Shown piece by piece: positions 1-64,000 of a stretch of DNA of 64,000 bases. The notes beneath the pieces were generated by a model. It was not told where the DNA came from. It did not search any database and was given only the letters and a program-made list of their open reading frames with translations. The DNA is taken from NCBI RefSeq assembly GCF_017355915.2, contig NZ_JAFEUV020000002.1:62001-126000 (forward strand). Direction: 5' to 3'. A program made the position numbers and the translations under genes. Source of the DNA: Telluribacter roseus. GTDB taxonomy: Bacteria > Bacteroidota > Bacteroidia > Cytophagales > Spirosomataceae. The stretch's first letter is position 1, and every line of letters begins with the position of its first letter.

Positions 1-809
1 TGGTAGGCATCAGAGGTCATGCCGGCACCGATCATTTCGGCGTAGATCTTAGCACCGCGGGCTTTGGCGTGCTCGTATTCTTCCAGAATCAGGGCAGCTC
101 CTCCTTCGCCTAATACAAACCCATCACGATCTTTGTCGTAGGGGCGTGAGGCTGTTTCGGGAGAATCATTACGCTCCGAAAGGGCTTTCAGTGCGTTGAA
201 TCCACCTACACCCGCATTGGTAACGGCTGCTTCGGATCCACCGCTGATGCACACATCCATCATACCCAGCCTGATGTAGTTGTAGGCATCAATAAGGGCA
301 TTGGTAGAAGATGCACAGGCCGAAACGGTAATAAAGGTTGGCCCACGGAAGCCGTAGCGGATCGAGATAACCCCGGAGGCACTATCTGCGATCATTTTGG
401 GGATAAAGAAAGGATTGAAGCGTGGGGTACGGTTGCCTTCGCTGAAGTTCATTACTTCATCTTCAAAGGTTTTCAGACCGCCTATACCCGAGCCCCATAT
501 AACACCCGCCTTGTCCAGATCAAGTTTTTCCAGATCAAAGCCGGCATCTTTCATGGCCTCTTCGGCCGCGATAACTGCGTATTGGGTAAAGGGGTCCATT
601 TTACGAGCCTCCTGCCGGGGAATGTAGTCATTCAGATCCAGACCCTTTACCTCACAGGCAAAGCGGGTCCGAAACTTTTCGGCATCGAATCGGGTAATAG
701 GTGCCGCGCCACTGACGCCGGCCACCAAATTCTTCCAAAAAGTTTGAACATCATTTCCTACTGGCGTAAGGGCGCCTAATCCGGTAACTACAACTCGCTT
801 GAAACTCAT
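1..809 (-). CDS. fabF: 3-oxoacyl-ACP synthase II (partial)
   Basis: Condensing enzyme of fatty acid elongation: joins malonyl-ACP to a growing acyl-ACP. Only the first 269 codons lie in the window; the reading frame is still open at base 1, so the C-terminal part with the two active-site histidines is outside. The nucleophile is visible as Cys165 in the motif TVSACASSTN, and the start reads MSFKRVVVTGLG, as expected for the family. It lies 46 bases downstream of acpP on the same strand, the usual acpP-fabF order, so both are probably co-transcribed from the promoter ahead of acpP. Identification is secure; completeness cannot be judged. Confidence 0.96.
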   Translation of the reverse strand, partial: MSFKRVVVTGLGALTPVGNDVQTFWKNLVAGVSGAAPITRFDAEKFRTRFACEVKGLDLNDYIPRQEARKMDPFTQYAVIAAEEAMKDAGFDLEKLDLDKAGVIWGSGIGGLKTFEDEVMNFSEGNRTPRFNPFFIPKMIADSASGVISIRYGFRGPTFITVSACASSTNALIDAYNYIRLGMMDVCISGGSEAAVTNAGVGGFNALKALSERNDSPETASRPYDKDRDGFVLGEGGAALILEEYEHAKARGAKIYAEMIGAGMTSDAY

Positions 810-855
810 AAAATGGACTAAAAGGGGAAGATAATACGGTTAGTGTAAGCTTTGA

Positions 856-1092
856 CTACTTAACGTTTTCTTCCAGATAGGTGATAGCCTGACCTACCGT
901 ACCGATATTTTCAGCCTGGTCGTCAGGAATAGAGATGTTGAATTCTTTCTCGAACTCCATGATCAACTCAACGGTATCCAGAGAGTCTGCTCCCAAGTCG
1001 TTTGTGAAGCTGGCCTCGGGCGTTACCTCCGACTCTTCTACGCCGAGTTTCTCGACGATAATCTGCTTAACTCTTTCTGCGATTTCTGACAT
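856..1092 (-). CDS. acpP: Acyl carrier protein
   Basis: Small acidic carrier (78 residues) that holds growing acyl chains as thioesters on a 4'-phosphopantetheine arm. The attachment site is visible as Ser in the motif [11 protein letters not shown], in the middle of a helical protein of normal length. First gene of an acpP-fabF transcription unit; a good promoter lies 31 bases upstream of the start codon. No unusual features. Confidence 0.97.
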
Positions 1093-1122
1093 TTTGTAAA
1101 CGCTTTTTGGTTAAAAACGCCA

Positions 1123-1154
1123 CAAAGAAAGATATTTCAAATCATTTTGTCAAA
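1123..1154 (-). promoter_or_regulatory. Promoter for acpP-fabF
   Basis: On the minus strand TTTG (1151-1154) is followed after 20 bases by TTTCTTTG (1123-1130), one mismatch from the Bacteroidota -7 consensus TAnnTTTG. The position, about 30 bases ahead of the acpP start, fits. Confidence 0.6.
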
Positions 1155-1254
1155 CAATTTTTAATACGCCCGGATGAAGCTCACAGCCAGCCATGCAAAA
1201 AAAATAGCAGTATATCAGCTGCTTACAAAATATTGATTGGCTATAAAAGTAGAT

Positions 1255-1288
1255 TTGGTCCAGATCAGCTTAGAGAACCGTACCTTTG
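1255..1288 (+). promoter_or_regulatory. Promoter for kdsA
   Basis: TTG (1255-1257) is followed after 23 bases by TACCTTTG (1281-1288), a perfect match to TAnnTTTG. The box lies inside the longest possible kdsA reading frame (which could open with TTG at 1237), so the real start must be the downstream ATG at 1324. Confidence 0.7.
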
Positions 1289-1323
1289 AGGAAATTTTCA
1301 ATTATTACCGATTTCAGAAGCCT

Positions 1324-2139
1324 ATGCTGCATATTTCGAAACTTCAACATACCGATTCCTCCAACTTTTTCCTGATGGCGGGCCCCTGCGCTGTAGAGGG
1401 GCGGGACATGGCGCTACGCATTGCAGAACAGATTGTAACCATCACAAACCGACTGCGGATCCCTTATATATTTAAAGGCTCTTACCGTAAAGCCAATCGT
1501 ACTAAGGTGGACTCCTTTACGGGTATTGGTGACGAAAAGGCACTCAGTATACTCAAAGAAGTAAGCGATACTTTCGGAGTACCTACTGTTACCGACATCC
1601 ACGAAGCGCACGAAGCCGCCATGGCTGCCGAGTATGTGGATGTACTGCAGATACCGGCGTTCCTGTGCCGCCAGACCGATCTGCTTGTAGCTGCCGCCCA
1701 GACGGGAAAAGTGGTGAATGTGAAGAAGGGGCAGTTTTTGTCGGGGGCTTCTATGAAATTCGCGGTAGAAAAAATCGGAGCTACCAATCCTGAGGCGCAG
1801 GTGGTACTTACCGACCGGGGCAATATGTTTGGCTACGGCGACCTGGTAGTTGACTACCGCAACCTGCCCGAGATGCAGTCGTTTGGGGTACCGGTGGTAA
1901 TGGATTGTACACACTCGCTGCAGCAGCCCAACCAGAGCAGTGGTGTAACGGGTGGTAAGCCCAGACTCATCGAAACCATTGCCAAAGCAGCCATAGCCGT
2001 AGGAGCTGACGGGCTCTTTATGGAAACGCACTACAATCCTTCCGAGGCTAAGTCGGACGCAGCCAACATGCTTCCGCTGGACCAGCTAGAAGGTCTGCTG
2101 GAGCGACTACTACGCGTGAGAGAAGCCGTTATATCTTAA
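1324..2139 (+). CDS. kdsA: 2-dehydro-3-deoxyphosphooctonate aldolase (Kdo-8-P synthase)
   Basis: Condenses phosphoenolpyruvate with arabinose 5-phosphate to make Kdo 8-phosphate for the lipopolysaccharide inner core; cytoplasmic. The 271-residue product has the family blocks AGPC, QIPAFLCRQTDLL, VNVKKGQFL, DCTHS and FMETH. Cys22 in AGPC, together with the His, Glu and Asp of DCTHS, METH and KSDAAN, are the metal ligands of the metal-dependent class (Aquifex type); the E. coli type has Asn at the Cys position. A longer frame opening with TTG at 1237 is unlikely because a promoter sits inside it. Single gene, apparently monocistronic. Confidence 0.95.
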   Translation: MLHISKLQHTDSSNFFLMAGPCAVEGRDMALRIAEQIVTITNRLRIPYIFKGSYRKANRTKVDSFTGIGDEKALSILKEVSDTFGVPTVTDIHEAHEAAMAAEYVDVLQIPAFLCRQTDLLVAAAQTGKVVNVKKGQFLSGASMKFAVEKIGATNPEAQVVLTDRGNMFGYGDLVVDYRNLPEMQSFGVPVVMDCTHSLQQPNQSSGVTGGKPRLIETIAKAAIAVGADGLFMETHYNPSEAKSDAANMLPLDQLEGLLERLLRVREAVIS

Positions 2140-2229
2140 GTATATCGAATTGATACAAGCGGGCCTCAAAAGCTCCCTGTCCTTTTGATACGATTAGTCC
2201 CATATCCACAATTATAGAGTAGCTTACGC

Positions 2230-2898
2230 ATGAATTTATTTTATCGTTTTCTTTTCCTACTTCTGATTTTCCTCCACGGAGCTTCCGGACTGCAGGCCCA
2301 GTACGCTATTGATACGACAGGTACCGGGGTTCGGCCTCGTGAGTTTATTCTACCGGCTGCTTTGATGACATCGGGGTTGATCGTGCAGGGTAATATCAGC
2401 CGTCAGCTGCAGCGTCAGATCATAAACAGATACCCAAGCTACGCTACCAGAGCCGACGACTTTCTGGCGGTGACGCCCGCTGCGGTGAGCCTGGGCCTGG
2501 GAGCTATAGGTGTCAAAGGAAGGCATCCCTTTGGCGAGCAGATACTACTGGCCGTTGTGTCTACCTTAGTAGCACAGGGTATAACTACTACCTTTAAGGT
2601 ACTATCCAAGTACCCCCGTCCCGACCTGAATGGCTTTGATTCTTTCGCATCGGGGCATACCACGGCGGCTTTTACCGGGGCTACGCTGCTACACCAGGAG
2701 TACGGCCACCGCAGTGTGTGGTACAGTGTAGGGGGATACGGAGTAGCTACATCCGTGGCGACGTTGCGCATGCTCAACAACCGCCACTGGCTGTCGGATG
2801 TACTATTCGGAGCCGGAGTAGGGATAGGTACTACCAAAGCCATGTACTTGCTATACCCAAATGTGAAAAGAAAGGTACGCAGCCGTCCGAGGAGATAA
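2230..2898 (+). CDS. PAP2-family phosphatase, exported
   Basis: Phosphatase of the type 2 phosphatidic acid phosphatase superfamily, acting on lipid phosphates or undecaprenyl diphosphate at the membrane or in the periplasm. A signal peptide (about residues 1-24) ends in LQA with Gln next. The three PAP2 signatures are present in order: K-x6-RP (ending KYPRP), SGHT, and an Arg with NNRHWLSD about 50 residues later. Length (222) is normal. Exact substrate cannot be read from sequence; recycling of undecaprenyl diphosphate or lipid A dephosphorylation are both possible. Confidence 0.85.
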   Translation: MNLFYRFLFLLLIFLHGASGLQAQYAIDTTGTGVRPREFILPAALMTSGLIVQGNISRQLQRQIINRYPSYATRADDFLAVTPAAVSLGLGAIGVKGRHPFGEQILLAVVSTLVAQGITTTFKVLSKYPRPDLNGFDSFASGHTTAAFTGATLLHQEYGHRSVWYSVGGYGVATSVATLRMLNNRHWLSDVLFGAGVGIGTTKAMYLLYPNVKRKVRSRPRR

Positions 2899-2946
2899 AT
2901 ACCTGGTTGTATAGAGACGGTAACCAATAAGCTAACTATACTCCCA

Positions 2947-3510
2947 ATGAGCTACTGCAACTACATCATTCAAAGCATATCGGATAGTACCGATTACCTT
3001 CTGAATAAGCACTACCACGACCAGCAGTACGGCTTCCCGATTGAGGATGACGATGAGCTGTTTGGAAGGCTGTTGCTAGAGATTAATCAGGCTGGCCTGA
3101 GCTGGACGCTTATGCTGCGGAAGCAGGACCACTTTCGTAAGGCTTATAGCGATTTCAGTATAAACAGAGTAGCCATGTACGGTGAAGAGGATATAGCGCG
3201 CCTGCTGGCCGACCCGGGTGTTATTCGTAACCGCCTGAAGGTATTGGCGGCTATCCATAATGCGCGGGTTATCCAGGAGATGCAGCAGGAGTACGGATCG
3301 TTCAAAGCCTGGCTGGACCACCACCACCCGGCTACGAAGGAGCAGTGGATCAAGCTGTTCAAGAAGAAGTTCCGATTTGTGGGAGGTGAGATTGTCAACG
3401 AGTTTCTGATGAGTACGGGGTACCTGCCCGGCGCTCATAGTCCCGACTGCCCCATATACGAGGAGGTCCTGAACACTAAGCCCCGCTGGCTGGAGAACAT
3501 AACCTTATAA
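2947..3510 (+). CDS. tag: DNA-3-methyladenine glycosylase I
   Basis: Removes 3-methyladenine from alkylated DNA, starting base excision repair. The 187-residue protein matches the Tag family: Cys4 and the late GAHSPDC pair correspond to the zinc ligands of the E. coli enzyme, and YHDQQYGFP matches the family block YHDxEWG. It follows the PAP2 gene by 48 bases and ends directly in a strong hairpin terminator. Confidence 0.93.
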   Translation: MSYCNYIIQSISDSTDYLLNKHYHDQQYGFPIEDDDELFGRLLLEINQAGLSWTLMLRKQDHFRKAYSDFSINRVAMYGEEDIARLLADPGVIRNRLKVLAAIHNARVIQEMQQEYGSFKAWLDHHHPATKEQWIKLFKKKFRFVGGEIVNEFLMSTGYLPGAHSPDCPIYEEVLNTKPRWLENITL

Positions 3511-3553
3511 AAAGAGCGGGCTCATGTACTTTGTGCATGAGCCCGCTCTTTTT
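3509..3553. terminator. Bidirectional intrinsic terminator
   Basis: A perfect stem of about 17 base pairs (3510-3526 with 3536-3552) encloses a 9-base loop, with an A run on the left and a T run on the right. It separates the convergent tag and PfkB-kinase genes and can stop transcription from both sides. Confidence 0.9.
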
Positions 3554-3581
3554 ATCTACAAAGCTATCAGCTAAGACCTAA

Positions 3582-4499
3582 CTACCTGATCTCAAAGCTG
3601 GCCAGGTTCACAAATTCAAGTACACGATTATTTACATCCTGCTCGGTCAGGTTGACGATACGCTCAGTACCGAACTTCTCGACGCAGAACGATGCCATGG
3701 CCGAGCCATAGATGATGGCGCGCTTCATGTTGTCAAACGAGATGTCGTCGGTGCTGGCCAGGTACCCGATAAATCCACCCGCGAACGTGTCACCGGCACC
3801 GGTTGGATCGAATACTTCTTCCAGTGGCAGAGCAGGAGCAAAGAAGATGCGGTCGCCCTGGAAAAGCAGAGCACCGTGCTCACCCTTCTTGATGATCAGT
3901 GTCTTGGGACCCATTTCCATGATCTTCTTAGCTGCTTTACGTAATGAGTATTCCTTCGAGAGCAGGCGGGCCTCCTCATCATTGATGGTCAGTACATCTA
4001 CCATACCCAATACCTGCACCAGATCGTCCCAGGCTACATCCATCCAGAAGTTCATGGTATCCAGCATGATGAGCTTGGGGCGCTTGTGCATACGCTCTAT
4101 CACCATACGCTGAATAGCCGGTGCCGTATTGCCCAGCATCAGGTACTCGCAGTCCTGATAGGTATCCGGAATGGTAGGATCGAAATGCTCCATTACGTTG
4201 AGCTGAATATCCATGGTATCACGGGTATTCATATCGGTATGGTACTTGCCCGACCAGAAGAACGTCTTCTCATCCTGCTTGATCTGCAGTCCTTCGGTAT
4301 TGACACCGTGTGTCTGCAGCAGGTCTATCATATCCTGAGGGAAGTCGCCTCCCACTACAGCTACCAGGTTGTTTTTCTTGGTAAAGTAGGAAGCCGCCAG
4401 TGTGATATAGGTGGCAGCACCTCCAATGATTTTATCAGTTTTTCCAAATGGTGTTTCAAGGGCGTCAAACGCCACGGATCCTATGGTAAGAAGACTCAT
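3582..4499 (-). CDS. PfkB-family sugar/nucleoside kinase
   Basis: ATP-dependent kinase of the ribokinase/PfkB superfamily; 305 residues. The signature DPTGAGDTFAGG near residue 240 contains the catalytic Asp and anion hole, and an N-terminal GGAATY motif marks the sugar-binding side. Members include ribokinase, fructokinase and adenosine kinase, and I cannot choose the substrate from sequence. It follows the GNAT-like gene by 42 bases on the same strand, probably one transcript, and ends at the shared terminator. Confidence 0.88.
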   Translation of the reverse strand: MSLLTIGSVAFDALETPFGKTDKIIGGAATYITLAASYFTKKNNLVAVVGGDFPQDMIDLLQTHGVNTEGLQIKQDEKTFFWSGKYHTDMNTRDTMDIQLNVMEHFDPTIPDTYQDCEYLMLGNTAPAIQRMVIERMHKRPKLIMLDTMNFWMDVAWDDLVQVLGMVDVLTINDEEARLLSKEYSLRKAAKKIMEMGPKTLIIKKGEHGALLFQGDRIFFAPALPLEEVFDPTGAGDTFAGGFIGYLASTDDISFDNMKRAIIYGSAMASFCVEKFGTERIVNLTEQDVNNRVLEFVNLASFEIR

Positions 4500-4541
4500 T
4501 GTATATTTTTAAATTAGAATAAAAGCTAAGATTAGTATGGA

Positions 4542-5744
4542 CTAGATGACAGGATGACGCTTAAACTCTTTGGTACGGTCAAACAGGTAGCGGTAGGTAA
4601 GATGGGTCTTGTGAGGTACTCCTCCCAGCAACTTGGCAAAGTTGATCATCTTGGGGTTAAAGTCGCCAATCCAGTTCAGTTCGAGGTCTTTGTACTGGTA
4701 GTCGGTGTTCCAGGCTATTTTGGAGTAGGCCAGTGCGATGGCTGATTCAATACCCTTCTTCTGAAACTCCGGTACCACGCCAAAAATAACTCCAAAGGCT
4801 TTGTGGTTGGTCTTCATCAGCTTGTGGTACATAAACTTGAGCTTCCCGATCCAGTCGAGCTTCCCGTTGACATGCTTGAAGATCTGGTTCAGCTCCGGCA
4901 GCATGATAAAGAAAGCTACGGGCTCATCTTCGTAGTACCCAAACCACATCAGATCTTCTTCCAGGATCGGTTTCATCCGGTTGATGAGCTGCCTGGCTTT
5001 ATCGGATGTCATCTCACCTACACCCAGATGTTTGGCCCAGGCTTTGTTGTAAATGGTTCTGAAATCTTCGGCGTACTTCTCCATCTCATTTTTCCGGATA
5101 TGCCGGAAGTCGTAGCCGGGGGTATTGAATATTTTCTCGGCACGGGCAAATACCGCCGGATGCAGCAGGGGGCGCACCCGTTCTTCCTCCATCGGTAAGT
5201 AGTAGGTATACTGCTCAAAGTAGGTTTGAAAGCCGTAGCTTTCAAAGAACGGGCGGTAGTAGGGCATATGGTACCCCATCCCATAGGTAGGTTCCTTGTC
5301 GTAACCATCTACCAGTAGTCCCCAGTGGCGGTCCCGGTCGCCGAAGTTGATGGGACCATCCATGGCTTCCATACCCCGTGCCTCCAGCCAGTCGCGGCAG
5401 GTGTTAAAGAGCAGGTAGGCTACATCCAGGTTGTTGGCGCACTCAAAGAATCCCATGCCGCCGGTAGGCTGGTCGTTGCCTTTCTCCGCCAGCTTGCGAT
5501 TATAGAAAGCAGCTACGCGCCCGACGGTCTGGCCACTGCTGTCTACTGCCAGCCAGCGCGCGCACTCTCCATCCTGAAACAACTTATTTTTGTTGGGATC
5601 AAATACTTCCTCAATGTCCTTGTCGAGCGGACGTATCCAGTAGGGATTGTTGCGGTAAATCCGTACTGGAAGCTGAAGAAACTCGCTGCGGAGGTAAGCA
5701 TCATTTCCTACTTCTACGATTTCCATAGTGGTATATACAGGCAA
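4542..5744 (-). CDS. GNAT-like acyltransferase-fold protein
   Basis: A 400-residue cytoplasmic protein with features of the acyl-CoA N-acyltransferase fold. N-terminal pattern PVRIYRNNPYWIRPL recalls a Bacteroidota family usually annotated as GNAT or hypothetical; a second acyltransferase-like section ends in LELNWIGDFNPKM. No signal peptide or membrane segment. Ahead of the PfkB kinase and probably co-transcribed with it; a TATATTCG box about 50 bases upstream is a possible promoter. The substrate is unknown. ATG at 5726 is an alternative start. Confidence 0.6.
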   Translation of the reverse strand: MPVYTTMEIVEVGNDAYLRSEFLQLPVRIYRNNPYWIRPLDKDIEEVFDPNKNKLFQDGECARWLAVDSSGQTVGRVAAFYNRKLAEKGNDQPTGGMGFFECANNLDVAYLLFNTCRDWLEARGMEAMDGPINFGDRDRHWGLLVDGYDKEPTYGMGYHMPYYRPFFESYGFQTYFEQYTYYLPMEEERVRPLLHPAVFARAEKIFNTPGYDFRHIRKNEMEKYAEDFRTIYNKAWAKHLGVGEMTSDKARQLINRMKPILEEDLMWFGYYEDEPVAFFIMLPELNQIFKHVNGKLDWIGKLKFMYHKLMKTNHKAFGVIFGVVPEFQKKGIESAIALAYSKIAWNTDYQYKDLELNWIGDFNPKMINFAKLLGGVPHKTHLTYRYLFDRTKEFKRHPVI

Positions 5745-5868
5745 GGACGGGCGTCCAGTAGCGGTTCGTTTTCAGAATAATAGGCGCGAATATAGCGAAA
5801 ACTGCCGAATCGGGTGGCAGGTAGGCGGGTTAGCCACTATTTTTAGAGGTCAATCCTCAACAAATGAT

Positions 5869-5876
5869 TAGTTTTG
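5869..5876 (+). promoter_or_regulatory. -7 box of the cysS operon
   Basis: TAGTTTTG matches TAnnTTTG exactly and lies 26 bases before the cysS start codon. The -33 box is weak (a T-rich stretch near 5840-5846). Confidence 0.5.
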
Positions 5877-5902
5877 CAAAATAGAACCAGTTAGAACTAC
5901 GC

Positions 5903-7396
5903 ATGAGTGAACAGCCTCTGAAGCTATATAATACGCTTACCCGTCAGAAAGAATTATTTGAACCTCTGTCTCCTCCCTATGTAGGCATGTATGTATGCGG
6001 ACCCACCGTATATAATAATGTACACCTGGGCAATGTACGTACCTTCCTGACCTTTGATACCCTGTTCAGGTACCTTACCCATATTGGCTATAAAGTACGC
6101 TACGTCCGCAACATTACTGACGTAGGGCACCTGGTAGGTGATGGAGATGAGGGCGAAGACAAAATCGGCCGGATGGCCAAGCTGGAGAAGGTAGAGCCCA
6201 TGGAGATCGTGCAGCGATATACTAACGATTTCCATCAGGTAACGGCTACTTTCAACTTGCTGCCACCCAGTATTGAGCCTACCGCTACCGGCCACCTCAT
6301 CGAGCAGATTGAGGCAGTGAAAAAACTGATTGACTCCGGTCTGGCCTACGAGTCCAACGGGTCGGTGTACTTTGATATTATGAAGTACAACGAGGGCGGG
6401 CACAATTACGGCAAGCTCTCGGGCCGGGTACTCGAAGACCTCCTCAACGAAACCCGCGAGCTGGACGGACAGGCCGAAAAGCGCAACCCGCTCGACTTCG
6501 CCATCTGGAAAAACGCTTCGCCCGAACATATTATGCAGTGGAACTCGCCCTGGGGGCGTGGCTTTCCGGGCTGGCACCTCGAGTGTACCTGTATGAGTAC
6601 CAAGTACCTGGGCAAGCAGTTTGATATTCACGGGGGCGGTATGGACCTCAAGTTTCCCCACCACGAGTGCGAGATCGCGCAGGGTACCGGCCTCACGGGC
6701 CACGATCCCGTACGGTACTGGATGCACTCCAACATGCTGACCGTAAACGGCCAGAAAATGTCTAAGTCGCTGGGTAACTCGTTCCTGCCGCACGAGCTGT
6801 TTACGGGAAGCCATCCGCTGCTGGCGCAGGCATTTAGTCCCATGACGGTACGTTTCTTCATGCTGCAGAGCCAGTACCGCAGTACGCTGGACTTCTCCAA
6901 CGATGCGCTCAAAGCCGCGCAGAAAGGCTATAAGCGACTGGTGAATGGGTACCGGGTACTCAAGCTGCAGGAGTTTGTAGAGGAGGAAGGCGTAGCCATC
7001 GACGAAAAGAAGAAGGCCGATGTGGAGAATTCGATCCGGGGTTTCTACGAGGCCATGAACGACGATATTAATACCGCCGTGGCCATTGCGCACCTGTTCA
7101 ACCTGCTCAAGTACGCCAACATGCTTTACCTCAACCAGCTGAAATCAGCGGCTTTGGGTAAGGAAACCTTTGATCTGCTGAAAGAGAAGTTTGTGGTTTT
7201 CTTCGAGGATGTACTGGGTCTGCAGGAAGAGAATACGGCCGGCGATGCCGTGATAACCGGAATGCTGAGCCTGTACCGCGAGTATAAAGCCGCTCAGGAG
7301 TACGAGAAAGTAGATGAAATCCGTCACTATTTTAAAAACCAGGGCCTGGTGATCCGCGATATGAAGCACCGCATCGACTGGGCCTACGAAGAATAA
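5903..7396 (+). CDS. cysS: Cysteinyl-tRNA synthetase
   Basis: Charges tRNA-Cys with cysteine; cytoplasmic class I synthetase of 497 residues. Visible: YVCGPTVYNNVHLGN with the zinc-ligand Cys and the HIGH-type HLGN motif, later zinc ligands in WHLECTCMS and HHECE, and the KMSKSLGN loop near residue 284. The C-terminal helical anticodon region is complete. It heads a run of four plus-strand genes with gaps of 4, 7 and 14 bases, suggesting an operon. Confidence 0.97.
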   Translation: MSEQPLKLYNTLTRQKELFEPLSPPYVGMYVCGPTVYNNVHLGNVRTFLTFDTLFRYLTHIGYKVRYVRNITDVGHLVGDGDEGEDKIGRMAKLEKVEPMEIVQRYTNDFHQVTATFNLLPPSIEPTATGHLIEQIEAVKKLIDSGLAYESNGSVYFDIMKYNEGGHNYGKLSGRVLEDLLNETRELDGQAEKRNPLDFAIWKNASPEHIMQWNSPWGRGFPGWHLECTCMSTKYLGKQFDIHGGGMDLKFPHHECEIAQGTGLTGHDPVRYWMHSNMLTVNGQKMSKSLGNSFLPHELFTGSHPLLAQAFSPMTVRFFMLQSQYRSTLDFSNDALKAAQKGYKRLVNGYRVLKLQEFVEEEGVAIDEKKKADVENSIRGFYEAMNDDINTAVAIAHLFNLLKYANMLYLNQLKSAALGKETFDLLKEKFVVFFEDVLGLQEENTAGDAVITGMLSLYREYKAAQEYEKVDEIRHYFKNQGLVIRDMKHRIDWAYEE

Positions 7397-7400
7397 ACCT

Positions 7401-7931
7401 ATGCGCCGTAACCGCCAATCCCTCTTTGCGCTGATCCTGCTGGCCGTCTTTGTGCTCGCCGGTATTGGCTATGTAGTAGTACCCTTTCTTAACGACCGCA
7501 AGACCAGCACTGAGGCTACCTCAGAAGGCTCGGCCGGGGCCGGAAGTAGTACACCTACTTTTACCAAAGAGGGAGAAGTGGTATTTATAAGTGGTGGGGC
7601 AGCCATCAAGAAAATAGATGTAGAGGTGGCGGAGAATGAGGCAGAGCGGAATCAGGGATTGATGTACCGCTCGTACATGCCCGATTCGGTAGGGATGCTG
7701 TTTATCTTTGAGCAGTCAGAGCCGCAGTCGTTCTGGATGAAGAATACCATTATACCGCTGGACATCCTCTATGTGAATGAAAACAAAGAGATCGTCTATA
7801 TTCATAAGAATACAACTCCCTACTCCGAGCAAAGCCTTCCGTCGTACGAGAATGCGCAGTACGTGGTAGAGGTCAATGCCGGCTTTACCGACCGCTACGG
7901 GATCAAAGTAGGCGATTCTATTTCTTTTTAG
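7401..7931 (+). CDS. DUF192 protein, membrane-anchored or secreted
   Basis: 176 residues: a basic N-terminus and hydrophobic segment (about residues 8-29) act as signal anchor or signal peptide, then a Ser/Thr/Gly-rich linker and a DUF192 domain (about 60-175) with the characteristic RNQGLMYR, SFWMKNT and PLDILYV blocks. DUF192 is a small beta-rich domain of unknown function common in exported proteins. Starts 4 bases after cysS. Confidence 0.85.
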   Translation: MRRNRQSLFALILLAVFVLAGIGYVVVPFLNDRKTSTEATSEGSAGAGSSTPTFTKEGEVVFISGGAAIKKIDVEVAENEAERNQGLMYRSYMPDSVGMLFIFEQSEPQSFWMKNTIIPLDILYVNENKEIVYIHKNTTPYSEQSLPSYENAQYVVEVNAGFTDRYGIKVGDSISF

Positions 7932-7938
7932 GAATTAT

Positions 7939-8949
7939 ATGAAGTGTAACACTATTGCAGGCTTACTGTTGATTGCAACACTTGGTACTCATTGGGGCTG
8001 TACCAAAAAAGAATCTTCTGAACAGACCACCGAACAGCAAACTACCGCACTTGTGCAGGCTCCTGCTTTCAATGCTGATTCTGCCTATGCTTTTGTTGAG
8101 AAGCAGGTAGCTTTTGGGCCGCGTGTACCCAATACACCGGCTCACCGGCAGACGGGTGACTACCTGGTGGCAACGCTGAAGCAGTACGGCTGGCAGGTGA
8201 CGGAGCAGCCTTTTACCGCCACCACCTACGACGGCAAAAAACTCAACGCCCGTAACATCATCGGTACCTTTAATCCGCAGGCGGCTAAGCGGATCATGCT
8301 GGCTGCACACTGGGACTCGCGTCCTTTTGCGGATGAAGACTCTACCGCTCGTACCAAACCGGTACCGGCCGCCAACGACGGAGCTAGTGGAGTAGGGGTA
8401 CTGCTGGAAGTAGCCCGGGTACTTAGCCAGAGCCCCAATAAGGCTGATGTAGGCGTGGATATTGTATTCTTTGATGCCGAAGATTGGGGCAATTCGCAGG
8501 AGGCCAAAGACAAGTACGGTGGATTTTGCCTCGGCTCACAGTACTGGGCGGCCAACCGTCATATACCTGGTTATACGGCTTACTTCGGAGTACTACTGGA
8601 TATGGTAGGAGCCAAGGGCGCTACTTTTCCGAAGGAAGGGTACTCAATGCAGTACGGAGCTGAGATCGTCAACAACGTGTGGCGCACCGCCAGTCAACTG
8701 GGGTATAACCAGTATTTTATTGACCAGCGTGGACCGGCCATTACGGACGATCATGTACCGGTCAACGAAATAGCTCGTTTTCCGATGATCGATATTATCC
8801 ATCTGCGGGTAAACAGCCTGAGCCGGACCTTCTTCGACGAATGGCACACCGCCCAGGATGATATGGATACCATTGACCGCAATACCCTGAAGGCCGTCGG
8901 TCAGACGCTGGTACAGGTAATTTATCAGGAGGCACAGCCTATTCAGTAA
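7939..8949 (+). CDS. M28-family lipoprotein, glutaminyl-peptide cyclotransferase-like
   Basis: Zinc-dependent enzyme of the M28 fold; 336 residues with a lipoprotein signal ending GCTKK, so attached to a periplasmic membrane face. Motifs in order: FGPRVPNTPAH, AHWDSRPFADED, ANDGASGVGVLLE, FFDAEDWG and ITDDHVPVNE, which supply the single-zinc site of the QC branch rather than the two-zinc aminopeptidase site. Bacteroidota QC enzymes cyclise N-terminal Gln of exported proteins to pyroglutamate. Six exported proteins encoded in this window have Gln after the predicted cleavage site. Aminopeptidase activity cannot be excluded from sequence. Confidence 0.78.
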   Translation: MKCNTIAGLLLIATLGTHWGCTKKESSEQTTEQQTTALVQAPAFNADSAYAFVEKQVAFGPRVPNTPAHRQTGDYLVATLKQYGWQVTEQPFTATTYDGKKLNARNIIGTFNPQAAKRIMLAAHWDSRPFADEDSTARTKPVPAANDGASGVGVLLEVARVLSQSPNKADVGVDIVFFDAEDWGNSQEAKDKYGGFCLGSQYWAANRHIPGYTAYFGVLLDMVGAKGATFPKEGYSMQYGAEIVNNVWRTASQLGYNQYFIDQRGPAITDDHVPVNEIARFPMIDIIHLRVNSLSRTFFDEWHTAQDDMDTIDRNTLKAVGQTLVQVIYQEAQPIQ

Positions 8950-8963
8950 ACCTTGCTGTAGTG

Positions 8964-9356
8964 ATGAAACAAGCTTTGAAAATAGTATCCTTCGGCCTGA
9001 TGGCACTTATGGTAGCCTGTACCTCGGCACCTGAGAAGCTGGGTCAGCTGGATCTGGTTAAGTGGCGACAGGATAGGGGAGGATGCAAAGGAGATCGTGC
9101 TACGCAGGTAGATAACTTCAAGGCGGAGCAGAAAGTACTCATTGGTAAGTTTGCCAATGAAGTAGGTGAGCTACTGGGGCGCCCCGATATTCATCAGCTT
9201 GGAGGTCGTAATCAAAAGGTGTACGTATACTTCCTGGAGAAAGGTACCCACTGTGAGGACATAACAAAGAAATCCTATTCTCCCAAAGCAATCCTGCGCT
9301 TCAATGCTGTAGGCCTGCTTACCGAGATTACCTACCAGAGTCAGCCTCTGGAGTAG
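8964..9356 (+). CDS. Small lipoprotein of unknown function
   Basis: 130 residues with a lipoprotein signal peptide (lipobox ending MVACTS). The mature part contains a VGELLGRPD turn and ends in an LRFNAVGLLTEITY strand pattern, faintly like BamE/SmpA-type domains, but this is only a resemblance. A GTG directly before the ATG is an alternative start. Last gene of the cysS run, 14 bases after the M28 gene, and convergent with nadD. Confidence 0.6.
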   Translation: MKQALKIVSFGLMALMVACTSAPEKLGQLDLVKWRQDRGGCKGDRATQVDNFKAEQKVLIGKFANEVGELLGRPDIHQLGGRNQKVYVYFLEKGTHCEDITKKSYSPKAILRFNAVGLLTEITYQSQPLE

Positions 9357-9367
9357 CTCTTTAGGCC

Positions 9368-9940
9368 TTATACGTAAAACTTCTTTCGGGTTATCATTTC
9401 CTCTACTACATCAGGTACCATGTAGCGTATAGAGTGGCCCTGTCGGATAGAATCCCGAATGTACGTAGCTGAGATGTCCAGCAGAGGAGCCGGAACAAAA
9501 CGCACCGCCGGATGATTAGCAAAGGCATGTGGAGCTGCTTGCGGTCGTGGATATACGTACAGCCCTACATACTCCAGTATTTTATCGTGGTTTTTCCAGT
9601 TAGGAAACTGAGCCAGGTTATCTTCCCCCATAATAAGGCGGAAGGTATGCTGGGGGTATTTTTCGAGCAGGCGCACCAGCGTGTCAATGGTATAGCTGGG
9701 GCGCGGCATATGGAATTCGGCGTCGGTTGCTTTCAAAAGAGCATTGTCCGAAATAGCCCGCTCAACCATATCAAGGCGGTCAAATTCGTGCAGGAGGCTC
9801 TTATTCTTCTTAAAAGGATTCTGTGGGCTTACTACAAACCATACCTGATCCAGGTCGGTGGCCGTAGCCATGGTATTGGCTATAATCAGGTGCCCTACGT
9901 GGATAGGGTTAAAAGACCCAAAGAATAAGCCTATTTTCAT
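9368..9940 (-). CDS. nadD: Nicotinate-nucleotide adenylyltransferase
   Basis: Transfers AMP to nicotinate mononucleotide in NAD synthesis. The 190-residue protein has the nucleotidyltransferase motif GSFNPIHVGH at residues 8-17 and the late ISSTxIR-type motif as SATYIRDSI. Overlaps the 3' end of gmk by 4 bases, so the two are translationally coupled. nadC of the same pathway is at 38.7 kb. Confidence 0.93.
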   Translation of the reverse strand: MKIGLFFGSFNPIHVGHLIIANTMATATDLDQVWFVVSPQNPFKKNKSLLHEFDRLDMVERAISDNALLKATDAEFHMPRPSYTIDTLVRLLEKYPQHTFRLIMGEDNLAQFPNWKNHDKILEYVGLYVYPRPQAAPHAFANHPAVRFVPAPLLDISATYIRDSIRQGHSIRYMVPDVVEEMITRKKFYV

Positions 9941-10524
9941 GATAAGGCTCCGCCCGTAGGGGCTATAAAGTCTTCTACTATATTTTCTGCCTTCCGAAGC
10001 GCTTCTTCCAGGTCATCGTTGACAAGTACCTGGTCAAATTCATGCTCAAAGCTTTGTTCATACCGGACCTTGGCCAGGCGTGTAGCCATAGTTTGCTCCG
10101 TTTCGGTACCACGGCTGTTGAGGCGTCGCCGGATCTCATCCTCTGAGCTTACTTTAACAAATACGGCCAGTGCCTGGTCTCCGTAGGCTTCCTTGAGCTT
10201 TAGACCACCTTTTACATCCACATCAAACAGGACATGCTTGCCCTCGCTCCACAGGCGCTCTATTTCGGACTTAAGCGTACCGTAGTAGTTGCCGGCATAT
10301 ACCTCCTCCCATTCTGCAAAGTCGTTGTCTGCAATATGCTTTCTGAACTCCTGCGGAGTAAGGAAGTAATAGTCCCGCCCGTGTACTTCGTAATCACGGC
10401 GAGGCCGGGTACAGGCAGATACAGAAAAAGCGAGTTTTGAAGAGTACTTAGCCAGAAGGTGCCTGACTATTGTCGTTTTACCTGAACCAGAAGGTGCAGA
10501 AAATATGATAAGCTTTCCTTCCAC
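9937..10524 (-). CDS. gmk: Guanylate kinase
   Basis: Phosphorylates GMP to GDP; cytoplasmic, 195 residues. P-loop SAPSGSGKTT lies at residues 9-18, followed by the GMP-binding TRPRR and GRDYYF region. The start is GTG: an in-frame TGA lies two codons upstream, so no earlier start is possible. The anti-sigma-like gene ends 9 bases upstream, and nadD overlaps the end, so these genes probably form one transcript with the sigma factor. Confidence 0.95.
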   Translation of the reverse strand: MEGKLIIFSAPSGSGKTTIVRHLLAKYSSKLAFSVSACTRPRRDYEVHGRDYYFLTPQEFRKHIADNDFAEWEEVYAGNYYGTLKSEIERLWSEGKHVLFDVDVKGGLKLKEAYGDQALAVFVKVSSEDEIRRRLNSRGTETEQTMATRLAKVRYEQSFEHEFDQVLVNDDLEEALRKAENIVEDFIAPTGGALS

Positions 10525-10533
10525 CTTTATTCA

Positions 10534-10824
10534 TTAACTGTTTACTTTAGCCTTAATTACGGCTAGCAGGTCATCTGGGCAAGGCTTACGTAGTACTTTG
10601 TTATGTAAGGCTTCCTTAATACATTTCTCTAGGTGATAAGACTGGATGCATGGCATGCACTTGTCCATATTTAACCTGAAATGTTCTTTCTCGCTTTCGG
10701 TTGCTTCGCCATCAAGAATAGCTTGAATCTTCTTAATACATTCAGCATGATGCTCACAATGTTGCTTCATTGGCTGTTCTTGCTTTTCTCCCTCAGCAGA
10801 AGGCCTGTTAGATGGTGCATTCAT
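10534..10824 (-). CDS. Putative zinc-binding anti-sigma factor
   Basis: A 96-residue soluble, Cys/His-rich protein directly downstream of an ECF sigma gene, the usual position for an anti-sigma factor. The order Cys, Asp-Gly-Glu acidic turn, then CMPC followed by a helix resembles the ZAS domain of RsrA-type anti-sigma factors. The conserved His of H-x3-C-x2-C is replaced by Asn here (LNMDKCMPC); a His seven residues before the first Cys might substitute. There is no membrane segment, so it would be a cytoplasmic regulator. Start is ATG at 10824; a GTG one codon earlier is possible. Confidence 0.6.
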   Translation of the reverse strand: MNAPSNRPSAEGEKQEQPMKQHCEHHAECIKKIQAILDGEATESEKEHFRLNMDKCMPCIQSYHLEKCIKEALHNKVLRKPCPDDLLAVIKAKVNS

Positions 10825-10908
10825 CACAAAATCGTTCTCGTGAAATTAGTTATAAGTGGTATGGTTGTACCCTGATAACCACAGTGGTCCATGAAAAAGT
10901 TTCATGAG

Positions 10909-11496
10909 TTAAGCGTCATAACCCATTGAACTCGCATAATTTTTTAATTTTTCCTTCAAAAGGTTACGAGCCCGGTGCAGACGCGACCGTACTGTACCTA
11001 TAGGGATGTCAAGTATCTTGGCCATCTCTTCATACGTGAAGCCTTCGATATCGCAAAGTATAATGACCGTACGGAAATCTACCGGTAAAGCATTAAGAGC
11101 CGTGGCTACCTCATCACCTATCAGATCCTGCACGGCATCGGCCCGCAAATCGACGGTATAGTTGGTATCAGCCGCTTCTTCGGAGTTATAGGTAGTCTCC
11201 ACCTCCTGGTAATCTACCTTGGATGGCTCCTTGCTCTTCTTACGGTAATCGTTGATAAAGCTATTTTTCAGGATTCGAAACAACCAGGCCTTAGCGTTGG
11301 TACCCTGCTCAAACGAAGAGATAAACCGAAATGCCTTTAAGTAGGTATCCTGCACCAGGTCATTGGCATCGTCCTCATCGGTTGTAAGGCGAAAGGCGAA
11401 GTTGTACATTGAATCTATATGTGGCATGAACTCGCGATTGAATATCTCATATCGCTGATCGTCCGTGTATCCTTCTTTTATGATTGCTTCTGACAT
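10909..11496 (-). CDS. ECF-family RNA polymerase sigma factor
   Basis: Sigma-70 family factor of the extracytoplasmic type. Region 2 is visible as DLVQDTYLKAFRFISSF and AWLFRILKNSFINDYR, region 4 as TYEEMAKILDIPIGTVRSRL. It would redirect RNA polymerase and is probably restrained by the adjacent anti-sigma-like protein. The frame extends upstream to 11577, but the extra residues look non-coding and a promoter-like box (TAAAATTTG, 11526-11534) lies inside; ATG at 11496 is therefore preferred, with 11508 as alternative. Confidence 0.88.
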   Translation of the reverse strand: MSEAIIKEGYTDDQRYEIFNREFMPHIDSMYNFAFRLTTDEDDANDLVQDTYLKAFRFISSFEQGTNAKAWLFRILKNSFINDYRKKSKEPSKVDYQEVETTYNSEEAADTNYTVDLRADAVQDLIGDEVATALNALPVDFRTVIILCDIEGFTYEEMAKILDIPIGTVRSRLHRARNLLKEKLKNYASSMGYDA

Positions 11497-11525
11497 AACA
11501 ACTGACATAGGTATGCTGACTACTA

Positions 11526-11556
11526 CAAATTTTAGCACAGTCCCAGACACCGACAA
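11526..11556 (-). promoter_or_regulatory. Candidate promoter of the sigma-factor gene
   Basis: On the minus strand a TTG is followed after 19 bases by TAAAATTTG (11526-11534), near the Bacteroidota -7 consensus. It fits a transcript starting about 20 bases before ATG 11496. Confidence 0.4.
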
Positions 11557-11732
11557 GTAGTACTTGATGAACGGCATCTGGATAAAATCAGTAGTGATTT
11601 ATCATAAGACTGTATCTGGAGGGTTTTTATGAACAAACCAATTACTAACTAAATGGTTTGTGGTATGTACGAATACTTATTCTGATAACTAGCTAAAATT
11701 TCGCTCCAGTATGCAGGCATACGGTCAATTTG

Positions 11733-12251
11733 TCAGGCAAGAGTCTTTTGACGGCGGGAAAATAGCTGAATAAGCAGAATAACTAAAGTGGTAAAGAGGC
11801 TACTGGCGATTATTCGTAACAAAGTGTAGAGTACCATGCCGAAGTGGCTCATTTCGATAAAAAACAAAGCACTGTGGTGAATAAGAACCAGCAGGAAGAT
11901 ATAAGAGATGTAAGAGCCTACTCCTAACGACTGGATGCTGATGTCGGTGCGTTCGGTACCTTTTGATTCAAACATCAGCTTGATCAGTAAGGGGCGCAGG
12001 TACACGGCCAGCAGCGTAGCCGCTGCGTGCAGTCCCAGAGTATTGTAAAAAACATCGACGATAATACCGGTGGCAAAGCCCAATAGCAGCAGTAGGGTAC
12101 GGTTGGCTTCGGTAGGAAGCAGGATAACTCCGGCTATGTACACAAAGCAAAACGCATAATCAAAAAGCACCAGATTGCGCATGACCAGTATCTGCAGGGC
12201 CATGTACAGCAAAAACCATAAAGTATATTGAATTATTTCGCGTAAGCTCAT
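11733..12251 (-). CDS. mreD: Rod shape-determining protein MreD
   Basis: Integral membrane member of the elongasome, 172 residues with about five hydrophobic segments. Sequence is weakly conserved in this family, but length, hydrophobicity and position support the call: its start overlaps the end of mreC by 4 bases, and mreB lies before mreC. Confidence 0.9.
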   Translation of the reverse strand: MSLREIIQYTLWFLLYMALQILVMRNLVLFDYAFCFVYIAGVILLPTEANRTLLLLLGFATGIIVDVFYNTLGLHAAATLLAVYLRPLLIKLMFESKGTERTDISIQSLGVGSYISYIFLLVLIHHSALFFIEMSHFGMVLYTLLRIIASSLFTTLVILLIQLFSRRQKTLA

Positions 12252-13090
12252 CGGCGCTCGTCTTCTATGCGTTTTTGAAGAATGTCCTGCTCGGGGCGCA
12301 GGCGGTTCTGTACCACGTATACATACGATAGATTCCGGAAGTCGGTGGACAGCTGCAGGTCAATATCAAAGAAAGTCTGGTCCTGGCGGACTCTCAAATC
12401 CTGGACCTTTCCTACCATTATACCCGGAGGAAATACCGAGTTGAAGTTGGATGTAACGGCGGTGTCGCCCTTCTGTACCGGCCGGTAGCGCGATATATCG
12501 TGCAGTTCAATGATCTCCGGATTCTGACCGCTCCATTTGGCAGTACCTATCTCATTGCTACGGATCAGGCGAGTCGACACCATGAACTGCGAGTGAAGGA
12601 TAGACGTAACTACCGAGTAGTGCTCCGAGCAGAAACGTACCTTCCCTACTACACCCGTAGCTGAAATAACTCCCATTCCGGGACGTATCCCCTCGGCAGT
12701 ACCCTTGTCGATGGTGATGTAGTTGTTGGCCCGGCTGGTTTCGTTATTGACTACCTTGGCCACTCTGAATGTAAAGCGGCTGGCAAAGACGGAGTCAGGC
12801 TGGTACCCGGCAGGGGCATCGGAAGATCGCTGTTGCTGCAACTGAGCTACCAGGGCGTTAAGGCGAACGTTTTCCTCGGCCAAATGCGTATTTACATCCT
12901 TCAGATTGGCAAAGTCGCGAACCGAATTGGATAGCGTAAGTACCTGGGCTACGTAGTAGTTGGATGTATTAAAGTACGTAGCTCCCCAATACGAGTTATT
13001 CTGGACGATCAGCCAAAAGCTGAATACTTCCAGTAACACGAATAGTATAAAATTCCGGTTCCGGGAGAGGAACTCAACAAGTTGAAACAT
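12248..13090 (-). CDS. mreC: Rod shape-determining protein MreC
   Basis: Bitopic scaffold of the cell-elongation complex: short cytoplasmic N-terminus, one membrane segment (about residues 13-30), a coiled-coil stretch (about 60-90) and periplasmic beta-barrel domains containing the family pattern VGKVRFCSEHYSVV. 280 residues, normal. A perfect hairpin lies between mreB and mreC, suggesting separate regulation or processing of the two parts of the operon. Confidence 0.93.
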   Translation of the reverse strand: MFQLVEFLSRNRNFILFVLLEVFSFWLIVQNNSYWGATYFNTSNYYVAQVLTLSNSVRDFANLKDVNTHLAEENVRLNALVAQLQQQRSSDAPAGYQPDSVFASRFTFRVAKVVNNETSRANNYITIDKGTAEGIRPGMGVISATGVVGKVRFCSEHYSVVTSILHSQFMVSTRLIRSNEIGTAKWSGQNPEIIELHDISRYRPVQKGDTAVTSNFNSVFPPGIMVGKVQDLRVRQDQTFFDIDLQLSTDFRNLSYVYVVQNRLRPEQDILQKRIEDERR

Positions 13091-13114
13091 GGGCGAAAGG
13101 AGCTCACAAGAAGC

Positions 13115-13147
13115 AGCAACCCAGATAGCGGTACTATCTGGGTTGCT
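13115..13147 (-). other. mreB-mreC intercistronic hairpin
   Basis: A perfect 14-base-pair stem (13115-13128 with 13134-13147) closes a 5-base loop between the mreB stop and the mreC start. No T run follows in the direction of transcription, so it is not a standard terminator; an mRNA-processing, stabilising or attenuation role is likelier (inference). Confidence 0.7.
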
Positions 13148-13162
13148 GTGAACAATCCGTTA

Positions 13163-14188
13163 CTAGGTAATCAATACAGGCTTGTACAGTTCAAGGTTTT
13201 TCAGGACCTCACCAGTACCGCGTACTACTGCCTTCAGGGGCTCTTCGGCCACGTGGATAGGCAGCTTGGTCTTGGCAGCCAGACGCTTGTCCAGACCGTG
13301 TATCATGGCGCCCCCACCCGTCAGGTGAATACCATTCTTATAAATATCAGCAGATAACTCCGGAGGTGATATCTCCAGCGCTTTCATAACAGCCTCCTCG
13401 ATCTTGGAAATAGACTTATCCAGGGCGTAGGCAATCTCGCTGTATGTTACTTTGATTTCTTTGGGAATACCTGTCATCAGGTCACGGCCCCGGATTTCGT
13501 AATCATCTGGTGGTGACTCAAGCTCAGGCAGTGATGAGCCGATGGCTATCTTGATCATTTCGGCTGAGCGTTCTCCAATCAGCAAGTTGTGCTCGCGGCG
13601 CATGTAGTCAACAATATCACGCGTAAACACGTCACCAGCGATGCGTACCGACTGCTCACAAACAATACCTGAGAGCGCAATCACGGCAATTTCGGTAGTA
13701 CCTCCACCAATGTCAACAATCATCACCCCGTTGGGCTGGGTAATGTCGATACCGATACCGATCGCCGCTGCGATAGGCTCGTGTACCATGTATACTTCCT
13801 TGGCCCCGGCGTGCTCGGCTGAGTCCTTAACGGCCCGCTTTTCTACTTCCGTAATGCCTGAAGGAATACAGATTACCATCCGGTGTGAAGCTGAGAAGAA
13901 CCGGTTGCCTGAATCGATCATTTTGATCATCCCCCGGATCATCATTTCAGCAGCTGTAAAGTCGGCAATTACGCCGTCTTTGAGCGGACGAATGGTTTTT
14001 ATATTTTCATTGGTCTTTTCGTGCATTTGCATCGCCGTGTGGCCAATCGCCAATACCTTTCCACTTGTCTTGTCAATTGCGATGATGGAGGGTTCATCTA
14101 CCACCACGGTGTCTTTGTGAATAATCAGGGTGTTGGCAGTACCCAGATCAATGGCGATATCGCTGGTCAAAAAATCAAACAATCCCAT
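13163..14188 (-). CDS. mreB: Rod shape-determining protein MreB (bacterial actin)
   Basis: ATP-binding actin homologue that forms membrane-bound filaments guiding lateral wall synthesis. 341 residues; the phosphate-1 motif IDLGTANTLI and phosphate-2 motif VDIGGGTTEIAVI are intact, and the C-terminus carries TGGGAMIHGLD. First gene of the mreBCD operon, behind a good promoter. Confidence 0.97.
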   Translation of the reverse strand: MGLFDFLTSDIAIDLGTANTLIIHKDTVVVDEPSIIAIDKTSGKVLAIGHTAMQMHEKTNENIKTIRPLKDGVIADFTAAEMMIRGMIKMIDSGNRFFSASHRMVICIPSGITEVEKRAVKDSAEHAGAKEVYMVHEPIAAAIGIGIDITQPNGVMIVDIGGGTTEIAVIALSGIVCEQSVRIAGDVFTRDIVDYMRREHNLLIGERSAEMIKIAIGSSLPELESPPDDYEIRGRDLMTGIPKEIKVTYSEIAYALDKSISKIEEAVMKALEISPPELSADIYKNGIHLTGGGAMIHGLDKRLAAKTKLPIHVAEEPLKAVVRGTGEVLKNLELYKPVLIT

Positions 14189-14231
14189 GTTTACGCTTAT
14201 AAAAAATACACTTGCTTGGATTTCAGGATTG

Positions 14232-14261
14232 CAAAATTAAAGATTATTAACCACAAACAAA
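14232..14261 (-). promoter_or_regulatory. Promoter of mreBCD
   Basis: On the minus strand TTTG (14258-14261) is followed after 18 bases by TAATTTTG (14232-14239), an exact TAnnTTTG match, 43 bases ahead of the mreB start. Confidence 0.65.
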
Positions 14262-14351
14262 GGTATTTCAATAATTTCCATAAAGGGATGTAAATCAGGT
14301 GCTATCGGATAGAGTAAAAGGGAGTATGCACCAGATTTTCCAAATACTATT

Positions 14352-14359
14352 TACCTTTG
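14352..14359 (+). promoter_or_regulatory. -7 box ahead of GH3 gene 1
   Basis: TACCTTTG is an exact TAnnTTTG match ending only 7 bases before the ATG at 14367. If used, the mRNA would have almost no 5' leader. No clear -33 box is visible. Confidence 0.5.
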
Positions 14360-14366
14360 CCCAACT

Positions 14367-15866
14367 ATGGGAATAAGATCACTTTTAAGCCGACCACTGG
14401 CTCAGTATATAGTACAGCAACAACAGGAATGGATTGCCCGGAGTATAGAGGTACAGGACCAATGGCGCCGGACGCTGGTACAGAAGGCCGCTAACACGCG
14501 TTTTGGGAGGGATCACTTCTTCCGGGACATCCACAGCTACGAAGATTATAAGCAGGCCGTACCGGTACGGGATTATGAAGATCTGAAGCCGTACATCGAG
14601 TACATCCTGGCGGGAGAGTCGGATATACTATGGCCGGATAAGCCTCTGTACTTTGCCAAAACCTCAGGTACTACCTCGGGTACCAAGTACATTCCTATCT
14701 CGCACGATTCGATCTCTAACCATATCAATTCAGCCCGTAATGCACTGCTGAATTACATTAACGAAACGGGCAAATCGGAGTTCCTGGACAAAAAGCTGAT
14801 CTTCCTGTCGGGGAGTCCGGTGCTAGACAAGAAGGCGGGTATCCATACCGGCCGGTTGTCGGGTATTTCCAATCATCATGTACCGGGCTACCTGCGTACC
14901 AACCAGATGCCCAGCTACGAAACCAACTGCATCGAAGACTGGGAGACCAAGCTGGATCGGATCATCGACGAGACCATCGACCAGCCCATGTCGCTCATCT
15001 CGGGTATACCGCCCTGGGTACAGATGTACTTCGACCGCATCATGGCCCGCACCGGCAAAAAGATCAAGGACGTATTCCCGGACTTCTCGTTGTTTGTGTA
15101 TGGTGGAGTAAACTTTGAGCCTTACCGGGCCAAGTTGTTTGACTCCATCGGCAAGCCTATCGACTCCATCGAACTGTATCCGGCCTCGGAAGGCTTCCTG
15201 GCGTATCAGGACTCCCAGCACGAGGAAGGAATGCTGCTGCTGCTGAACACGGGTATTTTCTTTGAGTTTATTCCTGCCGAAAATTATTTCGACGAAAACC
15301 CGAAGCGGCTATCCATTGGTGAAGTAGAAGTCGGCAAGAACTACGCCGTAGTGATCAATAGCAATGCTGGTCTGTGGGGGTACTCGATCGGAGATACCGT
15401 TAAATTCGTATCTACCAATCCGTACCGGGTGATCGTGTCGGGGCGGATCAAGCATTTTATATCGGCCTTTGGCGAACACGTCATTGGCGAAGAGGTGGAG
15501 AAAGCCCTGCGCTATGCCATGGAACGCCATCCCGGAACCGAAGTAGTGGAATTTACCGTGGCTCCAATGGTAACGCCCCCCGAAGGCGGGCTTCCCTACC
15601 ACGAGTGGCTTATCGAGTTTGCGACACCTCCTCAGGACCCTGAGGCCTTTGCCAATGACCTGGACCGAAGGTTGATGGAGCTGAACGTGTACTACGACGA
15701 CCTGATCTCGGGCAATATTCTGCGACGGCTGGTGATTACGCCGCTGCCTAAGAACGCCTTTATTGATCATATGCGCTCGCAGGGAAAACTGGGTGGACAG
15801 AACAAAGTACCTCGTCTCTCCAATGATCGTAAGATTGCGGATAGCCTGCGATCGCTACTAAAATAA
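14367..15866 (+). CDS. GH3-family acyl-adenylate/amide synthetase-like protein 1
   Basis: Bacterial member of the GH3 family (named from plant auxin-responsive genes), whose characterised plant members adenylate carboxylic acids and join them to amino acids. 499 residues; the ATP-binding block AKTSGTTSGTKYIPIS near residue 95 and SIGDTVKF further on are family motifs, and the C-terminus has LGGQNKVPRLSNDR. Bacterial substrates are unknown. A paralogue lies at 24646-26163. A -7 box nearly abuts the start codon. dxr follows 42 bases later and may be co-transcribed. Confidence 0.87.
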   Translation: MGIRSLLSRPLAQYIVQQQQEWIARSIEVQDQWRRTLVQKAANTRFGRDHFFRDIHSYEDYKQAVPVRDYEDLKPYIEYILAGESDILWPDKPLYFAKTSGTTSGTKYIPISHDSISNHINSARNALLNYINETGKSEFLDKKLIFLSGSPVLDKKAGIHTGRLSGISNHHVPGYLRTNQMPSYETNCIEDWETKLDRIIDETIDQPMSLISGIPPWVQMYFDRIMARTGKKIKDVFPDFSLFVYGGVNFEPYRAKLFDSIGKPIDSIELYPASEGFLAYQDSQHEEGMLLLLNTGIFFEFIPAENYFDENPKRLSIGEVEVGKNYAVVINSNAGLWGYSIGDTVKFVSTNPYRVIVSGRIKHFISAFGEHVIGEEVEKALRYAMERHPGTEVVEFTVAPMVTPPEGGLPYHEWLIEFATPPQDPEAFANDLDRRLMELNVYYDDLISGNILRRLVITPLPKNAFIDHMRSQGKLGGQNKVPRLSNDRKIADSLRSLLK

Positions 15867-15908
15867 AAAAGCTACCTCCAGGGGCGCAACAACAAGATAG
15901 CCAGACGA

Positions 15909-17081
15909 ATGACTCCCAAAAGAATAGCCTTGCTAGGCTCTACCGGCTCGATAGGTACTCAGGCACTGGAAGTAGTGGATGCCAATCCGGATGCTTTTTC
16001 AGTAGAGGTACTTACCGCGCAAAACAACGCCGATCTGTTGATTGAGCAGGCGGTACGTTTCCGCCCGCGTGAAGTGGTGATCTGTAATGAAGAGCTATAC
16101 CAGCAGGTGGCTTCGGCGCTTGCCCCGCTTGGTATTCAGGTACATGCCGGAGTGGATGCATTGGCATCAGTGGTAGAAGCCGATTATATTGATACAGTAC
16201 TAACCGCTCTGGTGGGTTATTCAGGCCTGCTACCTACCATTCAGGCCATCAAAGCGGGTAAGCACATAGCCCTGGCCAACAAAGAAACACTGGTAGTAGC
16301 CGGTGAGATGATCACGGGGCTGGCGCGTGAGCACCAGGTCAATATTTATCCTGTTGACTCGGAGCATTCGGCTATATTCCAGTGTCTGACGGGCGAGGAG
16401 CAGAATCCCATTGAGAAAATAATACTGACCGCGTCGGGAGGACCTTTCCGCGGCAAGACGCGTGATTTTCTGGCTACGGTAACCAAAGCTCAGGCCCTCA
16501 AGCACCCCAACTGGAGCATGGGTGCCAAGATTACCATTGACTCAGCTACACTGATGAATAAGGGGCTGGAAGTAATAGAGGCCAAGTGGCTGTTTGACCT
16601 GCGTCCCGATCAGATTGATGTAGTGGTACATCCGCAGAGTATCATCCACTCCATGGTGCAGTTTGAGGATGGCAGCATCAAAGCTCAGATGGGACTGCCC
16701 GACATGCGGCTTCCGATCCAGTACGCACTTAGCTACCCCGACCGCCTGAAGGCTGATTTCCCCCGATTTAGTTTTGCTAAGTACCCTTCGCTCACCTTTG
16801 AGCAGCCCGATATGGATACTTTCCGTAATCTGGGGCTGGCTTATGAGGCGCTGGAGCGGGGAGGTAATGCGGCCTGCGTTATCAATGCGGCCAATGAAGT
16901 AGCGGTAGCGGCCTTCCTGAACGATGAGATTGGCTTCCTGAACATATCAGCTATCATTGAGGCCTGCGCTGACAGAGTCTCATTTGTAGCTAAGCCGTCG
17001 TATGATGATTACGTACAGACGGACGAGGAGACCCGTCGGATAGCTACCGAACTGGTGCGGGAAAACTATGAATTCAATTGA
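15909..17081 (+). CDS. dxr: 1-deoxy-D-xylulose-5-phosphate reductoisomerase
   Basis: Second step of the MEP isoprenoid pathway: NADPH-dependent conversion of DXP to MEP. 390 residues. The NADPH-binding LLGSTGSIGTQ lies at residues 8-18; metal- and substrate-binding blocks NKETLV, PVDSEHSAIFQ and SATLMNKGLEVIEA are present. The next gene overlaps its end by 14 bases. In many bacteria rseP follows dxr; here an unrelated small membrane protein does. Confidence 0.97.
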   Translation: MTPKRIALLGSTGSIGTQALEVVDANPDAFSVEVLTAQNNADLLIEQAVRFRPREVVICNEELYQQVASALAPLGIQVHAGVDALASVVEADYIDTVLTALVGYSGLLPTIQAIKAGKHIALANKETLVVAGEMITGLAREHQVNIYPVDSEHSAIFQCLTGEEQNPIEKIILTASGGPFRGKTRDFLATVTKAQALKHPNWSMGAKITIDSATLMNKGLEVIEAKWLFDLRPDQIDVVVHPQSIIHSMVQFEDGSIKAQMGLPDMRLPIQYALSYPDRLKADFPRFSFAKYPSLTFEQPDMDTFRNLGLAYEALERGGNAACVINAANEVAVAAFLNDEIGFLNISAIIEACADRVSFVAKPSYDDYVQTDEETRRIATELVRENYEFN

Positions 17082-17520
17082 TTTGTTAAAGTACCTGCCA
17101 GTAGTACTGGCCAGTGCAGTTAAGTTTGTAGGTGGGCCGCTTACGGGCTTTGCGCTGAAGCTTCACTGGCTCGAAACTGCCCTCTGTACGGTAGTAGGAA
17201 TGATGCTGGGGGTTATGGTTGTAACTTATGTAGGCAAAGGGCTGCAGCTACTGCTAAAGCGCTGGAGTAAAAAGCCCAAGCGTCGGTTTACTTCTTTTAA
17301 CCGGATGGCCGTACGCACCTGGAAGCGCTTTGGAATCATTGGCATAGCCTTCATGACGCCCCTCCTGTTTACCCCCATTGGCGGAACTGCCATTGCAGTA
17401 GCTTTCAGGGTACCACGGCACAGCATATTTCTGTGGATGCTGATTAGTGGTACCGCCTGGTCGCTTATCTTTTCCTTTCTGATTTACCGTCTGACCTTTA
17501 TCCAGGAGTGGTTCAAGTAG
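17068..17520 (+). CDS. Small multi-pass membrane protein
   Basis: 150 residues with about four hydrophobic segments (near 8-25, 36-62, 88-108, 118-142) and a basic loop RWSKKPKRR between them. The motif FMTPLLFTPIGGTAIAVAF recalls COG2426-type small membrane proteins, but I cannot name a function. Its start overlaps the end of dxr by 14 bases, so it is translationally coupled to dxr. Convergent with the next gene, 5 bases away. Confidence 0.65.
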   Translation: MNSIDLLKYLPVVLASAVKFVGGPLTGFALKLHWLETALCTVVGMMLGVMVVTYVGKGLQLLLKRWSKKPKRRFTSFNRMAVRTWKRFGIIGIAFMTPLLFTPIGGTAIAVAFRVPRHSIFLWMLISGTAWSLIFSFLIYRLTFIQEWFK

Positions 17521-17525
17521 TTGGC

Positions 17526-18290
17526 CTACCGGCTTACTACTTGCTTGGGTGCACTGGCCTTCTTCATGTAATCACCGCGTGAGAAGTACTTCTCAATGAG
17601 GCAGTACATGAGTATAAAGAAGTAGCGACTTCCCATTTCCTTGATCTTCAGCTTCGACTCCCCGTACTTGCGATTGGTCCAACTATTGGGAACTACGGCA
17701 TAGTTATACCCGCGCACCATGGCTTTGAGAGGAAGCTCAATGGTGAGGTTGAAGTGGGGGGAAAGGAAAGGCTTGAGACCCTCCATAGTTTCGCGCTTGT
17801 ACAGCTTGAAGGCGTTGGTCGTATCGTTGTAAGGGATACCCATTACCATCCGCACGATGAAGTTGGCAACGCGGTTGATTATCTTCTTGGTCTTGGGGTA
17901 GTCTATCACTTTTCCACCCTTCTCCCAGCGGCTTCCAAAGACACAGTCATAGTCGCCGTCCAGCATTTTGAAGTAGAATTTTACCAGGTCTTCCGGGTCA
18001 TCGGACATATCGGCCATGAATACCGCCACACAGTCACCTGTAAAGCGCTCCAGACCGTAACGCACCGCATACCCAAAGCCGTTGGGACCCATGTTGGTGT
18101 AGTACACGAGGGTTGGGATTTCGATGCTGAGCTCGTCCAGTACCCGTAGCGTACCATCCTTAGAGTTGTCGTTGGTGACGCATATCTCATGGGGTATGTT
18201 GTACTTTTTTAGGGTACTATACAGGGTCCGAATGGTATCCGGTAGGGACTCCTCTTCGTTGTAGGCCGGAATTACAACACTAAGTTTCAT
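17526..18290 (-). CDS. Glycosyltransferase family 2, polyprenyl-phosphate-sugar synthase-like
   Basis: 254-residue GT-A fold enzyme of the dolichol-phosphate mannose synthase type: VVIPAYNEEESLPDTI at the N-terminus, the DMSDDPED metal-binding region near residue 95, and a late SKLKIKEMGSRYFF block. Without a long C-terminal membrane domain it most resembles soluble DPM1-like enzymes that load sugars on polyprenyl phosphate. It could supply the lipid-linked donor for the GT-C enzyme at 22929-24560 (inference). Confidence 0.85.
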   Translation of the reverse strand: MKLSVVIPAYNEEESLPDTIRTLYSTLKKYNIPHEICVTNDNSKDGTLRVLDELSIEIPTLVYYTNMGPNGFGYAVRYGLERFTGDCVAVFMADMSDDPEDLVKFYFKMLDGDYDCVFGSRWEKGGKVIDYPKTKKIINRVANFIVRMVMGIPYNDTTNAFKLYKRETMEGLKPFLSPHFNLTIELPLKAMVRGYNYAVVPNSWTNRKYGESKLKIKEMGSRYFFILMYCLIEKYFSRGDYMKKASAPKQVVSR

Positions 18291-18382
18291 TGGATTGTAG
18301 ACTATGTTGGTACAGGATGGATATATTTCCTACTAATATTAGATACAATATATTTATTATCAACGTAAACTTCCTAATTTAC

Positions 18383-19198
18383 TTATTGTTCGAGCGCCTT
18401 AAGCTGCTGCTCATAACGCTGTACGGTGGTAGCTACGGTTTGGTGGTAGCGTCCGCCGAGCCAGTTGTTTACGTTCAGAAACATCTGTTTCCGGTTCTTC
18501 AGGAAGTAAGGGTTGGTGGGAGCTTGTACATTACTAAGCCCGCCGCGGTGCTTGCGGTATACGCCCATTACTTCCGGCAGGTACCCTATCTTACCACGAG
18601 CGGCCAGTTGTATCACTAAGGCCCAGTCACCGGCGGCAGCCTGGTGGTGCCAGTCCGCAAAGTCATCGGTCTGGAAGTAGTTGCGGTACAGGAGGCTGGC
18701 CGTCGCCACAAACCACCGGTCCTCCAGCAAGTCTTCCACCGTGGAGGTAAGCTTCTGGTCCGGGGAGTTGAACAAGTGCTCCGGTGAACCATCTTCGTAC
18801 ATAACCCGAACGTTATGATGACAAAGGGCGTATTCAGGATGCTGCTCCAGAAAATCTACCTGCTTCTGAAGCTTGTAGGGGTCGGTCCAGTAGTCATCTC
18901 CTTCACAGAGGGCTACGTACTCTCCCCGGCAGGCTTTGAGCAGAAACAGGACATTGTTACGGCCTCCAAATTCCCTGGGCTCTTTGGGGCCCAGATTCTC
19001 CGGGTGTATATAAGCCCGAATGCGATCAGGGTAACGGTCTGCGTACTCCTGAATAATGGCAGGAGCGCCATCTGTAGAGCCATCGTCGCCTACTACTATT
19101 TCAAACGGAAATGTCGTCTGTTGCATCAAAGCACCGTCCAGCATCTGGCCGATGAACTTTTCGTGGTTATAGGTAGGTACACAAACGGATACTTTCAT
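18383..19198 (-). CDS. Glycosyltransferase family 2
   Basis: 271-residue GT-A enzyme with VCVPTYNHEKFIGQML, GDDGSTDGA and ALCEGDDYWTDPYKLQKQ, the DxD-type nucleotide-sugar site. It clearly resembles the next upstream gene product (19228-20208), for example in the LQKQVDF and YEDGSP stretches, so the two are tandem paralogues. The 29-base gap suggests co-transcription. Donor and acceptor unknown; the neighbourhood points to a surface glycan. Confidence 0.87.
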   Translation of the reverse strand: MKVSVCVPTYNHEKFIGQMLDGALMQQTTFPFEIVVGDDGSTDGAPAIIQEYADRYPDRIRAYIHPENLGPKEPREFGGRNNVLFLLKACRGEYVALCEGDDYWTDPYKLQKQVDFLEQHPEYALCHHNVRVMYEDGSPEHLFNSPDQKLTSTVEDLLEDRWFVATASLLYRNYFQTDDFADWHHQAAAGDWALVIQLAARGKIGYLPEVMGVYRKHRGGLSNVQAPTNPYFLKNRKQMFLNVNNWLGGRYHQTVATTVQRYEQQLKALEQ

Positions 19199-19227
19199 AG
19201 CGGAGCATTAGAGCCGATTAAACAGGG

Positions 19228-20208
19228 CTAGCGGGTACTTTCACTTTCGCGCATACGGTGCGGCAGCAAAGCAAAAAAGCTGTACGTACTCATCACCCAT
19301 TTAGGCAGTATATAGTCACGGAATACCTCTCGGTACTCCACCGAATCCGGATTCTTCAGGTACAGATAGTACAGCGCCAGTCCGGCGCGGCGGAAGTAGG
19401 TCTTGCCATACTGGCGCGAGTCGAGTAGCATGCGGTAATAGCGCGCAATGTTGCGACGGAGTGCACGATCGTACTTGTGGTCGGTTTCCTTGTTGATGCC
19501 GCTATACATCATGATACGGTTGCGCAGAAAGCGGGCATCGCGGTAATGGTCCTTGAAGCTGGCTCCGGCGCGGTTCTTCCGGTACACCGACATGATCTCC
19601 GGGAGGTAACCGATGGGCCCCTGCTTGGTCAGGATCACGTAGCGGGGGATATCACCGCTGGTAGATTTCATGAACCACTCGGGGTAGTACATCAGGCCGT
19701 TCCGGAACATTACGGCTGAGGTAGCCATAAACCATATTTCCTCTTCTCCGATCAGATCATCCACTCCGATCACAGCTTTCTGATCAGGCGGATTCAGCTC
19801 TTCGGTAGGGGAGCCATCTTCATACGTAACAAAGGCATTATGGAAGCAAGCCGAGAAATCAGGATGAGCTTCCATGAAATCTACCTGCTTCTGTAGCTTG
19901 TGCGGGTTGATCCAGTAGTCGTCACCGTCCATGTGGGCGATGTACTTTCCCTTGGCCAGCTTGAGCGTTTCGATGGTGTTGAACAAGCCGTTCTGTCCCA
20001 GGTTTTTGGCGTGGAATACAGGCTTTACTTTATCAGGATACTGCTTTTGATACTGCAGAATGATATCGCGGGTACCATCATTGGAGTAGTCGTCGCCCAC
20101 CAGGATCTCGTATTCGAAATCGGTTATCTGATTGACAGCGCTCTCTATGGCTTCTCCGATAAAAGCGGCCTGATTATAGGTTAATATAGTAACGCTGACT
20201 TTGAGCAT
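19228..20208 (-). CDS. Glycosyltransferase family 2
   Basis: 326-residue GT-A enzyme: VTILTYNQAAFIGEAI, GDDYSNDGTRD and HMDGDDYWINPHKLQKQ are the donor- and metal-binding blocks. About 55 residues longer at the C-terminus than its tandem paralogue, with basic and aromatic residues that may bind the membrane surface. First gene of a three-gene minus-strand GT2 run. Specific sugar unknown. Confidence 0.87.
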   Translation of the reverse strand: MLKVSVTILTYNQAAFIGEAIESAVNQITDFEYEILVGDDYSNDGTRDIILQYQKQYPDKVKPVFHAKNLGQNGLFNTIETLKLAKGKYIAHMDGDDYWINPHKLQKQVDFMEAHPDFSACFHNAFVTYEDGSPTEELNPPDQKAVIGVDDLIGEEEIWFMATSAVMFRNGLMYYPEWFMKSTSGDIPRYVILTKQGPIGYLPEIMSVYRKNRAGASFKDHYRDARFLRNRIMMYSGINKETDHKYDRALRRNIARYYRMLLDSRQYGKTYFRRAGLALYYLYLKNPDSVEYREVFRDYILPKWVMSTYSFFALLPHRMRESESTR

Positions 20209-20322
20209 ACTTTGATTCGAGCCTTACATTCAAAGGTTTTACAAGAAATACCGTATCCATCACTGAAAGAGCACTAGCAGGTACTATGGCTACTTGATCA
20301 GCAAACAGACTTTCTGGGATAT

Positions 20323-20372
20323 AAAAAGGAAGGCTGGATTAGTGGTTTAGATCACACTTCACAATCCTTCCT
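20323..20372 (-). terminator. Terminator after the beta-propeller gene
   Basis: On the minus strand an AGGAAGG arm starting at the stop codon pairs with CCTTCCT about 35 bases later, followed by TTTTTA. The stem is bulged but the T run is clear. Confidence 0.55.
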
Positions 20373-21310
20373 CAGTCTTCCCACACTGCATAGGCAAATC
20401 CGGATGCTCCGAACCCATTACCATTATAGAGCAGGTACTTTTTGCCATTATGCTCGTAGAGGTGGGCGTAGTTGATCATCTGGTAGTCAAAGTCTTCTGG
20501 ATTATCCGACTTGCCTATCCCTACCAGGTGGTCCTTACGGTCCCAGTGCTCACCATCCATTGACTCAGCATAACCCAGGCGGTAGCTCTGGTTACGATCG
20601 GTGCGGTAGTCGAGGGTGTGGCGGTAGGAGTAGTACATTTTGTACAGACCATCCTCCTTGAACACACTCGGCCGACCCACGGCGTGCAGAAAATCATCAA
20701 AATCAAGCGTAGGAACATCGCTTATGTTCCAGTGAATACCATCCTTAGAGGTAGCGGACTGGCCGCGGTAGAAGGGCTCGGGGTACCCGTGTATGTACTC
20801 ACACTTGTGGCCCGAAATATACCACATCCGCCAGGTACCATCCTCCTCACGCATCACCGAAGGCTGCGCCGCCCAGATCGGGTTCTGGATGCTACGATCC
20901 ATGATCGGGCCCTTGAACATCTTCTGGAAGGTAAGGCCACCATCATGGCTTACTGCCAGGCCCATCGACAGACGGTAGGAGTTCCAGGTACGGTTCCAGC
21001 CGGTGTAGTACAGCCATATATCTCCGTTGGGCATATCCACAAACCAGGCGGGCATAGCGCCGGTTTCGTCGTATTCGCCCGGACCGCCTAATTCCAGTAC
21101 CGACCGGTCATGGGTGTACAGGATTTTGGTCGGGTCCTCATAATCTACGTCAATAAAGGTAGGTCTGGATTGACCCTGATCGTCACGTGACGAAAAATAT
21201 ACTCTTAAAAAATCTTTATGTTTATAAGCAAAGGGCACTTGTGCGTGTGAACGGCTGTGTGCCAGACTTCCATCGGGTTTATAAACTACTCCTTTTTTAA
21301 TCCAGGGCAT
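20372..21310 (-). CDS. Five-bladed beta-propeller protein (GH43/GH32-like fold)
   Basis: 312 residues without signal peptide, made of repeated blades with W-Y/W-Y patterns such as DIWLYYTGWN, WRMWYISG and YKMYYSYRH. This pattern is typical of the arabinanase/levansucrase/invertase-like propeller fold. Relatives with the N-terminal HAQVP and RVYFSSRD blocks are found in lipopolysaccharide and exopolysaccharide loci. Lacking an export signal, it more likely acts on cytoplasmic glycan precursors than on imported polymers (inference). Catalytic acids cannot be assigned with certainty. Confidence 0.65.
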   Translation of the reverse strand: MPWIKKGVVYKPDGSLAHSRSHAQVPFAYKHKDFLRVYFSSRDDQGQSRPTFIDVDYEDPTKILYTHDRSVLELGGPGEYDETGAMPAWFVDMPNGDIWLYYTGWNRTWNSYRLSMGLAVSHDGGLTFQKMFKGPIMDRSIQNPIWAAQPSVMREEDGTWRMWYISGHKCEYIHGYPEPFYRGQSATSKDGIHWNISDVPTLDFDDFLHAVGRPSVFKEDGLYKMYYSYRHTLDYRTDRNQSYRLGYAESMDGEHWDRKDHLVGIGKSDNPEDFDYQMINYAHLYEHNGKKYLLYNGNGFGASGFAYAVWED

Positions 21311-21366
21311 TGTTACTTGCTAATTGCGTGGTTGGTAGTGGATGAGTATTATTAAGTCAGACTATA

Positions 21367-22269
21367 TTACTGAGCAGAAGATGTTTGTTCGGCTTCTGCT
21401 TTCTCAGCCCGCAACCTCCAGTTATCTACAAAGTCTTTGCCAGGAATTGGCAGTTCAATGTCTATCTCGGGTGCCTTGGCACTAACGACATATTCCATTA
21501 CATAGAAAGCATTGCCAAATATCCAGTGTAGTTTGAAGTTCTCAACATTAGCCGGAACATCTTCCAGAGGTACTTCGGCGCGGAAAAGAGGATTGGCTTT
21601 CAGAAGTGTCTGGTAGGTAGGCTGATTGCGCATCCACGGAGCTATACTTTCATCTCCTACTACTACTTTACCACCTGGACGTACTACCCGGGTCAGTTCT
21701 TCAAAGGCGCGCTTGCGCTCAGAGAAGGTATTGATACCACCAAAGTGGAATACTGCGTCAAATGTGTCATCGGCAAAAGGCAGGTACGATCCATTACCAA
21801 GGAAGTAGTGTACATTAACCTCATCAGTAGGCAGCTTGTCCTGCGCCAGCTTCAGCATATTGGGCGAAAGGTCCGAAAGTACAGCGGTACCTCCGGGCTT
21901 GATCTGGTCGATGATCAGAGCGGAGTCTTTACCTGTTCCGGCTCCTACTTCCAGTACAGTCATACCGGGCTTCAGGTCCATCAGGCTAATCATGAACTTC
22001 CGGGTAGCCGCCTCATCCGAATGGTTCAGGGTCTGGAAAACCCACGACACGCCACGGTCGTAGCGCTGAAACGCCTGGTCGTACAGGTACTGCTCCCGGG
22101 CATCTTCTTCCAGCAGTTCTTTAGGATAAAGCATATTAACGATACCTGTATCGCCTACTTCGTACACTGTACCTTCCTGGCTGGTGAGGGTTCTGCCATC
22201 CGCAGAGACTTCGAGGGGAGTAGTGGTTAAGGGGCAAACCAGGGCGTGCAGAAATTCGTGATGAGTCAT
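21367..22269 (-). CDS. Class I SAM-dependent methyltransferase
   Basis: 300 residues. An N-terminal Trm112-like segment (about 1-55) starts HEFLHALVCPLTTTPLE but keeps only one Cys, so it probably does not bind zinc. The Rossmann methyltransferase domain carries motif I VLEVGAGTGKDSAL and post-I LSDLSPNML (UbiE/Methyltransf_11 type). Upstream lies a strong promoter. Next to glycan genes, it may methylate a sugar or lipid, but the substrate cannot be read from sequence. Confidence 0.82.
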   Translation of the reverse strand: MTHHEFLHALVCPLTTTPLEVSADGRTLTSQEGTVYEVGDTGIVNMLYPKELLEEDAREQYLYDQAFQRYDRGVSWVFQTLNHSDEAATRKFMISLMDLKPGMTVLEVGAGTGKDSALIIDQIKPGGTAVLSDLSPNMLKLAQDKLPTDEVNVHYFLGNGSYLPFADDTFDAVFHFGGINTFSERKRAFEELTRVVRPGGKVVVGDESIAPWMRNQPTYQTLLKANPLFRAEVPLEDVPANVENFKLHWIFGNAFYVMEYVVSAKAPEIDIELPIPGKDFVDNWRLRAEKAEAEQTSSAQ

Positions 22270-22298
22270 TCCTCCGTTTTAGTTAGTATTAGACGAGC

Positions 22299-22333
22299 CA
22301 AAATTAAGCTTTTTATTTTATGCAACCTGCAAA
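22299..22333 (-). promoter_or_regulatory. Promoter of the methyltransferase gene
   Basis: On the minus strand TTTG (22330-22333), 23 bases, then TAATTTTG (22299-22306), an exact TAnnTTTG match 30 bases before the start codon. Confidence 0.7.
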
Positions 22334-22432
22334 GGGGAGTGTTCTTCGTATTTGGCAGGCAAACATTATGCTAAACTAAATATGGCACTTTTGGTTTTGT
22401 GTATCCAAATATAACTATCATATTTCAACGTC

Positions 22433-22909
22433 ATGCCTCCCAAACTCTTAAAGTACAAGAATTACGAGGTGCATTCGGTTACAACGGCAACTGCCGATGG
22501 CCGTCGCAATGCCAACATTGTGATCTGGGCGATGCCGGTAGCTATGGGCGGTAAGATGCTGTGCGTGGCCCTGTACAAGGTGGACTATACGCTGGAGTTG
22601 GTACGCAGTAGCGGCCTCTTTAACCTGAACCTGCTGGCGGAGGATCAAACGGCCCTTATTACCAAACTGGGACGCAAGAGCGGCAGGGAGGTAGATAAAT
22701 ACAAACGGCTGGCCTACGCGCTGGACGAGCAGGGCTGCCCCTACCTTACCGAGGCCGTGGGCTATGCTCAGTGCCGGGTAGTCAGCTATACCGATGGCGG
22801 CGACCATGAGGTAGTCATCTGCAAAGTACTGAAGCAGGTGGTCCTCCATCCGGATAAAAAAGTAATGACTCACCACTTCCTGCGGGAAAAGGGACTGGTC
22901 AGAGGGTAG
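22433..22909 (+). CDS. Flavin reductase-like FMN-binding protein
   Basis: 158-residue split-barrel protein of the flavin reductase family: start PKLLKYKNYEVHSVTTATADG, then NIVIWAMPVAMGG and LFNLNLLAEDQ blocks lining the flavin site. It may reduce FMN/FAD for a partner oxygenase or act alone; no partner is next to it. Its stop codon lies in a small GGGTAG/CTACCC hairpin (22904-22918) facing the convergent GT-C gene. Confidence 0.75.
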   Translation: MPPKLLKYKNYEVHSVTTATADGRRNANIVIWAMPVAMGGKMLCVALYKVDYTLELVRSSGLFNLNLLAEDQTALITKLGRKSGREVDKYKRLAYALDEQGCPYLTEAVGYAQCRVVSYTDGGDHEVVICKVLKQVVLHPDKKVMTHHFLREKGLVRG

Positions 22910-22928
22910 AGCCTACCCGCTACATGGC

Positions 22929-24560
22929 CTATTTACGGGCAATAGCCTGGGTCAGGGGGCTGATCCTCTTGTAAATCTTAATGCCGTTGATCGTACTGAT
23001 CAGCCGGTAGTGCTTCCGGACGTAGTTTCTCACATCCCGTATGTAGTAGTGTGGCTTCATGAGAAAATCCTTGGTCGAGTACTCACGTACCTCTGAGTTC
23101 AGTACATCTACAAACAGGAGCGGCTTATTCTTGTCTATATCTTCCAGGAACGTCTTTTTTCGGAAGGTAAATAAGCTCGACTTCAGGAACAGATGCACCG
23201 ACTGGGGATAGCGGTACCCCGCCGGCCGGTGCGATCTGACATAGAGGCGGTCGGCCCAGCCCCATATTACTACCCGGTCGGTAGGCTGGCTGTTTTTTCG
23301 AATGAAGGCGATTACTTCACGGTCGGTACGCTCCGTCCTGGTGTCAGATAGAGGTTGGCGGGTCAGGATGTTATAACTGGCCTGTACCAATGAACCCGTT
23401 AGCAGTACTCCGAGCAGAATCGGACGAGCCGGGGCCTTCACGTGGGACACCAGCCACACGATCAGGTAGGTAGAGGGTATGAGCAAATACAGTAAATAGT
23501 GGTAGAAGAAATTACCGGACTGGACGGTAGCGTATAAACTGGCTAGTATGAAAAGAAAGGCAAAGGCACCATTGGTCCGCAGAGAGGGAGTGAGCTTAGG
23601 GCGGGCACGGAGATAGAGAAAAGTGCCTGCGAGCGCAACGGCAAGCAACGACAGGAAGTAGAAGCCCTGAGATTTATTTACAAATATAAACGTCCCGATC
23701 CGAAGCGGATTGAATCGCTCTGAAAGGGGAGTGGACGAAAACTCGTTGGTGTAGGAGTAGTAGAAGTAGTTCCAGAAGTAGTTGTTCCAGAAGGTAGGCA
23801 GCTCATTATGCCAGGCGTAGTACCCGTTGACAAGTACCGTAGGCAGCACACTGCCTGTAACAAGCAGAAGGACGCGGTTCCAGCTTTTCTGCGCTACGAA
23901 TGAAATAAGGCAAAACCCGCCTATTACGAAGCCCATCGGGATGTTCTGAAACTTGGCAAACAGCAGACTGCCCAGCACTAGCCCCAGCACAAGCGTTTTC
24001 AGGTTGCTGATGGGAGCTTCTTTTTCATTCTGAAAGTACCAGTAGGAGGCTAAGGTGAGCATGAATATACTGATATGCTCGGAGTTGTAGCAGATGAACT
24101 CAAAGAAGCCGGTTGTACCTATAAAAAGACAGAGTATCCAGGTGTAGAGTAACGCATGAGTTTTGGGCTGGAAGAGTGAAACTGCAAAGTAAAAAAAAGA
24201 CAGACTAGCCAGCCAGAGCAGAATACTGACCACCTGAGAGCCAGCGTAGTTGATCTCCAGGCCCAGCTTTGAAGCCACCACTAAGGGCAGTACCGTCAGA
24301 GGACGGGAATCTGTGTAGTTAAAGACAGTCCAGAGCGGGTCGGGGTAGTGGAGTATGGAGATGGCACTGGTAAGCCAGGTACTGGTGTCCACATTTCCTT
24401 CGGCGTTACTGACGTTAATAAGCCGCAGCAGAAAAGTAATGAGTAGTATCCCTGCCAGCACCCACCGGGTTCGGGTGGCACTTTTGTTTTTCCAAAGGAG
24501 ATAGCTGAGGATGATGAGCAGTACAACAAGGAGACTCTTCTGAAATAAACTTAAGATCAT
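22929..24560 (-). CDS. GT-C fold membrane glycosyltransferase (GT39/ArnT-like)
   Basis: 543 residues with about eleven membrane segments and a large soluble C-terminal part (about 420-543). An acidic extracytoplasmic loop after the first long hydrophobic region (NAEGNVDTSTWL) holds the Asp-type catalytic position expected for GT-C enzymes, which use polyprenyl-phosphate sugars on the outer face of the inner membrane. The DPM-like enzyme at 17.5 kb could make its donor (inference). Acceptor unknown: lipid, protein or glycan. Confidence 0.75.
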   Translation of the reverse strand: MILSLFQKSLLVVLLIILSYLLWKNKSATRTRWVLAGILLITFLLRLINVSNAEGNVDTSTWLTSAISILHYPDPLWTVFNYTDSRPLTVLPLVVASKLGLEINYAGSQVVSILLWLASLSFFYFAVSLFQPKTHALLYTWILCLFIGTTGFFEFICYNSEHISIFMLTLASYWYFQNEKEAPISNLKTLVLGLVLGSLLFAKFQNIPMGFVIGGFCLISFVAQKSWNRVLLLVTGSVLPTVLVNGYYAWHNELPTFWNNYFWNYFYYSYTNEFSSTPLSERFNPLRIGTFIFVNKSQGFYFLSLLAVALAGTFLYLRARPKLTPSLRTNGAFAFLFILASLYATVQSGNFFYHYLLYLLIPSTYLIVWLVSHVKAPARPILLGVLLTGSLVQASYNILTRQPLSDTRTERTDREVIAFIRKNSQPTDRVVIWGWADRLYVRSHRPAGYRYPQSVHLFLKSSLFTFRKKTFLEDIDKNKPLLFVDVLNSEVREYSTKDFLMKPHYYIRDVRNYVRKHYRLISTINGIKIYKRISPLTQAIARK

Positions 24561-24645
24561 AAGCTATACAATTTATCTCTTAGGTGATTAATTCTCAGTA
24601 CGCTACGAGATAAATATATATAGTAAGTTTTTATTTATGCTATGT

Positions 24646-26163
24646 TTACTTCAAAATTTCCAAAATAGCTTCCACATAGGTACGATCATTGCTTAAGCGA
24701 GGTACTTTGTTCTGGCCTCCCAGTTTGTTGCGTTGCCCCATCCAGGTATAGAACGTACCTGGAGCTACGAAGTGAATGAGTGGTGGGAGCAGGGCCATGT
24801 CCTGGTAGCGCTTGGCATCGTAGTCGGAGTTGACGTGGCGGAGCGTTTCGTCCAGGACCTGAGAGAACAGCTCCCGGCTGGAAGGCTCTTTCGAGAACTC
24901 AATGATCCATTCGTGACGTCCGCGCGAACCGTCACCCATGTACACCGGTCCGGCCGTAAAATCACTCACTACAGCTCCGGTGCGGTTGCAGGCTGCGGTA
25001 ATGGCGGCTTCGGCATTCTCTACGATAATCTCTTCGCCAAAGGCATTGATAAAGTGCTTGGTGCGGCCGCTCACCTTAATCCGGAAGGGGTACTTTGAGG
25101 TAAACTTCACCGTATCGCCAATGATATACCGCCAGAGCCCCGCGTTGGTAGAGATCACCAGTGCGTAGTTTTTATCCAGTTCCACCTCATCCAGCGTTAG
25201 GGTACGAGGGTATTGGTTACCCAACTCTTCCATCGGCATAAACTCGTAGAAAATACCGTAGTCCAGCATCAGGAGCATTTCTCCGATGCGGCTCAAATCG
25301 TCCTGTATGGCTATAAATCCTTCGGAGGCATTGTAGGTTTCGAGGTAGGTGACCTGATCAGATGGGAAGTATTTGGTCATAAACAGCTCGCGGTAGGGAT
25401 GAAAAGCCACGGCTCCGTGTACAAATACTTCAAAGTTGGGCCATACATCGAGCATCGAACGGGCTCCCTTAAGCTCCATGATACGGTCCAGCAGCACGAT
25501 GGTCCAGGTAGGTACTCCCAGGATACTGGTCACATTCTCTTCGGCGCAGATCTCTGACATCTTCTCGAGCTTCTCCTCCCATTTATCCATCAGTGCCACT
25601 TCCAGCGGCGGGGTACGCAGAAACTGCGCCCAGGCAGGTAGGTTCTGCATGATCACCGCCGATACGTCACCGGCCTGCGTATTAGGGTTGTAGGGGTTGG
25701 GGTGTAGCGTACCTCCTATTGATAGTCCCTTTCCCTCATATACCTGTGTATTGGGGCGGTTGTGGATCAGCAGGGTCATCATATCCTTTCCCCCCATGTA
25801 ATGGCAGTCTTCCAGCGCCTCGGGCGTGACGGGCAGGTACTTGCTACGGGCATTGGTAGTACCGGAAGATTTGGAAAACCAATCGGTATGGGTAGGCCAC
25901 AGGATGTTGGGTTCGCCTTTGAGTACGCGCTCTATGTAGGGAAAAATATCTTCATACGTAGAAACAGGTACCTGCTCACGGTACTCACTGATGCTCTTTA
26001 TCTGGGCATACTGGTAGCGCTGGCCCCATTCGGTATAGCGGGCGGTGTGCAGCAAATCAGAAAAAATAGCCTGCTGCGTCTCGATGGGATTAGCCATGAA
26101 ATGCTCAATGCGTTCTATTCGGCGCTTCAAAAACCAAACCGTCACGTCATTTACCAGTTTCAT
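24646..26163 (-). CDS. GH3-family acyl-adenylate/amide synthetase-like protein 2
   Basis: 505-residue paralogue of the product at 14367-15866: same order of blocks, with FSKSSGTTNARSKYLPV for the ATP site, YIIGDTVKF, and the C-terminal LGGQNKVPRLSNDR. Divergence is considerable, so the two probably act on different substrates. Substrate unknown in bacteria. A perfect -7 box (TACCTTTG) lies about 40 bases upstream. Confidence 0.87.
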   Translation of the reverse strand: MKLVNDVTVWFLKRRIERIEHFMANPIETQQAIFSDLLHTARYTEWGQRYQYAQIKSISEYREQVPVSTYEDIFPYIERVLKGEPNILWPTHTDWFSKSSGTTNARSKYLPVTPEALEDCHYMGGKDMMTLLIHNRPNTQVYEGKGLSIGGTLHPNPYNPNTQAGDVSAVIMQNLPAWAQFLRTPPLEVALMDKWEEKLEKMSEICAEENVTSILGVPTWTIVLLDRIMELKGARSMLDVWPNFEVFVHGAVAFHPYRELFMTKYFPSDQVTYLETYNASEGFIAIQDDLSRIGEMLLMLDYGIFYEFMPMEELGNQYPRTLTLDEVELDKNYALVISTNAGLWRYIIGDTVKFTSKYPFRIKVSGRTKHFINAFGEEIIVENAEAAITAACNRTGAVVSDFTAGPVYMGDGSRGRHEWIIEFSKEPSSRELFSQVLDETLRHVNSDYDAKRYQDMALLPPLIHFVAPGTFYTWMGQRNKLGGQNKVPRLSNDRTYVEAILEILK

Positions 26164-26668
26164 AGCTAAGGGTTAAGTAGGATTAAGATAATACTTTGTG
26201 GTACAAAGGTAGTAATTTCATTTGAGGAGAGCGAAGCGACTAGAGTAGGCGGGTCTTAATGCCTGTATGTATCAGGCTGACACCAAGCCTATTCACAACC
26301 CAAAATACATTGAGCTGGAAGTGTGAAGAACAGTATTTGTTTGCTTTGCTCTTAATCTCTACACTATAAACTACTGAAACAGCCCTTTTTGTTGAAAAAA
26401 TACCTCCCTGGTCAGCAGTACTGCGCTGGTAATGACCTGAAAATGAATGTTTTTCTTTGCTTGTCAAACAGAAGAGCCATCAGGCTAAGTAAGATGTACA
26501 GGGTAAAAGTAGGGGAGTGAGAAACTATTACTACCGGCTGGTCTTTTATAGTGAATAGTGCTTTCCAGGATAGTTACTGCTCAATCAGTAGCTCTTATAG
26601 ACATAGGTATCGGCAACTATACCGGACCAGGCTCGGATATCACTAAGATTATAGTAATGGTAAACCAT
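26164..26668. other. Non-coding stretch, no recognised feature beyond a promoter box
   Basis: Apart from the -7 box TACCTTTG (minus strand, 26204-26211) serving GH3 gene 2, I find no gene, RNA or repeat here. A 75-codon minus-strand frame (26240-26467) lacks any family resemblance and promoter and is probably chance. Confidence 0.5.
26204..26211 (-). promoter_or_regulatory. -7 box ahead of GH3 gene 2
   Basis: TACCTTTG on the minus strand matches TAnnTTTG exactly, 40 bases before the start codon at 26163; the same octamer precedes GH3 gene 1. No convincing -33 box. Confidence 0.5.
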
Positions 26669-26795
26669 AAAAAAAGCCTTTGAGCAAAAAGACCCGAAAG
26701 CTGTAGTTTGGTAGAGGAGGTAGTTTACGTAAATAACGATATACTACCTGTGCTTATCCCAAATGTACGTCTGTTCTTATCTTTTGCTCAAAGGC
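26669..26795 (-). ncRNA. Candidate 6S-like regulatory RNA
   Basis: Read on the minus strand, a perfect 14-base end (26782-26795) pairs with a 14-base end 92 bases later (26676-26689), followed at once by seven T (26669-26675). Inside, AGGTAGT and ACTACCT form a second stem-loop (near 26720-26750), leaving a large open bubble between the two stems. Closing stem, bubble, apical hairpin and U tail is the 6S RNA plan. The 5' side of the bubble contains TACATTTG (26760-26767), an exact -7 promoter match, as expected of a promoter mimic. Alternative: a long-range terminator or 3' UTR of the GlsB-type gene, which ends just upstream. Confidence 0.42.
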
Positions 26796-26815
26796 AATGG
26801 GGATGGGCCTTGGCC

Positions 26816-27073
26816 CTAAACTCTTCGGGTACTAAACCGTCGGTAAACCCACAGGAGAATAACTGCTCCCAGGATGGCAATTACCAGGCTACCAAAGTTG
26901 AAGCCATCTACAGTACCAAATCCAAAAAGTGATGAAACAAATCCACCGATAATGGCACCACCGATACCGATCAGAATTGTAACAATAAATCCTCCCGGAT
27001 CTTTGCCCGGGTGTATGGCCTTAGCTATAAATCCAGCCACAAGACCTACTAATATCCAAGTCAGAATACCCAT
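26816..27073 (-). CDS. GlsB/YeaQ/YmgE-family membrane protein
   Basis: 85-residue, very hydrophobic and glycine-rich protein with three membrane segments: MGILTWILVGLVAGFIAK, then IGIGGAIIGGFVSS, then AILGAVILLWVYRRF. The family is linked to envelope stress in several bacteria (established) but its molecular role is unknown. It stands alone on the minus strand, just before the candidate 6S-like RNA. Confidence 0.88.
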   Translation of the reverse strand: MGILTWILVGLVAGFIAKAIHPGKDPGGFIVTILIGIGGAIIGGFVSSLFGFGTVDGFNFGSLVIAILGAVILLWVYRRFSTRRV

Positions 27074-27120
27074 AATAGTTAATGTGTTTTAGTGTCTAAA
27101 TTAAGTTTTGCAGTAGGAAT

Positions 27121-27161
27121 TAAAAAAAGCATGCCACTCAGTAAACGCTGAGTGGCATGCT
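27121..27161 (-). terminator. Terminator of the S41 peptidase gene
   Basis: Perfect 14-base-pair stem (27128-27141 with 27148-27161), 6-base loop, then T7 on the minus strand. It lies 27 bases after the S41 stop codon. Confidence 0.9.
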
Positions 27162-27187
27162 CTAAAAAATCAGGTATGTACCTACCT

Positions 27188-28606
27188 TTAATGCACCGGC
27201 AATTCCTCAAACATATTACCTCCACCGGCTTTTTCGTCAATGGTGGAGTATACATCCGCACCCGCTTTAATAGCAAGGGTAGTTACATCTACTCCCTGAC
27301 GCGCTACGCGGCTTCCCAGGATCTGTGCGAGCGCCTCACCCAGCAGCGGGTCACGAGCATCGCCGTAGGGATACAGAAACACGCCCTCTGACTTTTCGAA
27401 GTTAGGCTTGAAGCCATTGGTATACTCCGACTGCCGCAGGCTGTTGAATGACTTGGATACAATGGGCTGGATTCCCCACTTGATCTTTTTCTTATCATCG
27501 CTGATGGTAATAGAGCCTACATTTTTACCGGTAGTACGCAATCCTACCACTACAACATCCATATAGGGCTTAAGACCATTGATCAGAAGCTCGCTGGCTG
27601 AGGCGGTATTGCCCGAGGTCAATACAAAAATCCGGTTCAGGTTGCTGCCTACGTTCTGAGTCTTGCTCAGAAAGCGGTCCGAAAAGAAGTTTTTACCGTA
27701 CTCTTTTTCCAGTTCGGGGGTGATGACCTTATTGTATTCCTTAATAGCAAATACTTCGGTGGAGTTGACACCTCTGCCAATCAGGCTGGCGAGGTTGGTA
27801 GCCGAGCTTACATAACCTCCGCGGTTATAGCGCAGGTCGATGATCAGCTCGTTGATGCCCTGTGTCTTAAAGTTGTTGAAAATATTATCCAGCTGCAGGT
27901 CGTAGGTTTTGGTACTGGAGCCATTAGGGCCCGGTATAAATTGGTGGTACACTACGTAGCCAATGCGCTTGGCACCCTGTGTAAAGAGGGTATCAAAGTA
28001 GACAGGGTTGGCCTGTATAACAGTAGGAGTTACCTCACGGGTTGTGGTACCATCCACTACCCGATTGGATCCATCCAGTGTACCTACGGTAAATGTCTTT
28101 TTGCCGTCACCGGTATAAAGCAGGCTGTAGTAGTTAGAAGTTGTAAGCTTCTGGTCGTTGATCTTGGTGAAAAAGTCACCCCGCTTAAAGCCTGCATTAG
28201 CCGCTGGTGAATTAGGATGTGTGTAGGTAACTACCCCAAACACATCATCACTTCCACTGGCGTACCGCACGATCCGGAACTCCATCCCCGTAGATTTGGA
28301 CTCACCGCTCAGGGATGCTCTTAATTCATCAGCGCTTTCCTGAATCCATGAGAAACGGTCGCCATCGGGGCGGGCAGTAGCATCAAATCGGTAGATGAGG
28401 GATTCAAAGAAAGATTTGGTACCCTGCTCGTAGTTGGGGGAAGCCGGTAGTTTGTCGTTCCAGTAGTACCAGGTCTTCATGTTGTCGTACACCCACTTGT
28501 TTACCTCCTGATCGGTAGTGGTACCTACGGGATCTATGGTTTTTTCCCGGCAGGATACAAGCAGGCTGACACTGGCGAGCAATACCAATAAGCTCTTAAT
28601 TCTCAT
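27188..28606 (-). CDS. S41-family peptidase, lipoprotein
   Basis: 472-residue exported serine protease of the C-terminal processing type. The lipoprotein signal (MRIKSLLVLL ... LLVSC) argues for ATG 28606 rather than an earlier in-frame start at 28639. A PDZ-like domain (about residues 95-190, with SPAANAGFKRGDF) precedes the protease core, where LTSGNTASASELL contains the catalytic Ser and RTTGKNVGS the likely catalytic Lys. Bacteroidota encode many such proteins with unknown substrates. Single gene with its own terminator. Confidence 0.87.
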   Translation of the reverse strand: MRIKSLLVLLASVSLLVSCREKTIDPVGTTTDQEVNKWVYDNMKTWYYWNDKLPASPNYEQGTKSFFESLIYRFDATARPDGDRFSWIQESADELRASLSGESKSTGMEFRIVRYASGSDDVFGVVTYTHPNSPAANAGFKRGDFFTKINDQKLTTSNYYSLLYTGDGKKTFTVGTLDGSNRVVDGTTTREVTPTVIQANPVYFDTLFTQGAKRIGYVVYHQFIPGPNGSSTKTYDLQLDNIFNNFKTQGINELIIDLRYNRGGYVSSATNLASLIGRGVNSTEVFAIKEYNKVITPELEKEYGKNFFSDRFLSKTQNVGSNLNRIFVLTSGNTASASELLINGLKPYMDVVVVGLRTTGKNVGSITISDDKKKIKWGIQPIVSKSFNSLRQSEYTNGFKPNFEKSEGVFLYPYGDARDPLLGEALAQILGSRVARQGVDVTTLAIKAGADVYSTIDEKAGGGNMFEELPVH

Positions 28607-28915
28607 TATAGTTGCGGTTGTTGATAAGGTTAGACTCACGTGCTTACAGCTAACGACAGTAACCTTGTTTTAGTACAAATCGTTCCGGTTCGTATAGTAG
28701 CTTGCGGCAGGGCTTGTAAAGGCTCGTCAGGAGGCAATACTACCATCAGCAACAATAGCCAATCTGGTGTTTTTCTGACCGGAACAGGGGGTGAAAACTA
28801 ACAATTTATGCTACCCTGAACTTTTCCTTTTCGTCTACACAAGACAATCCTACCTCTCGCCGTTGTACTTACGAATATAAGCAATTTTCGGTTCACTAAA
28901 AGCAAGGTGTTTGGG

Positions 28916-30070
28916 ATGAAGAATTTTGTATGGTTGGGTTGCATGTGCCTGATCGGTAGCTCTATGTCTTTAGATGTAGCGGCTCAGCACAGCAACGGCC
29001 CTCAGGAAACTTTTGTGTGTAACTATGTAGATGGAGGGGGACGGCTGCGAAGTCCACAGGAAATCTGCAACTATCTGTCATTTACTTCAAACCGCCACGC
29101 CGAACGGGTGGTAGAGCGTATTCTGCAGCCCGTAGGCCTCACCCGTAACTTTGTGGTGGTAGAGTGCCCCGAGAGCGACAACTGCTTTGCTACCGTGGTA
29201 GATGGTAAGCGATTTATTATCTACGACGGTAAGTTTATGAAGCAAATCGAAAACATCACCAACACCGACTGGTCGGCTATCAGTATAGTAGCGCACGAGA
29301 TCGGGCACCACCTGCAGGGACATACCATCGACGGTATGGGAAGCCGCCCCAGCAAAGAACTGGAAGCTGATCGCTTCTCCGGATTTGTGCTACATCAGCT
29401 GGGAGCCTCGCTGGATGAATCGCTGATAGCCATTCGTACCCTGTCAGGTCATGAAAACACGGATACCCATCCGGGACGTCAGGTACGGGTAGACGCCATC
29501 CGTCAGGGCTGGGGAGAAGCTGAAAAAATGTATCCCCGCTGGAATAAGTCAAACGGAGGCGTAGCCTCTACCCCTGCCCCTTCCCGTCCGGCTCCTCCGG
29601 TGTATCAGCCTTCGTCTCGTCCGACTCGGGAGAGAGAGGAAGTAGTAGAAACAGACATTACCCTTAGAGCACCGGTAGCCCGCGTTAAAGGATGCGCTTC
29701 GGGCGACTGTACCAACGGAATGGGTATCCTGGTTCGGGAGAATCAGGAGCGCTACGAAGGTGAGTTCATGAACGGCAAAAAACATGGCGTGGGTGTGCAG
29801 TACTACCCTGATGGAATGGTCAGGTACAAAGGGGAGTTTATAAGCGATGCCCGCTCCGGACGTGGTACGTACTACTTCTCCAACGGCGATAAGTACGTAG
29901 GGTACTTTCAGAATAACGTCCCCCACGGCAAGGGCAGCTACTACTATAGTGACGGGGAGCGGTTCTCCGGTACCTTTAAGGCGGGCGTCAGGGATGGATA
30001 TGGCGTACTGTACCGAGCTAATGGTACCCGCGAGAGTGGATACTACCAGAATGATAAACGAGTCAGGTAG
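28916..30070 (+). CDS. Zinc metallopeptidase (M48-like) fused to MORN repeats
   Basis: Exported 384-residue protein. Signal peptide ends DVAA with Gln next. The peptidase part (about 30-200) contains HEIGHH near residue 126 and the downstream third-ligand motif ELEADRFSG, typical of M48-type gluzincins. A Pro/Ser linker (about 205-235) leads to about four and a half MORN repeats (about 280-380), each of the YxGxFxxGxxHGxGxxxxxxG type. MORN repeats usually bind lipids or proteins, so they may target the protease to membrane or envelope. Chosen ATG 28916 over GTG 28907. Confidence 0.85.
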   Translation: MKNFVWLGCMCLIGSSMSLDVAAQHSNGPQETFVCNYVDGGGRLRSPQEICNYLSFTSNRHAERVVERILQPVGLTRNFVVVECPESDNCFATVVDGKRFIIYDGKFMKQIENITNTDWSAISIVAHEIGHHLQGHTIDGMGSRPSKELEADRFSGFVLHQLGASLDESLIAIRTLSGHENTDTHPGRQVRVDAIRQGWGEAEKMYPRWNKSNGGVASTPAPSRPAPPVYQPSSRPTREREEVVETDITLRAPVARVKGCASGDCTNGMGILVRENQERYEGEFMNGKKHGVGVQYYPDGMVRYKGEFISDARSGRGTYYFSNGDKYVGYFQNNVPHGKGSYYYSDGERFSGTFKAGVRDGYGVLYRANGTRESGYYQNDKRVR

Positions 30071-30103
30071 GAAGGAAGAGAAGGTAAAAGGATAAAAGTA
30101 AAG

Positions 30104-30145
30104 AAGCCGGAGGCAGGGATTAATTTTCCTGTCTCCGGCTTTTTC
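30104..30145 (+). terminator. Terminator after the peptidase-MORN gene
   Basis: Stem of 14 base pairs with one G-T pair (30104-30117 with 30128-30141), 10-base loop, T run at 30140-30144. Confidence 0.88.
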
Positions 30146-30221
30146 TATTCAGGTAGTTGCTTTATACCGGTGGTACTTATTTATCTTTCCACCTCAAAAG
30201 TTGATTAGTACTACTTGATTA

Positions 30222-31478
30222 CTATTTTTCAAATTTTATAAAAGCTTCTTCAATGATACTGCAGGCCTGATCCATTTGCGCTTCGTTAATAACGAGGGGC
30301 GGAGCAAAGCGTATCTTGTTGCCGTGGGTAGGCTTGCAGAGCAGGCCTTTCTCCATCATGTTGAGGCAAAGCTGCATGGCCGTAGGGCTCTCTTCGGTGT
30401 CGTTAATGACAATGGCGTTGAGTAGTCCCTTACCCCGTACCTGCTCGATCAGGCTGCATTGCTGCTGAAGCGCCTCCATCCGGCTACGGAATATCTGCCC
30501 CATCTGCTGGGCATTATCAGCCAGGCGCTCGTCTTCCACTACCCGCAGGGCTTCAATGGTCACGGCACAGGCCAGTGGGTTGCCGCCGTAGGTAGATCCA
30601 TGCTCCCCCGGCCGGATCGTCAGCATGATCTCGTCGTCGGCCAGCGCGGCTGATACGGGCATGGTACCTCCCGAAAGCGCCTTACCCAGTACCAGTATGT
30701 CGGGCTTTACTCCCTCCCAGTCGCAGGCGAGGCGCTTACCTGTACGCCCAATACCCGTCTGTACCTCATCGGCAATAAATAGTACATTGTACCTGGTACA
30801 TAGTTCCCGCACTCCTTTCAGGTATCCCTCGTCCGGTACCCGTACGCCCGCTTCACCCTGTATGGGCTCTACCATGTAGCCCGCGATGTGTGGATCTTTT
30901 CTGAACAGATCTTCCAGGGCATTCAAGTCATTGTAGGGTACTATCTCATAGCCCGGCATGAAAGGGCCGTAGTCATTGGTACTGGAGGGGTCCGTTGAAG
31001 AGGAAATCGCCGCCAGGGTACGTCCCCAGAAGTTACCCTCCGCGTATACCGTCTTGGCCTGATCCTGCGGGATACCTTTTACTTTGTAGGCCCACTTGCG
31101 GGTCAGTTTCAGGGCCGTTTCGCCGCCTTCTACGCCGGAGTTCATCATCAGTACCTTATCGTAGCCGAAGTACTCGCACAGGTATTTTTCGCATTCTCCT
31201 AAACGATCGTTATAGAAGGCCCGGGAGGTAAGGGTAAGACGCTGGGCCTGCTCGATCATCGCCTGTACAATGCGTGGGTGGCAGTGCCCCTGGCTTACTG
31301 CACTGTACGCCGACAGGAAGTCCAGGTATTGCTTGCCTTCTACATCCCAGACGTACACACCTTCCCCCCTGCTCAGCACTACAGGCATGGGTTTGTAATT
31401 ATGGGCGCCATATCGGTACTCTGTCTCAATAACCCGCTGGGTTGCAGATCCTGATGTAGTTTCGGTAGAATGTATCAT
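30222..31478 (-). CDS. rocD: Ornithine aminotransferase
   Basis: PLP enzyme that moves the delta-amino group of ornithine to 2-oxoglutarate, giving glutamate semialdehyde for proline/glutamate metabolism. 418 residues; N-terminal [19 protein letters not shown] is typical of RocD, with [11 protein letters not shown] and LGKALSGG carrying the PLP-binding Asp and Lys. Monocistronic; a TACCATTG box lies about 40 bases upstream. Other class III aminotransferases are less likely given the N-terminus. Confidence 0.93.
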
Positions 31479-31572
31479 AGGTATAGCTAATAATCAGTTG
31501 GAGCGTAGTAAACAATGGTAGTAAACACAGGGTTGGAGGGTTAAAATTAAGAAAAACCCATATTCTGACCTA

Positions 31573-31776
31573 ATGCCAGATAAGAGTAGCAAGTCCGGTA
31601 AAACCTCAATGCTCCAGCGCAGGGGACTCCTGAAGGAGGATTATTACCTTAATGAGAAGGGGCTGATGGTATTTACAGAACACTACCATCTAAAGCGGGG
31701 CTACTGCTGCAAGAGTGGGTGTCTGCACTGCCCCTATGGCTTTACCCGAAAGCCGGTAGAGCCTGAAAGTGAATAA
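31573..31776 (+). CDS. DUF5522 cysteine-cluster protein
   Basis: 67-residue basic protein ending with the conserved YCCKSGCLHCPYGF cluster of the DUF5522 family. The Cys spacing (CC, then C, then C-x2-C type) suggests a zinc or iron-sulfur site; no function is established that I know of. It stands between rocD and rpmB with no sign of co-transcription. Confidence 0.82.
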   Translation: MPDKSSKSGKTSMLQRRGLLKEDYYLNEKGLMVFTEHYHLKRGYCCKSGCLHCPYGFTRKPVEPESE

Positions 31777-31802
31777 TAATCAGGTATTTTTTAAGAGATC
31801 TG

Positions 31803-31834
31803 TTTGTTGATTTGGGAAGTTTTGTAGATATTTG
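31803..31834 (+). promoter_or_regulatory. Promoter of rpmB
   Basis: TTTG (31803-31806), 20 bases, GATATTTG (31827-31834), one mismatch from TAnnTTTG, 28 bases before the rpmB start. Confidence 0.6.
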
Positions 31835-31862
31835 CACCCTCATTTGCAAAAGTTGAAAGATC

Positions 31863-32102
31863 ATGGCTAAGGTTTGTCAAATTACCGGAAAAAGAACACG
31901 TGTAGGTAACAACGTATCGCACGCTAATAATAAGACGAAGCGTAAGTTTTACCCTAACTTGCAGAAGAAGCGTTTTTTCATTCCTTCTACAGGGGAGTGG
32001 GTAACTCTGAAAGTATCTACATCGGCACTTCGCACTATCAACAAGAATGGTGTTGAGGCCGTAATTAAGAAAGCATACGAAAAAGGTACGCTTACTTTCT
32101 AA
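31863..32102 (+). CDS. rpmB: 50S ribosomal protein L28
   Basis: 79-residue basic ribosomal protein; start [20 protein letters not shown] is diagnostic. Own promoter upstream and own terminator downstream. In many Bacteroidota rpmG (L33) follows directly; here it does not. Confidence 0.97.
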
Positions 32103-32150
32103 GATACCGGATATCGTATTCCGATACAACGAATTTGTTAACGTGTTGCT

Positions 32151-32187
32151 AAAGGCTTCTCCTGCTCGGTGAAGCCTTTTCGTTTTG
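32151..32187 (+). terminator. Terminator of rpmB
   Basis: Nine-base-pair stem (32151-32159 with 32171-32179), 11-base loop, then a T-rich tail interrupted by CG. Confidence 0.8.
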
Positions 32188-32319
32188 CCCCTGCCCCTGA
32201 TTCACATCTCCCTTTCCTCCGTTCGGCCCCCTTTTTAGTTGATTCATCATTTTTTTATACCAAACCATTCTTTGTGGGTGTTGTTTTGCCTTATATACTA
32301 ATGGGAAAAATTCAATTTT

Positions 32320-34686
32320 ATGAGGTGCTGTCTGCGTATATTCTTCTCTGCTTTTTTCTTCTTATGTGTAGCGGCGGCCGGTTATGCACAGGACAAGCCA
32401 ACGATTAGCGGCTACGTCAAGGATGCTTCCAACGGTGAAGGTCTGATCGGGGTGTCGGTATATGTACGTGAAGCGGGTACCGGCCTGGTTACCAACCCCT
32501 ACGGCTTTTATTCGCTCACGCTCCCCAGCGGCTCCTATACTTTGGTGTTTAGTTACATCGGGTACAATAAGGTAGAACGGACTGTTACGCTCTCCGCTGA
32601 TCAGCGACTGGATGTAGAGATGACGGAAGAAAGTAAGCAGCTGCAGGAGGTAGTAGTATCGACCCGGAAGGAGGACGAAAACGTGCGAAGTATCGAGATG
32701 TCTGTAAACCGGGTGGAGATGAAAACCATCCGTCAGATGCCCGCCCTGTTGGGGGAGGTGGACCTGATTCGCAGTATTCAGCTACTACCCGGTGTGACTA
32801 CCGTTGGCGAAGGGGCCTCAGGCTTTAATGTGCGAGGCGGAGATATTTCGCAAAACCTGGTTCTGCTCGATGAGGCTCCCGTTTATAACTCCTCCCACCT
32901 GTTCGGCTTCTTCTCGGTCTTCAATCCGGATGCGGTCAAAGATGTCAAGCTGATCAAAGGCGGGATACCTGCGCAATACGGAGGTCGTATCTCATCTATT
33001 CTGGATGTGCGGATGAAGGAGGGAAACTCCAAGAAACGCGAGATCAACGGTGGCATAGGTAGTATATTTTCTAGGCTTACCTACGAGCAGCCCTTCCTGG
33101 AGGGGCGTGGTTCGTTTATTGTGGCTGCGCGTCGCTCCTATATCGATGTACTGGCCAAGCCTTTCCTAAACAAAGATCTGCGGGGCTCGCGCTTCAACTA
33201 CTACGATCTTACGGCCAAGGTCAACTACCGCATCAACGACAAGAATACCTTCTATGCCTCAGGGTACTTCGGACGCGATGTGTTCGGGGCCGACTTTGGC
33301 TTTAGCTGGGGCAATGGTACCGCCACCGCCCGCTGGAACCACATATTCTCGAACAAGCTGTTCATGAACCTGACCGGCTACTACAGCAACTACGACTACG
33401 CGCTGGAATCGAGCCGGGATGAAAACGACCCGGACCGGTTTACCTGGAACTCCAAGATCATCAGCAAGAGCATTAAACCTGACTTTACCTACTACTTGAC
33501 GCCCAACAACCAGATTACCTTCGGAGGGCAGTACATCCACTACGATTCGCGTCCAGGGGCGGCGGTAGCCGTTTCGGCCGGTGAGCGGCGTGATATCAGC
33601 CTTGAGCCTCGCTACGGCGACGAGTCAGCCCTGTACATTGGCAATGAGCAGAAGGTATCCGAGCGGCTGTCGCTGCAGTATGGAATACGCTACTCCCTCT
33701 ATCGCTACCTGGGGCCGGGACTGGTATATGACTACCAGGAAATCGTGAAAGGCGAGCGGAAGTTTCCGGTACTACCGGGTGAGCAGTTTGAGAAAGGTGA
33801 AGTTATACAGCAATTCGGCAACTGGGAGCCCCGTTTTGCGCTGAACATTGGACTATCATCTACGGCTTCGCTTAAGGCCAGCTATAACCGCACGGCCCAG
33901 TACCTGCACCTGCTCTCTAATACTGCCGCGAGCTCACCGCTGGACGTATGGACGCTAAGTACCCGCACCATCCGCCCCGAACTGGCCGACCAGGTGGCGC
34001 TGGGCTGGTTCCAGAACTTCCGCGACAATACCTTCGAGGCATCCGTAGAAGTATACTACAAAACCCTGCAAAACCAGATCGATTACGTACGTAACTCTGA
34101 CCTGCTGCTCAACCGCTACGTGGAGGGGGATCTGCTCTTTGGCGAGGGACGGGCCTACGGAGCCGAGTTTTACGTCAAAAAGAACAAGGGCCGACTGACC
34201 GGCTGGCTCAGCTATACGCTGGCGCGTACAGAACGACTGGTAGAGGGAGTTAACAACGACGACTGGTTTCCGGCCCGCTTTGACAAGCCCCACAACTTTA
34301 CCGCCGTAGGTATATTTGGGCTGAACGACCGCTGGACCCTCTCCTCAAACTTTACCTTTACGTCCGGCACGCCGGCTACCTTCCCGACCAACCGCTTCGT
34401 CTGGAATGGATGGGCGCTACCCTACAATACCTACAATGCCCGTAACAACAACCGTATTCCGTCCTACCACCGACTCGACCTGGCCGCCACGCTGAAAGCA
34501 CGCCGGAAGCTGTTCGGCAGGGGCGAAGGCGAGTGGGTATTTTCGGTGTACAACGTGTACAACCGTCGCAATCCTTTCTCGGTGTATGTACGTCAGAAAG
34601 AAGATATGCCTCAAATTACGGAAGCGGTACGCTACTCGGTGATAGGTACCGTAGTACCTGCTGTGACCTATAACTTCAAGTTTTAA
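32320..34686 (+). CDS. TonB-dependent outer-membrane receptor
   Basis: 788-residue outer-membrane transporter. Signal peptide ends GYA with Gln next; then a carboxypeptidase-like regulatory beta-domain (about 27-105, ISGYVKDASNGEGLIG), a plug domain (about 115-230, with GFNVRGGDISQNLVLLDE) and a 22-stranded barrel ending in Phe (NFKF). Ligand unknown. Followed after 22 bases by an SDR gene and then a DUF4249 lipoprotein gene; receptor plus DUF4249 is a recurrent Bacteroidota pairing, so these probably act together at the surface. Confidence 0.93.
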   Translation: MRCCLRIFFSAFFFLCVAAAGYAQDKPTISGYVKDASNGEGLIGVSVYVREAGTGLVTNPYGFYSLTLPSGSYTLVFSYIGYNKVERTVTLSADQRLDVEMTEESKQLQEVVVSTRKEDENVRSIEMSVNRVEMKTIRQMPALLGEVDLIRSIQLLPGVTTVGEGASGFNVRGGDISQNLVLLDEAPVYNSSHLFGFFSVFNPDAVKDVKLIKGGIPAQYGGRISSILDVRMKEGNSKKREINGGIGSIFSRLTYEQPFLEGRGSFIVAARRSYIDVLAKPFLNKDLRGSRFNYYDLTAKVNYRINDKNTFYASGYFGRDVFGADFGFSWGNGTATARWNHIFSNKLFMNLTGYYSNYDYALESSRDENDPDRFTWNSKIISKSIKPDFTYYLTPNNQITFGGQYIHYDSRPGAAVAVSAGERRDISLEPRYGDESALYIGNEQKVSERLSLQYGIRYSLYRYLGPGLVYDYQEIVKGERKFPVLPGEQFEKGEVIQQFGNWEPRFALNIGLSSTASLKASYNRTAQYLHLLSNTAASSPLDVWTLSTRTIRPELADQVALGWFQNFRDNTFEASVEVYYKTLQNQIDYVRNSDLLLNRYVEGDLLFGEGRAYGAEFYVKKNKGRLTGWLSYTLARTERLVEGVNNDDWFPARFDKPHNFTAVGIFGLNDRWTLSSNFTFTSGTPATFPTNRFVWNGWALPYNTYNARNNNRIPSYHRLDLAATLKARRKLFGRGEGEWVFSVYNVYNRRNPFSVYVRQKEDMPQITEAVRYSVIGTVVPAVTYNFKF

Positions 34687-34708
34687 GCCTCTGTCTGAAC
34701 TCTAACCC

Positions 34709-35377
34709 ATGTCAACTCCTCTAACCATAGCAGTCATAGGTGCCACGGGCCGTACCGGCCTCTGGATTGTAAAGGAAGCACTGGCAGGAGGCCACCGGGT
34801 ACGTGCCATCGTGCGTAACCCGGCAGGCTGGTCGCTCCGACACGAGAATCTAACAGTAGTTGAAGGATCACCGAATGACGAACAGGTACTGCGCAACGCG
34901 TTCATTGGCTGCGAAGCCGTACTAAGTGCATTGAATATATCCCGCACCAGTGAGTTCCCGTGGTCGCCGCTGCGATCGCCGTCAGATCTACTTTCATCTA
35001 CCATGAAGAAGGTAGTCGCGTTATGTGAAGAGTTGCAGATACGACGGTTGCTGGTGATTACGGCCTGGGGAGTACATGAGACTAAAAAGGATCTGCCCGG
35101 CTGGTTCCGGTTCTTTATTGATAACAGCAAACTAAAAATAGCCTACAAAGACCACGAGCGGCAGGAGGAGGTTATCGACAAGTCGGGTCTTGACTGGACA
35201 ATTATCCGCCCTGTTGGGTTGAGCAACTCCGAAAAAGATCAGGAGGTGAAAGTGGTACTGGATTCGGCTTCCAAGCCTAATCTGATGATCAGCCGCCGGG
35301 CGGTAGCGCAATTTATGCTGGAGTGCCTGACGGCGGGCCAATACGTAAAGCAGAAGCCGGTAATTTCTTCAAATTAG
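34709..35377 (+). CDS. NAD(P)-binding atypical SDR protein
   Basis: 222 residues, Rossmann fold with VIGATGRTGLWIVKEAL at the N-terminus, the glycine pattern of NmrA-like/atypical short-chain dehydrogenases. It lacks the usual YxxxK pair in the expected context, so it may be a redox sensor or a non-classical reductase. Cytoplasmic, and therefore unexpected between a TonB receptor gene and a surface lipoprotein gene; the tight gaps (22 and 5 bases) suggest one transcript. Confidence 0.82.
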   Translation: MSTPLTIAVIGATGRTGLWIVKEALAGGHRVRAIVRNPAGWSLRHENLTVVEGSPNDEQVLRNAFIGCEAVLSALNISRTSEFPWSPLRSPSDLLSSTMKKVVALCEELQIRRLLVITAWGVHETKKDLPGWFRFFIDNSKLKIAYKDHERQEEVIDKSGLDWTIIRPVGLSNSEKDQEVKVVLDSASKPNLMISRRAVAQFMLECLTAGQYVKQKPVISSN

Positions 35378-35382
35378 TAGTG

Positions 35383-36339
35383 ATGAATAGCATGAAAAAG
35401 AGATATAGCCTTAATACCTATTTGTACCTGCTACTGCTCCTGGTGGTGAGCCCCTGGCTGGTCAGTTGTGAAGATGTAATAGATCTGAATGTAGAGGAAG
35501 GACCCGAGCTACTGGTAGTGGATGGGTGGATTACCAACCAGCCCGGCCCCCAGCGCATACGTCTGACTCTCTCATCCGGCTACTTTAATAATAGCGAGCC
35601 TCAACCCGCTCTGAACGCCGATGTGACCGTGACCGATGATCAGGGCAAGGTATATGTCTTTGAAGACACCAATAGCAACGGTGTGTACGAATGGACCCCT
35701 CAGAAGGCTGATTCTCTCAATACCTCCGATGCCCTGGGCCATATAGGCCGCAGCTATACCCTGCTAGTCAGGTATGCGGGCGAAGAATATACCGCTACCA
35801 GTGCCATCAAACGTGTACCGGTTATTGATTCGCTGGTATACCAGTTTGAGACATTGCCCTTCACTCCACCCAATGGACCCAAGGAAGGGTATATAGCCGA
35901 ATTTTACGCCCGTGACTTTTCAGGGATAGGTGATACCTACTGGATCAAAGCCCTCCGAGGCGGTGGCCTGTATGCCAATGATCCCGAAAATATCACGCTG
36001 GCTTTTGACGCGGCTTTTTCGCCCGGCTCCGTATCAGACGGACTGGTGTTTATACAGCCACTCCGGCGCTCGATCAACGTCAATCAGCTCTTTTCGGCAG
36101 GCGATACCGTGGGGGTGGAGCTGCATAGTATTACGCCCGAAACCTACTACTTCCTGCAGCAGGTACGGCAGGAGTCGTCCAACGGAGGCATATTTGCTAC
36201 GCCACCCGCTAATATCTTTACCAACATCCGTAACAGTAATCCCAACGGGCGGAAGGCGCTGGGGTACTTTGGTACATCGGCCATCAGCCGTGCCGAAACC
36301 ATCATAGATCCGGCGAAAGCCCGACCGGATAGAGATTGA
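35383..36339 (+). CDS. DUF4249 lipoprotein
   Basis: 318 residues with a lipoprotein signal ending LVSCEDVIDLN. Acidic residues right after the lipid-bearing Cys resemble the Bacteroidota surface-export signal, so it is probably exposed on the outer membrane (inference). N-terminal beta-sandwich pattern LLVVDGWITNQPGP is typical of DUF4249. Likely partner of the TonB receptor at 32320-34686. ATG at 35383 is chosen since earlier codons overlap the SDR gene; ATG 35392 is possible. Confidence 0.85.
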   Translation: MNSMKKRYSLNTYLYLLLLLVVSPWLVSCEDVIDLNVEEGPELLVVDGWITNQPGPQRIRLTLSSGYFNNSEPQPALNADVTVTDDQGKVYVFEDTNSNGVYEWTPQKADSLNTSDALGHIGRSYTLLVRYAGEEYTATSAIKRVPVIDSLVYQFETLPFTPPNGPKEGYIAEFYARDFSGIGDTYWIKALRGGGLYANDPENITLAFDAAFSPGSVSDGLVFIQPLRRSINVNQLFSAGDTVGVELHSITPETYYFLQQVRQESSNGGIFATPPANIFTNIRNSNPNGRKALGYFGTSAISRAETIIDPAKARPDRD

Positions 36340-36348
36340 GTAGGTTAG

Positions 36349-36600
36349 TTAGTGAATGAGTGATTGAGAGAATGAGTGAGGGTTGTGTGGCAAAAGGACA
36401 AAATGGAATTTTGATTAATGTGGGGTACGCCGCAACGAATGCGGAATGCTAATAAATCACGGCTAAGTCTGAAATCAGATTATAATAGTACCTCAGCCCT
36501 GAACCTCTACTCTCTGCATTTGAAACTACTAAATTGATAATCCACAATAGCTGCGACGAACCGTCGAAATCCGACATTCACTCATTCACTCAATCACTAA
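36349..36600. repeat. Inverted-repeat element with internal hairpins
   Basis: A 26-base left arm (36349-36374) and right arm (36575-36600) are inverted copies with four mismatches, both built from GTGAATGAG/GTGATTGAG units. The 200 bases between hold three short palindromes: CCGCA/TGCGG (36430-36444), TCTGA/TCAGA (36468-36479) and CGACG/CGTCG (36554-36566). No reading frame. It fills the gap between two convergent genes. A small non-autonomous mobile element is possible; no target duplication is obvious. Termination for both genes is an alternative role. Confidence 0.5.
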
Positions 36601-36604
36601 ATAA

Positions 36605-38713
36605 TCAAAACTGGTACATCACCTGGGCCTTTATTTCGCTGCGGGTACTGCCCTGGATCTCGTTGAGGCCGGAGCTGATGACATCTACGTTGGAATAACG
36701 GGTCTGGGACCAGCGAAGCCACATCCGCAGCTGCTTACTGAGCGCGTACCGCGCCATGAGGTAGTGCCGGGTGCCCTGGTTGTAATAGGCAGGTAGCGAG
36801 AACGCATACAGTACATCCTTCTCATACACATACTGGCGGCTGTCGTAGCTGTCGGTGGAGAATACGGCCACGCGACCGCTCAGTTCGAGTTGTTGCCACC
36901 GCCAGGTCACGTCCTGAAGTACCGTAACCCCTCGTGAGCGCGAAGTGCCCTGGTAGGCAAAGTCCCCGCCCTGCACCCGCGTACGTACACTGTATTTCAA
37001 GGGTACTTCGTATTCAAAGTTAATCAGGGCCGTACGGCGAATGGTGGTAGCGAGCGGACGCATAGGCTCGTCGCTGCTTCCGGGCAGGTTGCGCTGCTTG
37101 TGCTCCTCGTGCAGGAGCGCGTACGTTCGCAGCCGGCGGTTGGGCATCCACTGCGCGTGCAGGAAGTAATCGTAGCCATCGGAAGGAGCATTGACCAGGT
37201 ACCGGAGCCACGGAAAGCGGAAACGATCGTAGAATCCGCTGAACTGCCAGCGACGGCTGGGCGAGTACCGAAGCCCCCAGTAGGTACCTGTTTCGTTGAT
37301 GGGGCGCGTCGCCTCCCCGAATGAATTGCCGTAGAAGGTATGGAAGTGGCGGTCGTAGTGGCGGAGCAGGAGCGTAAAATCCAGTGTCTTGCCCAGGGCT
37401 GCTATCAATCCTCCAATACCCCCTACACCTCCGCTTGAGGATCTTGCCCCTTCACCGAACAGATGAATATTCTGCCAGCGGTAGTCGCCGTGTACACCCA
37501 CTACCAGATTTTCCTTTCCCCTGAATTCAAACTGGTTATAGGGGGCGTTCCGGCGCTGGAGGTCGGCTCCGAAAGTGGTATGTAGTGCGGTGATGCCCAC
37601 CTGTCCCCGTTGAGTAGGGGAACGGTAGAGCGCGTGGAAGCCCAGGTTCTGCTCCGGGATAATCCCCTGCCGGGCCTGCTCGGCGGGTGTACGGTGGAGC
37701 CCAGCGGTCTGGAGGGAGGAGACCAGTAGCTGCCCGGGAGCGGCATCGGCCGTGTTGAGGCTGGCGTCCCGGCGCACACCGGAGTAGAAGGTAGTAATGT
37801 CAACAGTGGGCGTGAGGGCGTAGGTAGCAGCCACACCCCGGAAAAAGCCCGCTTCCAGCACCGAGGTATAGGGACGGAGCCCGAGGGTACTGCGGTAGGT
37901 AGTTCGGATTACTTCCGCGCCCTTTCCCAGCGAGAATCCTGCCGCCATCACCATACCCTGCCCCGCCTGCATCTGAAAGTCACCTACTATGAGGTTCCTG
38001 AGTCGCCCTCGGTTCATGATCTGGGCGTGAAAAGAAGTAAAGTCAGGACCAAAGATGTGGCGGTCGGGCTGCCAGCGAACTACCTCACCGGCGTCTTTCT
38101 CCATGGTAAAGCCAAGGCTATAAGCACCCGTACGGGCATAGCGGTAGCGGGCGTACCATTGCATAGGACCGCCCACGTAGCGGGTCAGGGAGCGCGAGGT
38201 AGTATCAACAGGAGCAAAGCCGCGCTGGGTCTCCAGGAGCCGCTCCGTCCGCAGCATCAGGAAGTGCTGCGTAGGGTTGCGCAGGCTTTGGGACAGAGGT
38301 AGAGCCGTTTCCTGGACAATGACGAATGGCAGCAGACGTCGGATGGTAACCAGGTCAAAGCCCGGTATGGCCTGCAGCTCATACAGAGACAGGAGAGGGC
38401 CCAGCCTGGCGCGGTAGTCAAGGAAGGCGTTCAACTGTTCCTGCGAGAGCAGGTAGGTAGCCGCCAGTTCATCGCGGGTGACGGTGTTGAGATTACGCGG
38501 GTTGGTATACAGCTGGAAAAGAGCTTCGAACAGGTCTTCGTAGTTGGCCTCTTCGGTCGGGACAGGAAAAAGCTCCTGTATAAAAGCATTGATATCGATT
38601 TCGGGACGGGGCGGCTCCTGAGCATAGGCACGACCCGCTATCAAAACAACGAGCCATACTGTCTGGCGTAGGGAATAAACTATCGCAGACGGTATGGCTC
38701 TTTTTCTATCCAT
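36605..38713 (-). CDS. Helix-hairpin-helix protein with outer-membrane barrel-like domain
   Basis: 702 residues. Signal peptide ends AYA with Gln next. Residues about 35-115 form ComEA-type helix-hairpin-helix repeats (NPRNLNTVTRDELAA, LLSLYELQAIPGF), normally DNA-binding. The rest (about 130-702) is rich in alternating strands with aromatic residues and ends in Phe (KAQVMYQF), as in outer-membrane beta-barrels. Such proteins are widespread in Bacteroidota with unknown role; DNA uptake is a plausible idea only. Starts 17 bases after nadC, so co-transcribed. Confidence 0.75.
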   Translation of the reverse strand: MDRKRAIPSAIVYSLRQTVWLVVLIAGRAYAQEPPRPEIDINAFIQELFPVPTEEANYEDLFEALFQLYTNPRNLNTVTRDELAATYLLSQEQLNAFLDYRARLGPLLSLYELQAIPGFDLVTIRRLLPFVIVQETALPLSQSLRNPTQHFLMLRTERLLETQRGFAPVDTTSRSLTRYVGGPMQWYARYRYARTGAYSLGFTMEKDAGEVVRWQPDRHIFGPDFTSFHAQIMNRGRLRNLIVGDFQMQAGQGMVMAAGFSLGKGAEVIRTTYRSTLGLRPYTSVLEAGFFRGVAATYALTPTVDITTFYSGVRRDASLNTADAAPGQLLVSSLQTAGLHRTPAEQARQGIIPEQNLGFHALYRSPTQRGQVGITALHTTFGADLQRRNAPYNQFEFRGKENLVVGVHGDYRWQNIHLFGEGARSSSGGVGGIGGLIAALGKTLDFTLLLRHYDRHFHTFYGNSFGEATRPINETGTYWGLRYSPSRRWQFSGFYDRFRFPWLRYLVNAPSDGYDYFLHAQWMPNRRLRTYALLHEEHKQRNLPGSSDEPMRPLATTIRRTALINFEYEVPLKYSVRTRVQGGDFAYQGTSRSRGVTVLQDVTWRWQQLELSGRVAVFSTDSYDSRQYVYEKDVLYAFSLPAYYNQGTRHYLMARYALSKQLRMWLRWSQTRYSNVDVISSGLNEIQGSTRSEIKAQVMYQF

Positions 38714-38730
38714 AGCTATTCAGCCAGCGT

Positions 38731-39579
38731 TCAAAAAGCCTTCAGACTTAGGTCCAGGCTCTTGATCTGGTGCGTAAGGGCACCGCTCGATATTCCATCG
38801 ACCCCCGTTTCGGCTACGGCCCGTAAGGTCGTTTCTTTGATATTGCCCGAGGCTTCGGTCTCGAACCGCCCGCCGATGCGGCGCACCGCTTCGCGCATGT
38901 CGTCCAGCGAGAAGTTGTCCAGCATGACTATATCAACGCCACCTATTCGCAGTATTTGGTCTACTTCATCCAGGTTACGCGCTTCAATCTCTATTTTCAG
39001 ACTTCGGCCGGTCTGCTGTAAGTAAGTACGGGCATTGGTGATAGCGGCTTCGATACCTCCGGCGTAGTCGACGTGGTTATCTTTAATCATGATCATGTCG
39101 TACAGGCCCATACGGTGATTGACAGCCCCTCCTATACGCGTTGCCATCTTTTCAAAAGCTCTAAAGTTAGGTGTGGTCTTCCGGGTATCCAGCAGCTTCA
39201 CCGGCAGATCAGCGATCAGGTCTACCATGTGTCGGGTGTAAGTAGCTATGCCACTCATGCGCTGCATAATGTTGAGTACCAGCCGCTCGGCCTGTAGTAT
39301 CGAACGCGCACTGCCTTCTACGGTCAGTACTACGTCTCCTACTTTGATGGAGGCACCATCCTGCAGGTGTACATCTATCTGAAGATTAGCATCTACTTCT
39401 TTAAAAATAGTCAGCGCCACTTCTACTCCCGCCAGTATACCATCCTGCTTTACCAGCAGGCGAGCCTGCTTGGAGGCATCGGCAGGTACACACGACAACG
39501 AACTATGGTCACCGTCTCCGATGTCTTCCAGCAGCGCCAGTTTGATAAGATCTTGTAAATTATGAGGATTTGTTTCCAT
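38731..39579 (-). CDS. nadC: Nicotinate-nucleotide pyrophosphorylase (carboxylating)
   Basis: Converts quinolinate and PRPP to nicotinate mononucleotide in de novo NAD synthesis. 282 residues from ATG 39579, the usual family length: LLEDIGDGDHSS at the start, LDTRKTTPNFRAFEK and NHRMGLYDMIMIKDNH for substrate binding. The frame could begin at 39654, but that adds 25 residues not typical of the family. First gene of a two-gene unit with the HHH protein. Confidence 0.93.
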   Translation of the reverse strand: METNPHNLQDLIKLALLEDIGDGDHSSLSCVPADASKQARLLVKQDGILAGVEVALTIFKEVDANLQIDVHLQDGASIKVGDVVLTVEGSARSILQAERLVLNIMQRMSGIATYTRHMVDLIADLPVKLLDTRKTTPNFRAFEKMATRIGGAVNHRMGLYDMIMIKDNHVDYAGGIEAAITNARTYLQQTGRSLKIEIEARNLDEVDQILRIGGVDIVMLDNFSLDDMREAVRRIGGRFETEASGNIKETTLRAVAETGVDGISSGALTHQIKSLDLSLKAF

Positions 39580-39744
39580 ATCGCCGAAAATACTGTCTAC
39601 TAATGAAACGACCAAACCCCTATTTTCGTTAGAGGGTACATAGAAGGTGCTCATTTGTAGAAGATAACAATATAATCTATACTACGGTGGATTTAGATTG
39701 TTTCAATATTTTCTTCTTTTAGTACCACTATTATCTGCTAAATA

Positions 39745-39776
39745 TTTGGTTATCTGATTTTTTGGAATGAACTTTG
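39745..39776 (+). promoter_or_regulatory. Candidate promoter of the small exported protein
   Basis: TTTG (39745-39748), 20 bases, GAACTTTG (39769-39776), one mismatch from TAnnTTTG, 30 bases before GTG 39807. Confidence 0.5.
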
Positions 39777-39806
39777 CGCCCTCGATCGTAAACCTACTGC
39801 CTGACA

Positions 39807-40181
39807 GTGCCTAAGAAGCAAGGACATATCACCCAATTGATGAGCTGGCTGTTAGCCACAATACTGCTTATGGTAGCAGTGGGAGGTAAGTCATGTTCAG
39901 TACCGCAGGAGGGAAAGCACAAGGTAGCCCTGGAACACAGTGCTACCGCTGCGGATGAGAGTCGTCCTGACGCGGCCAAGGTAAGCGAACTGTCGCTGGA
40001 TGCGGTAGTGATACCGGCGGCCTCTTTTGATTTTGCGCAAGCGGTTTACTTACTTCCCCCGCCTACCTGGCGTTTTGTGGAAGTAGCTACGTCTATACCG
40101 GCTTCTTTCAGTGAGCCGTTTCATCTATTCTCCTATTTTCGAAAGGTCTTTGGGCATCATATTGCCATCAATGCCCCCTAG
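39807..40181 (+). CDS. Small exported or membrane-anchored protein, unknown
   Basis: 124 residues from a GTG start: basic N-terminus (MPKKQ), one hydrophobic stretch (about 12-28) followed by a Cys, then a hydrophilic middle and a conserved-looking tail SYFRKVFGHHIAI. I do not recognise a family. It could be a lipoprotein-like or single-span protein. Its promoter fits the GTG start; ATG at 39840 is the alternative. Confidence 0.5.
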   Translation: MPKKQGHITQLMSWLLATILLMVAVGGKSCSVPQEGKHKVALEHSATAADESRPDAAKVSELSLDAVVIPAASFDFAQAVYLLPPPTWRFVEVATSIPASFSEPFHLFSYFRKVFGHHIAINAP

Positions 40182-40331
40182 ACCCACAGCTCCTGCGGTT
40201 TCCCTTCGTGGAATTTTACTTGTATTGATACCTGCTCTGTACCCTTGTCTGTAGCGACTGGTGGAAGGAGACGGGAGTATCACTTCTATTCTTTCAGTGT
40301 AATTTCATTTAATCTATCTGTATAATTAACA

Positions 40332-43316
40332 ATGCGTAACAAAACCGGAATAATCGGATTGACGATAGTAGTGGCTTTGATTTGCCTTTACTACCTGTCA
40401 TTTACCTTTGTCGCTCGTAACTACAAGCAGAACGCGGAAGCGTATGCTACCGATGCGCAGGGTAAAGTAGATTTTACTAAGAAACAGCGGTACATCGACT
40501 CGCTATGGCGGGAGGAAGTGTACCTGGGACACACGCTTCAGGAAGTAATGGAGCGCGAACTGGGCCTGGGGCTTGACCTGCAGGGAGGTATGCACGTGGT
40601 ACTCGAAGTATCCCCTACGGATATCGTAAGAGGACTGGCTGGTGGTAATGCCCGTAGTGCTCAGTTCCAGCAGGCTCTCAAGAAAGCTGAAGAAGCTCAA
40701 AAGACCAGCCAGAGCAGCTATGTAGACCTGTTTGTGGATGCGTATAAGGAGGTAGCTCCTAATTCCCGTCTGGCGAGTGTATTCGCCAACAGCGCCAACC
40801 GCAGTAAGATCAACAGCAACTCATCAGATGCCGAAGTAATCAATATGCTCAATACCGAAGTAGAGGGAGCTATTGGCCGTGCATTTGAAATCATTCAGGC
40901 TCGTGTGGATAAATTCGGGGTAGCTAACCCTAACCTGCAGCGTCTGCCTGGTACCAACCGTATCCTGGTAGAGCTACCAGGCGTTGACAACCCTGAGCGT
41001 GTTCGTCGTCTGCTTTCGGGAGCTGCCAAGCTGGAGTTTGCCGAAGTATATACTATTCAGGAGATAGCTCCTGCTATCGATCAGCTGGCCGTGTACCTGG
41101 CACGTGAAGATGCTGCTAACAAAGTATCTCCTAGCAAAGCAACAACATCTGCTGCCGATACTACCAGGTCGGCTACCGGAAGCAGCCTTGAGGCACAGCT
41201 GGCTCAGAAGAGTGACACTGCTCAGGCCGATACCTCTGCTCTGGCCAGCCAGACTGCCGCTCTGACCAACCTGTTCGTACCCCTTCCACAGGGACTGGGT
41301 GTGTACCTGAAAGACACCGCCCGTGCTAGTGAGATTCTTAACCGCCCTGAGGTACGTTCTATGTTCCCTAATGATATCGTATTTGCGTGGGAGCGTAAAG
41401 GAATGCAGGCTACTAACGGCCAGGAAATCCTGCCTCTGTACTTTGTGAAGAAGTCTAACGGGAAGGCTCCCATGGAAGGTGATGTAATCGTAGACGCTAC
41501 CAGCGACTATGACGACCGTGGCCGTCCTGAAGTAACTATGCGTATGAACGGTGAAGGTGCCCGTAAATGGCGTACCCTTACTGCCAATAACATCGGTCGT
41601 CCGGTAGCTATCCTGCTTGACAACCTGGTATACACTGCTCCTACTGTACAGGGTGAAATCCCTAACGGTAACTCGAGCATTACGGGTAGCTTTACCGTAG
41701 AAGAGACCAAGGACATGGCCAACGTACTGAAAGCCGGTAAGCTGCCTGCTCCTACCCATATCGTAGAAGAAGCCGTAGTAGGTTCTACGTTGGGATCAGA
41801 AGCGGTTACGGCCGGGGTACTTTCTTCGCTGGTAGGTCTGCTGGTAGTACTGGTATTCATGGTGGTTTACTACAGCCGTGCCGGTTGGATCGCTGATATC
41901 GCTCTGTTCGTCAACCTGTTCTTCCTGTTGGGAGTAATGGCCTCAATGGGTGCCGTACTTACTCTGTCAGGTATCGCGGGTATTGTACTGACCATTGGTA
42001 TGGCGGTGGATGCCAACGTACTTATCTATGAAGGTATCAAAGCAGAGATGGAAGCCGGCAAGCCGTTTGCTCAAGCGGTTACGGATGGTTTTAAAGGATC
42101 TCTTTCAGCTATCATTGACTCCAACGTTACTACCCTGCTTACAGGTGTGATCCTGTTCGTATTTGGTACAGGTCTGGTACTTGGCTTTGCGACTACGCTG
42201 GTGATTGGTTTGATTACCTCTCTGTTTGCGGCTATCTTCATTACCCGCCTGCTGCTTGAGTACCAGGTGAAAAAAGGCAAGACCTTCGCATTTACTTCGC
42301 CTCTGACCAAGAACTGGTTTAAGGATACCAAGTTTGACTTTGTGTCGCAGCGTCGTAAGTTCTACATTATATCTTCGGCTATTATAGCGATTGGTATTGC
42401 TTCGTTCATTTTCAAAGGCTTTGGTCTGGGTATTGACTTCAAAGGTGGTCGCTCCTACGTGGTACGTTTTGATCAGAATGTAAGTACTGACGCTGTACGT
42501 CAAAGCATGGCTGCTACACTGGGTGAAGCACCGGAAGTAAAAACATTCGGTGGATTTAACCAGGTTAAGATTACTACTGACTACCTGATCGAGCAGACAA
42601 CTCCCGAAGCGGATGATCAGGCAAAAGCTAAGATAGTAGCAGGTATCGCAGGAGTACAGGGTAATAAAGGAGAAATCGTGAGCTCGGCCAAAGTAGGGCC
42701 TACCATCGCATACGATACCATGATATCAGCTATCTGGGCTGTATTACTGGCCGTAGCCGTTAACTTTGGTTATATCTTCCTGCGCTTCCGCCGACTGGCG
42801 TTTAGCTACGGAGCCGTAGCGGCCCTTGCACATGACGTAATTGTCCTGTTGGCGATATTCTCGCTGTTCAACGGTCTGCTGCCTTTCTCGCTGGATATCG
42901 ACCAGGCGTTCATTGGTTCGGTTCTGACGATCATGGGTTACTCGATGAACGATACCGTGGTAATCTTTGACCGTATCCGTGACTACCTCAATGACAAAGG
43001 TGGTAAGCGTGAGAGCATCCCGACGATCATCAACAACGCGTTGAACAGTACCCTGAGCCGTACGGCCGTAACGGGTATCTCTACAATGCTCGTGTTGGTA
43101 GTGCTCCTGATCTTTGGTGGTGAAGTAATCCGCGGATTTACCTTCTCTATGCTGATCGGGGTTATCGTAGGTACGTATTCTTCACTGTTCATTGCAGCGC
43201 CTATCGTGGTAGATACCCTGCAGCGTGAGCAACTACGAGAAGCTTCCGCTGCACCAGCGGTAGTACCTGTCGAGCCAGCGCCGGCTGCTAAAAAAACAAA
43301 GACCGCTAAGGCTTAA
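40332..43316 (+). CDS. secDF: SecD-SecF fusion, protein translocase
   Basis: 994-residue inner-membrane protein that uses the proton gradient to pull exported proteins through SecYEG. The SecD half (about 1-640) has GLDLQGGMHVVLEV and the membrane motif AVDANVLIYEGIK; the SecF half (about 670-960) has GLGIDFKGGRSYVV and MGYSMNDTVVIFDRIR. The tail after the last membrane segment is Ala/Lys-rich. The single-polypeptide form is normal for Bacteroidota. Monocistronic, with a strong terminator. Confidence 0.96.
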   Translation: MRNKTGIIGLTIVVALICLYYLSFTFVARNYKQNAEAYATDAQGKVDFTKKQRYIDSLWREEVYLGHTLQEVMERELGLGLDLQGGMHVVLEVSPTDIVRGLAGGNARSAQFQQALKKAEEAQKTSQSSYVDLFVDAYKEVAPNSRLASVFANSANRSKINSNSSDAEVINMLNTEVEGAIGRAFEIIQARVDKFGVANPNLQRLPGTNRILVELPGVDNPERVRRLLSGAAKLEFAEVYTIQEIAPAIDQLAVYLAREDAANKVSPSKATTSAADTTRSATGSSLEAQLAQKSDTAQADTSALASQTAALTNLFVPLPQGLGVYLKDTARASEILNRPEVRSMFPNDIVFAWERKGMQATNGQEILPLYFVKKSNGKAPMEGDVIVDATSDYDDRGRPEVTMRMNGEGARKWRTLTANNIGRPVAILLDNLVYTAPTVQGEIPNGNSSITGSFTVEETKDMANVLKAGKLPAPTHIVEEAVVGSTLGSEAVTAGVLSSLVGLLVVLVFMVVYYSRAGWIADIALFVNLFFLLGVMASMGAVLTLSGIAGIVLTIGMAVDANVLIYEGIKAEMEAGKPFAQAVTDGFKGSLSAIIDSNVTTLLTGVILFVFGTGLVLGFATTLVIGLITSLFAAIFITRLLLEYQVKKGKTFAFTSPLTKNWFKDTKFDFVSQRRKFYIISSAIIAIGIASFIFKGFGLGIDFKGGRSYVVRFDQNVSTDAVRQSMAATLGEAPEVKTFGGFNQVKITTDYLIEQTTPEADDQAKAKIVAGIAGVQGNKGEIVSSAKVGPTIAYDTMISAIWAVLLAVAVNFGYIFLRFRRLAFSYGAVAALAHDVIVLLAIFSLFNGLLPFSLDIDQAFIGSVLTIMGYSMNDTVVIFDRIRDYLNDKGGKRESIPTIINNALNSTLSRTAVTGISTMLVLVVLLIFGGEVIRGFTFSMLIGVIVGTYSSLFIAAPIVVDTLQREQLREASAAPAVVPVEPAPAAKKTKTAKA

Positions 43317-43330
43317 TCCATTATAGTTTG

Positions 43331-43370
43331 AAAAAGGGAAAAGTATGTGCTTTTCCCTTTTTCTATTTTT
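43331..43370 (+). terminator. Terminator of secDF
   Basis: Thirteen-base-pair perfect stem (43331-43343 with 43350-43362), 6-base loop, followed by further T-rich sequence. The A run on the left allows function in both directions. Confidence 0.9.
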
Positions 43371-43450
43371 ACCAATCCTGTATTGACAAATTTTACGTTA
43401 GTTTTAAGGTTCATTGACACTAAAAATTAAGTACCTCTCTTCTTTTTACT

Positions 43451-44914
43451 ATGGCAAATCAACTTTGGATAAGAAAACCTCTGGCGAGACTACAGGAGGA
43501 ATCATCCGATGAAGGGAATCAACTGAAACGCTCGCTTGGGGCATCCAGTCTGGTTGCACTTGGGATCGGCGCTATTATTGGAGCCGGTCTTTTTTCACTC
43601 ACAGGTATTGCGGCCGCTGAACACGCGGGACCGGCCGTAACTATTTCCTTTATACTGGCGGCTGTTGGTTGTGCTTTTGCCGGGCTCTGCTACGCCGAAT
43701 TTGCTTCCATGATCCCCATCGCCGGAAGCGCCTATACCTATTCTTATACTACCATGGGCGAGTTCGTAGCCTGGATCATCGGCTGGGACCTGGTACTTGA
43801 GTACGCCCTGGGCGCAGCTACAGTAGCCGTGAGCTGGTCGAGGTACCTGCTGGAGTTTCTGAACGGCTTTGGAATACAGCTACCGGTTGAGCTGGTATGT
43901 TCGCCATTAGAAACAGTAAAGTTGAGTGATGGTACCATCATTGAGGGAGGGATGATCAACCTGCCCGCTATCCTGATCGTATGGTTGCTGTCATTGCTGC
44001 TCATCAGAGGTACCCAAGGTTCTGCCTTTATGAATAACCTGCTGGTGGTGGTAAAAGTAGCCGTAGTACTTATATTTATAGCACTAGGCTGGAGCCACAT
44101 TGATCCTGCTAACTATACGCCTTATATACCGGCTAATACCGGTGAATACGAGCACTTCGGTTGGTCGGGTATTGCTACCGGAGCCGCGGTGGTATTCTTT
44201 GCTTTTATTGGATTTGATGCGGTGTCTACAGCGGCTCAGGAGGCTAAAAATCCTCAACGCGATATGCCTATTGGTATCCTGGGGTCACTGGCCGTTTGTA
44301 CCATACTGTACGTGTTGTTTGCGCACGTAATGACGGGTCTTGTTAACTACAAGCTGTTTGCGAACGATGCCAAGCCAGCAGCCACGGCTTTTGCCCAAAC
44401 GGGCTATGACTTCCTGCAGAATGGTCTAATTGTGGCTATTCTGGCGGGATATACTTCCGTAATGCTGGTGATGCTACTGGGACAGAGCCGGGTATTCTAT
44501 ACTATGAGCAAGGATGGATTACTTCCGAAGTTCTTCAGCGAAGTACACCACAAGTTCAGCACTCCCTGGAAAACCAACATCTTCTTCATGCTGTTCGTAA
44601 GTGTGTTTGCAGGATTTGTACCCGTAAGCGATCTGGGACATATGGTAAGTATAGGTACCTTGTTTGCCTTCTGCCTGGTGTGCGCGGGTGTATGGATGCT
44701 GCGCCGTAAGATGCCTGATGCGCCCCGTTCGTTCAAAGCGCCTCTGGTGCCTTTTGTGCCTCTAATGGGTATTATTGTCTGTTTATACCTGATGTACTCT
44801 CTTCCGATAGAAAGCTGGTACCGTCTGGCGATCTGGCTGGGACTTGGTCTGGCCATTTACTTTGGCTACGGTAAGAAGAACAGCATTTTGGGGAAAGAAT
44901 ATAAAAACAGCTGA
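43451..44914 (+). CDS. APC-superfamily amino acid permease
   Basis: 487 residues with about twelve membrane segments. The first helix carries the signature GIGAIIGAGLFSLTG, and the N-terminal region resembles the YfnA/cationic amino acid transporter branch. It imports or exchanges amino acids; the exact substrate is not readable. Single gene closed by a terminator. Confidence 0.9.
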   Translation: MANQLWIRKPLARLQEESSDEGNQLKRSLGASSLVALGIGAIIGAGLFSLTGIAAAEHAGPAVTISFILAAVGCAFAGLCYAEFASMIPIAGSAYTYSYTTMGEFVAWIIGWDLVLEYALGAATVAVSWSRYLLEFLNGFGIQLPVELVCSPLETVKLSDGTIIEGGMINLPAILIVWLLSLLLIRGTQGSAFMNNLLVVVKVAVVLIFIALGWSHIDPANYTPYIPANTGEYEHFGWSGIATGAAVVFFAFIGFDAVSTAAQEAKNPQRDMPIGILGSLAVCTILYVLFAHVMTGLVNYKLFANDAKPAATAFAQTGYDFLQNGLIVAILAGYTSVMLVMLLGQSRVFYTMSKDGLLPKFFSEVHHKFSTPWKTNIFFMLFVSVFAGFVPVSDLGHMVSIGTLFAFCLVCAGVWMLRRKMPDAPRSFKAPLVPFVPLMGIIVCLYLMYSLPIESWYRLAIWLGLGLAIYFGYGKKNSILGKEYKNS

Positions 44915-44937
44915 TAAAGTACTTTCCTTCACATACT

Positions 44938-44974
44938 AAAAAGCCCGTAAGTGGAAACGCTTACGGGCTTTTTA
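44938..44974 (+). terminator. Terminator of the APC permease gene
   Basis: Eleven-base-pair core stem (44941-44951 with 44960-44970), GAAA-containing loop and T run after it; an A run on the left makes it potentially bidirectional. Confidence 0.9.
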
Positions 44975-45070
44975 TTGCTTCTGATTAAAATTTTATATTA
45001 GTTTATGCCTTTATGAGCCAAATATTATTCTACGATTCTACCCTACTACTATTCCACTTTTAGATCCTTT

Positions 45071-46588
45071 ATGAGAAAAAAGCCTCTACTGTTGACTCTT
45101 ACTGGCTGCCTGGGCAGCATCACTCCTCTCTTCGCACAAGCCTCTGAAGGCCTTGACAAAAAAATTAACAATGTAGTACAGCCCGCCACTGACTTTGTAA
45201 GTAGTATAGTCTTTTATCCGATACAGTTAGGGGATACAGCGGCTACCAACATGCCACTGGTGATTATCTTCCTGCTGCTGTCGGCTATCCTGTTCACGGT
45301 GTATTTCAAATTCATCAATGTCCGTGGGCTGCGTACTTCCATCGAAACGGTGCAGGGTAAGTACAGTGACTCGAGTAATGCTGCTGGAGAGGTCTCCCAC
45401 TTCCAGGCTCTGACCGCCGCGGTGTCTGGTACCGTAGGGCTGGGTAATATTGCCGGCGTAGCCATCGCCATATCACTGGGTGGACCGGGAGCTACCTTCT
45501 GGATGATTCTGGCCGGTTTTCTGGGAATGTCTTCCAAGTTTGTGGAATGTACCCTGGGGGTAAAGTACCGTGAAATAGGTCCAGACGGGAAAGTATATGG
45601 TGGCCCTATGTACTACCTGACTAAGGGGCTAAAGGAGCGGGGACAGGAAAAGCTGGGTAAAGTACTGGCCGTGTTTTTTGCAATCATGTGCGTGGGTGGG
45701 TCGTTTGGCGGAGGCAACATGTTCCAGGCCAACCAGGCCGCCAGCCAGTTTTTGAGTATGGTGGGTAGTACATCCACTTCGGCAGGTACCGTATTTGGGG
45801 TACTAATGGCGGCAATGGTGGCACTGGTGATCATCGGGGGTATTAAACGCATTGGCTCCATCACCGAGAAGATCGTACCTTTTATGTGCGGGATTTATAT
45901 TCTGGCGGGGCTGGTGGTAATCGGGGTGAATATTGCCAATCTACCTGCAACGATCAGTATGATATTCACTCAGGCTTTTAGTCCGGTGGCGGTGTCGGGG
46001 GGCCTGGTGGGAGTACTGGTGCAGGGATTCCGGAGAGCTGCCTTCTCCAATGAGGCAGGGGTAGGCTCAGCGGCCATTGCACACTCGGCTGTTAAGACGG
46101 ACTATGCGGCCAGTGAAGGTCTGGTAGCGCTGCTGGAGCCCTTTATTGATACAGTTATCATCTGTACCATGACCGCCCTGGTAGTAATCATTACCGGCGA
46201 CTACGACAACGCGGGCAATATGGGTGGAGTAGAAATGACCTCTGAGTCTTTTGCCACGGTACTTCCCTGGTTTCCGTATGTACTTACATTCACTGTAGTA
46301 CTCTTTGCTTTCTCCACCATGATATCCTGGTCTTACTACGGTCTGCAGGCCTGGCTCTTCCTGTTTGGTAGAAGTCGTTTCAACGATATTCTCTACAAGG
46401 TTATCTTCTGCTTATTCGTGATCGTTGGCGCGGCAGCCAGCTTAAGTGCCGTTACTGACTTCTCGGATGCCATGATCTTTGCTATGTCCGTTCCAAACCT
46501 GATCGGTTTGTTCTTCCTGCTGCCGGTTGTAAAGGCCGAAGTCACCAGATACATGGCCTTCATCAAAGGGTGGCCCCAGAAGAAGTAG
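45071..46588 (+). CDS. Alanine/glycine:cation symporter (AGCS family)
   Basis: 505-residue sodium-coupled amino acid carrier with eleven or so membrane segments. The family motif GLGNIAGVAIAISLGGPGA is intact near residue 125, and FRRAAFSNEAGVGSAAIAHS is the second signature. Unlike most family members it starts with a cleavable-looking signal peptide ending LFA followed by Gln. Convergent with the next gene, 5 bases away. Confidence 0.92.
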   Translation: MRKKPLLLTLTGCLGSITPLFAQASEGLDKKINNVVQPATDFVSSIVFYPIQLGDTAATNMPLVIIFLLLSAILFTVYFKFINVRGLRTSIETVQGKYSDSSNAAGEVSHFQALTAAVSGTVGLGNIAGVAIAISLGGPGATFWMILAGFLGMSSKFVECTLGVKYREIGPDGKVYGGPMYYLTKGLKERGQEKLGKVLAVFFAIMCVGGSFGGGNMFQANQAASQFLSMVGSTSTSAGTVFGVLMAAMVALVIIGGIKRIGSITEKIVPFMCGIYILAGLVVIGVNIANLPATISMIFTQAFSPVAVSGGLVGVLVQGFRRAAFSNEAGVGSAAIAHSAVKTDYAASEGLVALLEPFIDTVIICTMTALVVIITGDYDNAGNMGGVEMTSESFATVLPWFPYVLTFTVVLFAFSTMISWSYYGLQAWLFLFGRSRFNDILYKVIFCLFVIVGAAASLSAVTDFSDAMIFAMSVPNLIGLFFLLPVVKAEVTRYMAFIKGWPQKK

Positions 46589-46593
46589 CCGTA

Positions 46594-46926
46594 TTATTTT
46601 TTGGTACGGGGTCTGGGCATTTCGTCAATGCCCAGGGTAGTCAGGTGTGGGTTAATAATTCGCTTGGAAATAGTGAGCTGAAAGTACCGCACGCCCTCGG
46701 CACTGAAGGTCTGGGAATATACATTGCGTAGCTTCAGGTCGCGGTATACGGAGGAGTAACTCACCAGAGCAGGCCAACCTTGAGCTCCAAGTACGATACG
46801 TATGGTATCTATGGCCCGCTTAAGGTTAGAGAAGTAGGTATAGGTAGGCTCAGTGGAGTGGAAAGGATTAGCCAGAATGGTAGTTTCTACTTTTACTTCA
46901 TATATGGGTTGCTGACGTGCTGCCAT
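46594..46926 (-). CDS. Small protein of unknown function
   Basis: 110 residues, soluble, basic (tail RPRTKK), no signal peptide. Mixed alpha/beta composition with VYRDLKLRNVYSQTF in the middle. I do not recognise a family. The frame is intact, codon use matches neighbours, and it fills its gap fully, so it is probably real. Confidence 0.5.
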   Translation of the reverse strand: MAARQQPIYEVKVETTILANPFHSTEPTYTYFSNLKRAIDTIRIVLGAQGWPALVSYSSVYRDLKLRNVYSQTFSAEGVRYFQLTISKRIINPHLTTLGIDEMPRPRTKK

Positions 46927-47016
46927 GTGGTACTAGTGATTTGAACTTTATGACGAAATTCTAGGCTGATTCCGTAATAGCCTCTTTTTCTGATAAGTTA
47001 TGTATTTAATTTGAAA

Positions 47017-47133
47017 AACTACGTTACTATTTTTCTGCGGCGCAACTTTTTGTGCAGGTGCCGCGTTTTATAGATGTTACGATTTAACAAGAAGATCCGG
47101 CCCTGTACAAGGAGCCGGATCTTTTGTTTTTCG
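47017..47133 (+). ncRNA. Candidate small RNA with intrinsic terminator
   Basis: A plus-strand terminator (stem 47092-47101 with 47114-47123, then TTTTGTTTTT) stands where no plus-strand gene reads in; both neighbours are on the minus strand. Upstream is TTAATTTG (47006-47013), one mismatch from a -7 box, and a bulged hairpin (47037-47064, GCGGC with GCCGC). A transcript of about 110 bases is plausible. Weak -33 box; could also be a stop for read-through from the AGCS gene. Confidence 0.35.
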
Positions 47134-47149
47134 CGTCAGCTAGTTTTTA

Positions 47150-48628
47150 CTAAACTACCTTCCCCTGCTGCAGGCGGAGGGTATGCGTCACACAGCCGGG
47201 TATCTCGTGCGGATAGTGGGATACATAGATCAAAGTACGCTCCGCTCCGCCTGCAACGGCATCTACCACTTCCTTAAACTTCTCGATAGCGGCTATGTCC
47301 AGTCCCTGGCAGGGCTCATCCAGGATGAGCAGGGGAGGATTTTTGACCAGAGCGCGAGCCAGCAGCGTGAGGCGCTGTTCTCCCTTGGATAATTTGCTGA
47401 AGGTACGGTCCAGCAGGTCTTCGACTCCCAGTAGCTGAGCTGTACGGTGTACCTGCTGCGTTTGTTCAGGAGTCAACTGACGGAAGTAGACACCCGTGGC
47501 ATCAAAAAATCCGGACGCGATGGTCTTGGAGACCAGGGTATCCGTAGGAAAATACAGATGCAGCTCCGGTGATACATGGCCTATCTGCTGCTTAATATCC
47601 CAGATGGACTTCCCCTGCCCGCCCCGTTTCTGATCAAAAAGATCGTAGTCGTTGGCGAAGCGCTGGGGATGATCGGCTGTAAGAATACTCAATAAAGTAG
47701 ACTTGCCTGATCCGTTTGGACCGCTGAGCGCCCACTTCTCACCTTTTCTGACGTCCCAGTTTACTCCATCCAGTACAGCCTGACCATTGTACACCACCCG
47801 GATATTCCTGAGGCGGAAGGCATACGAAAAATCCGTGAAGCCCGGAGGACCAAAAGCGGCAAGGGGTGAACGGGTAGGTGTAGTTGCCGTTGCTGTCGGG
47901 GCTGGTTGGCTGGTAAGCCAGTCGGAGAGCGAAAGGGCCCGGCTGATTCGCCCGTTATCTAACTCCAGTACATGAGTAATGTAGTCGGGAAGCTCAGAGG
48001 GAGGAGTAGCCAGTACGATGCAGACACCCTCGGTAGCCAAACTGGCTAAGGCCTCTCTAAGTACCTGCCGCGAATGGACATCAAGCCCTACGAAGGGGTG
48101 GTCGAGCAGGAGGATGTTGGGCCTCTTGAGCAGCGACCGGGCCAGCAGCATCCGGCGGGTTTCGCCGTTGGAAAGGGTAATGAACGGATGGTCCAGAAGG
48201 GGCGTCAGGTGCAGGAGCTGCGAGACCTGCTCAAAGCGTTCAGTATCAATAGTTACCTCAGGCAACTTTACCGACTGCTCATTGACGGTACCTATGGGCT
48301 TAAGCCGGCCCGTCAGTACCTCGCGTACGGTGGGGGCTACCTCGGCCTCGTACGCCTGAAATCGCTGCTGGTAGTACTGGGCCGCTGCTCGTACAATGCG
48401 ATTGAATGAATAGTCATTGGCTACAAACTCCACGGCTCCCTGCCGGTGCATAGTACCCCGGGCGGTAGCCCAGCGACCGGCGAGGGCTTCGAGCAGGGTA
48501 GTTTTGCCGGACCCGTTGCTACCTACCACTGCCCACTGCTCACCCGGCCTAACCTGCCACCGCAGGTCGTGCAGTACCGGAGTATCGTACTTCCGAACTG
48601 AAACATCAGTAAGAGAAAGAATGTCCAT
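47150..48628 (-). CDS. Twin-ATPase ABC protein (ModF-like)
   Basis: 492 residues holding two ABC ATPase domains in tandem and no membrane segments. Walker A motifs GSNGSGKTT (about residue 37) and GPNGSGKST (about 305), with signatures LSNGETRR and LSKGEQR. This layout resembles ModF/PhrA-type proteins, whose role is poorly known. No permease or binding protein is adjacent. Probably transcribed separately from pdhB, which has a terminator before this gene. Confidence 0.8.
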   Translation of the reverse strand: MDILSLTDVSVRKYDTPVLHDLRWQVRPGEQWAVVGSNGSGKTTLLEALAGRWATARGTMHRQGAVEFVANDYSFNRIVRAAAQYYQQRFQAYEAEVAPTVREVLTGRLKPIGTVNEQSVKLPEVTIDTERFEQVSQLLHLTPLLDHPFITLSNGETRRMLLARSLLKRPNILLLDHPFVGLDVHSRQVLREALASLATEGVCIVLATPPSELPDYITHVLELDNGRISRALSLSDWLTSQPAPTATATTPTRSPLAAFGPPGFTDFSYAFRLRNIRVVYNGQAVLDGVNWDVRKGEKWALSGPNGSGKSTLLSILTADHPQRFANDYDLFDQKRGGQGKSIWDIKQQIGHVSPELHLYFPTDTLVSKTIASGFFDATGVYFRQLTPEQTQQVHRTAQLLGVEDLLDRTFSKLSKGEQRLTLLARALVKNPPLLILDEPCQGLDIAAIEKFKEVVDAVAGGAERTLIYVSHYPHEIPGCVTHTLRLQQGKVV

Positions 48629-48641
48629 CAGATATAAAAAG

Positions 48642-48681
48642 TAAAAAAGTGAGGCCGCGCTCTGATCAGAGGCGGCCTCAC
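48642..48681 (-). terminator. Terminator of pdhB
   Basis: On the minus strand a 10-base-pair stem (48672-48681 with 48649-48658) is followed by TTTTTT. It separates pdhB from the ABC gene. Confidence 0.88.
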
Positions 48682-48709
48682 TGGTTAAATCATTACTAGT
48701 ACTATATAA

Positions 48710-49690
48710 TTAACGGTACATTACCGTATTTACAGCATCAATGGTACGCTTCACGTTCGGAAGGATTTCTTCAATCAGTGTAGGAGCGTATGGTAGCGGT
48801 ACATCGCGGTTGGTTACTCTCAGGACAGGCGCATCCATAAAATCAAAGGCGTAACGCTGAATCCAGTAAGCCAGCTCAGACGAGATCGACGCCAGTGGCC
48901 ATGCTTCTTCTACAATTACGCAGCGGTTGGTCTTCTTGATAGACTGGATAACGGTGTCATAGTCGATAGGACGAACAGTACGCAGGTCAACTACTTCGGC
49001 TTCAATACCCTGCTTGGCCAGTTCCTGAACCGCTGGCATTACCACGCGGGGAACCATTTTACCAAACGACACGATCGTTACATCTTTTCCGGGCTTCTTG
49101 ATGTCGGCCTTACCGATAGGAATCAGGTACTCTTCGTCAGGAATAACCATCTTATCACCGTACATCAGCTCCGACTCCATGAAAATAACCGGGTCATTAT
49201 CACGGATCGATGACTTAAGGAGTCCTTTGGCATCGTAGGGGTTAGAAGGAACTACTACCTTCAGACCAGGAGTGTTGGCGTACCAGTTTTCAAAGTTCTG
49301 AGAGTGCTGCGCACCCAGCTGACCCGCGTTACCGGTAGGTCCTCTGAATACCATAGGTACTGAATATTGGCCACCTGACATGGAAAGCATCTTCGCGGCA
49401 CTGTTGATGATCTGATCAATGGCTACCAGCGAGAAGTTGAATGTCATGAACTCTACAATGGGGCGCAGGCCGTTGACAGCGGCACCTACACCAATACCAG
49501 CAAAGCCAAGCTCAGCGATGGGGGTATCAATCACGCGCTCAGGCCCAAACTCATCAAGCATGCCCTGGCTGGCTTTATAAGCACCATTATATTCGGCTAC
49601 TTCTTCACCCATCAGGAGTACCCGCTCATCGCGGCGCATTTCTTCTGACATGGCGTCCCGAATGGCGTCTCTGAATGCTATTTCTTTCAT
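48710..49690 (-). CDS. pdhB: Pyruvate dehydrogenase E1 component, beta subunit
   Basis: 326-residue beta chain of the alpha2-beta2 E1 enzyme, which decarboxylates pyruvate with thiamine diphosphate. Start MKEIAFRDAIRDAMSEEM, then LLMGEEVAEYNGAYK, GFAGIGVGAA and MSGGQYSVPMVFRGP are typical. The alpha subunit gene is not next to it, so the two are unlinked or further away. A strong promoter precedes it and a terminator follows: single-gene transcript. Confidence 0.93.
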   Translation of the reverse strand: MKEIAFRDAIRDAMSEEMRRDERVLLMGEEVAEYNGAYKASQGMLDEFGPERVIDTPIAELGFAGIGVGAAVNGLRPIVEFMTFNFSLVAIDQIINSAAKMLSMSGGQYSVPMVFRGPTGNAGQLGAQHSQNFENWYANTPGLKVVVPSNPYDAKGLLKSSIRDNDPVIFMESELMYGDKMVIPDEEYLIPIGKADIKKPGKDVTIVSFGKMVPRVVMPAVQELAKQGIEAEVVDLRTVRPIDYDTVIQSIKKTNRCVIVEEAWPLASISSELAYWIQRYAFDFMDAPVLRVTNRDVPLPYAPTLIEEILPNVKRTIDAVNTVMYR

Positions 49691-49730
49691 CAGAATTGGT
49701 TTCTGTGTAATGATTACGTAAAAAACAGGG

Positions 49731-49761
49731 TAAAATTAGAGAAACACGGCCAATTCTCAAA
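49731..49761 (-). promoter_or_regulatory. Promoter of pdhB
   Basis: On the minus strand TTTG (49758-49761), 19 bases, TAATTTTA (49731-49738), one mismatch from TAnnTTTG, 41 bases before the start codon. Confidence 0.65.
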
Positions 49762-49876
49762 TTGTTAACTGAGCATTATGTAGATAGACAGCTAGTATTG
49801 CTCAACTTTTTGGGAGGTGAAAGAGGGATGTAGCGCAGGAATGAGCAATAATACCGCTGTTTCTGAGCCTGAATAT

Positions 49877-50569
49877 TTACAGAATATTCAGGCGGTTCAT
49901 AAGTTCTGCCTTGTTGGCGCGGCTGATCGGGATGACTTTATCAGCAATAACCAGCGTATTTTCTTCGATATCAATAATCCGGCTCAGGTTGGCGATAAAA
50001 GTCCGGTGTACCCGCATAAACCGGCGCGTATCCAGCTTCTCTTCCAGGTTCTTCATGGTAGTATGGACGATGTGAGTCTGTGCAGTGGTACGTATCTTGA
50101 CGTAATCGCCGGTGTTTTCTATATACAGAATATCGTCAAAAGGCAGCCGCACAAACCGGCCATCGATACGCACGTAGATATCGTTGGTGGCGGGCGGAGA
50201 GGCAGCCGCAGACCGTAATGTTTCAATGATCTTATCAACCGCTTGGTTGAAGCGGGGTAAGGTAATGGGCTTCTTTATATAATCAGCCACTTGGTATTGA
50301 AAAGCATCAAAGGCATATTCGGTCTTGGAGGTAGTCAGGATCACCTGTGGCGTATACGGGAGCAGGTCCAGCAGCTGCAGGCCGGTTAGCCCCGGCATCT
50401 CTACATCCAGAAATAACAGATCAATGGTTTGGGATTCCAGCATGGGCAACGCCTCCTGAGCACTGGCACATACGTGGACAATGTGCAGCTCTGGTCTTTT
50501 TGAACATAGGCGCTCCAGCGACTGACGGGCCATTGATTCATCATCCACAATCAAACAATTAATTTTCAT
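49877..50569 (-). CDS. LytTR-family response regulator
   Basis: 230 residues. N-terminal receiver domain with acidic pair D9-D10, phosphoacceptor Asp55 (LLFLDVEMPG) and Lys near 104 (DYIKKPI), all intact; C-terminal LytTR DNA-binding domain (about 125-228, DILYIENTGDYVKI and FMRVHRTFIANL). Its start overlaps the end of the Hpt gene by 11 bases, so the two are translationally coupled. No histidine kinase gene is adjacent. It may control the divergent exopolysaccharide genes that start at 51264 (inference from position). Confidence 0.92.
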   Translation of the reverse strand: MKINCLIVDDESMARQSLERLCSKRPELHIVHVCASAQEALPMLESQTIDLLFLDVEMPGLTGLQLLDLLPYTPQVILTTSKTEYAFDAFQYQVADYIKKPITLPRFNQAVDKIIETLRSAAASPPATNDIYVRIDGRFVRLPFDDILYIENTGDYVKIRTTAQTHIVHTTMKNLEEKLDTRRFMRVHRTFIANLSRIIDIEENTLVIADKVIPISRANKAELMNRLNIL

Positions 50570-50930
50570 CCTGAAGACTTTTTAGATGAGTATGGGCTGA
50601 GTGTATAACCGGCAAAACCTGAGCCAATTTAGTATGAACTACATCAATTATTTCAGTAGCACTCTGTAAGTCCTGGGCTGCTTCCAGCTTGTCGAACCAA
50701 TGCTCCATCTGAGTGATACCTACCATTCCAAAGGTAGGCTTGATCTTATGACTTATCTGACGGAAAAGAGGCCAGTTCTGCTGCTCCGCAACCTGTTTAA
50801 GCTCATATACTTGGGGGACTATTTCCGACAGGAAAAGCTCAAACATCAATGTAGCATAGTTGACATCGTCGGCGTATAATTCTTGCAGAATGGTATTATC
50901 AAGGGCATCAGGAAACTGTATTGGGACCAT
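50559..50930 (-). CDS. Histidine phosphotransfer (Hpt) protein
   Basis: 123-residue stand-alone Hpt domain: a four-helix phosphorelay intermediate with phospho-His61 in the pattern ISHKIKPTFGMVG. It would pass phosphate from a hybrid kinase elsewhere to a receiver, most simply the overlapping LytTR regulator, or the free receiver at 52752. The frame is open to 50981, but a CAAAGTA promoter-like box at 50951-50957 and the family layout favour ATG 50930. Confidence 0.82.
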   Translation of the reverse strand: MVPIQFPDALDNTILQELYADDVNYATLMFELFLSEIVPQVYELKQVAEQQNWPLFRQISHKIKPTFGMVGITQMEHWFDKLEAAQDLQSATEIIDVVHTKLAQVLPVIHSAHTHLKSLQDEN

Positions 50931-51263
50931 ATCGTGAAACTTTTCGGAAGCAAAGTACAAAAATGATTTATGAAAGAGCAACGTCCACCGGGTGATATAT
51001 TACTCAGGGGCAAAATTGGCAGCATTATTGCTCTACCACGTAGGTATGCTGGGCTGTAGCAGGTACCCTGGCAGAAATAATAGGATATAACCAGGAGTGA
51101 CTAGCAAAAAAGGCTCTTTGGGGGGTGGATAGTAAGTCAGTGCTCAACGGGAATACTACTAGCGGCCTACAGAGAAAGAGTACTAGTACGCGTATTGGGT
51201 AACTCCTCACCATGCCATAAGACAGCAGGGTATCTATTTATGCCAACTTAGTCGAAAACAACT
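50931..51263. other. Divergent regulatory gap before the exopolysaccharide locus
   Basis: About 330 bases separate the Hpt and polymerase starts. Apart from a TACTTTG box on the minus strand near 50951-50957 I find no clear promoter, repeat or gene. If the LytTR protein controls the locus, its binding sites (pairs of short direct repeats) should lie here. Confidence 0.4.
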
Positions 51264-52718
51264 ATGGTTCTTGGCTTGCGTCATGTATTTCATGGTTTAC
51301 TGATGCTGGTGCTGGTGTTGGCACTAGCGGCAGTTATTGCTAAAGGGCAACTATTGGCAGTGGTGGCTTTACTGGGCTTACCGATTGCCACAGGATATAC
51401 GGTGTGGGTGTTCAGGCAGCCGGTAGTAGGGCTGTATTCGGTACTGGTGATCTCTTTTATTGCTATCGGACTGACACGCTACGTATCAGCACCGATAGGA
51501 CTCTCTGTAGATGCCCTGCTGGTACTGACGCTGGTTGCGGAGTTTTTCCGCCGGTTCGAAACGCGGCAGTGGCCATCGCTACGCCGCAATCCGGTGTTGG
51601 CGGTGATCCTGGTATGGGGGGCGTACTGTATACTTGAAATAGCCAATCCCGAGGCCCGTAGTATGGCTGCCTGGTTTTATGCTATGCGTGGGGTGGCCCT
51701 GTACCTGATCCTGACGGTGTGGCTGGTTATGGAGCTGATGGATAATGAAGGGCATTTTAATTGGTTCATAACGATCTGGTTTGGGTGGTCATGCGTGGCC
51801 GCCATATATGGTATGAAGCAATTCTTTTTTGGAGTAGATGCGGCAGAGCAGGCCTGGCTCAATGCCGGCAACGCCTCCACCCATGTGCTGCATGGGCGGC
51901 TGCGGGTGTTCTCGTTCTACTCAGATGCGGGGCAGTATGGAGCCGCTATGGCTCACGCGGGGCTGGCAAGCCTTGTTATGGTTATTGGGGACTTTCCGGT
52001 CCGAAAGCGCCTGTTCTACCTGGTAACGTGCCTGCTGTGCTTTTATGGTATGCTGATATCCGGTACCCGGGGCGCCCTGTTTGTGCCATTGGCTGGCTTC
52101 ACCGCGTATCTGTTCCTGGCGCGCAACTTCAAGCTGCTGATCGTGGGAGGACTTGCCGCCGCCCTGGTATTTGGAATGCTGAAGTTTACCCATATCGGTC
52201 AGAGCAACCATCAGATACAGCGTATGCGGAGCGCCCTTGATCCTAATGATCCGTCGCTGCTGGTCAGGCTTGAAAATCAGAAGAAACTAGGTACTTACCT
52301 GGCCTCTCGTCCCTTAGGGGGAGGAATTGGCTCTGCCGGTTACTGGGGGTTGCGGTTTAGTCCCAATACCCTGCTGGCGCAGACTCCCACTGACAGCTGG
52401 TACGTCAAGATCTGGGCCGAAACAGGCATCATAGGGCTGATACTGCACCTGGGCATGCTCTTGTTTTTCCTCGGCTATTTCTTTATCAAAATCTGGAATA
52501 TGCCCCATATACCTACCCGTCAGCAGTTAATGGCGCTATACGCCGGTGTAACGGGTATTGTTGTGGCCAGCTACGGAAACCAGGTACTGGGCCAGATCCC
52601 GACGGGTACCGTAATGTACATGAGTATTGCCTTCCTGTATTTGCTTACACAGAGTAGTACTCCAACCCATACGCGTGTGCAGGAGCCACCCCTGCTTTTA
52701 CAGCAACTGAAGCATTAA
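51264..52718 (+). CDS. O-antigen ligase/Wzy-type polymerase
   Basis: 484-residue membrane protein with about twelve hydrophobic segments and a large extracytoplasmic loop (about 320-385) containing SRPLGGGIGSAGYWG and TDSWYVKIWAETG, the pattern of the Wzy/WaaL (PF04932-type) superfamily. In this context it most likely polymerises lipid-linked repeat units in the periplasm; ligase activity is the alternative. First gene of a nine-gene plus-strand exopolysaccharide run. Confidence 0.85.
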   Translation: MVLGLRHVFHGLLMLVLVLALAAVIAKGQLLAVVALLGLPIATGYTVWVFRQPVVGLYSVLVISFIAIGLTRYVSAPIGLSVDALLVLTLVAEFFRRFETRQWPSLRRNPVLAVILVWGAYCILEIANPEARSMAAWFYAMRGVALYLILTVWLVMELMDNEGHFNWFITIWFGWSCVAAIYGMKQFFFGVDAAEQAWLNAGNASTHVLHGRLRVFSFYSDAGQYGAAMAHAGLASLVMVIGDFPVRKRLFYLVTCLLCFYGMLISGTRGALFVPLAGFTAYLFLARNFKLLIVGGLAAALVFGMLKFTHIGQSNHQIQRMRSALDPNDPSLLVRLENQKKLGTYLASRPLGGGIGSAGYWGLRFSPNTLLAQTPTDSWYVKIWAETGIIGLILHLGMLLFFLGYFFIKIWNMPHIPTRQQLMALYAGVTGIVVASYGNQVLGQIPTGTVMYMSIAFLYLLTQSSTPTHTRVQEPPLLLQQLKH

Positions 52719-52751
52719 TCAAAGAATAACACTATTTCCCTACTATACTTT

Positions 52752-53144
52752 ATGAACTCCCCCAAAAGCCTATTAATCATAGATGATGAGCCCAGTACCA
52801 GCAAAGTACTGGAGCATTTTCTGCGGAAAGATTTTCAGGTTGTTACCAAAAGCGATGGAATGGAAGGTATGGCCTGGCTGGAAGAGGGATATAAAGTAGA
52901 TATGATCATTGCCGACCTGAACATGCCCAACCTGAACGGGAAGGAATTTGTAAGAGTGGTAAGGGCCAGCAACCTGTACAACGACATTCCTATCATTATC
53001 CTGTCAGGAACAGATGAGAGCAGTGAGCGGATTCAGTGTCTCAACCTGGGAGCTGATGACTTTATGCTTAAGCCATTTAACCCCATGGAAGTAGTGGCGA
53101 AGGTCAATGCTATACTAAGACGTATCAATCGCTATTCATACTAA
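52752..53144 (+). CDS. Single-domain response regulator
   Basis: 130-residue free receiver with the full active site: D11-D12, phosphoacceptor Asp55 (IIADLNMP), Ser85 and Lys107 (MLKPF). No output domain. Lies 5 bases before the sugar transferase gene, whose N-terminus is a receiver without these residues. The two could interact, making the initiating enzyme respond to phosphorylation (inference); CheY-like action elsewhere is possible. Confidence 0.92.
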   Translation: MNSPKSLLIIDDEPSTSKVLEHFLRKDFQVVTKSDGMEGMAWLEEGYKVDMIIADLNMPNLNGKEFVRVVRASNLYNDIPIIILSGTDESSERIQCLNLGADDFMLKPFNPMEVVAKVNAILRRINRYSY

Positions 53145-53149
53145 CGCTT

Positions 53150-54358
53150 ATGGAGACAGCTACTACCCTTTCGGCATCTAAAGGTGTTTCGGTTATGCCA
53201 GCTTTATTAAGAGTAGTGTATCTTAATAAAGATTATGAGCAAAGCATCAAGTTTATCGAGCGCTTTGGTGATCAGCTCCAGATCGAGTATTTCGATAATA
53301 TGGTGGATGCGCTCAAGATGCTTGAAGACCACTACCCCGCCGACGCAGTAATTGCCAGCCTGGATGCAGGCGGTAAACCCCTGCTGGAGGCCATCCATAA
53401 CAGTCCCTGGCTGCGCAAGATCCCTACCATCCTGACCGTAAATAAAATTACGCCAGAGATGTTAAGAGAAGCCAGGAGGATGAAGGTGGACGATGTGTTT
53501 CCGAGCAATTTTGACCGCGGTGACCTGATGATCCGCCTGCACTACTTTGTGAAGCGGCAGCACTATGCCGCCATGAAGGCTTCGGAGAAAGTATCGGTAC
53601 TGCACGTTCAGACTCCCCTCTGGAAGCGGGCGCTGGATATGACGGTAACGGGCGCCGCCCTGCTGGCTCTGTCGCCTTTGCTACTGATTATTGCCGCGCT
53701 GATCAAGCTGGATTCGCGGGGACCGGTGGTATATAAGTCGAAGCGGGTAGGAGCTGGCTATAAGATATTTGAATTATACAAGTTCCGGACCATGCGTACC
53801 GATGCGGATCAGCTCATCAAGAAGATGGCTTCCCTGAACATGTACAACAAAGAGGAGCTTAAAACGGACCAGAAGCAAATATCCCTCTGCGACCAGTGTA
53901 TGGATAGAGGTACCTGCAGCCACCTGTTGTTTCTGGACGGTGAGCAGGTATGCGAAAAACAGTACCACCAGGAGAAGGAAGCGAAGGCGGCTTTCATGAA
54001 GTTTCAGAATGACCCCCGTATTACCCGCATCGGCCGGTTCCTGCGCAATACCAGCCTGGATGAACTGCCCCAGCTGTACAATATCTTCCGTGGTGATATG
54101 TCGTTGGTGGGCAACCGGCCACTGCCCCTCTACGAGGCCGAAAAGCTTACTACCGATGAGCATATCCTCCGATTTGCAGGACCGGCAGGCCTTACCGGTC
54201 TCTGGCAGGTAACCAAGCGCGGTAAGGGCAAGCAGGAGATGTCCGAAGAGGAGCGTATCAAACTAGATATAACCTATGTGCAGAACTTCTCCTTCCGGAT
54301 GGATCTGAGTATAATCCTGAAAACCATTCCGGCTCTACTACAATCCGAAAATGTATGA
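53150..54358 (+). CDS. Initiating sugar transferase with pseudo-receiver and Cys4 insertion
   Basis: 402 residues. N-terminal half (about 18-125) folds like a receiver but lacks the active site: acidic pair replaced by Tyr24-Leu25, phospho-Asp by Ser70, Lys by Ser119. A membrane segment (about 162-187) leads into a polyprenyl-phosphate glycosylphosphotransferase domain with [18 protein letters not shown] and [10 protein letters not shown], which loads the first sugar phosphate on undecaprenyl phosphate. Between these, C247, C250, C256 and C268 form a zinc-like cluster. M16 is an alternative start. Overlaps the next gene by 4 bases. Confidence 0.88.
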
Positions 54359-55074
54359 GAGGCAGGGGTATTATCGTATGGGCAGTAGCCTTGATTGGGA
54401 GTCTGATGGGAACCGGTGCGTGGGCACAGGCTGGTGCCGATGATGCCGCGGGCCAGTTCATTACGCTTCCACCACTTAAGAAAGTAGTGGATATGGCCAT
54501 CAGGCATGCGCCCTCGGTACGTATGCAGGATGCACATATGAATAAAAGCCTGTACAATGTACAAAGCAAAAAGCGGCAATGGATGGATGGCCTGGGCGTA
54601 GATATGCAACTGGGGCTGGGCAACCAGGCCTTGATCATGCTTCAGCCTACGGGTACTATCGATGCCTATCGTAACTTCAACAACGGGTACCGGGCGGCTT
54701 TCAACGTACGGGTGTCGGCCTATGATCTGCTGGGCCGCAAGAGTGAAATCAAAATGGCGGAATACGAGAGCCAGGAGGCGCTCGAAAAAAAGGAGGCTTC
54801 GGAGCAGGAGGTGGAAATGGTAGTGATTACGAGGTACTATGCTGTACAGGCAGCCCAGGGCCTGCTCAGGATCAAGAGCGAAGCCAAGCAAACTACTCAG
54901 CTCCACCGCCAGATGGCCGAGAAAGAGTTTGCCGAAGGGAGTATTGCCATTGCGGAGCTTTCGCGTGTCATAGAGATATCCTCCAAAGCCGCAGCCGAAT
55001 ATGAAGTAGCCAAGCAGTATTTATATGAAAATATAAAAGTCCTAGAAACGCTGACCGGCCAGAAGCTATACTAA
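54355..55074 (+). CDS. Half-length TolC-like outer-membrane protein
   Basis: 239 residues, about half of a normal TolC. Signal peptide ends AWA followed by Gln; then TolC-like helical and strand segments (LKKVVDMAIRHAPSVRMQDA and a long coiled coil to the end, EIKMAEYESQEALEKKEA). It corresponds to one of the two repeats that make up TolC, so six copies could be needed for a channel, or it may only be a periplasmic adaptor. Frame intact, not a fragment with a nearby remnant. Overlaps the sugar transferase and precedes the Wzc-like gene by 9 bases. Confidence 0.75.
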   Translation: MRGRGIIVWAVALIGSLMGTGAWAQAGADDAAGQFITLPPLKKVVDMAIRHAPSVRMQDAHMNKSLYNVQSKKRQWMDGLGVDMQLGLGNQALIMLQPTGTIDAYRNFNNGYRAAFNVRVSAYDLLGRKSEIKMAEYESQEALEKKEASEQEVEMVVITRYYAVQAAQGLLRIKSEAKQTTQLHRQMAEKEFAEGSIAIAELSRVIEISSKAAAEYEVAKQYLYENIKVLETLTGQKLY

Positions 55075-55083
55075 CAATACGCT

Positions 55084-58000
55084 ATGTCTTTACTCAGGTT
55101 TATACGACTCCTTCTGGATCATAAGTGGCTGTTGGTACTATTCCCGGCGTCGCTGGCCATAGCGGTTTTCTTTTTGACCCGCCATACCAAGCGCGAATAT
55201 GCCGCCAATAGCCTGGTGTATACGGGTCTGGCGTCAGGGTATACGCTGGAGTCAGGTGCCGACCAGCGGATCGACTATTTTGCTGTTAACAATGCCTTTG
55301 ATAATCTGATCAATACCATCAAGGCACGTACCAACCTGGAAGAGGTAGGCATCAGGCTACTGGCCTCCCACCTGATGATGAGAGCGCCGGATAGGGGCGT
55401 AGCCAATGACGAAACCATCAACCACCTTCACCAGGTACTGCCCGAACGGGTCATCAAGGAAGTAGTAGACTATAATTCGCTGAATCAGACCGTAGAGAAT
55501 ATCTACCGCTACTCCCAGATCCCCAAGAATATCATTGCCGAACAGCTGCTTAACAAGAACAATGGGCCTTACAGCGTACGGGGCATCATGTCCAATCTGA
55601 CCGTGGCCCGTGAGGGAACGAGCGACATGGTGAAGATCACCTATACAGCCAATGACCCCGCCGTAGTAAAGCATACGGTAGAGCTGATCACTTCGGTATT
55701 TATGCGCAGGTACCGCGACATGAAAGTAAGCGAAACCAGTAATGTAGTCACGTACTTTGAAGAGCAGCTACGGAAGGCCACTGAGAAGCTGGCCGGATCG
55801 GAAAATAAGCTGAAGGAATTTTCCAGCCAGAATAACATCATCAACTACGATGAGCAAACCCGCAGCATATCGGCGCAGGACCGCGAAATAGAACTGGAAA
55901 TACAGAAGGTGACCTCGGAGCTGCAGGCGTCAAAGGCGGCTCTGAAAGATCTGGAAGGAAAGCTCAGTATCCGGCAGGATATCGCGCTCAAAAACCAGGC
56001 GATGCACTCGCTGCGCGATACGCTGGCCATCCTGAACTCACGATTGGCCATGCTGGAGGTGCAGCCCGAAAGCAGCCAGGCCGATATCCAAAAGCTCAGG
56101 ACTCAGATCGGGCAGTATGAGCATCGCGCTCGCTCGAGTATTACCGATCTGTACGATGCCAATAACTCCAAGAATGGTGTACCCAGTAAGCTGCTGTTCG
56201 CTGACTGGATCGACGCCTTTGTTGGTGTGGATAAGAATGAAGCTCGTCTGCTGGTTCTGAGCGACATCAAGCGCAACCACGGCCGGCACTACAAGCAGAT
56301 GGCCCCGCTGGGATCAGGGCTGAGCCGTCTGGAGCGGGAAATCAATGTGGCCGAGAAAGAATACCTCGAGATACTCCACGGCCTGAACGTAAGTAAGCTC
56401 CGGGAACAAAACCTGCTGCTGTCGACCAACCTGAAAGTTATAGATCCGCCTAAGTTTCCGGCGCAGCCCGAGCCTTCCAAGCGTCTTATACTGGTCATCG
56501 CTGCATTTGTGGTTGGCTTTATGCTGATTATTAGCTATATTATCGGGAAAGAGTACTTTGACTGGTCACTTAAGCGGCCTACCCGCGCCGAAAAGCAGAT
56601 TGGTGTTCCCTTTGTGGGAGGATTGCCTTTGGTAGATACCTCCAAGAGCTATGTCCACTACGGAACCATCGAAGACCGCACCCTCAACCAGTGTGTCGCC
56701 CGGATCAGGCGCATGGCTATGGCTGTTAAGCAGCAGCCGGTGTGGATTCTGGTTTTTAGTGTAAAAGAGGGCACGGGCAAAAGTCATTTTGCGCGGAAGC
56801 TGCAACGAAAACTGACACAGGAGGGGAGCCTTAGCCTCTGGCTGAACCCGGATGGAGAGTCCAATGGGGCGACTGGCGAGTATACCTATCAGTGGCAGCC
56901 TGATCTGGGCGATCTGGAGACGCTGCAGAGCCAAGTGTACGTTGCTAATTGGGAGCAGGTGAAGTTTGTGTTTGTAGAGTTGCCAGCTTTGCTTAATTTT
57001 CCTCTGCTAACGCGATGGGTACAGCAGGCTGGTTTTTCACTACTGGTAGCCGATGCCACCGCCGTTTGGAATACATCGGACCGGTACGCGCTGCAGAACT
57101 ACCTGGATACTTCTGTTGCGCCAGTAGGGCTATTGCTCAACCAGGTCAGGCACGACCAGTTGGAGGAGCTGATCGGCGAGGTACCTCGTGATCGTTCGTC
57201 CTTGCGGCAGTGGCTGAAGCATCTGCTGGTTCCGACGTCAGTCATTCATCAACACCCCGAGAAAAGTAGCAGCACGCAATTATTATATGCAAGTACCTCC
57301 GGTATGTTAACATCACAACCAAACGACTTTGAGGCTCCCAGGCCGAATAATTCAGATCAGGCCACTCCGGACGATGAGGCGTCGGTAGCCAGGAAAAGAC
57401 GTAACCGACGTCGCAAATCATCGCCGCAGAACTGGCTGCTAAGGGGAGCCATGTTTATAGGAATCATCGCAGGGGTTGCCCTGGTATGGTGGATGATCTC
57501 ACCTAACGCCAAGGGACAGAACTTCTGGCTGTACTGGTTCAATAACTCTTCACAAACTACCGAAGAGACTACGAGCAACATGCCCGCGGGCGATGATTCG
57601 TTGTCCGTAAATGGCATAGCACCCATTGATAGCGCTCAGCCATTGGTAGAAGCCGATGCCGGTACAGCTATCCAGGATGACTGGGATGCGGCTCCGGTCC
57701 CGGCTCCGGCACCTGTTGAAAGTAAGCCCCTGGAGGTAAAGCCAGCGGAGCCTGTGGCTAGTGAGGCGGCACCGCCCAAAGCGGCACCGACTAAGGTGGC
57801 ACCAGCTAGGGAGGCACCGGCCAAGGTAGCGCCCGTAGCGGAGAAGCCTGTGGCCGAAAAAGCACCGGCGGCAGAGGGAAAAACAGTATACTATATACAG
57901 GCAGGAAGCTTCAAAGACCGCAACAATGCGGCTTTGCGTCAGCGCGACCTTATGGGCGGCGGATACCGTGCCAAAATTCACGACCCACAGCAGCCGGGAG

Positions 58001-58116
58001 GATATTATACCGTAACGGCTGGTCCTTACCAAAATTTTAAGGTAGCTCAGGACGAGGCTGAATCAATTGGCTTCATTCTTGAGATAAAAACTTCTGTAAT
58101 CAAGAAACAGGAGTAG
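55084..58116 (+). CDS. Wzc-like chain-length protein with C-terminal SPOR domain
   Basis: 1010 residues. First membrane segment about 15-31; periplasmic Wzz-like and coiled-coil part (about 35-455); second segment about 464-486; cytoplasmic ATPase-like domain (about 530-720) with Walker A EGTGKS near 563. Where BY-kinases have a Walker B Asp (IDTPP type) it reads FVFVELPALL, and no C-terminal Tyr cluster exists. A basic stretch RKRRNRRRK precedes a third segment (about 788-806), an Ala/Pro/Lys linker (about 852-930) and a SPOR domain (about 932-1009, YYIQAGSFKDRNNA), which binds denuded peptidoglycan. Kinase activity is doubtful. Confidence 0.87.
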   Translation: MSLLRFIRLLLDHKWLLVLFPASLAIAVFFLTRHTKREYAANSLVYTGLASGYTLESGADQRIDYFAVNNAFDNLINTIKARTNLEEVGIRLLASHLMMRAPDRGVANDETINHLHQVLPERVIKEVVDYNSLNQTVENIYRYSQIPKNIIAEQLLNKNNGPYSVRGIMSNLTVAREGTSDMVKITYTANDPAVVKHTVELITSVFMRRYRDMKVSETSNVVTYFEEQLRKATEKLAGSENKLKEFSSQNNIINYDEQTRSISAQDREIELEIQKVTSELQASKAALKDLEGKLSIRQDIALKNQAMHSLRDTLAILNSRLAMLEVQPESSQADIQKLRTQIGQYEHRARSSITDLYDANNSKNGVPSKLLFADWIDAFVGVDKNEARLLVLSDIKRNHGRHYKQMAPLGSGLSRLEREINVAEKEYLEILHGLNVSKLREQNLLLSTNLKVIDPPKFPAQPEPSKRLILVIAAFVVGFMLIISYIIGKEYFDWSLKRPTRAEKQIGVPFVGGLPLVDTSKSYVHYGTIEDRTLNQCVARIRRMAMAVKQQPVWILVFSVKEGTGKSHFARKLQRKLTQEGSLSLWLNPDGESNGATGEYTYQWQPDLGDLETLQSQVYVANWEQVKFVFVELPALLNFPLLTRWVQQAGFSLLVADATAVWNTSDRYALQNYLDTSVAPVGLLLNQVRHDQLEELIGEVPRDRSSLRQWLKHLLVPTSVIHQHPEKSSSTQLLYASTSGMLTSQPNDFEAPRPNNSDQATPDDEASVARKRRNRRRKSSPQNWLLRGAMFIGIIAGVALVWWMISPNAKGQNFWLYWFNNSSQTTEETTSNMPAGDDSLSVNGIAPIDSAQPLVEADAGTAIQDDWDAAPVPAPAPVESKPLEVKPAEPVASEAAPPKAAPTKVAPAREAPAKVAPVAEKPVAEKAPAAEGKTVYYIQAGSFKDRNNAALRQRDLMGGGYRAKIHDPQQPGGYYTVTAGPYQNFKVAQDEAESIGFILEIKTSVIKKQE

Positions 58117-58121
58117 TACCT

Positions 58122-59363
58122 ATGGCCGCCTATGACATTGTGTGTGTAGCTTTCCCTTCCTGGGAGGGCAACTATGTCAAGAGTACCGTTAAGTTAATGG
58201 AGGAGCTGGCGCAGCGGCACCGGATACTATATATTGATTACCAGTATACCTGGAAAGACGCCCTCATGGGGCTGTTCAAAACCACATCAGTACCCGTTTC
58301 CCGGATGCTTGGGCTCACCAGCCGGCTTCGGGAGGTACAGGTAGGTGATGCCACCGTGCATGTGCTGACACCTCCCCCGGTGTTGCCGGTCAATTTTCTG
58401 AAAAGCACAAAGCTCTATGATGCTATACAGAGGCTCAATGCAGGTATAGTACTACGCTCCATCCGGAAGGCCTACAGTACCTTACATATAGAAGCACCGG
58501 TGGTGATCAATGCTTTCAATCCCTCTCTGGGCGTACCACTCGCGGGGAAGCTGAGCGAGAAGTCGCTGATCTACTACTGCTACGACGAAATAAGTGCCTG
58601 CGCCTGGGCCAAAGACCACGGTGCGCGGTCTGAGGTCCAATATTCGGAGCTGGTAGATGCCATCATAGTTTCGTCGGATGGGTTGTTCAGGAGTAAGCAG
58701 AGGTACGGCAAACCAGCTTTCGTAGTCAACAATGGAGTTGATTTCAACGAATTCCAGAAAGGATATATACCCATTGCTGATAAGCCTGCTGCCAGTGTAA
58801 TCGGCTACGTGGGAAGCATCGATAGCCGGCTGGACTACGATCTGCTGATCAAGCTGGCTCAAAAGCTGCTGGGGCAAAAGCTGATTATGGTGGGGCGCAT
58901 CGTATATGACAAGCCCCACGTAGAGGAAGCGGTCAAGGTACTTAGTGCCATGCCCAATGTTCACTTCACCGGAGCGAAGGCCCCGCATGAGCTTCCGTAC
59001 CTGCTGGCGCAGTTCAACGTAGGATTGATCCCTTTCGTAAAGAATGAGCAGACCGAGGCCATATACCCGATGAAGATCAATGAGTACCTGGCGGCCGGTC
59101 TGCCCGTGGTTAGTACTGATTTTGCTCCACTGGCGGCCTTTCAGGAGGTAGTGGCTGTTACTACTACGCAGGAAGGCTTCATAACCGCCGTGCAGGAAGC
59201 CCTTCAGGATAAATCTGAAAAGGAGGAGCAAAGGCGTGTGGCGCTGGCCCGGCAGCATTCGTGGCAGGAGCGTGCGCATGAGCTGGAGGCCATCATCGAA
59301 AAAGTAATCCATACCCCTGGCAGGCATTCATCACCTGCGCTTGGCTCAGCAGCTCAAGCGTAA
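58122..59363 (+). CDS. Glycosyltransferase, GT4-type
   Basis: 413 residues, GT-B fold. N-terminal acceptor-side domain starts YDIVCVAFPSWEGNYVKS; the C-terminal donor-side domain has VNNGVDF, IGYVGSIDSRLDYDLL and the late PMKINEYLAAGLPVVSTDF, the usual sugar-nucleotide loop. Cytoplasmic, acting on lipid-linked intermediates of the locus. Five bases after the Wzc-like gene; its 3' end overlaps the next gene by 23 bases if that one starts at TTG 59341. Confidence 0.85.
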   Translation: MAAYDIVCVAFPSWEGNYVKSTVKLMEELAQRHRILYIDYQYTWKDALMGLFKTTSVPVSRMLGLTSRLREVQVGDATVHVLTPPPVLPVNFLKSTKLYDAIQRLNAGIVLRSIRKAYSTLHIEAPVVINAFNPSLGVPLAGKLSEKSLIYYCYDEISACAWAKDHGARSEVQYSELVDAIIVSSDGLFRSKQRYGKPAFVVNNGVDFNEFQKGYIPIADKPAASVIGYVGSIDSRLDYDLLIKLAQKLLGQKLIMVGRIVYDKPHVEEAVKVLSAMPNVHFTGAKAPHELPYLLAQFNVGLIPFVKNEQTEAIYPMKINEYLAAGLPVVSTDFAPLAAFQEVVAVTTTQEGFITAVQEALQDKSEKEEQRRVALARQHSWQERAHELEAIIEKVIHTPGRHSSPALGSAAQA

Positions 59364-60693
59364 TATACCCTCGTACTGGCATCAACCCTTAACTCTATCC
59401 GTATTCTTGACATTAAAAGTTCTGCTCCATAACCCCCGCCTGCTTTCCCTGGTCGGAGTGGGTGTCAGTGCGGCCTCCGGTTTTCTGGGGGTGATGGTGC
59501 TGGCCCGAATCCTTACACCAGGCGAACTGGGTACCTGGATCCTGTACCTGGCGGTATGGACCTTCCTGGATATGCTCAGGTCGGGGCTTGTACATACGGC
59601 CCTGGTGCGTTACTACGCCGCCTCCCACGATAGCCGCTACACCGGTGCTGCCTGGGCCATCAGCGGTGCTTTTACCATACTAGTGAGCGTACTATTGGGG
59701 GGAGCAGGACTGATGGGGCTAGAGCTTTCGGATGAATGGCGACTGGTGCTACCACAACTACCCTGGCTGCTGCTGGCTACCTGGCCCTACAGCGTGGCAC
59801 TCTGGCAGCGGCAGGCCGAGAATCGCTTCGATCATATTCTGCGGCTGCGGCTGGGTTTTACCTTGCCGTTCCTGGCATTTGTAGCGCTGGGATTCTGGTA
59901 CAACTGGTCGCTCGAAAGCATTGCCTGGGTACAGACCCTACTATACCTGCTGGTTTCGCTGGGTGCCGTTGCGGCCGGGTGGACGCACTGGCAGGCACTG
60001 AGGACTTTCAAGATGCAGCAGGTACGTGAGCTCTGGAGCTTTGGGCGGTACACCATCGGCACGCTGCTATGTACCAATCTTCTCAAAAGCTCCGATACCT
60101 TCCTGATTGGCTATTACCTTTCTTCGGCCGTGGTGGCTGCCTATAATCTGCCTTACAAGCTGATCGAGATCGTTGAGATCCCGCTCCGCAGCGTCATGGC
60201 TACCTTACTCCCACAGCTTTCGCAACTGCAGTACGGTGATAGGAAGAGCATGGAACAGGCCAAAGCTTTATTCTTCAAAGAACTCAAGCTACTGACGCTG
60301 GTACTGGTGCCGGTGAGTGTCCTGTGCTTTTTCCTGGCCGAACCCCTGGTGGTACTATTGGGAGGTGAAGCCTACCGTGAGTCAGCTATTCTGCTGCAGG
60401 TATTTGCGGTGTACAGCCTCCTTCTGCCGGCCGACCGGCTCATCGGCGTCACGCTCGACAGCCTGGGGCGGCCCCGCTTCAATACCATTAAGGTGGTACT
60501 GATGGCCGTATTCAACATCATTGGAGATATAGTAGTCCTGCACGTCTGGGCTGATCCCGTACCGGTGGCTGTCGTAACGATCGGTACGGTGGTACTTGGG
60601 GTGGTGTTTGGTGGAGTGGTTCTGAGAAGTGTATTTGATAGTGAAGTGTCCGGGGCAGAGGCCGAAAGTAAAGTACTGTCGGCTGCCTCGTAG
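59341..60693 (+). CDS. Wzx-type polysaccharide flippase
   Basis: 450-residue membrane protein of the MOP superfamily (polysaccharide transporter), with about twelve to fourteen hydrophobic segments and GVMVLARILTPGELGTW early on. It would flip undecaprenyl-linked repeat units across the inner membrane for the polymerase at 51264. No ATG exists near the beginning of the hydrophobic region until after the first segment, so a TTG start (59341 or 59407) is likely; 59341 overlaps the preceding gene by 23 bases. Confidence 0.85.
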   Translation: MAQQLKRNIPSYWHQPLTLSVFLTLKVLLHNPRLLSLVGVGVSAASGFLGVMVLARILTPGELGTWILYLAVWTFLDMLRSGLVHTALVRYYAASHDSRYTGAAWAISGAFTILVSVLLGGAGLMGLELSDEWRLVLPQLPWLLLATWPYSVALWQRQAENRFDHILRLRLGFTLPFLAFVALGFWYNWSLESIAWVQTLLYLLVSLGAVAAGWTHWQALRTFKMQQVRELWSFGRYTIGTLLCTNLLKSSDTFLIGYYLSSAVVAAYNLPYKLIEIVEIPLRSVMATLLPQLSQLQYGDRKSMEQAKALFFKELKLLTLVLVPVSVLCFFLAEPLVVLLGGEAYRESAILLQVFAVYSLLLPADRLIGVTLDSLGRPRFNTIKVVLMAVFNIIGDIVVLHVWADPVPVAVVTIGTVVLGVVFGGVVLRSVFDSEVSGAEAESKVLSAAS

Positions 60694-60715
60694 TTAAATT
60701 GCCCATTACGTATAT

Positions 60716-61591
60716 ATGCACCCTCTGGTATCTGTTATTACCGTCAACTATAATCAGCCGCAGGTCACGGCGGAGCTGCTCCGTAGCCTGTGCCACATTA
60801 CCTACCCCAACGTGGAGGTATGGGTAGTGGACAACGCCAGCCCCCGGCAGGGGGTGGATGAGCTGATCCCTATCTTCCCAGAAGTACACTTTCTGAAGAG
60901 TAGTACCAACCTGGGCTTTGCCGGCGGCAATAACCTGGCCGTGCGCCAGGCCCGGGGTAAGTACCTGCTTTTTCTGAACAACGACACCGAGGTACCTCCG
61001 GGCTTTCTGGAGCCACTGGTTGAGCGGATGGAGGCCGATCCGCAGATTGGTATGGTCAGTCCCAAGATTAAGTACTACTACGAAGATAACCTGATCCAGT
61101 ATGCCGGCAGTACGGAGATCAATCCGCTGACCGGGCGGGGGCATTTTATCGGGCACAGGCAGCCGGATGACGGGAGCTTTTCCAGGAGCGGTCAGACGGC
61201 CTACGTACACGGAGCGGCCATGCTTGTGTCAAGGGCGGTCCTGGAGAAGACGGGTCTCATGGATGATACCTACTTCCTGTACTACGAGGAGCTGGACTGG
61301 TGTGCCCGGGCCCGTCGCGATGGTTTTGGCGTATGGTACGTAGCCGAGTCGGAGATCTTACATAAGGAGTCAGTTTCGACCGGAAAGCAAAGCACTCTGA
61401 AAGTATACTACCAGACCCGTAACCGTATATTGTTTATACGCCGCAATTACCGAAGCTGGCAGCGTATGGCCGGTTTGATGTTCTTTTCCTGTATTTCAAT
61501 TCCTAAAAATAGTCTTACCTACCTCCTCAAAAAACGCTGGGACTACCTGTCTGCCTTCTGGCGGGGCGTAACCTGGCACCTTACCCACTGA
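60716..61591 (+). CDS. Glycosyltransferase family 2, rhamnosyltransferase-like
   Basis: 291-residue GT-A enzyme: VSVITVNYNQPQVTAELL, VVDNASPRQG, FAGGNNLAVRQARG and LFLNNDTEVPPGFL are the pattern of the WcaA/rhamnosyltransferase branch. Later YYEELDWCARARRDG contains the likely catalytic acidic residue. Cytoplasmic. Follows the flippase gene by 22 bases and is 4 bases before the next gene. Confidence 0.88.
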   Translation: MHPLVSVITVNYNQPQVTAELLRSLCHITYPNVEVWVVDNASPRQGVDELIPIFPEVHFLKSSTNLGFAGGNNLAVRQARGKYLLFLNNDTEVPPGFLEPLVERMEADPQIGMVSPKIKYYYEDNLIQYAGSTEINPLTGRGHFIGHRQPDDGSFSRSGQTAYVHGAAMLVSRAVLEKTGLMDDTYFLYYEELDWCARARRDGFGVWYVAESEILHKESVSTGKQSTLKVYYQTRNRILFIRRNYRSWQRMAGLMFFSCISIPKNSLTYLLKKRWDYLSAFWRGVTWHLTH

Positions 61592-61595
61592 TCTT

Positions 61596-62768
61596 ATGGA
61601 ATTTATCACTGCTTTGGCTTACCTGCTCTTTAGCGCTACTGCATTCGTAACGCTCTATCTGTTTGTATTTGCCGTTGCCGGCTTATTCAGAAAACCTGCT
61701 GCCTACCATCCCAGAAATAGCCGGAGACTACGCAAAACGGCTGTTTTTCTGCCTTCTTATAAGGAAGATGCAGTAATCGTAGACTCCGCAATGCGTGCCC
61801 TTGAACAGTGTTATCCCAAGTCTCTTTTTGAAGTAGTAGTTATTGCGGATTCGCTTCAGCCTGCCACGCTGGCTAAGCTACGGGCTCTGCCCATCAAGCT
61901 GGTAGAGGTAGTATTTGAAACTTCTACCAAATCTAAGGCACTCAATGCGGCTTTGCAGCAACTGGATGATCAGTTTGAGATAGCGGTTATACTGGATGCC
62001 GACAATGTAATGGCCCCTGACTTTCTGAATCGGGTAAATCAGGCTATGGAGCAGGGGTGGAAGGTCGTGCAGGGGCATCGAACCGCTAAAAATACCAATA
62101 CCGGTACGGCTATACTGGATGCAGTCAGTGAGGAGATCAACAACCATATATTCCGTAGAGGACACCGGGTACTGGGGCTTTCGTCGGCCCTGATCGGATC
62201 CGGAATGGCCTTTGACTTCAGTCTCTTCAAAGGACTGATGAGCGAGATCCAGGCCATTGGCGGATTTGATAAGGAGCTGGAGATGCGTCTGCTCAAGCAA
62301 CGTATCCGGATTGAATATCTGGACGAAGCACTCTGCTATGATGAAAAGGTACAGAATGCTGCCGTATTTGAAAAGCAGCGAACCCGCTGGATCGCGGCCC
62401 AGATCAAGTACCTGCGGCTCAACTTTGTGCCTGGTCTACTGCACCTGCTTAAGGGTAATATTGATTATTTTGACAAGGTTCTGCAAACGATGCTCCCGCC
62501 ACGCGTAATGTTATTAGGTGGCCTGGTAGGAGCCACCTTGCTGGTTTGGCTTATGTGGGGATTCAGTGTACTGTCGTGGTTTGTGACGGCTCAGCTGGCC
62601 ATGCTTGTGGCTACTTTTTATATAGCTACTCCCGCTGAACTCCGGCAGAAGCTGGGTTGGCGGGAGGTCAGCCAGGTACCGGCTCTTTTCATCCGTTTCT
62701 TCAAATCCATTCTTAAAATAGGCGAAGCACAGAAGAAGTTTATCCATACTCCGCATGGTACCGAATAA
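61596..62768 (+). CDS. Membrane glycosyltransferase family 2
   Basis: 390 residues: one N-terminal membrane segment, GT-A core with VAVFLPSYKED-type start, ILDADNVMAPDF for the metal site and the processive-type motif QRTRW, then C-terminal membrane segments (about 300-345). The processive signature resembles HasA/cellulose-synthase relatives, but with few membrane passes. Ends 2 bases before the convergent last gene. Confidence 0.85.
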   Translation: MEFITALAYLLFSATAFVTLYLFVFAVAGLFRKPAAYHPRNSRRLRKTAVFLPSYKEDAVIVDSAMRALEQCYPKSLFEVVVIADSLQPATLAKLRALPIKLVEVVFETSTKSKALNAALQQLDDQFEIAVILDADNVMAPDFLNRVNQAMEQGWKVVQGHRTAKNTNTGTAILDAVSEEINNHIFRRGHRVLGLSSALIGSGMAFDFSLFKGLMSEIQAIGGFDKELEMRLLKQRIRIEYLDEALCYDEKVQNAAVFEKQRTRWIAAQIKYLRLNFVPGLLHLLKGNIDYFDKVLQTMLPPRVMLLGGLVGATLLVWLMWGFSVLSWFVTAQLAMLVATFYIATPAELRQKLGWREVSQVPALFIRFFKSILKIGEAQKKFIHTPHGTE

Positions 62769-62770
62769 GG

Positions 62771-63982
62771 TTATTCGGCTCTTCTTACTTTCTCCCAGAT
62801 ACCCGATGTAGTACCCTTCCGGTAGCGTATATACCCAAGGATGGCACACCAGTTCATAAAGGAGAAGTAGTAGGGGACGAACAGCAGCTTGACGCGGATT
62901 TTACGGTTTTCGAGTGTATTGCCTGCCAGGGCCGCGGCATAAAAACAGGTCTGAGCCATGAGTATCAACTGATAGGCTGAGTCAGGGAGCCACCCCGACT
63001 TAGGCAATACGGCCAAAGGTATATTCAGCAGGAAAATAAGGGGTAGGCAAAAAGGGGCCACTGCCCAGCGCATAGCCCGGTGCGACACGTATTGAAAAGT
63101 AAGCCAGCCGTGCCGGAATATGTTGAGTAGGTACTTGAGCCGGCTGATGGCCTGAAAACCTCCCGCTGCAATACGTACCTTGCGCTTCTGCTCATCCGCA
63201 ATCGAGAACGATGGGCGCTCTATGGCATAAGCCTCGGGTTCATAGATGACGCGATAACCATGCCCGGCTATACGCAGAGAAATTACGAAGTCGTCCAGTA
63301 ATGTGTCTTTTTCGACATGGCCGTACAGGCTGGTACGGACGGCAAATAGTTCTCCGGCGGCACCTACTACGCTGTAGAGTTCTGTATCAAGCTTCTTTAA
63401 GAATGACTCATACTTCCAGTAAAGTCCTTCGCCGGCTCCGGCGGCTGCCTCACTACTCTGTACCTCAATACGTTTTTCACCGGCTACGGCGCCTACCTGC
63501 GGGTCTTTGAAGTGCCGCACCAGGTTGCGGATAGCCTGTGGGTTCAGCGTAGTATTGGCATCGGTAAATATGACCAGCGGTGTAGCGACCTGCGGCATAG
63601 CCATGTTCATGGCTTCAATTTTACCCCGTCGCTCACTACCTCCGATTATAGCTAGGTTGGGGTACTTACTTCGCTGCGCTTCCAGCCACTCGGTAGTACC
63701 ATCAGTGGAGCCTTCAGTGACGAATAGCAGCTGGAGGCAGTCGGCAGGGTAGTCAAGCGCCAGCGAGTTTTGTAGCTTGGCCTCCATATAGGCTTGCTCA
63801 TTATAGGCTGGTACTACCAGGGTTACTTCCGGGAGGTAGTCGGGGTCGTTCATTTGGGGCTGGCTGATACCGAGTGCTTTACGAATCTTTACCAGCAGCC
63901 ACACGACTATACCATAGCCAATATACGTGTAGCCGACCAGGAAGATTCCTAGCCAGAAGAGGGTTTCGAGGAGGGGTTTCAT
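62771..63982 (-). CDS. Membrane glycosyltransferase family 2, cellulose-synthase-like
   Basis: 403 residues: N-terminal membrane segment, GT-A core with VTLVVPAYNEQAYMEAKL, FTDANTTLNPQAI and the DDFVISLRI acidic motif, then three or so C-terminal membrane segments. The Q-x2-RW position reads QKRKVRI, so processivity is doubtful. Convergent with the previous gene (2 bases), so it belongs to a different transcript. The start, ATG at 63982, lies 18 bases from the window edge, so its promoter is not visible. Confidence 0.85.
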   Translation of the reverse strand: MKPLLETLFWLGIFLVGYTYIGYGIVVWLLVKIRKALGISQPQMNDPDYLPEVTLVVPAYNEQAYMEAKLQNSLALDYPADCLQLLFVTEGSTDGTTEWLEAQRSKYPNLAIIGGSERRGKIEAMNMAMPQVATPLVIFTDANTTLNPQAIRNLVRHFKDPQVGAVAGEKRIEVQSSEAAAGAGEGLYWKYESFLKKLDTELYSVVGAAGELFAVRTSLYGHVEKDTLLDDFVISLRIAGHGYRVIYEPEAYAIERPSFSIADEQKRKVRIAAGGFQAISRLKYLLNIFRHGWLTFQYVSHRAMRWAVAPFCLPLIFLLNIPLAVLPKSGWLPDSAYQLILMAQTCFYAAALAGNTLENRKIRVKLLFVPYYFSFMNWCAILGYIRYRKGTTSGIWEKVRRAE

Positions 63983-64000
63983 ATTAGGGAGTGAGTTTCT

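Follow-up and report, generated by a model that had tools for sequence, protein, structure and literature searches.

Where capsule and EPS export machines are placed relative to the Gram-negative wall is, to our knowledge, an open question. SPOR domains bind peptidoglycan glycan stripped of side peptides. In the soil bacterium Telluribacter, a single open reading frame joins a Wzc/PslE-like co-polymerase to a third membrane segment and a SPOR domain (Table 1), raising the question of what such a domain would do at the end of a polysaccharide co-polymerase. The frame lies in a window of 64,000 nucleotides (the whole stretch of DNA analysed, in which all positions are numbered). An assembly artefact was ruled out, as the same joined frame is present in Telluribacter humicola at 78-79% identity.

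Table 1 Features of the co-polymerase gene and its neighbours, with positions in the window
Feature	Residues	Coordinates	Strand	Basis or remark
Wzy/ligase-like membrane protein (Wzy_C)		51264..52718	+	Pfam
Single-domain response regulator		52752..53144	+	Pfam
Initiating sugar transferase (Bac_transf), receiver-like N-terminus		53150..54358	+	Pfam
Half-length TolC-like OEP protein, 239 aa, directly upstream of co-polymerase gene		54355..55074	+	Pfam OEP
Wzc/PslE-like co-polymerase with third membrane segment and SPOR		55084..58116	+	1010 aa, open from ATG to stop; coordinates include stop
Membrane segment 1	14-32	55123..55179	+	Hydropathy; AlphaFold helix 14-31
Periplasmic part, long helices/coiled coil, GNVR-like at 415-490	33-466	55180..56481	+	Pfam, AlphaFold
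Membrane segment 2	467-491	56482..56556	+	AlphaFold, hydropathy
Cytoplasmic P-loop domain	492-715	56557..57228	+	AlphaFold, profile match, motif alignment, Foldseek
Basic stretch ahead of third segment, 9 K/R in 20	768-787	57385..57444	+	Composition
Membrane segment 3	782-806	57427..57501	+	AlphaFold helix 782-805, hydropathy
Disordered linker, predicted periplasmic, Ala/Pro/Lys-rich	807-933	57502..57882	+	pLDDT mostly <50
SPOR domain, Gln939 in YYIQAGSF	934-1009	57883..58110	+	Pfam, fold
Glycosyltransferase, group 1 type, starting 5 bases past co-polymerase stop		58122..59363	+	Pfam
Wzx-like flippase		59341..60693	+	Pfam
Two GT2 glycosyltransferases, same cluster		60716..62768	+	Pfam, gene lists

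A Wzc-type co-polymerase with a degenerate P-loop domain

Hydropathy reaches a mean of at least 1.6 over 19 residues in only three stretches of the protein (windows starting at residues 13-16, 464-474 and 783-791). The first two were described in the initial annotation as Wzc-type membrane segments around a coiled-coil region, and in the AlphaFold model they indeed flank a long helical part within a Wzc-like fold. The best 28 Foldseek rows of the full-length model are all Wzc, and Wzc also matches by profile (E 1.5e-12). The label "Wzc-like" thus holds for the overall fold, but the nearest solved structure by profile is PslE (PDB 9v6l and 9v75; E 7e-20), the match covering the periplasmic part, the second segment and the beginning of the P-loop domain, and two acidic motif residues of BY-kinases, the first A' Asp and the Walker B Asp, are lost. 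PslE is described as a Wzc homologue of the Pseudomonas biofilm EPS (Psl) system (PMC6813494); the matched chains are shorter, at 662-670 residues, and their Walker A region is likewise altered (GEGVT). Among the Pfam families proposed earlier, SPOR scores over its cut-off (see below), whereas Wzz (PF02706; residues 2-88, 19.5 bits, cut-off 25.5) and GNVR (PF13807; residues 415-490, 22 bits, cut-off 27.7) match below theirs.

The Telluribacter P-loop domain retains Walker A (residues 559-569), but, unlike Wzc, has Asn588 in place of the first A' Asp and Glu632 in place of the Walker B Asp. Across 45 aligned co-polymerase sequences, the Walker A Lys is present in 40, the first A' Asp in none and the second in nine (P0001 included), and the Walker B Asp position is occupied by Glu in 42. 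In this alignment the Telluribacter domain does not carry the Walker A/A'/B set required of a BY-kinase. Pfam AAA_31 has no match in the fusion protein, whereas L236 of the same genome does match.

The C-terminal tyrosine cluster of Wzc is also absent, a single Tyr (735) lying between residues 690 and 780. Tailless relatives have 0-3 tyrosines among their last 40 residues (77 rows; the 12 of 89 rows omitted were nine tail-bearing ones plus L042, L044 and L079), against 9, 9, 7 and 3 in four ORFs as extracted from Wzc loci of the Telluribacter genome. We rejected SPOR as a substitute for the cluster because the tailless relatives have no cluster either. Judged from these motifs, the P-loop domain is non-canonical and probably does not autophosphorylate.

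The tail comprises a third membrane segment and a SPOR domain

AlphaFold places a helix at residues 782-805 in both the tail-only and the full-length model which, together with the hydropathy, bears out the earlier proposal of a third membrane helix. The basic patch expected ahead of it on the cytoplasmic side was found as well: the 20 residues before the segment hold nine K/R and the 20 after it one, so the C-terminus of the fusion protein should face the periplasm. The predicted topology therefore supports the initial annotation in its view that the segment leads the chain back to the periplasm. The excess of K/R before the segment recurs in 9 of 10 rows; the bias is missing in L036 (4 before, 5 after).

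The SPOR fold proposed for the C-terminus was confirmed by several approaches. Pfam matches SPOR (PF05036) at residues 934-994 with 34.0 bits against a cut-off of 21 (E 3.9e-8), and AlphaFold predicts a beta-alpha-beta-beta-alpha-beta (RNP-like) fold at 934-1009, with block pLDDT over 935-1010 of 91-97 in the tail-only and 88-97 in the full-length model. For this domain, Foldseek ranks DedD and CwlC at the top and RlpA at 5 and 6, and the best five VIA-align rows (Z 8.3-11.8) are CwlC (11.8), BPSS2145, RlpA (two entries; 11.0) and DedD (8.3). A phmmer search of the PDB with the SPOR part alone gave no match, whereas the profile search did.

The FtsN contact positions Q251, S254, W283 and R285 align with Gln939, Ser942, the aromatic Tyr974 and Thr976, the Arg at the last position being the one used by RlpA and FtsN. 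The FtsN positions matching Gln939, Ser942 and aromatic 974 matter for septal localisation. Of the seven fused SPOR domains, just two have the Gln that is central to glycan contact; its position is Leu in L013, Tyr in L017 and Ile in L014, L036 and L040. The contact residues thus speak partly for and partly against wall tethering.

FtsN and DedD are built from a basic stretch, one membrane segment, a long linker and a C-terminal SPOR domain. The Telluribacter tail has the layout of this FtsN/DedD/DamX type, and the NCBIfam FtsN model TIGR02223 matches residues 866-987 below threshold (33.8 bits, cut-off 107.65; E 2.6e-8). In Telluribacter, however, a co-polymerase encoded in an EPS cluster carries the module at its end.

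The fusion gene lies in an EPS cluster

An OEP-like gene immediately upstream of the co-polymerase, together with EPS genes, is also found in 11 of 11 relatives' loci, as read from gene lists made by a greedy ORF pick in which a longer ORF can mask a gene. No Wza-type gene (Poly_export) was detected on C2, the contig of the co-polymerase; the genome has five Poly_export matches, on contigs C5, C8, C16, C25 and C26, and a distant partner is possible. The locus thus differs from that of Wzc, to which a third segment and SPOR domain have moreover been added here, and from that of PslE, which works with the Wza-like PslD (PMC6813494), the neighbour here being an OEP protein. A promoter/terminator scan, in which 5 and 7 sites compare with means of 2.5 and 3.0 in shuffled sequence, was set aside.

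Fused and free modules in the Spirosomataceae

Full fusions were found in at least 7 of 222 Spirosomataceae genomes, in at least five genera, by a survey that scored the best three candidates or fewer per genome (two or fewer in two other surveys) and may have missed some; order and class samples held no further full fusion among the matches listed. Most relatives' co-polymerases lack the tail. Three g2 genomes (G037, G052 and G077) keep the co-polymerase and third segment with SPOR absent, and G037 has no room for a remnant, the next called ORF beginning 27 bases on. A frameshift in G024 was rejected, its split match being one open frame of 971 aa. Neither the long f82 proteins (914-933 aa), in which the periplasmic part contains an insert and the P-loop domain is C-terminal, nor G503 (open frame 897, ORF 711 aa) proved to carry a tail.

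In the clade g1/g24/g4/g12/g14/g17, each of the seven genomes examined has one TM-SPOR module, which is fused in three genomes and, in the other four, is a free protein encoded behind clpC. The free proteins, from four sister genera, lie away from EPS genes and are homologous to the Telluribacter tail; Telluribacter has no TM-SPOR gene behind clpC. In G005 a free module lies among EPS genes, in a stretch where no co-polymerase is seen, and a co-polymerase remnant in the adjacent gap was rejected (best tblastn E 1.3). Modules of the Telluribacter type occur in few of the 222 genomes according to profile A3, which was made from the four free proteins and two of the fused tails, so that these match by construction. 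The SPOR tail is a portable module. In a quick ClpC tree (16 of 17 rows, G037 being omitted since its ORF failed the filter) the four free-protein genera nest inside the fused ones, and thus the splitting of a fused ancestor is no less possible than the joining of separate proteins.

Origin of the tail and selection on it

Tail-bearing cores occupy two separate places in the core tree, a quick tree of 81 rows from which near-copies and distant or insert-bearing rows had been omitted. Their grouping as one clade was rejected (AU p 2e-77; 10 of 81 rows), a result that concerns one clade only and stays compatible with one very old gain and many losses, or with transfer of the tail. Outside the fusions, the best BLAST relatives of the G036 and G005 tails are HU-CCDC81-SPOR proteins (Pfam-checked for L003 and L146, the others labelled by length), and those of the other tails are TM-SPOR proteins. 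The former, known from Bacteroidota, have HU-CCDC81 domains, a membrane-like stretch and then SPOR by Pfam; they bear HU-CCDC81 domains where the fusions carry the co-polymerase and the Telluribacter tail has nearer relatives than these. A SPOR tree (30 rows) agrees with this affinity for G005 and leaves G036 unsettled; such trees span 77-79 columns, and nearly all RlpA/lipoprotein SPOR domains dropped out because the row-picking HMM was built from tails. For the g1, g24 and g2 tails, the data are compatible with one common origin (p 0.062). Given two kinds of tail relatives and tail-bearing cores that are not a single clade, it is probable that the architecture arose independently on at least two occasions.

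Between Telluribacter (G000) and T. humicola (G015), dN/dS is 0.06 in the third segment and 0.20 in SPOR. In the comparison with G024, which is more distant, the value is 0.12 up to the second segment, 0.50 in the third segment, where identity is 19% and the alignment unsure, and saturated in the remaining parts.

Discussion

We consider it probable that the protein serves a Wzy-dependent EPS system as a co-polymerase of the PslE/Wzc type and bears a TM-SPOR module that holds the export machine to the wall. By analogy with Wzc, the coiled-coil part and the first two segments would assemble into an oligomeric periplasmic co-polymerase. The third helix would return the chain outward, hanging SPOR in the periplasm on a linker of ~125 residues. 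Because SPOR domains bind denuded glycan, the export machine would be held to the wall, and it would probably be enriched where such glycan is exposed, at the septum and remodelling sites. Tethering to peptidoglycan thus appears the best explanation and one that may fairly be drawn, and the apparently repeated building of the same architecture strengthens it, as this suggests that a link to the wall is useful. Several observations weigh against it: the missing Gln in five fused SPOR domains, Thr976 at the Arg position, the g2 genomes without SPOR, the tailless majority of relatives, the free modules away from EPS genes in four sister genera, and a third segment that is poorly conserved between G000 and G024. 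A broader proposal is more tentative: SPOR modules from at least two donors may have been bolted repeatedly onto pseudokinase EPS co-polymerases of the Spirosomataceae, directing export to places of wall cleavage such as the septum and supplying a wall-derived positional signal instead of control by Tyr phosphorylation.

It is conceivable, though rather unlikely, that the TM-SPOR module keeps an old FtsN/DedD-like wall or division job, the co-polymerase being a mere carrier and the EPS tie incidental or a means of co-expression. The single module per genome in the seven-genome clade, whether fused or free, would fit this, as would G005's free module in a stretch showing no co-polymerase and the three g2 genomes in which the co-polymerase stays without SPOR. 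Yet a second donor type seemingly joined to another co-polymerase in G036 and G005 demands a second coincidence, the free module of G005 adjoins EPS genes, and the scarcity of such modules among the 222 genomes argues against a general necessity.

We think it very improbable that SPOR has the exported polysaccharide as its ligand, or assists in aligning a half-TolC exit through the wall, rather than using denuded peptidoglycan as a positional marker. The constant OEP-like neighbour, the contig without a Wza-type gene and the loss of the Arg used by RlpA and FtsN would suit such a role; Gln939 and the predicted sheet, however, resemble those of known peptidoglycan binders, and PMC6895207 describes known SPOR proteins as acting in cell division or morphogenesis. 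Similarly improbable is a neutral fusion whose tail has no role or stays cytoplasmic: the rarity of fusions, the g2 genomes without SPOR, L036 and the poorly conserved third segment of G024 are set against low dN/dS over the third segment and SPOR between G000 and G015, the widespread charge bias and tail-bearing cores that do not form one clade.

A literature search on SPOR with EPS or capsule systems yielded, among the papers listed, no description of a co-polymerase-SPOR fusion. The fusion marks a group of co-polymerases that deserves study, with a degenerate P-loop, a half-TolC neighbour and no Wza nearby. Its architecture would form a physical connection between polysaccharide export and the wall, and a natural co-polymerase/wall-binding fusion, apparently made more than once, offers a testable handle on export site, chain length and envelope attachment.

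A co-polymerase with a C-terminal SPOR domain

The gene for P0001, the co-polymerase of Telluribacter (a genus of the Spirosomataceae, Bacteroidota), shares 78–79% identity over its full length with the T. humicola KCTC 42819 gene. Two AlphaFold runs, one of the full-length sequence together with 44 relatives and one of the tail (third membrane segment, linker and SPOR domain) alone with 12, gave concordant results. The models place helices at membrane segments 1 and 2 (residues 14–31 and 467–491), a P-loop fold at 553–688, a helix at 782–805 and, beyond a disordered linker, a SPOR-type domain at 934–1009 with a block pLDDT of 88–97. Foldseek ranked DedD (6ztg, E 7.7e-5) and CwlC (1x60, target TM 0.81, rmsd 1.5) at the top for the tail and RlpA (6i09 and 6i05) fifth and sixth; VIA-align Z scores were 11.8 for CwlC, 11.7 for BPSS2145, 11.0 and 10.9 for RlpA and 8.3 for DedD, with lower values for the next row (6.7), FtsN (6.5) and DamX (5.8). 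Only three stretches of P0001 reach a hydropathy of at least 1.6 over 19 residues, the last of them being the third segment. The SPOR fold and the membrane helix near 790–806 proposed in the initial annotation are thus both borne out, as is its basic patch: nine Lys/Arg lie in the 20 residues before the third segment and one in the 20 after. Ten tail-bearing sequences have 4–9 before and 1–5 after, the exception to this bias being L036 (4 before, 5 after). With the P-loop domain placed between segments 2 and 3, a periplasmic location is expected for SPOR. Among the Pfam families first suggested, SPOR (934–994) scored above its cut-off (34 bits versus 21), whereas Wzz (2–88) and GNVR (415–490) matched below theirs.

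The P-loop domain has altered BY-kinase motifs

The description of P0001 as a Wzc-like regulator held for the fold, with Wzc chains filling the first 28 Foldseek rows for the full model, but not for the kinase: BY-kinase motifs are altered and the nearest solved protein by profile is PslE (E 7e-20), followed by Wzc (E 1.5e-12). Of the 45 sequences aligned, 40 retain the Walker A Lys and 42 the Ser/Thr, and 42 have Glu in place of the Walker B Asp. With the A' register taken from a HMMER alignment with Wzc, no sequence has Asp in the first A' column (588), and 9/45, P0001 included, have it in the second (590). The last 40 residues of 77 tailless sequences contain no Tyr (32 sequences), one (25), two (17) or three (3); the four Wzc-locus ORFs of the same genome contain 9, 9, 7 and 3 as extracted. 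Judged by its motifs, the domain is not a normal BY-kinase, and kinase activity has presumably been lost. We classify P0001 as a PslE/Wzc co-polymerase with a putative wall-binding tail, not as a BY-kinase.

The EPS cluster and its half-length TolC-type protein

The cluster runs Wzy_C, response regulator, receiver-like/Bac_transf, OEP, co-polymerase, glycosyltransferase, Wzx, GT2 and GT2.

Features of the cluster around the co-polymerase gene
Feature	Position (strand)	Remarks
Single-domain response regulator	52752-53144	adjoins sugar transferase gene
Initiating sugar transferase	53150-54358	receiver-like N-terminal part
Half-length TolC-type protein	54355-55074	239 aa, one OEP repeat; directly upstream of co-polymerase
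P0001, co-polymerase	55084-58116 (+)	1010 residues

In 11/11 loci from relatives (L004, L047–L056), the gene immediately upstream of the co-polymerase gene is OEP-like. Gene order in L004, L047, L053 and L056 is that of the window cluster, with an extra gene in some; in the stretches examined, no Wzx match was found in L048–L050 (genus g2) and no single-domain regulator match in L049 and L050. In a second locus type (L051, L052, L054 and L055, from genomes G036, G005, G046 and G051), the co-polymerase gene is not adjoined by those for the response regulator and Bac_transf, and the downstream order differs. Poly_export (Wza) had no matches on contig C2, which carries the window, and five in the whole genome, four of them 2–3.5 kb from Wzc matches on C8, C16, C25 and C26; three of these Wzc lie above the NCBIfam cut-off and one just below. 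Three of the four have Tyr-rich tails and one has 3 Tyr as extracted. The genome therefore holds several such systems besides the window locus, in which, given the lack of a Wza match on C2 and the upstream OEP gene, the half-length TolC-type protein occupies the place expected of Wza. Six copies could in principle form a TolC-like tube. Through the regulator and the receiver-like sugar transferase, the start of EPS synthesis is possibly under direct two-component control.

The fusion is rare and was probably built more than once

A profile of seven full fusions was used to search 222 Spirosomataceae genomes, the best 2–3 candidates per genome being scored. Among these candidates, the full architecture, with SPOR checked, is present in seven genomes: G000 (the query) and G015 (T. 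humicola; both g1), G024 (g24), G001 and G065 (g2), G036 (g36) and G005 (g6). Three further g2 proteins (L016, L018 and L019 in G037, G052 and G077) keep the third segment and end before SPOR, at 876 aa; all terminate RQKEIQP. No further fusion was present among the matches listed (best 2–3 candidates per genome) from 390 order and 395 class genomes, samples that overlap the 222. Also noted were a split co-polymerase in G207 (two overlapping genes, L220:7884-9918, one for 568 aa and the other for a P-loop piece of 132 aa), which shares 57% identity with P0001 over residues 1–550, and 914–933-aa co-polymerases in family f82 (L122, L127, L128 and L129) with ~190 extra periplasmic residues near residue 125.

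In the tree of co-polymerase cores, tail-bearing sequences fall at two distant places with tailless ones between. A single clade of all ten tail-bearing cores was rejected (delta lnL 654, p 2e-77). Outside the fusions, the g1, g24 and g2 tails find their best BLAST matches in TM-SPOR proteins. The G036 tail (13–171) matches residues 177–352, membrane segment included, of a G112 protein (E 2.6e-19). For the G005 tail, the best match is a G051 protein, over linker and SPOR (E 7e-21); both matched proteins are of the HU-CCDC81-SPOR type, the G036 match being to the second half. In the SPOR tree, the G005 domain falls with this type (85/77) and that of G036 in an open fork. Pfam confirmed HU-CCDC81 domains in L003 and L146. 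The query genome has its own protein of this donor type (L003:583-1734, contig C10), which by its domain make-up could link DNA with the wall. With such different affinities, more than one donor seems to have contributed to this overall architecture, which was probably built at least twice. Such repeated building is our main argument for a function of the link; it is drawn from the pattern, on short alignments and quick trees.

Free TM-SPOR proteins

Genomes G003, G017, G011 and G013 encode a free protein of 226–286 aa (as called) that aligns with the P0001 tail, runs from a basic or polar stretch through a membrane helix and linker to SPOR, and shares a motif after the helix. Its gene directly follows clpC. 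In G000 and G015, a short-chain dehydrogenase gene directly follows clpC with no TM-SPOR gene between; the same gene follows TM-SPOR in G003 and, recognised by its opening letters, in G013 and G017 (in G017 one ORF further). In G024, no TM-SPOR gene was found behind clpC. A profile combining two fused tails with the four free proteins was run on the 222 genomes: its own input sequences and G015 had E values of 1.1e-72 or lower, a fragment at a contig edge in G128 had 5.5e-24 and the g2 fused tails 4.9e-19 and 9.4e-17; the remaining hits were weak and for the most part confined to SPOR. In the SPOR tree, the four free domains and three of the fused ones make up one group (99/98). The ClpC tree places these genera in one clade with the free-protein genera nested within, so fusion and fission both fit.

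These free copies in sister genera fit the chief rival, in which the TM-SPOR module has a wall function of its own and is only carried by the co-polymerase, as does the absence of SPOR from the three g2 genomes. The second donor type argues against it, as does the EPS linkage of a free copy in G005 (188 aa, L167:5146-5712), which has EPS-type response regulator and receiver/Bac_transf genes as neighbours but no co-polymerase within the 11 kb covered, and whose group in the SPOR tree (96/96) also contains the g2 tails and a G112 protein of 163 aa. On balance we consider the carrier reading rather unlikely.

Glycan contacts and a model for wall attachment

The RlpA study (PMC6895207) singles out Gln270, equivalent to FtsN Gln251, as key, alongside a patch of Arg and contacts through the backbone. 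When a profile of the tail is aligned with FtsN in HMMER and read through to P0001, Gln939, Ser942 and Tyr974 fall at Q251, S254 and W283, and Thr976 at R285. Among the seven fused domains, only the two Telluribacter ones have the Gln; the others have Leu, Ile, Tyr, Ile and Ile, and the four free proteins Lys, Asn, Asn and Lys. Glycan binding is thus plausible for the Telluribacter SPOR domain and less sure for the others. Nei-Gojobori dN/dS between G000 and G015, rough because dS is high for several parts, was 0.09–0.10 for the core, 0.30 for the cytoplasmic linker, 0.06 for the third segment, 0.14 for the periplasmic linker and 0.20 for SPOR; between G000 and G024 it was 0.12 up to the second segment and 0.50 for the third (19% identity), the rest being saturated.

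All component parts are already known; for their combination, a co-polymerase–SPOR fusion, no description was found in the literature searched. In the wall-tethering reading that we prefer, the co-polymerase would form an inner-membrane ring that works without phosphorylation control. Each subunit would contribute at most one SPOR domain, on its long linker, to anchor the ring to the wall, and the co-polymerase would gather at glycan stripped by amidases.
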